A DNA stretch of 35,953 nt from Acidobacteriota bacterium (GTDB lineage Bacteria; Acidobacteriota; Vicinamibacteria; Vicinamibacterales; UBA8438). Below are positions 1 to 35,953 of this stretch, piece after piece. The translations under genes were made by a program, and so were the position numbers. The DNA lies in the NCBI GenBank assembly GCA_002712885.1, contig PAUN01000070.1:1-35953 (forward strand), read 5' to 3'. The stretch's first letter is position 1. Each line of letters begins with the position of its first letter. Under the pieces are notes generated by a model. It worked only from the letters and a program-made list of their open reading frames with translations, did not search any database and was not told where the DNA came from.

Positions 1-1
1 C

Positions 2-781
2 GAGGCCGACACACCGGCCGGCAAGGCGTTCGCCGTCCTGTTGATCCTCTCGATTCTAGGCAGCGTAATTGTCGTGATGCTCGACAGCGTCGAGACGATT
101 CATGCCCGCTCCGGAGCGTGGCTCACGCGGCTGGAGTGAACGTTCACCATCCTTTTCACCGTTGAGTATCTGGTCCGCCTGGCCAGCGTCCGCAGACCAT
201 GGGGTTACGCCCTGAGCTTCTTCGGCGTGATCGACCTGCTCGCCATCATCCCCACCTACCTCAGCCTGGTCGTCGCAGGCACCCAGTCGCTCCTGGTCAT
301 CCGTATCCTGCGGCTGTTGCGGGTGTTTCGCGTGTTCAAGCTTGGGTACTACCTGAGCGAGGCCCGGGTCCTCAAGACCGCAATCCAGGCTAGCCGCGCC
401 AAGATCAATGTCTTCTTGACGCTCGTGCTGTCGATTGCGGTCGTCATGGGCGCGTTGCTGTATCTCATCGAGGGGGAGGCCACCGGGTTCACCAGCATTC
501 CGCGGGGGATGTACTGAGCCGTGGTCACCATGACCACGGTTGGTTACGGGGACATCGCACCGACTACGGTGCTCGGCCAGATCGCGGCCGCTGGGCTGAT
601 GGTGCTCGGCTACGCCATCATCGCGACCCCGACCGGTATCGTGTCGGCGGAGCCGGTGCAGGCCGTCAGCCATCAACCGGTGTCGACGCAGGCCTGTCCC
701 GCCTGCAGTGCCGAGGGCCACGATGCCGACGCGGTCTGCGACAAGTATTGCGGCGAGCGCCTCTATCCCACCACTATGTAG
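2..781 (+). pseudogene. Voltage-gated K+ channel / ion transporter (6TM type), C-terminal part, 5' end outside window, interrupted by two in-frame TGA codons
   Basis: Frame 2 reads ...VMLDSVETIHARSGAWLTRLE*TFTILFTVEYLVRLASVRRPWGYALSFFGVIDLLAIIPTYLSL...LRLLRVFRVFKLGYYLSEARVLKTAIQASRAKI...[30 protein letters not shown]...ATPTGIVSAEPV...TQACPACSAEGHDADAVCDKYCGERL. S4-like segment, TTVGYGD selectivity filter and Cys-rich tail are in one frame; TGA at 137-139 and 515-517. Confidence 0.8.
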
Positions 782-844
782 AGGTCGCCAGCCAGGGCAG
801 AGAACGCTGGTCCCAAGCCGAGACGCGATTGGTCAGACGGCCCT

Positions 845-1035
845 GGGCGGGTATAAATACCCGCGGCCACGGAGTGGAGCACTCGGGGTCCCTGCGGAGC
901 CGCCGCGTGGGGCCCTGGGCAAAGCGCCGTCAAAGCAGGCGGCACCGCCGCCCAGGCGCGCGACAATGCGCGCCCCGCGGGCCCGGAGTGAGGCTCTGGG
1001 GTCCCCGCGAGGGCCCGCGTGGGGTTCGGGACGTA
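845..1035. ncRNA. Candidate structured RNA / repeat element: tandem GC-rich hairpins with two diverged copies of one hairpin unit
   Basis: Hairpins by eye: GCGGGTA-TAAA-TACCCGC (847-864), GAGTG-GAG-CACTC (872-884), GGCGGC-ACC-GCCGCC (938-952), GGCGCGC-GACAAT-GCGCGCC (955-974). Related units ggagtggagcactcggggtccctgcggagccgccgcgtggggccctggg (871-919) and ggagtgaggctctggggtccccgcgagggcccgcgtggggttcggg (985-1030), each foldable as CCC-GCG...CGC-(GT)-GGG. No convincing CDS covers it. Confidence 0.5.
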
Positions 1036-1046
1036 GCTCCGTTTAA

Positions 1047-1253
1047 TCAAAGATATCGTGCAAGCTGCCGAATCGCTTGATAGAGCACGTCGGCGAGCTG
1101 GCGGACGAACGGCGTGACATCTTGCTCACTGACAGCGTCGGCCACCGTCACCGGATCGGTCAGTAGGAGCCAGATCGTGGCACCCGCCAACGCCGCCGCC
1201 AGCAGGCCGACCACGCCGGCGACGCTCATGCCAATCCGTACGAGGCTCATCAC
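1047..1253 (-). CDS. Small hypothetical membrane protein (68 aa)
   Basis: MMSLVRIGMSVAGVVGLLAAALAGATIWLLLTDPVTVADAV...: one hydrophobic segment then an amphipathic C-terminus; plausible small inner-membrane protein. Confidence 0.6.
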   Translation of the reverse strand: MMSLVRIGMSVAGVVGLLAAALAGATIWLLLTDPVTVADAVSEQDVTPFVRQLADVLYQAIRQLARYL

Positions 1254-1392
1254 CGATTACTTTCTACCGGTCGTCACGGACCCGGCTCCCGACGCGTCGG
1301 CCGAGTCATGGAGGTCGGACCGGGTGTCTGGCAGGACGGTCGTCCCTACATAGGACGGATGTGGCGTCCCACAAGTTTTCGAAACCGTGGAA

Positions 1393-2409
1393 TCAGACGT
1401 CGAGAACGATCTTACCGAACTGAGACTTGTCTTCGAGCCGGCGCTGGGCGTCCACCGCGGCCTCGAGCGGGAAGCTGCTGTCGACGACCGGGGTGAATCG
1501 ACCGTCGAAGAACAGTTCGGCGGCCCGAAGCAGTTCTCCCTTGGACCCCATATAAGAGCCGATCAGCGAGATCTGCCGGGAGAACAGGTGGCGGATGTCC
1601 ATCGAGACGCTGGGCCCGGTAGTCGCACCACAGGTCACCAACCGTCCACCTCGCTTGAGACTCTTCATCGACGCTTCCCAGGTCGCCTGCCCGACGTGCT
1701 CGAACACCACGTCGACGCCGCCGCGGTCGGTGAACCGCCGCACCTCCTTCGCGATGTCCTCCCGGTAGTGATCGATGGCCTCGTGCGCTCCCAATTCACG
1801 CGCGCGGGCCAGCTTCTCGTTCGAGCCGGCCGTCACGATCACCCGTGCGCCCTGCGCCAGAGCCACCTGGATCGCCGCCTGCCCGAGACCGCTGCCGGCG
1901 GCCAGAATCAGGACCGTTTCACCAGGTCGCAGCGCCGCCTTCGTGACCAGCATGTGCCACGCGCTCAGGAATGTGAACGGGAAGGCGGCCGCTTCGCGAA
2001 AACCGATATGATCCGGAATCGGCACGAGGTTCTCCACCGGCACCGTCACCAATTCGGCGTACCCGCCCTCGGATTGATAGCCGACCAAGCCATAGCTCCG
2101 ACAGAGGTTGTCCTCACCGCCGAGACAGGCGGCGCACCGTCCGCAGCTCAGCCCCGGCTGCACCAGCACCCGCTGGCCCTCGCCGACGCCGCCGCCCGAG
2201 GCACGCACCACCTCGCCCGCGACGTCGCTGCCTGGACAATGCGGGAGGCGCACGCCGGGAATCCCTCGACGTTGCCATAGATCGAGGTGATTCAGCGCGC
2301 AGGCGCGCACGCGTATCAGTACCTCGCCCGGCCCGGGCTCAGGGTCCGGAACGTCTTCTTGTCGCAGGACGTCGAGCCCACCGTGTTCGTGAAACCGCAC
2401 AGCTTTCAT
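1393..2409 (-). CDS. Zinc-type alcohol dehydrogenase / quinone oxidoreductase (MDR superfamily)
   Basis: MKAVRFHEHGGLDVLRQEDVPDPEPGPGEVLIRV...; structural Zn Cys cluster CGRCAACLGGEDNLC; Rossmann-type AAGSGLGQAAIQVA. Confidence 0.93.
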   Translation of the reverse strand: MKAVRFHEHGGLDVLRQEDVPDPEPGPGEVLIRVRACALNHLDLWQRRGIPGVRLPHCPGSDVAGEVVRASGGGVGEGQRVLVQPGLSCGRCAACLGGEDNLCRSYGLVGYQSEGGYAELVTVPVENLVPIPDHIGFREAAAFPFTFLSAWHMLVTKAALRPGETVLILAAGSGLGQAAIQVALAQGARVIVTAGSNEKLARARELGAHEAIDHYREDIAKEVRRFTDRGGVDVVFEHVGQATWEASMKSLKRGGRLVTCGATTGPSVSMDIRHLFSRQISLIGSYMGSKGELLRAAELFFDGRFTPVVDSSFPLEAAVDAQRRLEDKSQFGKIVLDV

Positions 2410-2432
2410 TCTTCAACTCCTCGTGTCGCGCA

Positions 2433-3809
2433 TCACGGGTCGACACGCACCGGATCGCCAAGACCCAGCGCCGGGAGGTCGGACATGAGCTGGTCGGCCG
2501 GTCCCACAATCACCGCCACCGCCTCACCGGCCCGAAGGTGAGCCGCCGCCGCAGCGGTGACGTCATCGACATCGACGGCCTCGACCTCCGGAACAAAGGT
2601 GTCGTAGTAGCTCGCCGGCAACTCGTGAAGCACCAGTGACGCGACGCCGCGCGCCACCTGGCTGGCCGTCTCGAACCCCCGGGCAAACCCGCGGGTCAGC
2701 GCGGCGCGCGCCATCTCCAGCTCCGCCAACGTTACGGGGCAATCGCCTCCGATCACCGCCATCTGCGACAGGACTTCCTGGACGCACTCGACAGTCGCGT
2801 CAGCCTGCACACTGCCCTGCATCGCGAACGGACCCGGCGCTCGGCGGTAATCGAACCCCGTCCGAACACCATAGGTGTACCCCTTCTCCTCACGTAAGCG
2901 CTGGTTGAGCCGGCTGACGAACTGCCCGCCCAGAACCACGTTCAACACTTGCAGCGCATGGTAGTCGGGCGTAGCGCGAGCCACGGCCACGTGGCCAACA
3001 CGCAGCTCGCTCTGCACGGCGGCCGGACGATCGACGAGCACCAGACGTGCCGACGGCGGTCCGACCGCATCGAGAACGGCCGGTGCGACCACCGCCTCTG
3101 ATGCCGGCGGCCGCACGGGCAGGGCGCCGAACGTCCGCTCCGCGACGTCGCCAATCTCCTCGTGTGTCAGCGCCCCGACGCCAATCAGGGTCGCCAGTTC
3201 CAGCTGATAGGCATCACGATGAAACGCGGTCACCTGAGCCGGCGTGAGGCTCGCCAGGGACGTGTCGGTCCCAATTCCGAGATGGCCGTAGGGATGGCCC
3301 GGAAACAGCGTGCCCAGAAATATCCGGTCCGCCACGGCACTCGACACGGCTCGCAACTGCCGTACGCGGCTCCGCCGGAGGTCTCGCACCCGGCCAACAT
3401 CAGACGCATCAAACCGAGGCGTACCGACGATCTCGGCCAGCAGGCCTGCTCCCTGCAACGCGTGCCGCGCCACCGTGGTAAGCGTGACCGAGGTGGAGTC
3501 TGCCCCCACCTCGGTCCCGAGCCGGGCGCCGATACGATCGAGCGCCGCGTGCAATTCGAGCGCAGTACGCTGGATACAGCCCTCGTCCAGCAGGTCGGCG
3601 GTCAACGCCGCCAGGCCGTGGGCATGCTCTGGATCGGAGGCAGACCCGACCGGCATCGTCAACCGAAAGGTGACCACCGGCGGCCCAGGATGCTCGACCG
3701 TCTTTAACGCCAATCCGTTGGACAACCGACCGGTGCGCACGACCGGGAACCGCGTCGGCGGCACCCGACCGGGCTCCGGCATGTGCGAACGGTCCACACG
3801 ACCGGTCAT
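2433..3809 (-). CDS. M16 family peptidase-like protein (non-catalytic subunit type)
   Basis: M16 fold features (LRVGHVAVARATPDYHALQVLNVVLGGQFVSRLNQRLREEKGYTYGV), but the HxxEH position reads HAHGLAALTADLLDEG. Overlaps the upstream M16 gene by 4 nt. Confidence 0.9.
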   Translation of the reverse strand: MTGRVDRSHMPEPGRVPPTRFPVVRTGRLSNGLALKTVEHPGPPVVTFRLTMPVGSASDPEHAHGLAALTADLLDEGCIQRTALELHAALDRIGARLGTEVGADSTSVTLTTVARHALQGAGLLAEIVGTPRFDASDVGRVRDLRRSRVRQLRAVSSAVADRIFLGTLFPGHPYGHLGIGTDTSLASLTPAQVTAFHRDAYQLELATLIGVGALTHEEIGDVAERTFGALPVRPPASEAVVAPAVLDAVGPPSARLVLVDRPAAVQSELRVGHVAVARATPDYHALQVLNVVLGGQFVSRLNQRLREEKGYTYGVRTGFDYRRAPGPFAMQGSVQADATVECVQEVLSQMAVIGGDCPVTLAELEMARAALTRGFARGFETASQVARGVASLVLHELPASYYDTFVPEVEAVDVDDVTAAAAAHLRAGEAVAVIVGPADQLMSDLPALGLGDPVRVDP

Positions 3810-5125
3810 GAGACGACCGCCGGACGCGAACCGGGTAGCGCCCGTTCGACGGCGCCGTCCGGCACGACGCTCAGAGCGATACGACCCGGCTCATGCAGCC
3901 GCCGCACCGCGCCGCGCACTCGCTCGGCGGTCGTACTGCGATACCGCGCCCGGTCCCTGGCCATGAATCCGGGATCACCGGCATACACGTTGTACGCGTT
4001 CAATTGGTCCGACCGCCCATTGAACCCACCGACGGTCTGCAAACGGTACACAAACTGGACCTCGACCTGCGTCAGCCCTCTTTGCAGTTCCGCCTCACTC
4101 GGACCGGTATCGGCCAAGGCAGCCAGCTCCTCGACGATCACCTGCTCGAGCTCCATCAATTCGCTCCCCGGAGCTGCGGTCGCGATCAGGCAGAACCAGC
4201 CGTCGATCTCGCGCGAGCCCTGCGCCGCACTAACGTCGGTGGCAAGACGCCGCTCGTAGACCAATGTGCGATACAAACGGGAGGTCTTCCCGCCGGCCAG
4301 CAGCTCAGCCAACAAGTCCATGTCGGCATCGCCGTCTGAGAACAGGCGCGGGGAGCGCCAGGCAAGATAGAGACGCGGCAACTCCACCCGGTCCTCGAGC
4401 AGGAGGCGCGTGTCTACTGCGGCTGGCGTGGGATTCCGCTGCGACTCAGCGCCGGTGACCACGGCTGGGACTGGAGAGCCGGCGGGGATCTCCTCGAAGT
4501 GGCGACGCACCAGCTCGAGCACCGGCTCCGTGTCCACATCACCGGCCACGGTCAGCGAGGCATTGCCGGGGTGGTAGTACGTCTGAAAGAACGCGTGCGC
4601 GTCCTCGAGTGTCGCGGCCCGGATGTCCTCGGCGTGCCCGATGGTGGTCCAGTGGTAGGGATGGTCGGACGGAAACAGCGCAGACATCAACGCCATCAGT
4701 GCCAAGCCGTACGGACGGTTTTCATAGGACTGGCGTCGCTCGTTCAGCACGACCTTGCGTTGGTTCTCGAACTTGGCGGAAGTCAGCGCCGGCAGGAGGT
4801 ACCCCAAACGATCCGACTCCAACCACAGCGCCAGCTCCAACGCGTTGGTCGGCACGACCTCCCAGTAGTTCGTGCGATCGCAGTTGGTGGACCCGTTGAG
4901 TGAGGCCCCCGCCTTTTGCAACGGCGCGAAGTAGCCGCTGTCATGATGCGCCGACCCCTCGAACATGAGGTGCTCGAACAGATGGGCCAGTCCGGTGCGT
5001 CCGGGCCGCTCGTTCTTCGATCCGACGTGGTACCAGAGATTGACCGCAGCGATCGGGCACCGATGGTCCTCGTGCACGATGACGTCGAGTCCGTTGTCCA
5101 ATGTGTATTTCAAAAAATCCAGCAT
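3806..5125 (-). CDS. M16 family zinc metallopeptidase (catalytic subunit)
   Basis: HLFEHLMFEGSAHHDSG (HxxEH motif), N-terminal YTLDNGLDVIVHEDHRCPIAAVNLWYHVGSKNE. Confidence 0.95.
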   Translation of the reverse strand: MLDFLKYTLDNGLDVIVHEDHRCPIAAVNLWYHVGSKNERPGRTGLAHLFEHLMFEGSAHHDSGYFAPLQKAGASLNGSTNCDRTNYWEVVPTNALELALWLESDRLGYLLPALTSAKFENQRKVVLNERRQSYENRPYGLALMALMSALFPSDHPYHWTTIGHAEDIRAATLEDAHAFFQTYYHPGNASLTVAGDVDTEPVLELVRRHFEEIPAGSPVPAVVTGAESQRNPTPAAVDTRLLLEDRVELPRLYLAWRSPRLFSDGDADMDLLAELLAGGKTSRLYRTLVYERRLATDVSAAQGSREIDGWFCLIATAAPGSELMELEQVIVEELAALADTGPSEAELQRGLTQVEVQFVYRLQTVGGFNGRSDQLNAYNVYAGDPGFMARDRARYRSTTAERVRGAVRRLHEPGRIALSVVPDGAVERALPGSRPAVVS

Positions 5126-5259
5126 TCATCGCCTACCAACAAAGTCCGGGTGCATTCGACCGCCGCGCGATCATACTGCCATCACAACATGCGTCCCGCG
5201 TCGTGGCCCACGGGCGCCCGGCGGCTGGCCGATGGCCGCGTGGTACGATGGAACACGTC

Positions 5260-5787
5260 ATGATTCGAACGGCTCTCACAATGACGGCACTTCTACTGTA
5301 TGCCGCGACCGCCACAAGCGCGCAGACCTTGCGCTACGAGGCACCGGACGACTGGGACGAGCAGCCGTCAACATCACCGATGCGTGTCACCGAGTTCCGG
5401 CTTCCGCGAGTCGCCGGCGACGCTGAGGACGTTGAGTTGGTGGTGTTCTACTTTGGCGGCGCCGGCGGGAGCGTCGAGGCCAACCTGGAGCGCTGGGTCG
5501 GCCAGATAGAGCAGCCGGATGGGCGCTCGTCGTTTGAAGTAGCGTCGACCACCGGATTCGACGCCAACGGCCTTGCAATCACGGTGCTTGATGTCCCCGG
5601 CACCTACGTGGCCGCGGTCAGACCTGGCTCGACTAGTCGGCTCAATAAGACCGACTTCCGCTTGCTCGCAGCGGTGGTGGAAACTCCCGCGGGCCCGTAT
5701 TTCTTCAAGTTGACCGGTCCGGCCCGGAGCGTAGCACGCTGGGACAATGCGTTCGCAGCCTTTCTGCGCACGGTGTCGGTGGAGTAG
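5260..5787 (+). CDS. Hypothetical secreted protein (175 aa)
   Basis: MIRTALTMTALLLYAATATSAQTLRYEAPDDWDEQPS... signal peptide followed by a soluble domain; upstream in-frame starts of the 5101 ORF look unlikely. Confidence 0.8.
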   Translation: MIRTALTMTALLLYAATATSAQTLRYEAPDDWDEQPSTSPMRVTEFRLPRVAGDAEDVELVVFYFGGAGGSVEANLERWVGQIEQPDGRSSFEVASTTGFDANGLAITVLDVPGTYVAAVRPGSTSRLNKTDFRLLAAVVETPAGPYFFKLTGPARSVARWDNAFAAFLRTVSVE

Positions 5788-5855
5788 TCGTCTCTCTCAG
5801 AGGTCGCAGTCAGTCCGAGTCGGCGTGGCCCGCCATAGACGGGACGCGGCACGCC

Positions 5856-6242
5856 TCACGAGTGCAGGGCGGCGTCGCGATATGCCTCTGCCAATCAGGC
5901 AGCCATATCCTCATTCAGATCAGAGACCTGCATGGTTGGGGGCGCTCACGTCAACACGCGAGAAGCGGGGATGTTCGAGCCGACGGTGCAGCACGACGTG
6001 CGCGTGCAGGCCTCGGGCGGTCAATCGATCGCCGCGAACGTCCCGCCCACCTGGAAGGCGATGCCATCCGGCCCCGGGACGATCGCAACCGGTCCACACC
6101 GTCTCACGAGCTCGGCGAACCGCCGATACAGGGCGACCGCACCGGGGGACTTCCCCTCCAGGTAGCCCCTCACCGACTCGCGCCCACACGAGTGCGACTG
6201 GTTGAGCTACGCGAACGATCTCCCGAAATTTGGACAGACCCA
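5856..6242 (-). pseudogene. Decayed DUF5655-like gene with frameshifts and in-frame stops
   Basis: Minus-strand pieces in different frames: WVCPNFGRSFA*LNQSHSCGRESVRGYLEGKSPGAVALYRRFAELVRRCGPVAIVPGPDGIAFQVGGTFAAID / LTARGLHAHVVLHRRLEHPRFSRVDVSAPNHAG / VSDLNEDMAA*LAEAYRDAALHS*. Resembles the DUF5655 family as recalled (N-terminal Cys/His motif, RCGPV, FA, HVVLxRRLEHPRF, AAWLxEAY). Confidence 0.65.
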
Positions 6243-6379
6243 CACCGGCTCCACAGATCGGACGCCAGGAGGAGCATGCGTCGGTGATCAACTCCGCCGA
6301 CTCCCGGTCAACGTCCATCCGTGACACCACAATATTCAGACCCCCCTCGGTGCTTCGCAAAGACTTTCGCCAAGGACCA

Positions 6380-7528
6380 CTACCGGAGTTCGAGAGCGGA
6401 TTCGGCAATCAGCTTTCGATGCAGCTCGCTGGTCCCCTCGCCGACCTCCAGTGTCTTCGCTTCGAGCAATAATCGACCCACTTCGTACTCGGACGAAAAG
6501 CCGTACCCGCCATGTATCTGAATCGCCTCGAGCGCGTTCTGCGTGGCCGCCTCGCTAGCCATCAACTTGGCCATGGAGGCTTCCATCGAGCACCGCTCGA
6601 CGCCGGCATCCTTCATCCGTCCCAGACGATAGACGAGCGCGCGGGCCGCTTCGGTCCGACAGATCATGTCTGCAATCTTCTGCTGCACCATCTGGAATTC
6701 CCCGATGGCCTGTCCGAACGCGCGGCGCTCGACGGCGTAGGGGAGGGTTAGGTCGACGGCGCGCTGCGCCTGACCGACACACCGGGCGGCCACGGAGAAC
6801 CGACCGGTGTCGAGCGCGGCGCCCAGAATCGGAAAGCCGCGCCCCACCTCGCCCAACACCGCCTCGTCGGGCACGACAACATCATCGAAGTGCACTTCGG
6901 CCACGTTGTCGCGATGCAACGTTCGCATCGGGAGCGCGCGACTGGTGATGCCGGCGACCGACGGGTCCAGCACAAACATGGTGACCCCCCGGTGCGCTTG
7001 GGACAGGTCAACGGTGGCCGCGACGAGAAACACACCAGCCTCGGCCGCGTGCGAGATAAAGACCTTGCTCCCGCTCAGACGCCATCCCCCGTCAATCTGT
7101 GTCGCCCGAGTCTTCATCGCGGCCAGATCCGTGCCGCCGCCAGGCTCCGTCAGGCAGGCTGAGGCCAAGATGTCGCCGCTCGCGAGAGGGGGAAGCCACC
7201 GCTGGCGCTGCGCCGCCGTACCAAAGCGAAGAATCGAGCTCCCAACGAGGGAGTTCGCAACTGATACGGCGGAGGCGACCACCCAATCGACGCGGGCCAA
7301 CTCCTCGCACACGATGCCGTAGGTCACGATGTCGATGAACGAGCCACCGTAGGAGTCCGGAATCATCGGAGCCAGAAATCCGAGCGGCGCCAGCTTCGCG
7401 ATGATCTCCCTGGGATATCGCCCCTCACGTTCATGTTGCTCAACGGTCGGCAAGATCTCACGCTCGGCAAACTCGCGCACGGCCGCCCGCACCTGGCGCT
7501 GAGTGTCCGTGAGATCGAAGTCGGCCAT
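6380..7528 (-). CDS. Acyl-CoA dehydrogenase (382 aa)
   Basis: MADFDLTDTQRQVRAAVREFAEREILPTVEQHEREGRYPREIIAKLAPLGFLAPMIPDSYGG...CLTEPGGGTDLAAMKTRA...IQIHGGYGFSSEYEVGRLLLEAKTLEVGEGTSELHRKLIA. ATG at 7528 preferred over the longer ORF start. Confidence 0.95.
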   Translation of the reverse strand: MADFDLTDTQRQVRAAVREFAEREILPTVEQHEREGRYPREIIAKLAPLGFLAPMIPDSYGGSFIDIVTYGIVCEELARVDWVVASAVSVANSLVGSSILRFGTAAQRQRWLPPLASGDILASACLTEPGGGTDLAAMKTRATQIDGGWRLSGSKVFISHAAEAGVFLVAATVDLSQAHRGVTMFVLDPSVAGITSRALPMRTLHRDNVAEVHFDDVVVPDEAVLGEVGRGFPILGAALDTGRFSVAARCVGQAQRAVDLTLPYAVERRAFGQAIGEFQMVQQKIADMICRTEAARALVYRLGRMKDAGVERCSMEASMAKLMASEAATQNALEAIQIHGGYGFSSEYEVGRLLLEAKTLEVGEGTSELHRKLIAESALELR

Positions 7529-7562
7529 CCGCCGCAGCACGTTCTTTCCGGTCACGGTCACA

Positions 7563-8801
7563 TCACGTCTCCAATCCGCCAGCGCCAACGCTCTGCCGAC
7601 GGGGCATCGCTTGCGCGCGCGCGCGACTCGCCGCGGACTCTCCACTTTGCACCAAGGCGAACCGCGCCGTGATCGGCCCCACCATTTCGTTGACCACCAC
7701 GGACGCCAATACGATGGTCGAGACCTGCGGCGCAAACGCCACATAGCGGTCGTCTATCGCCAGGGTCAACCCGACGGCCAGACCAGCCTGCGACATCAGG
7801 GCCAGGCCAAGGTACCGGCACACCCCGGGGTGCATACCCAACCACTGCGCGCCAAACCGTGCCCCCGCCAGTTTCCCGAGCGCACGGGCCCCGATGTAGA
7901 GCAGGCCGGCCGACCCCATCGTCTGGACCAGGGCCACGTCCAGGTCGGCACCCGCAATGACGAAGAAGATCGCATAGAACGGAGGATCCGAGTCTGCGAG
8001 CGCCGCAAACAAGCGGCGGCTCTTGGTTGTGAGGTTAACCATCGTGGCCCCGACCGCGAGGCTGGCGACGAGGGGTGAGAGATCGAGCGCGCGAGACAGG
8101 CCGACACAGAACAAGATGGACCCAGCCAGCAGAATGAGCATCTCTCCCGTCTCGCGCACCTGACGGGACCATCCAGCCAGCATGAGTCCGACCAGAAACC
8201 CGAGCGCAGCGGAACCGAACAGTTGCCACACAAGGGGAAACACCGACCGGTACAGGGTCGGGAGAAACGCTCCGCCCAACCCAGTCGTCAGGTCGATGAG
8301 TGCCGCCACCAGGCTGTAGACCGTGATGCAAAAGAGGTTGTTGACCGCGATTATGCCAAGCAAGGTATCAGTGAGCGGGCCCTCGCTGTCGACCTCCCTG
8401 ATGACCATGAGCGTCGACGCCGGAGCCGTGGCAATCGCGATAGCTCCCAGCAATCCGGCGATTTGCCATGGCTGGCCAAGCAGCAGCATGGCGCCGGCAA
8501 CCAACGAACCTGCAAGCACCGATTCGACGAGGGTCAGATACAGGACGTTCCGACCAATTCGACGAAACAACGAGAACTCGAAGACCGACCCGACCGAGAA
8601 CAGGATCAGACCGAGCGCCACTTCGCTGAGCACCTGAAGCGCGGCGAGGTTCTCAGCACTCACCCAGCCGAGCACCGATGGCCCGAGCGCCACCCCGGCC
8701 AGGATATACCCGGTCACTTCCGGCACCCGGGCGTACCGGACGAGGTGCCCCGCCAGTAGGGCCAGCAGCAGGATCAGGCCGAGCGATGTCAACTCATCCA
8801 T
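7563..8801 (-). CDS. Cation:proton antiporter (CPA2/KefB-like, membrane domain)
   Basis: 412 aa, many TM segments; LILLLALLAGHLVRYARVPEVTGYILAGVALGPSVLGW; FFVIAGADLDVALV; LGLALMSQAGLAVGLTLAI. Confidence 0.92.
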   Translation of the reverse strand: MDELTSLGLILLLALLAGHLVRYARVPEVTGYILAGVALGPSVLGWVSAENLAALQVLSEVALGLILFSVGSVFEFSLFRRIGRNVLYLTLVESVLAGSLVAGAMLLLGQPWQIAGLLGAIAIATAPASTLMVIREVDSEGPLTDTLLGIIAVNNLFCITVYSLVAALIDLTTGLGGAFLPTLYRSVFPLVWQLFGSAALGFLVGLMLAGWSRQVRETGEMLILLAGSILFCVGLSRALDLSPLVASLAVGATMVNLTTKSRRLFAALADSDPPFYAIFFVIAGADLDVALVQTMGSAGLLYIGARALGKLAGARFGAQWLGMHPGVCRYLGLALMSQAGLAVGLTLAIDDRYVAFAPQVSTIVLASVVVNEMVGPITARFALVQSGESAASRARAQAMPRRQSVGAGGLET

Positions 8802-8846
8802 AACGTCATGACATTACGGACACCGCCGACAGCGGTGTCGAGCCTG

Positions 8847-10148
8847 TCACTGCAGCAACACGCCCCGGGTACGACCGTCTCTGACCAGTTCAATGAACGC
8901 CGGCTCGCTTCGATCGTCGGCCAGTACCGCCCGCACCTCGTCGAGACTGGCCGGCTCCGCATGGTCGACCCGGATCAGCCGATCACCCGGCAGAACCCCG
9001 GCCTCCGCCGCGCGGCTGCCCACCTGCACGGATGCGATGAGATATCCCACGGCCGGCTGTTCCCAGACCAGTCCGGTGCCGATCGGCGACGGGACGTCGA
9101 GTCGTGTGTCGATATTTCGAGCCGGCAGCGCGATGGACACGGTCTCGACTCCCCGGCGGGCTTCCAGCCAGAAGGTCTCCTGATTGGACGCCTCGTCACC
9201 CTCGAGAATGCGGAGACTCTCGACAGTGTCGAGCGGGGCGCCATCGAGAGACACGAGGATGTCGCCAGGTCTGAGCCCGGTCGCCGCGGCCGGGTAACGT
9301 TCCCACAGCTCACGCACCATGAGGCCGCCGCTCAACCCAAAATAAAAGGACTCGATCGGATTCAGCCGGTCGACGCGGAGGCCCCAGCGGGCTCGCACGC
9401 GACTGTCGTGAGTCTCACCCTCGGCGAGCAACTCGGCCACACTGGTAGCCGTGACCGCGATGTCGTGTCCGTCGCAGTGCAGCAACACCGCGAGCAGGTT
9501 GCCATCGAGGTCGAACACCCCCCCACCAAGCATGGTTGGGCTGATCGGGATCGTCGTGACAAACTCATCGACCCGTCGCTGGCCACAGGGTCGCGCCACG
9601 GTGCCGAGAGAGGTGCCGGGGGCGAACGCGATCTGGTTCTCCGCCTGCCAGGCGGCCAGCACCCAGCGCCCCGTCTCCACCTCGTCCGCCGAGCGTCGGC
9701 GCGGAGGCGGAACACGACCCGCCAGTTGAGGGGTCCGCATGCCTGCCAGCGGCAAGTGGGGACCGGCCACGTTCGTGTACGCGCCAACGTCGCCCTCGCT
9801 CCCGGCCACCGTGACGGCGGCCGGGAACCGCCACGCGACACGCGCGGTCACGACACGGTCGGCGCTCCAGACCACAGCGCTCCGGCCGACGCTCCGGAGC
9901 CTGACCAGCCCCGACGCCAGGTCAGCCGCCAGCCCACCGAAGAACTCGGTCATCTCCTCCAATTCGCGTCGCTGCGTGAGCGCCGGCAACCGGCTCAACT
10001 CCTGCTGTGACGCGGCCGTCACCGGCTCGGACACAAGCTCTGCAGGCTTCAGCACCCATCCGATGCTGAGAATCAACCCGGCGGCGATCGCGAGAATGAG
10101 GATGTACCGCGGATTACGCGAATCGTCGGGGCCGCCGCCGACAGTCAC
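8847..10148 (-). CDS. Trypsin-like/PDZ domain protein, apparently lacking protease catalytic residues
   Basis: N-terminal TM anchor (YILILAIAAGLILSIGWVL); degenerate trypsin-like region; two PDZ-like segments (TGLRPGDILVSLDGAPLDTVESLRIL; AGVLPGDRLIRVDHAEPASLDEVRAVL). Confidence 0.75.
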   Translation of the reverse strand: MTVGGGPDDSRNPRYILILAIAAGLILSIGWVLKPAELVSEPVTAASQQELSRLPALTQRRELEEMTEFFGGLAADLASGLVRLRSVGRSAVVWSADRVVTARVAWRFPAAVTVAGSEGDVGAYTNVAGPHLPLAGMRTPQLAGRVPPPRRRSADEVETGRWVLAAWQAENQIAFAPGTSLGTVARPCGQRRVDEFVTTIPISPTMLGGGVFDLDGNLLAVLLHCDGHDIAVTATSVAELLAEGETHDSRVRARWGLRVDRLNPIESFYFGLSGGLMVRELWERYPAAATGLRPGDILVSLDGAPLDTVESLRILEGDEASNQETFWLEARRGVETVSIALPARNIDTRLDVPSPIGTGLVWEQPAVGYLIASVQVGSRAAEAGVLPGDRLIRVDHAEPASLDEVRAVLADDRSEPAFIELVRDGRTRGVLLQ

Positions 10149-10165
10149 AGTCGTGATGGGGAGCC

Positions 10166-10357
10166 CTACTCTTTCACGACCCAGCCGTCACGAAGCTGGA
10201 TCACACGGCGCCCGCAGGCGGCATTCGCCTCCGAGTGCGTCACCTGGATGATGGAGAGAAACTCTCCCTCTTTGACATCGATGTCGATCTGCCGCAGGAC
10301 GAACGTTTTGCTAACGCCGTGCGAGTACGATTCTTCCAAGTTACGTAGCGCGATCAT
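10166..10357 (-). pseudogene. Internally deleted ABC transporter ATPase (MacB/LolD type), N- and C-terminal ends fused in frame
   Basis: MIALRNLEESYSHGVSKTFVLRQIDIDVKEGEFLSI|IQVTHSEANAACGRRVIQLRDGWVVKE: N-terminus up to just before Walker A joined to the H-loop region; Walker A, signature and Walker B absent. Confidence 0.85.
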
Positions 10358-10631
10358 GGCGCCTCAAAGTATCGACGGCTCGTGCGACCGCCCCACGTGC
10401 TCGCGAGAAGCACGCAGCAATAGCGGCGCGAGTGAGCGGTTGGGGCTCACTCATTACTCGTCGTTGGTCTACTGCACGAAACGGCTTACTTCGTCGTACC
10501 CCGGCAGCGCCCATAGACGGCCGGTGCACGACAAGACTCCTCACAGCAACACGCGGCCAACCGCAAGTGCCGATTATAGCGCTGTCGTCATCCGCCACCG
10601 CGAGCGGACACCGCTGTCCCCATGCTGGGAC

Positions 10632-10716
10632 ACGGGCGTGGATGAAACCGCCGGAAGGCCCGTACCGAGATGGTACGATCCCTGCACGTTCCATATCGCC
10701 CAGAATCCACGCCCGT
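10632..10716 (+). promoter_or_regulatory. Long-range inverted repeat with nested hairpin upstream of outer-membrane protein gene
   Basis: ACGGGCGTGGAT (10632-10643) and ATCCACGCCCGT (10705-10716), perfect 12 bp; inside it CGTACC-GAGAT-GGTACG (10661-10677). Ends 24 nt before the ATG at 10741. Confidence 0.5.
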
Positions 10717-10740
10717 CCGTTCGAGATCGCCGGGAATCAT

Positions 10741-11577
10741 ATGCCACTCTTGTTGATGTTTCTGTCCATGAGGCGCGTCGCCAGGCCGTCGCCGTTGCCG
10801 GCGGTCATCGTCGTCACCCTCGTTGCCATGGTCGGGACCGCCTCGGTGGTAGCCGCATCCGACCACGAGGTCGAGCAACCCGCCCAGCCTCAGCCGCTTG
10901 CAGAGTGGCGGCGGTCGCCGGACTTCCTGTTCGGGTGGCCCAGGACCTACGTCGGTGTCGCCGGAGGCTGGCTCGCAGCCTCCGCAAGGGACGGGATCTT
11001 CGATCTGACGCGAGAATTACTCACGGTGGACCGCAGGGACTTCGACAGCGGAGTGGTGCGGGTTCAGGTCGGGCGGGCGTTGAGTCCCAGATTCGACCTG
11101 TCTGGGGAGGTCGGCTTCAGCAAAGCGACGGTGCTTTCTGAATATCGAGATTTTCTTGAGGGCGATCTCCCCATTTCGCAAGCAACCGAGTTTACGCAGG
11201 CACCGGTATCGGCGAACCTGCGGGTCTGGCTGGTCCCACGGGGCCGCGCGGTAGGCCGCTTCGCGTGGGTACCATCCAGGCTCGCCCCGTACGTCAGCGG
11301 CGGCGTCGGGACTTACTACTATCAGTTCAAGCAAATCGGTGATTTCGTCGATTTCGTCGATTCTTCGATCTTCACCGACCGCCTCCAATCGAGTGGCTGG
11401 GCCGCAGGCGCACACATGGCCGGAGGCCTCAGCGTTCACATGGTCAGGCAGTTGTTCCTGACGGTGGAGGCACGGTATGGTTGGGCAGGCACACCCCTCT
11501 CCGAGGATTTCATCGGGTTCGAGGACATCGATCTCAATGGATTCCAGGTCACCGGCGGCCTAGAGTTCGCGTTCTGA
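10741..11577 (+). CDS. Outer-membrane beta-barrel protein (278 aa)
   Basis: N-terminal hydrophobic signal; alternating beta strands (LRVWLVPRG..., LAPYVSGGVGTYYYQFKQIGDF, LFLTVEARYGWAGTPL) and terminal ...VTGGLEFAF ending in aromatic residue. Confidence 0.8.
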   Translation: MPLLLMFLSMRRVARPSPLPAVIVVTLVAMVGTASVVAASDHEVEQPAQPQPLAEWRRSPDFLFGWPRTYVGVAGGWLAASARDGIFDLTRELLTVDRRDFDSGVVRVQVGRALSPRFDLSGEVGFSKATVLSEYRDFLEGDLPISQATEFTQAPVSANLRVWLVPRGRAVGRFAWVPSRLAPYVSGGVGTYYYQFKQIGDFVDFVDSSIFTDRLQSSGWAAGAHMAGGLSVHMVRQLFLTVEARYGWAGTPLSEDFIGFEDIDLNGFQVTGGLEFAF

Positions 11578-11630
11578 AGGGTCCAGGCGTCGACCGGTGG
11601 CAGCAGATAGTAGTCAGAGAGAGTGAGCAC

Positions 11631-12905
11631 ATGACGATGACGATAGAGACGCTCCGACAGCTCGACGCTGGCCGCCCGGCACGAGCAATAGCCCTGGCGG
11701 CGTGCCTGGCCGGCGCGACCGCGACCGTAGCGGCCGGTCAGCCAGCGGCGCCCGTCGACTCCCCATGGCTCCCGTGGCTCGGCTGCTGGCAACTCGTGGA
11801 AGAAACCGGGGGGTCGCCAGAGGAGTGGGAAGACCGGCGGTCGTACGCGAACCGGGTCGTCGTGTGCCTGACACCGGCCGCCAACGAGGACGCGGGTGAG
11901 GGTGCCGTCGCGGTCACGACGATCGCCGATGGTGACCCTATACTCGTCGAGACGTTGCGAGCCGACGGCCGGCCGCAAGCGGTCGACGAAACCACCTGCA
12001 CCGGCAACCGGCAAGACACCTGGTCGGCCGATGGGGCCCGGATCTTCACACGGTCTGAGTTGATCTGTGAAGACGACACCGCACGGCTCGTATCGGGCGT
12101 GAGTCTGATGGCCAGCGCTTCGACCTGGTTGGACATTCAACTCGTCGAGAGCGGCGGCCGCGGTGCGGTGACGGTTCGTCGGTATCGGCGAGCGAGCGAG
12201 TCGGCGACGACTGAGGCCGGGGCGACCCCGTTGCCGGTGCCCCTGCACGCCCAGGCACGAGCGGCCGCGCACCTGATCTCGACATCCGGGCTCAGCCCAT
12301 CCGACATCGTCGAGGCCCACAGCATCACCGAGACCACGGTGGTCGAGGCGCTAATGATGGAAACGCAGTCGACGTTCGAGCTCGACGGCCGTGCATTGCT
12401 CGAGCTGGACGACGCCGGCATACCGGGTGACCTGATCGACCTGATGGTAGCCCTGTCGTTTCCCGACCGGTTTGTCGTGGACCGGTCGCGGTCCAACGTC
12501 GGGTCGCTCAGCGGCGCTGGCGGCTTCGCCTCCGCGGACCCGTGGGGCCCCTACGGTCGGTCCGGCTTCCAGCAGTGGTACCCGTTCTACGCGTCTCCGT
12601 TTGGGTACTACTACGGGTGGTCGAACTACGATTCGCTCTACTACCTCAGTCCCTACGGGTCGTCTGTGGTCCTGTCTGACCACGCCGGCGCCGGCCGGGC
12701 CTATAGCGGCCGTGGCTACACGAGCGTAGGGGCTCGGGCGCCGTCCCGGGGCGAGTCGGGGGGTGCCTCGGTCCAGTCGGCGACTGGTCGTGGGAGCCGG
12801 AGCGGCGGCGGTAGTTCGAGTGGACGAGGTGGCGGACGAGCGACGTCGGGTGGCTACAGCCGAGGAGGATCGACTGGTCGGACAGCCCAACCTCGAGAGC
12901 AGTGA
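11631..12905 (+). CDS. Secreted hypothetical protein with Tyr-rich and Gly/Ser/Arg-rich low-complexity C-terminus (424 aa)
   Basis: Signal-like N-terminus, LPWLGCWQLVEE domain, then FQQWYPFYASPFGYYYGWSNYDSLYYLSPYG and GRGSRSGGGSSSGRGGGRATSGGYSRGGSTGRT tail. Confidence 0.75.
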   Translation: MTMTIETLRQLDAGRPARAIALAACLAGATATVAAGQPAAPVDSPWLPWLGCWQLVEETGGSPEEWEDRRSYANRVVVCLTPAANEDAGEGAVAVTTIADGDPILVETLRADGRPQAVDETTCTGNRQDTWSADGARIFTRSELICEDDTARLVSGVSLMASASTWLDIQLVESGGRGAVTVRRYRRASESATTEAGATPLPVPLHAQARAAAHLISTSGLSPSDIVEAHSITETTVVEALMMETQSTFELDGRALLELDDAGIPGDLIDLMVALSFPDRFVVDRSRSNVGSLSGAGGFASADPWGPYGRSGFQQWYPFYASPFGYYYGWSNYDSLYYLSPYGSSVVLSDHAGAGRAYSGRGYTSVGARAPSRGESGGASVQSATGRGSRSGGGSSSGRGGGRATSGGYSRGGSTGRTAQPREQ

Positions 12906-12922
12906 CCAACGGCGATGCTCTT

Positions 12923-12995
12923 GTTGGGAACCGTATCCCCGGGAACTGACAATAACAACCACTCTGGACGGTTCCGTAAAGACACCGTGCCCAAC
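12923..12995. repeat. Imperfect inverted repeat, possibly a REP-like or IS-end remnant
   Basis: gttggg (12923-12928)/cccaac (12990-12995) and ggaaccgt (12927-12934)/acggttcc (12968-12975), in a stretch with no convincing CDS. Confidence 0.3.
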
Positions 12996-13870
12996 CAACT
13001 TAGCGAGACTCCTATCTTCGCCTTGCAACACCTTCTGACGCAGGCAACGCAGGGGAGCCGTCGTCCAACAGCCCCGTCGCTGCCGTCGGGGGCAGGCCGA
13101 GCACCATCGCGGCCGTCCGCACGCTGGCGGCCTGGGTGCCGAAGCAGCCCGAATGTGGCCAATGGCCCGCCGAGCGGCTGCAGCGACTCGCCTGCATCGA
13201 CGCGGCCGCACGGCTGGAGTTGATGCGCCGCGAAAGCAACGCCATTCTGGAAGCGTTCCCGGGTTTGTCGCCGGGCGAGCTGCGGGATGCCCCTGACTCA
13301 TCGCCAGCGCCCCGGTCGGCTGTCGAGTCAGCCGGCTAGTGAACACCGACCGGCCAACGGCCTGGCTAATTCGACCGGCACGGGGTCACCATCTTGGGGG
13401 CGTCGGGGCGCCCCTCCGGCAAGGCGCGAGGAGCGCGCATACCGGGAGTATGTACGCGACGAGCAACGCCGAGGGCGGGATGCATCGAGGTACCGACCGG
13501 CACGATCCCGAGCCAGGTGGAACGCGCCGCGACCGTGGTCCGGCTCACCCGGCGTTCTCCGGGCGACGACGTCGGCGCGATCGCGGCCACAGTCGGCGAC
13601 TACACCCTCTGGGCCGACTGGGACAGATCGTGGAAACTGCAGAGCGCGGCCCAGACCTTGTCGACTGACGCGGTGACGACGCACGCGTGGTAGCACCCCG
13701 TGTGACCCCTCCTTGATATTTGACTCGTCTCACCTGACAACGCTGACGCACAACATGAGACAGTCAACGCATGGACACAGCACTATAAGACACATCCTGG
13801 CTCGCTCTGCCTGCGCCCACCGAGGCGAGGGTGGCGTAGGTCACAGCACCGCGCGATCGTCAATCACCCC

Positions 13871-14599
13871 ATGATCCACATCGAGGAATTGGTCAAGGCC
13901 TACGACGGTTTTCGCGCCGTCGACGGGCTGTCGCTGCAGGTCGGCACCGGGCAAATTCTCGGGCTCGTCGGCCCCAACGGCGCGGGCAAGACAACGACGC
14001 TGCGCTGCCTGGCCGGCATTATTCCTCCGACGTCTGGCCGGGTCACGATCGCCGGCTTCGATCTGCAGACACACCCCCTCGAAGCTCGAAAACGACTCGC
14101 CTTCGTTCCGGACGAACCGCACCTCTTCGACCATCTCACCGCTCTCGACCACCTCACGCTGTTCTCGCGGCTCTACGGTGTCGCGGACGGCCCAGCGCGT
14201 GCCGAGGCCCTGCTGGAAGAGGCGGGGCTCCGCGACCAACGGCTGTCATTTCCGAGCGAGCTGTCGCGCGGGATGAAGCAGAAACTCGTCGTCGCCTGCG
14301 CCTTGCTCCATCGCCCCGAGGTGTTGGTGCTCGACGAACCGCTGACGGGGCTCGATCCGGCCGCGATGCGCAGGATGAAGCGCACCGTGCGCGACACGGC
14401 CACGGCCGGCGCGGCGGTCATCGTGTCGTCACACATGCTGCAGCTGGTTGAGGAGGTCTGCGACCGCATCCTCATCGTGAACCGTGGCAAGAAGGTCTTG
14501 ATCGGCACGCTCGACGAGATTCGTCTCCAGTTTCCGGATGTCGATGCGGACGCCGACCTGGAGACGCTGTTCATGAGAGCAACCGGGGCCGACCAATGA
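13871..14599 (+). CDS. ABC transporter ATP-binding protein
   Basis: Walker A GPNGAGKTT; Walker B VLVLDEPLTGLDP; signature-like ELSRGMKQKL; H-loop SSHML. Confidence 0.96.
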   Translation: MIHIEELVKAYDGFRAVDGLSLQVGTGQILGLVGPNGAGKTTTLRCLAGIIPPTSGRVTIAGFDLQTHPLEARKRLAFVPDEPHLFDHLTALDHLTLFSRLYGVADGPARAEALLEEAGLRDQRLSFPSELSRGMKQKLVVACALLHRPEVLVLDEPLTGLDPAAMRRMKRTVRDTATAGAAVIVSSHMLQLVEEVCDRILIVNRGKKVLIGTLDEIRLQFPDVDADADLETLFMRATGADQ

Positions 14600-16437
14600 C
14601 GCCGCTCCTGTTCCTCATGTGGCGGTCGATGGTGGGCCGCGTGACCCGTTGGCTCCGGCTCATGAAGCAGCCGAAGTATCTGGTGGGCACGCTCGCCGGG
14701 GTGGCGTGGATGAGTGTATTCGCGCTTCGCCCGGTCTTGCGTGCCAACCGCGACGCATCGCTGGGGGACCGGGTTGCGGACATCACGGAATGGCTGCCCG
14801 CGCTGGAGAGCGTCGGGGCCCTCGCTCTCGTGGTGTCCCTGTCGCTGTGGTGGCTGTGGCCGTTCGGCAAAGCGTCGCTCGAGTTGACCGAGACCGAACT
14901 GCATCTCCTCCTGCCGGCACCGGTCCGACGTCGCCACCTCATTCAATACGCGATGTTGCGCAGCCAGTGGGGCGTCTTGTTCGGCTGCTTCATGATCTCG
15001 TTGTTCTCGTCGGGCGGCGCTCCGGACCGCTTCGTCTGGCGCTTCGTCACCGTCTGGTTGTTCCTGACGCTGTGGCACCTGCACGGCTGGGGGCGCGGGC
15101 TCTGGGCGGCCCGCCTCCAGGAGTTGCCGGCCGCTGTCGCGTGGCGTCGCCGGGCGACCGTGGTGGCCGGCGTGGTCCTGATCTGGCTGCTCCTGGCACC
15201 AGGGATCGCGTCGATCGCCGCGTCACTACCAGAGCTGAGTGCCGACATCGCGCCGACGCTGCCCCACGCCTTGTCACCGGAGCGGCTCCATGCCGACGCG
15301 CCACTGCTCGCCCTGCTGCTAACACCAATGAAATGGGTGATCGGCCCGTTCTTCGCCGGGCTGGCGCCGGACACCCCGCTGGTGGGACGGCTCGAATCCG
15401 TGGTCTGGCCGCTGCTGCTGCTGGTCGCGCACAACGAGTGGGTCGTGCGGTCGCAGACTCTTTTCGAGGAAGCCACCCTCGAACGCGCCCGCCAGCAGGC
15501 CGCGCGGGGAGACGCCGCGTCTCGTTTCCGCAAAGTGCGACAGCGACAGCGGCAGGCCGCGCCGTTTTCTCTGCGGCCGACCGGAGCTCCTGCCATAGCC
15601 ATCATTTGGAAGAATCTGATGCTCGCGCATCGCACGCGCCTGGCTCTGGCGGTCGGCGGCGGCACGGCCGTGGTCGCGATCTCGACTGTGGTGGTGGCGT
15701 TCACGGGGCTGCCAGACTGGCTGATCGCCATCATGATGGTGGCCGGGGCGCTCGGACTCATCGCCACGCCGCTGATGGCCGGGCACCAGTGGCGCAATGA
15801 TCTGCGGACGGACCTGCTCCGAATCGAGGTCATCCGTACGTGGCCGATCGACGGCTGGCGCCTGTTCGCGGCCGAGGTGGGCCCGCCAGCGATCATCGCA
15901 TCACTCTACGCCGCCGGCGCCGGTGGCCTCCTCTTGATTGCGGGCACGGCCGCCGGCGCCACCAGCGCCACCGACTTCGTGCTCGTCTCGCCGGACCTGG
16001 CCGAGTCGCTCGGTGTGTCGCTCGTGACCTTGCTGCTGCTGAGCCTTGCTACAGCGTTGCCGCTGGTCGCCGCCATCGCGTCCCTGTCGGCGACGCTCCA
16101 AAATCTGGTGGCACTGCTCTGGCCGAGCTGGATTCAACTCGGTCAGCGTCGTAGCGGCTCGGCCGCGCATATCGGTCAGGGCATGCTGACCGGGATCGGA
16201 TTAGTGCTGGCGCTGGCGGTAGGGCTGTTGCCGGGAGCGCTGCTTGTCGGCGCCTGGATGTTTCTCCAGTTGGCGGTCGCGGACCAGCCGCTCGTGGCCT
16301 GGCAGCTACCGCTGCTCGGCCTTACCGCGGTGGTTCCGCTCGCGGTCATCGTCGGGATGCTAACCAGATTCGGTGGGATGCTGTGGGACCAGTTGGACCC
16401 GTCGGTCGAGCTTCTGAACAGCAAGAGCCCGTCGTAA
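14596..16437 (+). CDS. ABC exporter permease (multi-TM, 613 aa)
   Basis: Starts with ATGA overlap to the ATPase stop; multiple hydrophobic segments. Confidence 0.85.
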   Translation: MTPLLFLMWRSMVGRVTRWLRLMKQPKYLVGTLAGVAWMSVFALRPVLRANRDASLGDRVADITEWLPALESVGALALVVSLSLWWLWPFGKASLELTETELHLLLPAPVRRRHLIQYAMLRSQWGVLFGCFMISLFSSGGAPDRFVWRFVTVWLFLTLWHLHGWGRGLWAARLQELPAAVAWRRRATVVAGVVLIWLLLAPGIASIAASLPELSADIAPTLPHALSPERLHADAPLLALLLTPMKWVIGPFFAGLAPDTPLVGRLESVVWPLLLLVAHNEWVVRSQTLFEEATLERARQQAARGDAASRFRKVRQRQRQAAPFSLRPTGAPAIAIIWKNLMLAHRTRLALAVGGGTAVVAISTVVVAFTGLPDWLIAIMMVAGALGLIATPLMAGHQWRNDLRTDLLRIEVIRTWPIDGWRLFAAEVGPPAIIASLYAAGAGGLLLIAGTAAGATSATDFVLVSPDLAESLGVSLVTLLLLSLATALPLVAAIASLSATLQNLVALLWPSWIQLGQRRSGSAAHIGQGMLTGIGLVLALAVGLLPGALLVGAWMFLQLAVADQPLVAWQLPLLGLTAVVPLAVIVGMLTRFGGMLWDQLDPSVELLNSKSPS

Positions 16438-16449
16438 CGACAGGGGGAG

Positions 16450-17016
16450 CTATCTCGAATTCTCCCGCACCCACGCCAACGCCCGCGTGAGATCGACGGC
16501 CGAGGCGGCTAACGCCTCCACCCGTGCCGTGATCTCGGGTCCGGGCTCACCCGCGTCGGTAAAGTCGTCTCGGATGCAATACACGAAACGCGGGATGATG
16601 TGGCACCGAAAATCGAACATCAGACTGTTTGCGAAGCCGATGGCCGACATGTAGCTCATCGTCCCCCCGGCTGCACACAAGAACCCGACCGGCTTCTCCG
16701 TCCAACCGGACCCCGTCAGCTCCATCGCGTTCTTAGCCGCGGCGTTGAGATCGTAGTTATAGACGGGCGCCGAGACCAGTATGGCGCCGGCCGCTTGAAT
16801 GGTCTCTGTCAGCGTCTTCACCGCAGGATGGTCAAAGGACCCGACACCGCCGCACATTGGCAGGTCGTGGTCGGCCAAATCGATCAGCTCGACCGGTTGG
16901 TCGCTCGCACGCAGGAACGCCTCAGCCGCGAGGGCGAGCTTGTGTGACCGGCTCCTGGGGTTCAGTGAACAACTCAGAATGACGACAGGCTGGCGTGCGC
17001 TCTCAGTAGTGGACAT
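16450..17016 (-). CDS. NADPH-dependent FMN reductase family protein
   Basis: ILSCSLNPRSRSHKLALAAEAFL...ELIDLADHDLPMCGG...AAGAILVSAPVYNYDLNAAAKNAMEL...KPVGFLCAAGGTMSY. Confidence 0.9.
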   Translation of the reverse strand: MSTTESARQPVVILSCSLNPRSRSHKLALAAEAFLRASDQPVELIDLADHDLPMCGGVGSFDHPAVKTLTETIQAAGAILVSAPVYNYDLNAAAKNAMELTGSGWTEKPVGFLCAAGGTMSYMSAIGFANSLMFDFRCHIIPRFVYCIRDDFTDAGEPGPEITARVEALAASAVDLTRALAWVRENSR

Positions 17017-17138
17017 GGCGGATGCGGTAGCAAAAGGTGGGCCGGTCGTGTGACCTCGACCGGACGAATTATAGGCTGAAATAACGGGTCGGCACGGACC
17101 GAGACGCTACGGCGGGCGGTCTCGCGCTGCGGCGGCCC

Positions 17139-17144
17139 TATAAT
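17139..17144 (+). promoter_or_regulatory. Possible -10 element (TATAAT)
   Basis: Exact TATAAT in gcggccctataatcgcgctc upstream of the ADOP remnant; no clear -35 seen. Confidence 0.3.
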
Positions 17145-17236
17145 CGCGCTCGTCCCTTGATGGCGGCTCGAGTGAGGCTCGAGGCTGGGCACTCACGACC
17201 GGCTGCGATGTCCCGACCACGGAGGAGGCTCATCAC

Positions 17237-17380
17237 GTGTCGTTCGGACACGATCTACGGTACGCAGCCCGCTCGCTCGGGCGCAGCCGAGGTTTCACGA
17301 CCGTGGCGGTACTCACATTGGCGCTCGGCATCGGTGCCGCCACCGCGATCTTCAGCGTCGTCAACGCGGTCCTGCGATAA
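17237..17380 (+). pseudogene. Truncated ADOP/MacB-type ABC permease N-terminus
   Basis: GTG start: (M)[46 protein letters not shown] ; canonical N-terminus of ADOP permeases, which continue for about 800 aa, stops after 47 aa. Confidence 0.85.
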
Positions 17381-17396
17381 GATCCGCGGTCACGAC

Positions 17397-19589
17397 ATGC
17401 GCATTCTCTTCGTGCTCAAAAGCCTCGCGCTCATCCGCCACTTCGACGAAGTGCTGACTCGGCTCGCCGACAAGCACCAGATCGTGCTCGCGCCCACGAA
17501 GTTCGGCGATGACCATGCACTGCCGGACGCGCTCGTCAAACACCCCAACTGCAGCGTCCTCCAACAATCTCCCAAGCGCGCGGATGGTGCGCGCGAGGTC
17601 GCCATCCTGAGAAGCGCCAGAGACTTTCTCCGCTATCACGAACCCACCCTGGCCGGTGCGTCGGCGAACCGCCGCCGGGCCCTGTCCAATCTCGTGCGTG
17701 TCGTCTCGCGGGGCACTCGGACACTGCCGGACGACCTGCCCGACCTGCTAGTACCACTGACCCTGCAAGAACAACGGGGCCTGCGCGAGACGTTCAGTCA
17801 CCTGGAGACGCTGATACCGCCCGACCCACGGTTCGCGCAGTTCCTCACGGAGCAAAAGCCGGATGTGCTGCTGATTACCCCACTGGTCTCGTTCGGGGGG
17901 CTCCATTCAGACTTCGTCAAGGCCGCGCGGTGGCTCGGTATTCCCAGCGCGTGTCTCGTGTTCAGCTGGGACAACCTCACCAACAAGGGGATGATCCACG
18001 AGCGTCCGGACAGAACCTTCGTCTGGAACGAGATACAGCGCAAGGAAGCGACCGACCTGCACGGCCTCGATCCGAGCACGGTCGTCGCCACCGGCGCGCC
18101 TCGATTTGATCTCTTCTTCCGCCAGACGGCGACGACGACACGCGAGGCGTTCTGCTCCGGTCTCGGGCTCGACCCGGGTCGCCGCCTGATCGCCTACCTG
18201 GCCTCATCGCCGATCGTCTCGGCCCGGGAGCCCGCGTTTGTCACCAGCTGGGTGGAAGCGATACGCGCGTCGACCAACCCTGTCCTCCGAGACGCGCAGA
18301 TCGTGATTCGACCGCACCCGCGGGTCAAGACGATCTGGCAGGACTATCCGGCATTCGCAAAAAAGGGTCCGGCCGATGCCCGCTACCCCGGGGTCGCCGT
18401 CACGAACCCCAAGTCCGCCAACGGCGACGCGGGTCTCTTTGACACGCTCTTCCACGCGGACGCGGTGGTCGGACTCAACACCACCGCCGAGCTCGAGGCC
18501 GGAATCCTGGGCAAGCCCGTGTACACCATTCGCGTCTCTGAGTTCGCCACGGGTCAGACCGGCTCGCACCACTTTCACTATCTGCTCCGGGAGCACGGCG
18601 GCTTCGTCGAATGCGCGAACACGTTGGAACAGCACCTGGCCCACCTGGCCGCGGGCCTCTCAGGCAGTGTCGACCAAGACCATGTCCGCACGTTCATCGA
18701 GCGGTTCGTCCGTCCACACGGACTCGATACGCCGGTGGCGCCGTTGCTGGCGGAGGCGATTACGGAATGGGCTCGCCAGGCGGTGGCTGACCGCCCACAC
18801 ACACCTCCAGCCGCGACTCACCGGACGCCCCAACTCCCGGTTGAGTCGGAGAGGGCGGCGGGCGCCAGCCGGCCCGCGAAGGCACAAGTGGTGTACGACA
18901 AGGCGCCACTTTTTATTCTGGCGGAGACACGCGCCGAGCGTGAGTGGCGTCTGGATCCCGGACGCAAGGAACCGTGGACCGTGGCCTGGCTCGACAACAA
19001 CGTGCGACCCGGTGATGTCGTGTATGACATCGGAGCCAACGTCGGAGTGTTCTCGCTCATCGCCGCCGCCAATCTTGGCGGAGACGGGACCGTCATCGCC
19101 TTCGAACCGGGCTTCGCGACCTTCGCACGCCTGTGCGAGAACATTCGGCTCAACAACTTTACCCGAGTGATCGTCCCGGTGCCGGTGCCGCTCTCCCACC
19201 AACCAGGCCTGCAGCGGTTTCGATACAAGTCGATGGAACCGGGCCAGAGTCGCCATCGCTTCTCCGCCCAGGCGTGGAACCCGACAGACAAGACCAAATC
19301 GACAGAACAGCCGATGCTCGCCATGTCGCTGGACCAGGCGATCCGTGACTTCGGGATACCTCGGCCCACGTTGATCAAACTGGATGTCGACGGCGCGGAG
19401 ACGCTGGTGCTTCAAGGTGGAAGCGAGACGGTGCGACACCCCGCCCTGCGCAGCGTGATCGCCGAAATCGACCCCGACTGTGAGGCGGCGGTACTCGACA
19501 TCCTCGGACAGTCTGGACTCACCCTGGTCGGACACCACAAGCGGAAGAAGAAGCCTGGACCCTGGTATGGCGTCTTCCGACGCTCCTGA
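17397..19589 (+). CDS. Fusion protein: TagF/CDP-glycerol glycerophosphotransferase-like domain + C-terminal FkbM-type methyltransferase (730 aa)
   Basis: MRILFVLKSLALIRHFDEVLTRLADKHQIVLAP...LVFSWDNLTNKGMIHERPDRTFVWNEIQRKEA...GAPRFDLFF...GLNTTAELEAGILGKPVYT; then PGDVVYDIGANVGVFSLIAAANLGGDGTVIAFEPG...LIKLDVDGAETLVLQGG. Confidence 0.85.
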   Translation: MRILFVLKSLALIRHFDEVLTRLADKHQIVLAPTKFGDDHALPDALVKHPNCSVLQQSPKRADGAREVAILRSARDFLRYHEPTLAGASANRRRALSNLVRVVSRGTRTLPDDLPDLLVPLTLQEQRGLRETFSHLETLIPPDPRFAQFLTEQKPDVLLITPLVSFGGLHSDFVKAARWLGIPSACLVFSWDNLTNKGMIHERPDRTFVWNEIQRKEATDLHGLDPSTVVATGAPRFDLFFRQTATTTREAFCSGLGLDPGRRLIAYLASSPIVSAREPAFVTSWVEAIRASTNPVLRDAQIVIRPHPRVKTIWQDYPAFAKKGPADARYPGVAVTNPKSANGDAGLFDTLFHADAVVGLNTTAELEAGILGKPVYTIRVSEFATGQTGSHHFHYLLREHGGFVECANTLEQHLAHLAAGLSGSVDQDHVRTFIERFVRPHGLDTPVAPLLAEAITEWARQAVADRPHTPPAATHRTPQLPVESERAAGASRPAKAQVVYDKAPLFILAETRAEREWRLDPGRKEPWTVAWLDNNVRPGDVVYDIGANVGVFSLIAAANLGGDGTVIAFEPGFATFARLCENIRLNNFTRVIVPVPVPLSHQPGLQRFRYKSMEPGQSRHRFSAQAWNPTDKTKSTEQPMLAMSLDQAIRDFGIPRPTLIKLDVDGAETLVLQGGSETVRHPALRSVIAEIDPDCEAAVLDILGQSGLTLVGHHKRKKKPGPWYGVFRRS

Positions 19590-19634
19590 CCGTCAGGCCG
19601 TCGGGCGTTGAGTACTGTCGGCAGCCCTTGCCGG

Positions 19635-20861
19635 CTACACGACGCGGGTAGCGCGGAGTATCGCGACTCGATCCGCATCGTATCCGAGGGCAGCCAGGAT
19701 CTCCTCGGTGTGTTCGCCAAGCTTCGGCGCGCGCCCCCGGATGCTGGGCGGCGTGTCAGAGAGGGAGAACGGCGAGTCGGCCACCGGGACCGGTAACGGC
19801 GTCCCCGGAAACGCCAGCGCCTGCAGCATCTGAGCTGCCCGCACATGCGGATTGTCAAGCGTCTGCTGGGGGGAGAGGACAGGACCCGCCGGAATCCGGG
19901 CGGCCTCGAGTGCCGCCAAGGCGTCGTCGGTCGTCCGCTCCGCGCACCAGACAGCCATGCGCTCGCTGATCAGACCACCGTGGTCGCCGCGAGACATGTC
20001 GTCGGTGAACCGTGGATCCGTCAACCAGTGCGACTCGCCGATGAGCGTCGTCCACCGTTCAAAGAGAGGCTGCCCGATGGTCTGCACCAGAATCCACCCA
20101 TCGCGCGTCCGGTGCGTATCGGATGGAGCCGAGACCTGACTGCGATTCAGGGTGGCCACACGATCGGGCACGTTCACCGCTTGCTCGATCAACACGGCGT
20201 TGGCCACGGTGAGCGCAGAGGCCAACAACGAGCCCTTGACCTCCTGGCCGCGTCCGGTGCGCTGGCGTGCCATCAGCGCGGCCAGCGTACCCACCGCGGC
20301 GCTCAGCGCCGTTGTGAAGTCGACCCACGGCACGTAGCTCTTGGTCGGCTGACCTGGTGACCCAGAGAGATACATGGCACCAGACATCGCCTGACCGATC
20401 CCATCGAATCCGGTTTTCGCTGAATAGGGTCCGCCGGCACCGAAGGCCGACACACTCGTCAGGATGACGTCCGGCTTGACCGCCGCCAGCGACACGTAAT
20501 CCAGGCCCATCGCCTCGAGTGCGGCATCGGGAAGGTTGGCCACCACCACATCCGCGGTCGCAACCAGTCGTCGCACCACTTCGCGCCCCTCAGTCTTCAT
20601 CGGGTTCAGGGTCAGCCCGCGCTTGTTCCGATTCACCTGCATGAACAGCGCGCCGTCGCCGTCGTCGTTCAGCGGCACGAGAAAACGGTCCTCACTCCCT
20701 CGTACCTTCTCGACGCGGATCACGTCGGCGCCCAGATCGGCCAGTAACGCGGCGCAGAAGGGACCGGCAATGTACCGGCCGAAATCGAGGACACGAATAC
20801 CGTCAAGCACGCCCGACACGGGTGTCGCCTCGTCGGCGGGCGTCGTTGTAGTGGTAGTCAC
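19635..20861 (-). CDS. CaiB/BaiF family (family III) CoA-transferase
   Basis: GIRVLDFGRYIAGPFCAALLADLGADVIRVEKVRGSEDRF...NRNKRGLTLNPMKTEGREVVRRL...ADVVVANLP. Confidence 0.95.
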   Translation of the reverse strand: MTTTTTTPADEATPVSGVLDGIRVLDFGRYIAGPFCAALLADLGADVIRVEKVRGSEDRFLVPLNDDGDGALFMQVNRNKRGLTLNPMKTEGREVVRRLVATADVVVANLPDAALEAMGLDYVSLAAVKPDVILTSVSAFGAGGPYSAKTGFDGIGQAMSGAMYLSGSPGQPTKSYVPWVDFTTALSAAVGTLAALMARQRTGRGQEVKGSLLASALTVANAVLIEQAVNVPDRVATLNRSQVSAPSDTHRTRDGWILVQTIGQPLFERWTTLIGESHWLTDPRFTDDMSRGDHGGLISERMAVWCAERTTDDALAALEAARIPAGPVLSPQQTLDNPHVRAAQMLQALAFPGTPLPVPVADSPFSLSDTPPSIRGRAPKLGEHTEEILAALGYDADRVAILRATRVV

Positions 20862-21871
20862 AGTCGGAAATCCGCGATCTGGATCTCGTGGCCGTAGTCA
20901 GCGAAGTCGCCATCGGCCCGAGCCTGCCGGAAGTCGCCCCAGTTCACGGCCCGGTACTTGGCCGGACTGGCCTCGGCGGTCGCAACCAGCGGTGCCACCT
21001 CGGTGTCGTAGGCTGGATTGAAGAAGAAGGGCACGCTGTATCGCGGCCGGTCGGTGATTGGCCGCACGCGATGCAGAGCAGCCCGATACCGGCCGTTCGA
21101 CCAAATCTGCATCATGTCGCCGATGTTCATGACGAGCGCGCCGTCGGTCGGGGTCACGTCGATCCATCCCTGGCCGTCAGCGTGATCAGAGCTCACCTGA
21201 AGTCCTCCCACCTCGTCTGGCAACAAGACGGTCAAGACTCCGGCGTCACTGTGATGGTGCAACGCCATGTCGCCGAGACCGGTGATGGTGGCCGCCGTCT
21301 CCGACTCCAGCGGATCGTCCAGCGGATAGTAGTTCAAGCGTGTGAAACCGGTATGTGTCGGACTGAAATACGGCACCAGCGTCTCGTCGTGGACACCGAG
21401 CCCGGCGCACAATGCCCCAACCAGCTGGAGGCTGAGACGCTCGCACATCCGCTGATACTTGAGCAGCGTCCGGCGGAACCGAGGGCGGTCACCGGGCCAG
21501 CGGTTCGCGCCGTCGACCGAAGGGCGCGAGCACAGCTCATCTTCCAAGACCCGGGCGTCTGACTCGACACCGAAATCGAACACCTCTTTCAGGTCCCGCC
21601 GGTTCTTGGTCAGCTCGCGGTCGTAGTACCCCCGGGTCGTCTTCCGAGTGCGAGCGACCGCCCGTTTGGTCTCCAGCGGAAGGGCGAAGAATGCGTGCGC
21701 CTCGCGCGACACGTGTCCGATCAGTCGGCGCAATACCCCATGCCCCGTGGTCTGGAAGAACCCCCAGTCTCGGGCTGCCGCGGCGATGAGGTGAACCACG
21801 AATGGACGGTCCGCAGAATCGGTGTCCAGCGACGAGCTGTCGATGATCGGGATGGGGCGCACGGCCGTCAT
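20858..21871 (-). CDS. 2OG-Fe(II) oxygenase / isopenicillin N synthase-like dioxygenase
   Basis: MTAVRPIPIIDSSSLDTD...WGFFQTTGHGV...LHHHSDAGVLTVLLPDEVGGLQV (HxD) and LHRVRPITDRPRYSVPFFFNP (distal H, RxS). ATG at 21871 preferred; the longer GTG start at 21934 would run through the inverted repeat. Confidence 0.92.
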   Translation of the reverse strand: MTAVRPIPIIDSSSLDTDSADRPFVVHLIAAAARDWGFFQTTGHGVLRRLIGHVSREAHAFFALPLETKRAVARTRKTTRGYYDRELTKNRRDLKEVFDFGVESDARVLEDELCSRPSVDGANRWPGDRPRFRRTLLKYQRMCERLSLQLVGALCAGLGVHDETLVPYFSPTHTGFTRLNYYPLDDPLESETAATITGLGDMALHHHSDAGVLTVLLPDEVGGLQVSSDHADGQGWIDVTPTDGALVMNIGDMMQIWSNGRYRAALHRVRPITDRPRYSVPFFFNPAYDTEVAPLVATAEASPAKYRAVNWGDFRQARADGDFADYGHEIQIADFRL

Positions 21872-21887
21872 TATCCCCTGGGCTCTA

Positions 21888-21992
21888 GGTTTTCCGACGA
21901 GGCGTCCGTCTGGCGGCGTTACTTCGTCGGTCACAGCCCACCTGGCTGCTCCCTCCTCGCGCCTGACCAGACAGACGCCTCGTCAGAAAACC
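21888..21992 (-). repeat. 26-bp inverted repeat with 53-nt loop; fully pairs as minus-strand RNA
   Basis: ggttttccgacgaggcgtccgtctgg (21888-21913) versus ccagacagacgcctcgtcagaaaacc (21967-21992): 24/26 complementary in DNA, and both mismatches are G.U wobbles in minus-strand RNA. Confidence 0.75.
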
Positions 21993-22017
21993 CCCTCGGA
22001 CCTCTGTCAGCACGCTG

Positions 22018-23205
22018 CTAGAGTGAACCAAGAAAGGCGACCAACGCGGCACGAGCCACCGGATCGAGCGCATCGAATCCCTGGCGGGCCAGCGCCGCCT
22101 CGGCCGCGTGGGCCTCGATAGCGTCAGTCATCGTCGCGGCCCGTCCATCGTGAAGCAGTGGACGGCGGAATCTTACTCCCCACAACGCCGGGGTGCGCAC
22201 CTCGTTCGCCGCACCCGCCGCCTGTGCAATACCGTCGCCAGTGCCGACATCGTGCAACAGCAGGTCCGTAAAGAGGGCCACTGGCTGTCGATCGAACAAC
22301 GGGTTCGAGCTTGGCCCGGTCTCCAGCACGGGCACGTGGCATGCCGCGCACCCGATGGCGTCAAATGCCTGTTCGCCGAGACGGACCTGGGCGTCGATCG
22401 CACCGCGACCGACGGGGGCCAGAAATTTCATAAACGACTCGAAGTTGTCGATCCCGCGCCGCCCGGTGGCCGGCTCCTCGACATCCTCCGGGTCTGGAAT
22501 CGGGTCACACAGACGCATCAGCTCCGGGTCGATACCGAATGACTGCTCGCGTGGGAACAGGTCACTCGTGATCCCCATCTCGTTGCGATAGGCGTCAGCG
22601 CCAAACACGAGCAAGCTCGCGTGCTGGGCTTTCCAGCCGAACCGCCCAACGCGCAGCTCGCCGGTGGCCGGATCTTCGACGATGGCGGCCCGGCCGCTCA
22701 CGCCATCACGGTCGAGGTCTAGCGGGTCCTCCAGCGCGAGCAGCGTCTCGTCCGGAATCGCGTCGACCAGGCCGGCGCCGAACACCGGGATCGGGACTCG
22801 TCTAGCGATGACATTGGCGGCGGCGGGAATGACCACCTGACACCCGTGGGATGGGGTGGAGAACAACTGGAACAGTGAACCGGCATCGGGATCGAAGTCC
22901 CTATACGTCCCATCAGCGTCCACCAGACCGGCACGCAGCTCAGCCACGGGGGAAATCCCGCCCACGGCCGGCACGTTGTGACAACCACCGCAACTCGTCC
23001 CGTTGTACGCCGGACCCAGACCATCCTCCGGCTCCTCCACTTCGAGGAAATCCTCAAGCCCCAGGTTGAACAGCTCGAACTCGGAGGGAGTCAAACCGGG
23101 AAGCGCATCGCCCGGAGCTGGCGGTATCTGGGCGAACGCGGGTGCCACGAACCAGCCGACGGCAATCACAGCCCGTAGCAGCCCATGGTGAAGGCCCCGC
23201 TGCAT
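22018..23205 (-). CDS. Di-haem oxidoreductase (DHOR/DUF1111 type, two CxxCH)
   Basis: MQRGLHHGLLRAVIAVGWFVAPAFAQ signal; haem motifs CGGCH and CAACH; GLGPAYNGTSCGGCHNVPAVGG; RTPALWGVRFRRPLLHDGRAATMTDAIEAHAAEA. ORF extends to 23286 with an alternative start. Confidence 0.9.
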   Translation of the reverse strand: MQRGLHHGLLRAVIAVGWFVAPAFAQIPPAPGDALPGLTPSEFELFNLGLEDFLEVEEPEDGLGPAYNGTSCGGCHNVPAVGGISPVAELRAGLVDADGTYRDFDPDAGSLFQLFSTPSHGCQVVIPAAANVIARRVPIPVFGAGLVDAIPDETLLALEDPLDLDRDGVSGRAAIVEDPATGELRVGRFGWKAQHASLLVFGADAYRNEMGITSDLFPREQSFGIDPELMRLCDPIPDPEDVEEPATGRRGIDNFESFMKFLAPVGRGAIDAQVRLGEQAFDAIGCAACHVPVLETGPSSNPLFDRQPVALFTDLLLHDVGTGDGIAQAAGAANEVRTPALWGVRFRRPLLHDGRAATMTDAIEAHAAEAALARQGFDALDPVARAALVAFLGSL

Positions 23206-23275
23206 TCGACGGGCGGCCCGGCGCCCGTCTCTATGTAACGCGGGACTTTCACCACAGGCCGCTACCAACTCCGCC

Positions 23276-23767
23276 CTACGACTCATCGTTCCCGGTCCCA
23301 GACCCGTCGTCGTTGTCCTGGTCGTCGGGGCCAGTCACGATGATCTCGCCCTTCATGAAGTTGTGTCCCGCGCCGCACAGCTTGGAGCACTCGAACTGAT
23401 AGACACCGGCGGCCTCCGCCTCGAACACCACCACCGCCTCCCCCTGCCGCCGTTTCGGTACGATGACGTTGCGCCCGTTCACGAGGTGGAAACCGTGGTT
23501 GGTGTCTTGGCTTCGGATGTGAATCTCCACCGTGGTGCCAACCGGGACCTCGAGACGCGAGGGTGTGAACGTGAAACGCTCGGCCACCATCTCCACGACC
23601 TGGCGTTCCTGGGCAGCGACTGTCCCCGACAGGATGACTCCGCCGAGCGCGACCATCAGCATCAGTGTCCTTCGAGCCCACGCATGGACACGCACTCTGT
23701 TCGGACGCCCATCCGGGTGCCTCGACACCCGGACACGGGTTGTTGTTCGTTCGAAGACTTTGAGCAT
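23276..23767 (-). CDS. Stand-alone cytochrome c oxidase subunit II-like CuA cupredoxin
   Basis: Signal-like N-terminus; TNHGFHL; CSKLCGAGHNFM (C-x3-C-x3-H-x2-M CuA motif); TAATG stop/start overlap with the porin gene. Confidence 0.9.
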   Translation of the reverse strand: MLKVFERTTTRVRVSRHPDGRPNRVRVHAWARRTLMLMVALGGVILSGTVAAQERQVVEMVAERFTFTPSRLEVPVGTTVEIHIRSQDTNHGFHLVNGRNVIVPKRRQGEAVVVFEAEAAGVYQFECSKLCGAGHNFMKGEIIVTGPDDQDNDDGSGTGNDES

Positions 23768-25146
23768 TAGAACCACCATCCCAGACCAACATTGAGTGAA
23801 TTGGGCTCGTCGATCACGTCGCTCTGATTCCGCACCACCGAGTAGTCGAGCTTCAGGACGACATCGGGGTCCGGATAATAGGAGAACCCAACGACCCAGG
23901 CGTCGCGGTCGAACTGCTGGAGACGCTGGAACCCGGCTGGCATCCGATACTGGGTGTCGAAATTCTCGTAGCGCACGAACACGGCGGCCTCTCGCGGGGC
24001 CGGATTCGGCAACACGAAGTACGACGCCTCCACATAGAAGCCGCGAATTTGCCGGGCGATATTCGCTCCCGGTTGGCCACCCCGCGTCCGCAGCGCCCGG
24101 TTCAGTTCGTCCATCCCCTCGAGCCAGACGTGGGCGTATTGCGCCCGCGCTTCCAACTCCCCGACCCGATACCGCGCATCGACCTCTCCCACCGTGGCCT
24201 GGCTCTCGATGCGTGGAAACGCGAACCCGGTCTTGCCTCGCCAGAAGCTGGCGCCAGCCCAGAGCCCTGGCAGGCCGACGTACTCGACGCGACCAGTCGT
24301 GGCGATGTTTCGAACGTTCGCCTCGGCTCCCTTCTGACGACCGTCGCGTATCCCCTGGTCCGCGGTGAAACCAGACGCATCGAGGGGAGCCATCACATAG
24401 GTGCGATACCGTAGCCCCTGTCCGACCTCGCCGTGGATGCCGGCGCCGGCATCGAACCAGGTGCTCGGCACGATAACATCGTCGACAAACGGCCGCTCGA
24501 CCCCATGAAAGACGGGCGGCTCGTGTCGCTCGTTGATGATCCCCACCGGCACCAGCAACATTCCAGCCCGAAAGTTCAATTCGCGCGTGAGCAGGAAATC
24601 GATGTAGGCCTGCTCGAGTTCCAGCTCGCCCTCATCCTCGGGACCCACCAGCGAATGCTCGAGCTCGAGCTCCGAGACGAATCGCACGCGGTCCGAAAAA
24701 CTGTGGGTAAACAGCAGCACGAACCGATGGAAGTCGATGACCGGGTCCTCGTGTTCCCGGTTGTTGAAGTGGAAGTCCATGTAACCCGACAGCGAGCTGT
24801 TCGACACGACCTGGGCCGCCTGGTCCCCTTGGCTGGCACCTTGGCCCGTGCCGCGGCGCGCCCCGGCGGCCGCCACGAGGCGCCCGAGACGCATCGCCGG
24901 CGGCATCTCGGGCATCCGCAGGCGCGCGGCCCCAGACGTCGTGCCCCCAGGTCGCAACCCGCCGTAGCCGAGCCGCCATCCGCCGGCCGCCCAGTGCTTG
25001 AGCTGGCCCACCGCGCTGAGACGCCCGTCATCGCCCCCGACGACCTGTGATTGAGCCGTGGCGGTCGATACAGCCAGGCTCAGTACCAGACACAGCCCAC
25101 TGAAACCCTGACGGGCCGCCCGCGAGGCGGCACGATTTCTAGGCAT
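23767..25146 (-). CDS. Porin-like outer-membrane beta-barrel protein (459 aa)
   Basis: Signal sequence; SGYMDFHFNNREHEDPVIDFHRFVLLFTHSFSDRVRFVSELELEHS...ELELEQAYIDFLLTRELNFRAGMLLVPVGIINERHEPPVFHGVERPFVDDVIVPSTWFDAGAG...; C-terminal ...LNVGLGWWF. Confidence 0.85.
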   Translation of the reverse strand: MPRNRAASRAARQGFSGLCLVLSLAVSTATAQSQVVGGDDGRLSAVGQLKHWAAGGWRLGYGGLRPGGTTSGAARLRMPEMPPAMRLGRLVAAAGARRGTGQGASQGDQAAQVVSNSSLSGYMDFHFNNREHEDPVIDFHRFVLLFTHSFSDRVRFVSELELEHSLVGPEDEGELELEQAYIDFLLTRELNFRAGMLLVPVGIINERHEPPVFHGVERPFVDDVIVPSTWFDAGAGIHGEVGQGLRYRTYVMAPLDASGFTADQGIRDGRQKGAEANVRNIATTGRVEYVGLPGLWAGASFWRGKTGFAFPRIESQATVGEVDARYRVGELEARAQYAHVWLEGMDELNRALRTRGGQPGANIARQIRGFYVEASYFVLPNPAPREAAVFVRYENFDTQYRMPAGFQRLQQFDRDAWVVGFSYYPDPDVVLKLDYSVVRNQSDVIDEPNSLNVGLGWWF

Positions 25147-25179
25147 GGCAACGAACAGATTTCATCAATCGCACACTTT

Positions 25180-25197
25180 GTTTTGATTAATCAAAAC
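25180..25197. promoter_or_regulatory. 18-bp perfect palindrome, probable operator upstream of porin-CuA-DHOR operon
   Basis: GTTTTGATTAATCAAAAC in an AT-rich island; overlaps at 25195-25197 with a second palindrome AACTT-A-AAGTT (25195-25205); 34 nt upstream of the ATG at 25146. Confidence 0.65.
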
Positions 25198-25413
25198 TTA
25201 AAGTTAGCCTATTGTCAATCCAAGATTTGCCGGTGCGGGCAACTCGTTCTGGCGCGCGACTCAGTAGATACGATGGAGCGTGACAAAGAGCGCGGAGAAG
25301 AGCGCGAGAAACAGCGTCTAGACGATGACGATCATGTCGCGGCGACGGGATGACTCTGTCGAGGACGGTGACGATCCGACCGCCGAGCCGCGGAGTCGCC
25401 GCCAGTCATGGGA

Positions 25414-26682
25414 TCAGGCGTGCTCCGCGGCCACCGCGTCGTTCAACTCGATCCCAAAGCCGGGAGCATCAGAGACGGCGATGCTACCGTTCTCGAATCG
25501 CTCGGGAGGATCGATGAGATCGCCACGCCAGCCCACCTCTCCCCACTGGAACTCGAGGATGTCGAAGTTCGACATGGCGGCGCAGAGCTGTACGCTGGCG
25601 GCCGTCGCAACGGGGCCGCTCGGGTTATGCGGGGACACCGCGACGCCATGCAGGTCGGCGACCGCCGCAATGCGGCGAGCCTCGGCCAGACCGCCACAAT
25701 GCTTGACATCGGGCATAACGATGTCGACGGCACGCTGCTGACAGAGGGGGGCAAACCCTTGCATGCCAAACAGAAACTCTCCGCCCGCCATCGGTTGCTG
25801 GATCGCGTCGTGAATCGTCTTGGTATCGCTGACCTGCTGGGGAGGAACCGGTTCTTCATACCAAGAGAGGCGGTGTGGCTCCAGGCGACGGGCGACATCG
25901 ATCGACAACGGCACGTCGAAGTTGCTGTGCGCGTCGATCTTGATCGCCACATTCGGTCCCACCGCCTCCCGCATGGCCGCCACACAGGCGATCCCAAGGT
26001 CGGCGGCTTCCGCCACCTCGATCTCTGGCTGGGTCAACGCGGGAAATCCATCGAACGGAGCAGCCTTGAGTGCCGCGAATCCGTCGTCGACCGCCGCGCG
26101 AGCGTTGGCGGCGAATCCCTCCGGCTGCCGGTTGCTGGTGGCGCGGTTGATGTTCGCGTATCCCGGCAACACATCGCGAAGACGGCCGCCAAACAGGTCG
26201 CTGACCGGAGCTCCCAGCGCTTTGCCTACCAGATCCCACTGGGCCTGCTCGATCGCGCTGAAGGCGGTGGCCCGCACCCGGTCACCTGACGATGCCTGGG
26301 CCCAGCCACGCTGACGATACTGTTCGATACGGAACGGCGACTCGTCTCGGACCAGTTCGAAGAACGGCTCCAGTTCCGGAAACTCGGCGCGACGGCCAAG
26401 TGACGCCTCACCCAAGCCGGTCAATCCCTGATTGGTCGACAGCCGGACAAAGAGCCACGTAGTGCGAGCGGTCGCGTGCACCACGATCAGCTCCATGCCA
26501 CTGATGCGTAGACGCGGAGCAGTCCCGGCCGCCTGCCGGAGCAGACGCGCGGTCTCCGGCCGGGCCGTCGTCACCATCGGCAGGACCGGCACCGTCACAC
26601 ACAGCGGAGCGACCTCCAAGAACCGGCGGCGACTCACGGTCGGGGCCACGGTCCCCGTATGAGGTTTCGACATCGCGTCCAC
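25414..26682 (-). CDS. Enolase superfamily (mandelate racemase/muconate lactonizing enzyme) protein with Tat-like signal
   Basis: VSRRRFLEVAPLCVTV twin-Arg signal; AIKIDAHSNFD; LSWYEEPVPPQ; MAGGEF; DIVMPDVKHCGGLAEARRIA. Confidence 0.93.
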   Translation of the reverse strand: MDAMSKPHTGTVAPTVSRRRFLEVAPLCVTVPVLPMVTTARPETARLLRQAAGTAPRLRISGMELIVVHATARTTWLFVRLSTNQGLTGLGEASLGRRAEFPELEPFFELVRDESPFRIEQYRQRGWAQASSGDRVRATAFSAIEQAQWDLVGKALGAPVSDLFGGRLRDVLPGYANINRATSNRQPEGFAANARAAVDDGFAALKAAPFDGFPALTQPEIEVAEAADLGIACVAAMREAVGPNVAIKIDAHSNFDVPLSIDVARRLEPHRLSWYEEPVPPQQVSDTKTIHDAIQQPMAGGEFLFGMQGFAPLCQQRAVDIVMPDVKHCGGLAEARRIAAVADLHGVAVSPHNPSGPVATAASVQLCAAMSNFDILEFQWGEVGWRGDLIDPPERFENGSIAVSDAPGFGIELNDAVAAEHA

Positions 26683-26694
26683 CTGTGCGCGCCG

Positions 26695-27162
26695 TCAGGG
26701 CGCCTCGAATTCGTGTGTCGGGTTGCGGACGGTCAGCACCGGGCACGAGGCCTGGCGGACGATCTGTTCCGCGACGCTGCCGAGCACTAGGTGCTGTACG
26801 GCGCCGCGTCCATGGGTGCCCATCACGATCAGGTCGACCTCGTGTGCGCGGGCGTAGCGCACAATGCCCACGAACGGCGTCCCGACCTCTACCGTCGTCT
26901 GCACACGTAGCGCCGCTTGCTCATCGGCCGGGCAGAGCGTAGCGAGTTTCGTCGTCGCTTCCGAGACCCACTTCTGTTGCACAGTGTCCTCAGAGAACCC
27001 CAAGAATACCTCGGTTCCCGGGCTCACATCGGCGTCGGTCACAACACGGAGCAAGTGGAGCGATGCCTCGAATCGTCGGGTCATTTTCTTCGCGTAGTCG
27101 AGCGCCAGACTGGACGTGTGGCTGAAGTCGACAGACGCGAGGGCCGTATGCAGGGCCTTCAT
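26695..27162 (-). CDS. Universal stress protein (UspA family)
   Basis: MKALHTALASVDFSHTSSLALDYAKKMTRRFEASLHLLRVV...VDLIVMGTHGRGAVQHLVLGSVAEQIVRQASCPVLTVR (G-x2-G-x9-G-S nucleotide motif). Confidence 0.95.
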   Translation of the reverse strand: MKALHTALASVDFSHTSSLALDYAKKMTRRFEASLHLLRVVTDADVSPGTEVFLGFSEDTVQQKWVSEATTKLATLCPADEQAALRVQTTVEVGTPFVGIVRYARAHEVDLIVMGTHGRGAVQHLVLGSVAEQIVRQASCPVLTVRNPTHEFEAP

Positions 27163-27203
27163 GGCTGCAGTATAGCGGCGGGACCCTGTCTCTGAGCCGG
27201 TCC

Positions 27204-28463
27204 TCAACTGACGACTTCGCCCTTGCCGACGACCACGACGCCACCTGGTGACACGGTGAACCGTCGCGCATCGAGCTCCAGGTCGACGCCGACCGAGGCC
27301 CCCGGGAGCACGCGAACCTGCTTGTCCAGGATGGCGCGGCGAACCTTGGCTCCAGCCCCGATCTCAACATCGTCAAATAGCACCGAATCGCCCACAGTGG
27401 CGCCCGCATGCACGCGCACCCCCGGCGACAAAATCGATCGTTGTACACGTCCGCCCGCGACGATGGCGCCGCTGCAGACGAGCGAATTCAGCGCGCGACT
27501 CTCGAGGTCGTCCTTCTTGTGCACGAATTTCGCCGGTGGGCGCTGGAGTTGCCTGGTCAAGATGGGCCACTCGGCGTTGTATAGGTCGAATACCGGGTCC
27601 GCAGCCAAGAGGTCCATACTCGCCTCGAAGTACGCATCGATGGTGCCGACATCCCGCCAATACCCGTGCTCGCGGTCAGACTGGCCCGGAACGGTCTGCG
27701 CGGCGAAGTCGTACACCGCGGCATCACCCTCGCTGACCAGCAACGGCACGATGTCACCCCCCATGTCGTGGCTCGAGCCCTTGGACGCGGCGTCGCGTGC
27801 CACGGCGTCAATCAACACGTCAGTCGTGAACACGTAGTTGCCCATCGACGCCAGCGCCCGGGTCGGATCGGTCGGCATGGCGACCGGTGCCAACGGCTTC
27901 TCGTGAAATTGTCGGATACGCTCGCCGGTGCCCGCATCGACAATCCCGAACGCGGACGCCTCTTCGATCGCGACCGAATGTGCCGCTACGGTGACACCGG
28001 CGCCGGAGTCGATGTGGCGCTGCAGGAACTGGCGGGGATCCATCCGGTAGATGTGATCGGCACCGAACAGCAACACGTAGTGAGGCGCTTCGTCTCGAAT
28101 GATGTTCAGATTTTGATAGATGGCATCGGCGGAGCCGGCGAACCAGCGCGGCCCGGTGCGCATCTGCGCCGGCACCGACGCCACGTATTCACCCACCAGC
28201 GGCGACAACGACCAGCTCTGTGCGAGGTGTCGGTCTAGACTATGGCTCTTGTATTGGGTCAACACGACGATCCGCCGGAACCCGCCGTTCACCAGGTTGG
28301 AGAGCACAAAGTCGATCAGGCGATATTGCCCGCCGAAGGGCACGCCCGGCTTGGCACGGTCTCGCGTCAGCGGCGCCAACCGCTGCCCATGCCCGCCCGC
28401 CAGCACGATCGCCAACACATGCGGAACCTCGCGCACCACATCTTGCTGCACCTGGACCGTCAC
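27204..28463 (-). CDS. glgC: Glucose-1-phosphate adenylyltransferase
   Basis: [46 protein letters not shown]...[13 protein letters not shown]...[23 protein letters not shown] start overlapping glgB stop. Confidence 0.95.
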
Positions 28464-30370
28464 GACACTGGCTCCGTCGTCGGCGTCATCACGAGCACGC
28501 TCAGCGGAGGCAGCGTCAGCCGGCACGACCGCGGCTGCCCTTGCCAGGGTCGCGACTCGACCTGCACCGCCACGGGATTCCCGACCCCGTTCCCGCCGTA
28601 GCACATCGCATCGCTGTTCAAACATTCCGTCCACCGTCCTGGCTCGGGGACGCCTATTCGATAGTCGTGGTGCGCGGTGTCGGAGAAATTGCAGACGAAC
28701 AGCAACGGCGCGAGACCGCTGCGGTCTGTCCGCAAGAAGCTCAGGACCACGCAAGTGCGGTCAGCGTGGTCGACCCAGGCGAACCCGCCCGGCTCCGAGT
28801 CCGCCGCATGCAGGCGGGCATCCGACCGATAGAGGCGATTCAAGTCCCTCACCCATCGCTGGAGTCCGTCATGACCCGCCATCTCCGCCAGCGACCAGTC
28901 GACGACGCCGTCATGGTCCCACTCGCGGCGCGGACCCAACTCGTTCCCCATGAAGAGCAGCTTCTTCCCCGGATGACCGTACATATACCCGTAGAGCAGA
29001 CGAGCATTCGCGAAACGCTGCCCGTCATCCCCTGGCATCTTGTCAACGATTGGGCGTTTCCCGTGCACGACCTCGTCGTGCGAGAGCGGCAACAGGAAAC
29101 GTTCGGCGAAGGCATACGTCAAACTGAAGGTCAGCTCTCCCAGGCGATCACCGCGTCGCCCCGGTTCCTCCGACATGAACGCCAGCATGTCGTTCATCCA
29201 GCCCATGTTCCACTTGTACCCGAAGCCAAGACCGCCGTCATCGGTCCGGCGAGAAACGCCAGGCCAAGCGGTGGACTCTTCGGCGAACATCAGCACATCC
29301 GGGAAGTCACGACAAACGGTGTCGTTCAATCCGCGCAGGAAATCCGCCGCATCGAGGTTCTCGCGACCACCCTGCGCGTTGGGCACCCACTCACCATCAC
29401 CACGGGCGTAGTCGAGATACAACATCGACGCCACCGCGTCCACACGGAGGCCATCGATGTGATACTTATCGAACCAGAAACAGGCGTTACTGACGAGGAA
29501 ATCCCTGACCACCGGTCGACCGAGGTCGAAGATCTGGGTGTTCCACTCCGGGTGCCGTCCCTGCCGGGGATCAGCGTATTCGTACAGCGCCGACCCATCG
29601 AACATGGCAAGCCCGTGGGGGTCGTCCGGGAAGTGGCCGGGCACCCAATCGAGGATGACGCCGATGCCGGCCTGGTGCAGCGTATCGACCAGATACCGAA
29701 AGTCGTCCGGCGTCCCGAACCGGCTGGTCGGCGCATAGTAACCCGTCACTTGATAGCCCCACGACGCATCGAGCGGATGCTCGGCCACCGGCAGCAGCTC
29801 GACGTGGGTAAACTCCATCGTGACGAGGTACTCCGCCAGTTCGCTGGCCAACTGGCGATACGACAACCAGCTCCCGTCACTCACGTCTCGGCGCCACGAC
29901 CCGAGGTGCACCTCGTAGATGGAAATCGGTGCGCTCGGGGTCTGGCGGTTGCCCCGTTCCTCCTGCCAGGACGCATCGTGCCACCGGTACGAGGACAGGT
30001 CCCATACTCGCGACGCGGTTCGAGGCCGAACCTCTGCCGCAAACGCCAGCGGGTCCGCCTTGTCGACGACGACTGCGTCTCGCCCACCTGACTGGATTCG
30101 GTACTTGTAGAGTGCGCCCGGCTCGACGCCGGGAACCCACCGCTGCCACACGCCACTCGAGCCCACCCGACCCATCGGGTGGGCGGCAGTCTCCCACCCG
30201 TTGAAGTCACCCACCACCGAGACCGCATCGGCACCGGGTGCGACGACCCCGAACCGGACGCCCCGGGCGCGGTCGGCCTGGACAAGATGGGCCCCGAGCA
30301 ATTCGTAGACGCGCGCGTGCCCTTCCGTCATGCGTCGCAGGTCGTCGTCAGTGACGAGGGTATCGCTCAT
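28460..30370 (-). CDS. glgB: 1,4-alpha-glucan branching enzyme
   Basis: [13 protein letters not shown]...[38 protein letters not shown]-type GH13 region (here YYAPTSRFG); [36 protein letters not shown]. Confidence 0.96.
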
Positions 30371-32481
30371 GCGAGCTCTCTTCCGGCGAGGCGCTCGCGG
30401 CGTCCGCGTGCCTGCTCCTCTGCCACCCGGCGCACGGTGTCACGCACTTCGGGCATGCCGGTGAATTCCTCGACCGAATATCGCGCCCGGCGACGCCAGT
30501 TCGCACGCTCTGGACCGGTCCCGGGTAGGTTGTGTGGCCGCGGTTCGAGCCAGAGATCTTCAAGCATGACCAGCACCATGTCGGCGCGACTCCGGGCCAA
30601 ACGGCCCAAGCTTGCCTCGAGCAGGTCGGTCGGGCCGTCGGCGGGAGCCGTGCCGGCCTCGGTTGACTCCGTGATGACCGTCCGTTCGTCGCGGCGACGC
30701 CGGCGCGCGACCGCCGCCGATGCCACTGTCAGCAGCCCGCGCGCAACCCGGTCATCAATGTCCGTGCCGTTCAGGTAACCGGCGAACGTCGCCGTGTCGT
30801 GCGTATTGAGCGACGCGACGGTGCCGCACGCAGCCGGCTCGATCGGTGGCGTGTCTCCGGGGCGCACCAAGAACTGCGCGACGTGGAGTCCCCCCATGCG
30901 ATGGGCCTCGAGGGTGTCGTTGACATAGGTGGGCACCGTCCCGAGATTCTCGCCGACCAGTCGGGTCTGGTGACGGCAGGACTCGAGACACAGGATGGCG
31001 GTGACGTCGTTGGCCGGGTAATGCACATAGACCCCCTCGGTGGCCGCTGCCCCAGAGGGAATCCAGAACAATCGATGCAGGCCCATGACGTGGTCGATAC
31101 GCAGACGGCTCGCCACTTCAAGATGACGTGTGAGCGCGGCGCGTAGATACCGGTATCCCTCGTAGCGTGCCGCCGTCGGATGCGGTGGCGGTGTCGCCCA
31201 GTCCTGCCCACCGGGGAACAACTCGTCGGGTGGCGCACCGGTGGTGACCCCCTCGGCAAACTGGGTCGGAAAACGGTCGACGTCGAACCCGGAGGGATGC
31301 ACGCCAAGTGGAAAATCAAGATACAGCCCCTCGCCGCTGGCGTCCGCGTGTGATGCGAGACGTGCCATCTGTTGCTCGGTGACCCACTGCGTATAAAGGT
31401 GGTAGCGGTACGCGACTCGGGGGTCGCGGGGCGGCGCGGGCGTGGGAGGGTGCGCGGCGGAATTCTCGCGCTCGGCCCGAAAGGACGCATAGGCCTGGGC
31501 CAACGGGTGCTCCCGTTCCCACGCCGACAGGGCGTCCGCACGGGCACCGGGACGCGATGTAACCGCCTCGGCGAGTAACATCAGCGCCTCTCGCTTCAGG
31601 GCCAGCGCGCCGGGATAGTCGATGAGCCGGGTGCCCTGCAGACGCGCGACCCGCCGTTGAAACTGTTCGGACCCGACCAGCCGACGGGCGGCATCCGAGG
31701 CCGTGAACTCGGGCAAGCGCGTCGGGTCCACAAAGAGCTCGTTCCAGAACAGCCGGCTGATCGGTCGGTAGGGGCTGGGATCGCATGGTGTGCCGCTGTA
31801 GTCGGTCGCCAATAGCGGCAGCGTAGACACAGAGCGCGCGCCAGTCGACCCCAGCCAGCCGACCACGTGCTCCATGTCCGTCACGTCGCCAATCCCCCAG
31901 CTGCGCGTCGAATGCAACGCATAGAGCGGCACGAACACCCCCACGCCACCCGGCTCGCCGGCGAACGCCAATGATGGCGCCGCAATTACTAACCCCTCGC
32001 CCGTCCGGGCCCCGAGCTCGACCCGAAGCTCGTGATACCCCAGCGGCACCCCTGCGGGCACCGACACGCGCTTCGCCGCGCAGGCTCGGCCGCCGACGGA
32101 CGCGGTCTCGATGGTCGGCACACCGTCCAGCCGCTCCACCCACTCGCGCACCTCTCCCTGCTCGAGGGTCAACACACAACGAACCGAGCCGCTGGATTCG
32201 GCCGCCATCACGCGCACGTCAAACGAGAGGTGCCCATCCCAGGCCACGGTGACGGGCGCCAGCACCGTATCCCACGCGTCGCGGACTCGGGTCTCCAACG
32301 CCGTGAGCACGTCAGCGGGGGTTTCGACCTCCACTCCCAGTGCTCGCAACGTCGCGAGCACCACGTCGTCAGACGCCACGCGCTGAACGCCACACCCGTC
32401 GGTGTAGCCAGTCTCCAGTCCGCAGCAAGCGGCCAGTCTTTGCAGCGTCCCGGACTCGGGCGAAGCGTCCTGCATGGTCAT
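30367..32481 (-). CDS. malQ: 4-alpha-glucanotransferase (GH77)
   Basis: GIGDVTDMEHVVGWLGSTGARSVSTLPLLAT; SPYRPISRLFWNELFVDP; LRIDHVMGLHRLFWIP; LVGENLGTVP; SLNTHDTATFAGY. Start at ATG 32481. Confidence 0.95.
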   Translation of the reverse strand: MTMQDASPESGTLQRLAACCGLETGYTDGCGVQRVASDDVVLATLRALGVEVETPADVLTALETRVRDAWDTVLAPVTVAWDGHLSFDVRVMAAESSGSVRCVLTLEQGEVREWVERLDGVPTIETASVGGRACAAKRVSVPAGVPLGYHELRVELGARTGEGLVIAAPSLAFAGEPGGVGVFVPLYALHSTRSWGIGDVTDMEHVVGWLGSTGARSVSTLPLLATDYSGTPCDPSPYRPISRLFWNELFVDPTRLPEFTASDAARRLVGSEQFQRRVARLQGTRLIDYPGALALKREALMLLAEAVTSRPGARADALSAWEREHPLAQAYASFRAERENSAAHPPTPAPPRDPRVAYRYHLYTQWVTEQQMARLASHADASGEGLYLDFPLGVHPSGFDVDRFPTQFAEGVTTGAPPDELFPGGQDWATPPPHPTAARYEGYRYLRAALTRHLEVASRLRIDHVMGLHRLFWIPSGAAATEGVYVHYPANDVTAILCLESCRHQTRLVGENLGTVPTYVNDTLEAHRMGGLHVAQFLVRPGDTPPIEPAACGTVASLNTHDTATFAGYLNGTDIDDRVARGLLTVASAAVARRRRRDERTVITESTEAGTAPADGPTDLLEASLGRLARSRADMVLVMLEDLWLEPRPHNLPGTGPERANWRRRARYSVEEFTGMPEVRDTVRRVAEEQARGRRERLAGRELA

Positions 32482-32497
32482 GGTGAACCTGAGCGGA

Positions 32498-34588
32498 TCA
32501 TGTGTTTGCCGCCGGGCTGTCCGACGTCTCGAAGATGGCGACCCCGTGCTCACCGACCTCGTAGGACGCCTTCGAGACCTGTCGTGGGTCGACTGGATCG
32601 CGAGCCGTATCGAACCGGAGACGCCACAGAACACCGTGGATGTCCGGCAGACGAAACGTCGTCGGACGGTCGGCGGGGTTGAGGAGCACCAGCACCGCGT
32701 CGTCGTCCGACGCACCCGGCACACACATGGCCAGGCCGGACGCTCGCGGGTCGTGCCATCCTGCCGGGGTCATGTCGTGGCCCTCGCAGTCGAACCAGAC
32801 GATGTCGGGGACAGGGTCCGCGGCCGGACCGCCCGGAAACCGGGTGGGTCGTAGTGACGGATGCGCGGCCCGGAACACGAGCAGTGACTGCACGAATGCG
32901 CGCAACCGCTCGGTGTTCGCATGCGGTCGCCAGTCGACCCAATTGGTTTCAGAATCCTGACAGTAAGCGTTGTTGTTCCCCTGCTGGGTGCGCCCAACTT
33001 CGTCACCGGCCGACAGCATCGGGACACCGTGAGAGACCAGCAGCGTGGCCAGCAGGCTGCGCCGCCTCCGTGCACGTCGCTCCAGCACGACGGGATCGTC
33101 TGTCGCCCCGTCCACCCCGCCGTTTGAGCTGTAGTTCTCGTGAGCGCCATCACGGTTCTGCTCGCCGTTCGCCGTGTTGCGTTTCCGACCATAGCTGACC
33201 AAGTCGGCCAGTGTGAATCCGTCGTGTGCGGTGACGAAGTTCACACTCGACGTCGCCGGCCGTTCGGCGGTGTCAAACAGGTCGCGACTCCCTGCGAGTC
33301 GGGTCGCCAGGTCAGTTGCCTGTCCAGGGTCACCGCGCCAGAAGCGACGTGCGGTGTCCCGGTACCGGTCGTTCCACTCGCGAAACGGCTGAGGAAAACC
33401 ACCCAATTGGTACCCCCCTACCCCGAGGTCCCACGGCTCGGCGATCAACTTCACACCGGCGAGCACCGGATCATCCAGAAGCGTCCGGCAGAAGGCGCCA
33501 GCGAGGTTGACGTCCGGCTGCTCTCGCGTCAAGGCGCTCGCCAGGTCGAAGCGAAACCCGTCGACATGCATCTCATCGACCCAGTATCGCAAGCTGTCTA
33601 CGATAAGCCGCCGTACCAGCGGATGCCGCAGATCCAGGGTATTGCCACATCCGGTGAAGTCCTGATAGGCGCCCCTATCGTCCGGGTGGAGCCGATAATA
33701 CGATGCGTTGTCGATGCCACGCCACGACAAGGTCGGGCCGAACCGGTCGCCCTCGGCCGTGTGGTTGTAGACCACGTCCAGGATGACCTCGAGACCGGCT
33801 GCGTGCAGCCGTCGAACCATCGTCTTGAACTCCACGACGGCGGTCTCCGGGGAGGTCGCGTATCTGACGTCCGGCGCCAGGAAACCGAGAGTGTTGTAGC
33901 CCCAGTAGTTGGTCAGCCCCCGGTCGACCAGGGCGCGCTCACTGACATGCTGATGCACCGGTAGCAACTCGACCGCGGTGATCCCGAGAGACGTGAAGTG
34001 GTCGATGGCTGGATCACTCGACAATCCGAGGTAGGTGCCACGGAGAGTTGGGGACACGTCCGGATGTCGCCCGGTGAAACCTTTGACATGCAATTCGTAC
34101 AGCACCGTGTCCGACCATGGCGTACGAGGAGGTCGATCGTCCTTCCAGCGGAAGGTGGGATCCGACACCATCGCCAATGGCGCCCACCGAGCCGTGTCCC
34201 GATGATCAGCCTCGCCACCGGTCCCCTCAGCCCGGCGCTCGTCAAGCAGCGCGTCATGCCAGGTCAGCGTACGTCCGACTTGTCGGGCGTAGGGGTCAAA
34301 CAACAGTTTGGCCGGATTGCACCGATGCCCCGCGGCGGGGTCGTAGGGTCCGTCCACCCGATACCCATACAGCTGACCGGGCTGTAGACCTGTCAGGTAC
34401 CCGTGCCATACGTGACCCGTCTGCTCCGGAAGCGCAATCCGGCGACTTTCAACGGCCGCATCCTGCCCGTCGAACAGACACAGGTCCACGCGGGTGGCTG
34501 GCTCTGAAAAAAGCGCGAAATTCACCCCGCGACCGTCCCAGGTCGCGCCCAGGGGCTCCGGTGTCCCGGCGAGAAGAGTCACGTGCAT
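32498..34588 (-). CDS. glgX: Glycogen debranching enzyme
   Basis: LAGTPEPLGATWDGRGVNFALFSEPATRVDLCLFDG; YELHVKGFTGRHPDVSPTLRGTYLGL; EVILDVVYNHTAEGD; DGFRFDLASALTRE; LIAEPWDLGVGGYQLGGFP; FVTAHDGFTLADLVSY. Confidence 0.95.
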   Translation of the reverse strand: MHVTLLAGTPEPLGATWDGRGVNFALFSEPATRVDLCLFDGQDAAVESRRIALPEQTGHVWHGYLTGLQPGQLYGYRVDGPYDPAAGHRCNPAKLLFDPYARQVGRTLTWHDALLDERRAEGTGGEADHRDTARWAPLAMVSDPTFRWKDDRPPRTPWSDTVLYELHVKGFTGRHPDVSPTLRGTYLGLSSDPAIDHFTSLGITAVELLPVHQHVSERALVDRGLTNYWGYNTLGFLAPDVRYATSPETAVVEFKTMVRRLHAAGLEVILDVVYNHTAEGDRFGPTLSWRGIDNASYYRLHPDDRGAYQDFTGCGNTLDLRHPLVRRLIVDSLRYWVDEMHVDGFRFDLASALTREQPDVNLAGAFCRTLLDDPVLAGVKLIAEPWDLGVGGYQLGGFPQPFREWNDRYRDTARRFWRGDPGQATDLATRLAGSRDLFDTAERPATSSVNFVTAHDGFTLADLVSYGRKRNTANGEQNRDGAHENYSSNGGVDGATDDPVVLERRARRRRSLLATLLVSHGVPMLSAGDEVGRTQQGNNNAYCQDSETNWVDWRPHANTERLRAFVQSLLVFRAAHPSLRPTRFPGGPAADPVPDIVWFDCEGHDMTPAGWHDPRASGLAMCVPGASDDDAVLVLLNPADRPTTFRLPDIHGVLWRLRFDTARDPVDPRQVSKASYEVGEHGVAIFETSDSPAANT

Positions 34589-34711
34589 ACCTGGTTTCGT
34601 GGAGGAAACATGCAGACCAGCGAGGAGGATACGACAGGCGTGCACGCACGTGATTGAGGAACCGCGGGACGTGGCTGCCCGGCTGGTTTTCGATACGACC
34701 GGGCGCTGGAA

Positions 34712-35953
34712 TCAAGACTCGGCAATCTTATACAGGAACCGGGAGCCGCGCAGATAGAGTTCGTCGCCCACGATGGCTGGCGAGGCGTCGAACCGGTCAT
34801 CGAGAGTGTTGGAAGCGACCGCCTCATAGCGGGGTCCGTGTGCGATGACCAAGGTGGTGCCGTCACGCCCGGCGATGTACACCCGTCCGGCGGCACCGAC
34901 CGGGGAGGCGAAGATATTCGGTACGCCTTCCAGACGCTGCAACTGGTAGTGAGGGGTTCCGGTCGCCGGATCGAAGACCGACAGGATGCCATCGTTGCTC
35001 TTGATTACATACAGCGCGTCGTCATACAGCAGCGGCGAGGGAACGTACGGCGTGTCGCGATCGAGTTGCCAGACAATGGCGTCGGTGCCAGCGATGTCGC
35101 CCTGCGCGTCGGACAACCGAATCGCTTGGAGATTGCTACCACGATACCCACTCATGACATACACGATGCCGTCCGCATAGACCGGCGACGGGATCGCGTT
35201 CATGGTCGTGCCTCGGCTCTGCCAGACGATCTCGCCGGTCTCCAGATCGTAGCCGTAGACCCGGTCCATCGCTGGCGCGATGACCTGCGCACGTCCGTCG
35301 TGTTCCACGATGAGCGGCGTGGCCCAGGTGTCGATCTCGTCTCTATTCGCGCGCCAGCGCTCCGCTCCGGTGCGCTTATCGAGCGCCACGATGAACGACT
35401 GCCCGCCGATGTGATCCCAGGTCACAACCAGGGTGTCACCATGCAGCGCCGGCGTCGTCCCCTCGCCGAACGCATTCCGCATGCGGCGGGTGCCCAGATC
35501 CACTTCCCATTGCAGGTTGCCATCCAGGTCGTATGCGTAGAGGCCCCACGACCCGAAAAAGGCGAACAGGTGCTCGCCATCCGTCACCGCCGACCCGGAC
35601 GCGTAGGTCCCGTTCGGCTCCTGGAAACCCTCGTGGGGCACTGCCTCACGGGCGATCTGCTGCCAGGCCACCTCCCCAGTGGCCCGATCGATCGCCATCA
35701 CGGTGAACTGATGCAGGCGGAACGCACGCGGGCCGCGTCCGCCCCGTCGACCACCGCGGCCGTTACCCCGCGCCACCGACGGCGGCTCGGTCGAGGCATC
35801 CGGCGTGGCCATCGCCACCGGTTCGCCGACCGGGACCGCTGTCAGCAGGAACACACGGTCTCCCCAGACGATCGGCGACGCGGAACCGCTACCTGGAATC
35901 TCCACTTTCCAGGCTATGTTCTCGACCTCGCTCCACTGGGTCGGTGGGTCCCC
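34712..35953 (-). CDS. PQQ-like beta-propeller repeat protein (5' end outside window)
   Basis: Repeated propeller strands: VMAIDRATGEVAWQ, LYAYDLDGNLQWEVDLG, FIVALDKRTGAERWRANRDE, VYGYDLETGEIVWQSRG, LSVFDPATGTPHYQLQRLEG; frame stays open to the window edge (...GDPPTQWSEVENIAWKVEIPG). Confidence 0.92.
   Translation of the reverse strand, partial: GDPPTQWSEVENIAWKVEIPGSGSASPIVWGDRVFLLTAVPVGEPVAMATPDASTEPPSVARGNGRGGRRGGRGPRAFRLHQFTVMAIDRATGEVAWQQIAREAVPHEGFQEPNGTYASGSAVTDGEHLFAFFGSWGLYAYDLDGNLQWEVDLGTRRMRNAFGEGTTPALHGDTLVVTWDHIGGQSFIVALDKRTGAERWRANRDEIDTWATPLIVEHDGRAQVIAPAMDRVYGYDLETGEIVWQSRGTTMNAIPSPVYADGIVYVMSGYRGSNLQAIRLSDAQGDIAGTDAIVWQLDRDTPYVPSPLLYDDALYVIKSNDGILSVFDPATGTPHYQLQRLEGVPNIFASPVGAAGRVYIAGRDGTTLVIAHGPRYEAVASNTLDDRFDASPAIVGDELYLRGSRFLYKIAES

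Follow-up and report, generated by a model that had tools for sequence, protein, structure and literature searches.

Background

The described systems that come closest to the element reported here are the REPs. GTAG REPs, which together with BIMEs are associated with RAYT, are single hairpins of 20-40 bp with a terminal GTAG tag on the stem; neighbouring ORFs often take their TAG stop codon from them, and their distance to gene 3' ends is <20 bp (PMC3733652). Where REPs are located between genes of the same strand, the distance to the downstream ORF is variable (PMC3733652). A further group, the CGTC-tagged REPs, consists of a single stem of 8-9 bp with A-T as its first and second pairs, and has no dedicated transposase (Di Nocera et al. 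2013, PMC3733652). Moreover, E. coli REPs lying within 15 nt of a stop codon have been reported to stall ribosomes (PMC12306157). Another kind of repeat, the TAACTGA heptamer direct repeats of marine Beggiatoaceae, is found within a few nt of start codons, where ribosome-binding sites are rare (PMC4679880).

In this study, we report the identification and characterisation of R1, a structured repeat found in a window of 35,953 nucleotides (contig PAUN01000070.1, assembly GCA_002712885.1) from a member of the Vicinamibacterales (Acidobacteriota). R1 is a real, lineage-specific, structured and dispersed repeat, and apparently represents an undescribed high-copy repeat family of an uncultured lineage; a literature search for repeats in Vicinamibacterales found nothing. 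What is unusual about R1 is its polar placement, with one end against start or stop codons.

Results and discussion

Two tandem copies of R1 in the window

The region 845-1035 of the window was found to contain two tandem copies of a structured unit of ~94 nt, which was named R1 and defined from aligned copies (sequence GGCGCGCGACAATGCGCGCCCCGCGGCCGCGGAGTGGGGCACTCGGGGTCCCCGCGGAGCGGCCGCGTGGGGTTCGGGGCGCAGCCCCGTCTAA). The parts of the two copies are listed in Table 1. The first hairpin of copy 1 is replaced by an unrelated hairpin at 847-854/857-864 (GCGGGTAT/ATACCCGC), and the 3' ends of the copies read GTCAAA in copy 1 and GTTTAA in copy 2. Short hairpins without mismatches are formed at 847-854/857-864, at 938-943/947-952 and at 955-961/968-974. 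In copy 2 the long stem (977-984/1011-1018) is likewise perfect, and the 3' hairpin (1027-1032/1036-1041) has one mismatch. A linker similar to the hairpin at 938-952 also precedes R1 at two other loci (L023 and L025), in the flanks of other tandem copies.

Table 1. Positions of R1 and adjoining features in the window
Feature	Position	Strand	Basis or remark
R1 copy 1, degenerate	851-934	+	Covariance model R1, 56.8 bits, E 8e-8, filters off; inverted repeat I18
Linker hairpin between copies 1 and 2, GGCGGC-ACC-GCCGCC	938-952	+	Sequence
R1 copy 2, intact	955-1046	+	Covariance model R1, 94.6 bits, E 6e-14, filters off
Helix P1 of copy 2, GGCGCGC-GACAAT-GCGCGCC	955-974	+	Sequence; helix 1 of covariation analysis
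Helix P2 of copy 2, 977-984 with 1011-1018, encloses P3	977-1018	+	Covariation, 81 copies
Helix P3 of copy 2, 988-993 with 1003-1008, one A-C mismatch	988-1008	+	
Helix P4 of copy 2, CGGGAC-GTA-GCTCCG, one A-C mismatch and one G-T pair	1027-1041	+	Sequence; helix 5
Small membrane-type ORF, 67 aa, TGA stop 1047-1049 abuts R1 3' end	1047-1250	-	Antisense, stop-adjacent class

A sequence-only reading of this region had described multi-hairpin DNA with two diverged, related units, and the sequence, a repeat scan and the covariance model all bear this out. The two units are indeed related; the unit length of ~47 nt given there has to be revised to ~94 nt (851-934 and 955-1046), and the element end placed at 1035 was too early, as copy 2 reaches 1046, directly against the TGA stop of the 67-aa ORF. 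No Pfam family was found for this ORF, and a search of viral contigs returned no relatives of it. A strain-type contig (L002) shares 99.6% identity with the window over 2545 bp and has the appearance of a strain variant or duplicate contig. Near-identical contig pairs (about 99%) were noted in the host assembly, namely C77/C69, C78/C52, C70/C19 and C24/C55, which fits strain variants.

Fold, covariation and constrained strand

The + strand of 836-1045 was predicted to be more stable than its dinucleotide shuffles (z -3.24, 0/200), and the - strand less clearly so (z -1.90, 7/200). A covariance model was built from 81 copies of R1; both window copies are among these, so that the independent evidence for the family lies in the copies found by BLAST. 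The structure consists of four helices, P1, P2 enclosing P3, and P4, counted as five by the tool, and 94.0% of cells were paired across the 81 copies. Two-sided changes were seen at 12 pairs and in 73 cells, against 17.5 cells in shuffles (0/500 reaching 73) and at most 25 in slid controls, as assessed by pair counting on copies that share ancestry, with counts that are not independent and a relatedness that remains in the shuffle control. All eight pairs in the main part of P2 (helix 3) carried two-sided changes among the 81 copies.

In both parts of P2 (helices 2 and 3), 56 G-U pairs were counted against 11 A-C mismatches, and the P3 pair at columns 39-61 was U-G, U-A or C-G, never C-A; P1 and P4 had no bias of G-U over A-C. 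The G-U excess in the main stem indicates that the + strand is the structurally constrained one, either as RNA or as single-stranded DNA. A conserved extra hairpin directly 5' of R1, suspected by eye in some copies, was rejected, since the mean folding energy there equalled that of control stretches.

Copy number and distribution

The 3.8 Mb host genome gave 41 BLAST matches to the window segment, and R1 was present in 30 of 60 relatives searched in the same way. With the covariance model, 150 candidates were scored in the host genome and 100 matched at E<=0.01, some of them counted twice on near-identical contigs such as L002. At E<=1e-5 the model found R1 in 20/162 genomes of Vicinamibacterales. 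The repeat is high-copy in a few genera belonging to two families of this order, genera g1, g6, g7 and g23 having many copies and a single g8 genome several, these per-genome counts being lower bounds; none was found in g2 and g10. An exact 23-mer of R1 was found only in MAGs of Vicinamibacterales/Acidobacteria, apart from one chance match in Paraburkholderia that lacks the unit, and collections of plasmids and phages contained no match to R1.

The earlier reading had held that the hairpins were retained despite divergence, as in a selected RNA or a mobile palindromic repeat; the strong covariation together with the high-copy dispersal supports this, and the stable folding of the + strand and the many homologous copies in the host and related genomes point the same way.

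The 3' end of R1 lies against coding-sequence boundaries

The positions of R1 ends relative to genes were compared for the 138 copies flanked by a called gene at each end. The 3' end was located <=6 nt from a coding-sequence boundary in 55/138 copies and the 5' end in 8/138 (p 6e-11), with genes called from codon usage by a home-made program that had been trained on the fetched loci, with the strongest matches as the fetched copies, and with copies that are related, their counts therefore not independent. The pattern was first noticed within part of these data and then checked on further copies. In the host genome alone, whose copies are partly the same ones, the 3' end was within 6 nt of a boundary in 26/79 cases and the 5' end in 2/79. 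The second family, f14, gave 11/12 for the 3' end and 0/12 for the 5' end, and 8/10 newly fetched f14 copies (L210-L219) complied, one of the others being inside a called gene and one 94 nt away. The polarity was not clearly seen in genus g7, for which the sample was only 7 copies. Taken over these copies, roughly one third or more have the R1 3' end no further than 6 nt from a boundary, and the 5' end is rarely found there.

About half of the R1 copies run opposite to the gene next to their 3' end. Such antisense copies adjoin the stop codon of that gene or provide one; read antisense, the R1 3' terminus is TTAGAC and contains TAG.

A second, unrelated palindromic repeat of ~105 nt, R2, was also observed, with a full copy at 21888-21992 of the window (GGTTTTCCGACGAGGCGTCCGTCTGGC...GACGCCTCGTCGGAAAACC). 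In genes free of R1, the GTTTCCTGGCGAGGCG-type end of R2 is over-represented immediately behind the stop codon, and a number of R1 copies have R2-like sequence in their flanks.

Sense copies as candidate gene leaders

Twenty-two sense R1 copies sit 0-7 nt upstream of start codons, and the genes preceded in this way include tatD, tilS and dnaJ as well as those for lipoyl E2, PolX, COX3, ArsA and purine nucleoside phosphorylase. These start codons are credible because the Pfam domain of TatD, lipoyl E2, DnaJ, PolX and ArsA already starts between residues 2 and 9. Shine-Dalgarno sequences are normal in the lineage, where AGGAG and GGAGG are strongly enriched; an SD-like motif was present at 1/22 R1-preceded starts versus 46% of 677 other genes (Fisher p 4e-5). 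R1 leaders also had a somewhat more open start region (unpaired 0.54 vs 0.42; p 0.006 for this interval, out of five compared). A GTCTAA-type motif pre-existing at start codons was rejected as the source of the signal, as R1-free starts had no enrichment of it. No precedent for the placement of R1 at start codons was found in the literature. From these observations, we infer that R1 may support translation of the downstream genes.

The explanation that we favour, and regard as probable, is that R1 is a miniature structured repeat, REP-like and non-autonomous, with its 3' end at gene boundaries and its sense copies serving as gene leaders. R1 would spread in single-stranded, folded form through the action in trans of separate machinery, and its 3' terminus GTCTAA, often followed by GTA, would be the joining end. 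Insertions would survive chiefly where the 3' end meets a gene boundary. The end of an antisense copy would then adjoin the stop codon of the gene or provide one through the TAG of TTAGAC, and a sense copy would become the immediate 5' leader, in which the Shine-Dalgarno sequence is replaced by a hairpin and an A/U-rich, relatively open start region. Initiation at such a leader would be Shine-Dalgarno-independent, possibly tuned by the hairpin. If the leader does support translation, a mobile repeat would be replacing a core expression signal of housekeeping genes.

A serious competitor, which in our estimate falls a little short of being probable, is that R1 is an ordinary REP-type mobile palindrome without leader function, its boundary position resulting from tolerated or targeted insertion and its genes being expressed less well or leaderless. 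This shares the repeat part of the favoured explanation and denies the leader step. The habit of GTAG REPs of providing TAG stops and lying <20 bp from gene 3' ends (PMC3733652) agrees with it, as does the fact that R2 also adjoins stop codons. However, REPs vary in their distance to the downstream ORF (PMC3733652), whereas 19/63 R1 copies followed at the 3' end by a sense gene are <=6 nt away from its start, and housekeeping genes keep R1 where the Shine-Dalgarno sequence would be. A bolder form of the leader explanation appears doubtful to us, namely that R1 is a mobile structured RNA or single-stranded DNA that is specifically joined by its 3' end to start and stop codons and brings along an SD-independent translation leader of its own, insertion before housekeeping starts being tolerated or useful.

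Persistence and possible mobility of R1

Comparison of orthologous gaps (L011 with L177, L028 with L129) revealed R1 in one species and none detectable in the other. The spacers at such gaps have diverged too far for junctions to be placed exactly, and an empty site that is clean at the nucleotide level was not found; several 'empty' orthologues (L132, L172, L115) retain a trace of the R1 3' end, so that some absences may be losses. These comparisons support, though not cleanly, a difference in R1 presence between related species.

Sixteen orthologous sites were occupied in two species. Among the pairs at these sites, 11 had changed compensatorily, 19 had changed on one side and were still paired, and 38 were broken. 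With 38 broken pairs against 30 changed but kept, many R1 copies decay and need not function in place, as expected of an ordinary mobile palindrome. The changes on both sides of a pair may be due to constraint at the site or to one copy having been replaced by another.

These sites also bear on the idea that R1 is a chromosomally selected cis-regulatory RNA, such as a riboswitch-like or protein-binding leader, and not a mobile repeat. The covariation, the + strand bias and the orthologous copies kept across species with 11 compensatory pair changes would all suit such an RNA, but we judge it quite unlikely, since the genes downstream of R1 have no common pathway, about half of the copies are oriented against the 3'-side gene, tandem arrays occur, presence varies from species to species, and replacement by another copy could account for the two-sided changes.

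For the favoured REP-like repeat, the mobilising machinery was sought in several ways. No target-site duplication was detected at R1 ends. The host genome had no match to Y1_Tnp (PF01797) and none to TnpB (PF07282), the control for the latter working. Y1 transposases are present in 10/28 genomes of relatives in the family, and the Y1 loci fetched from these had no R1 within about 1.5 kb. Association with RAYT was therefore rejected, Y1_Tnp being absent from the host genome and unlinked in relatives. The earlier description of the element as an orphan holds only insofar as no gene for its mobilisation was detected.

Two further identities were rejected. R1 is not a MITE, as its ends are not mutual inverted repeats and there is no signal of target-site duplications, although those of old insertions could have decayed. 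Integron attC sites have the core site RYYYAAC, which the R1 end GTCTAAC fits; the other end of R1 has no matching core site, and the copies are dispersed. At L066 and L222, and also at L067, a GC-rich hairpin resembling a terminator (AAAAAGGCCCCGGCCC...) comes after R1, and the site is orthologous between two genera.

Relation to REPs and other known elements

Being high-copy, extragenic, palindromic and dispersed, R1 is REP-like in kind, and it lacks the defining features of the named REP classes for which it was tested. With GTAG REPs and BIMEs it shares high-copy dispersed extragenic palindromes, proximity to stop codons, tandem arrangement and termini able to give a stop codon. Unlike their single hairpin of 20-40 bp, R1 is a 94-nt unit of four helices; it has no terminal GTAG tag on its stem, the consensus ending in GTCTAA, and it differs from them in its polar 3' adjacency and start-codon placement. 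In contrast to RAYT-associated REPs, no Y1/RAYT was found in the R1 host or beside the copies in relatives. The CGTC-tagged REPs (PMC3733652) resemble R1 in that no dedicated transposase was found and in having CGTC at one end and CCA at the other. The CGTC of R1, however, follows the last stem at the 3' end, with its C-G forming part of that stem, and R1 has four helices with GC stems in place of the single A-T-initiated stem. R1 would also bear on how REPs without a transposase spread. The TAACTGA repeats of Beggiatoaceae (PMC4679880) likewise lie close before start codons where ribosome-binding sites are rare, but these are heptamers without sequence relation to the four-helix R1.

The sequence-only reading had also seen a resemblance to HEARO/OMEGA RNAs, which was not supported. 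At gathering thresholds Rfam gave no match in the window, and at E up to 5 nothing overlapped the R1 element within 700-1400, HEARO included; the HEARO model RF02033 had no match in the whole host genome. A search of the host genome for RRXRR/IscB (PF14239) gave no match, its positive control being likewise silent. That R1 is an orphan HEARO/omega RNA working in trans with an IscB or TnpB is hardly credible: the GC-rich multi-hairpin fold and the many, mostly ORF-less copies are shared, but R1 has no HEARO match in window or genome, no detected nuclease gene (TnpB being absent from the genome) and, at 94 nt against a model of 211 positions, less than half the length, and the link is rejected as far as tested.

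Upstream of R1, at 2-781 of the window (+ strand), an ion-channel-like 'pseudogene' is open except for two in-frame TGA codons, one after LE and one in MY*AVVTMTTVGYGD. Tryptophan would presumably fit both positions, judging from such channels, and both TGA codons are shared by the strain-type contig L002.
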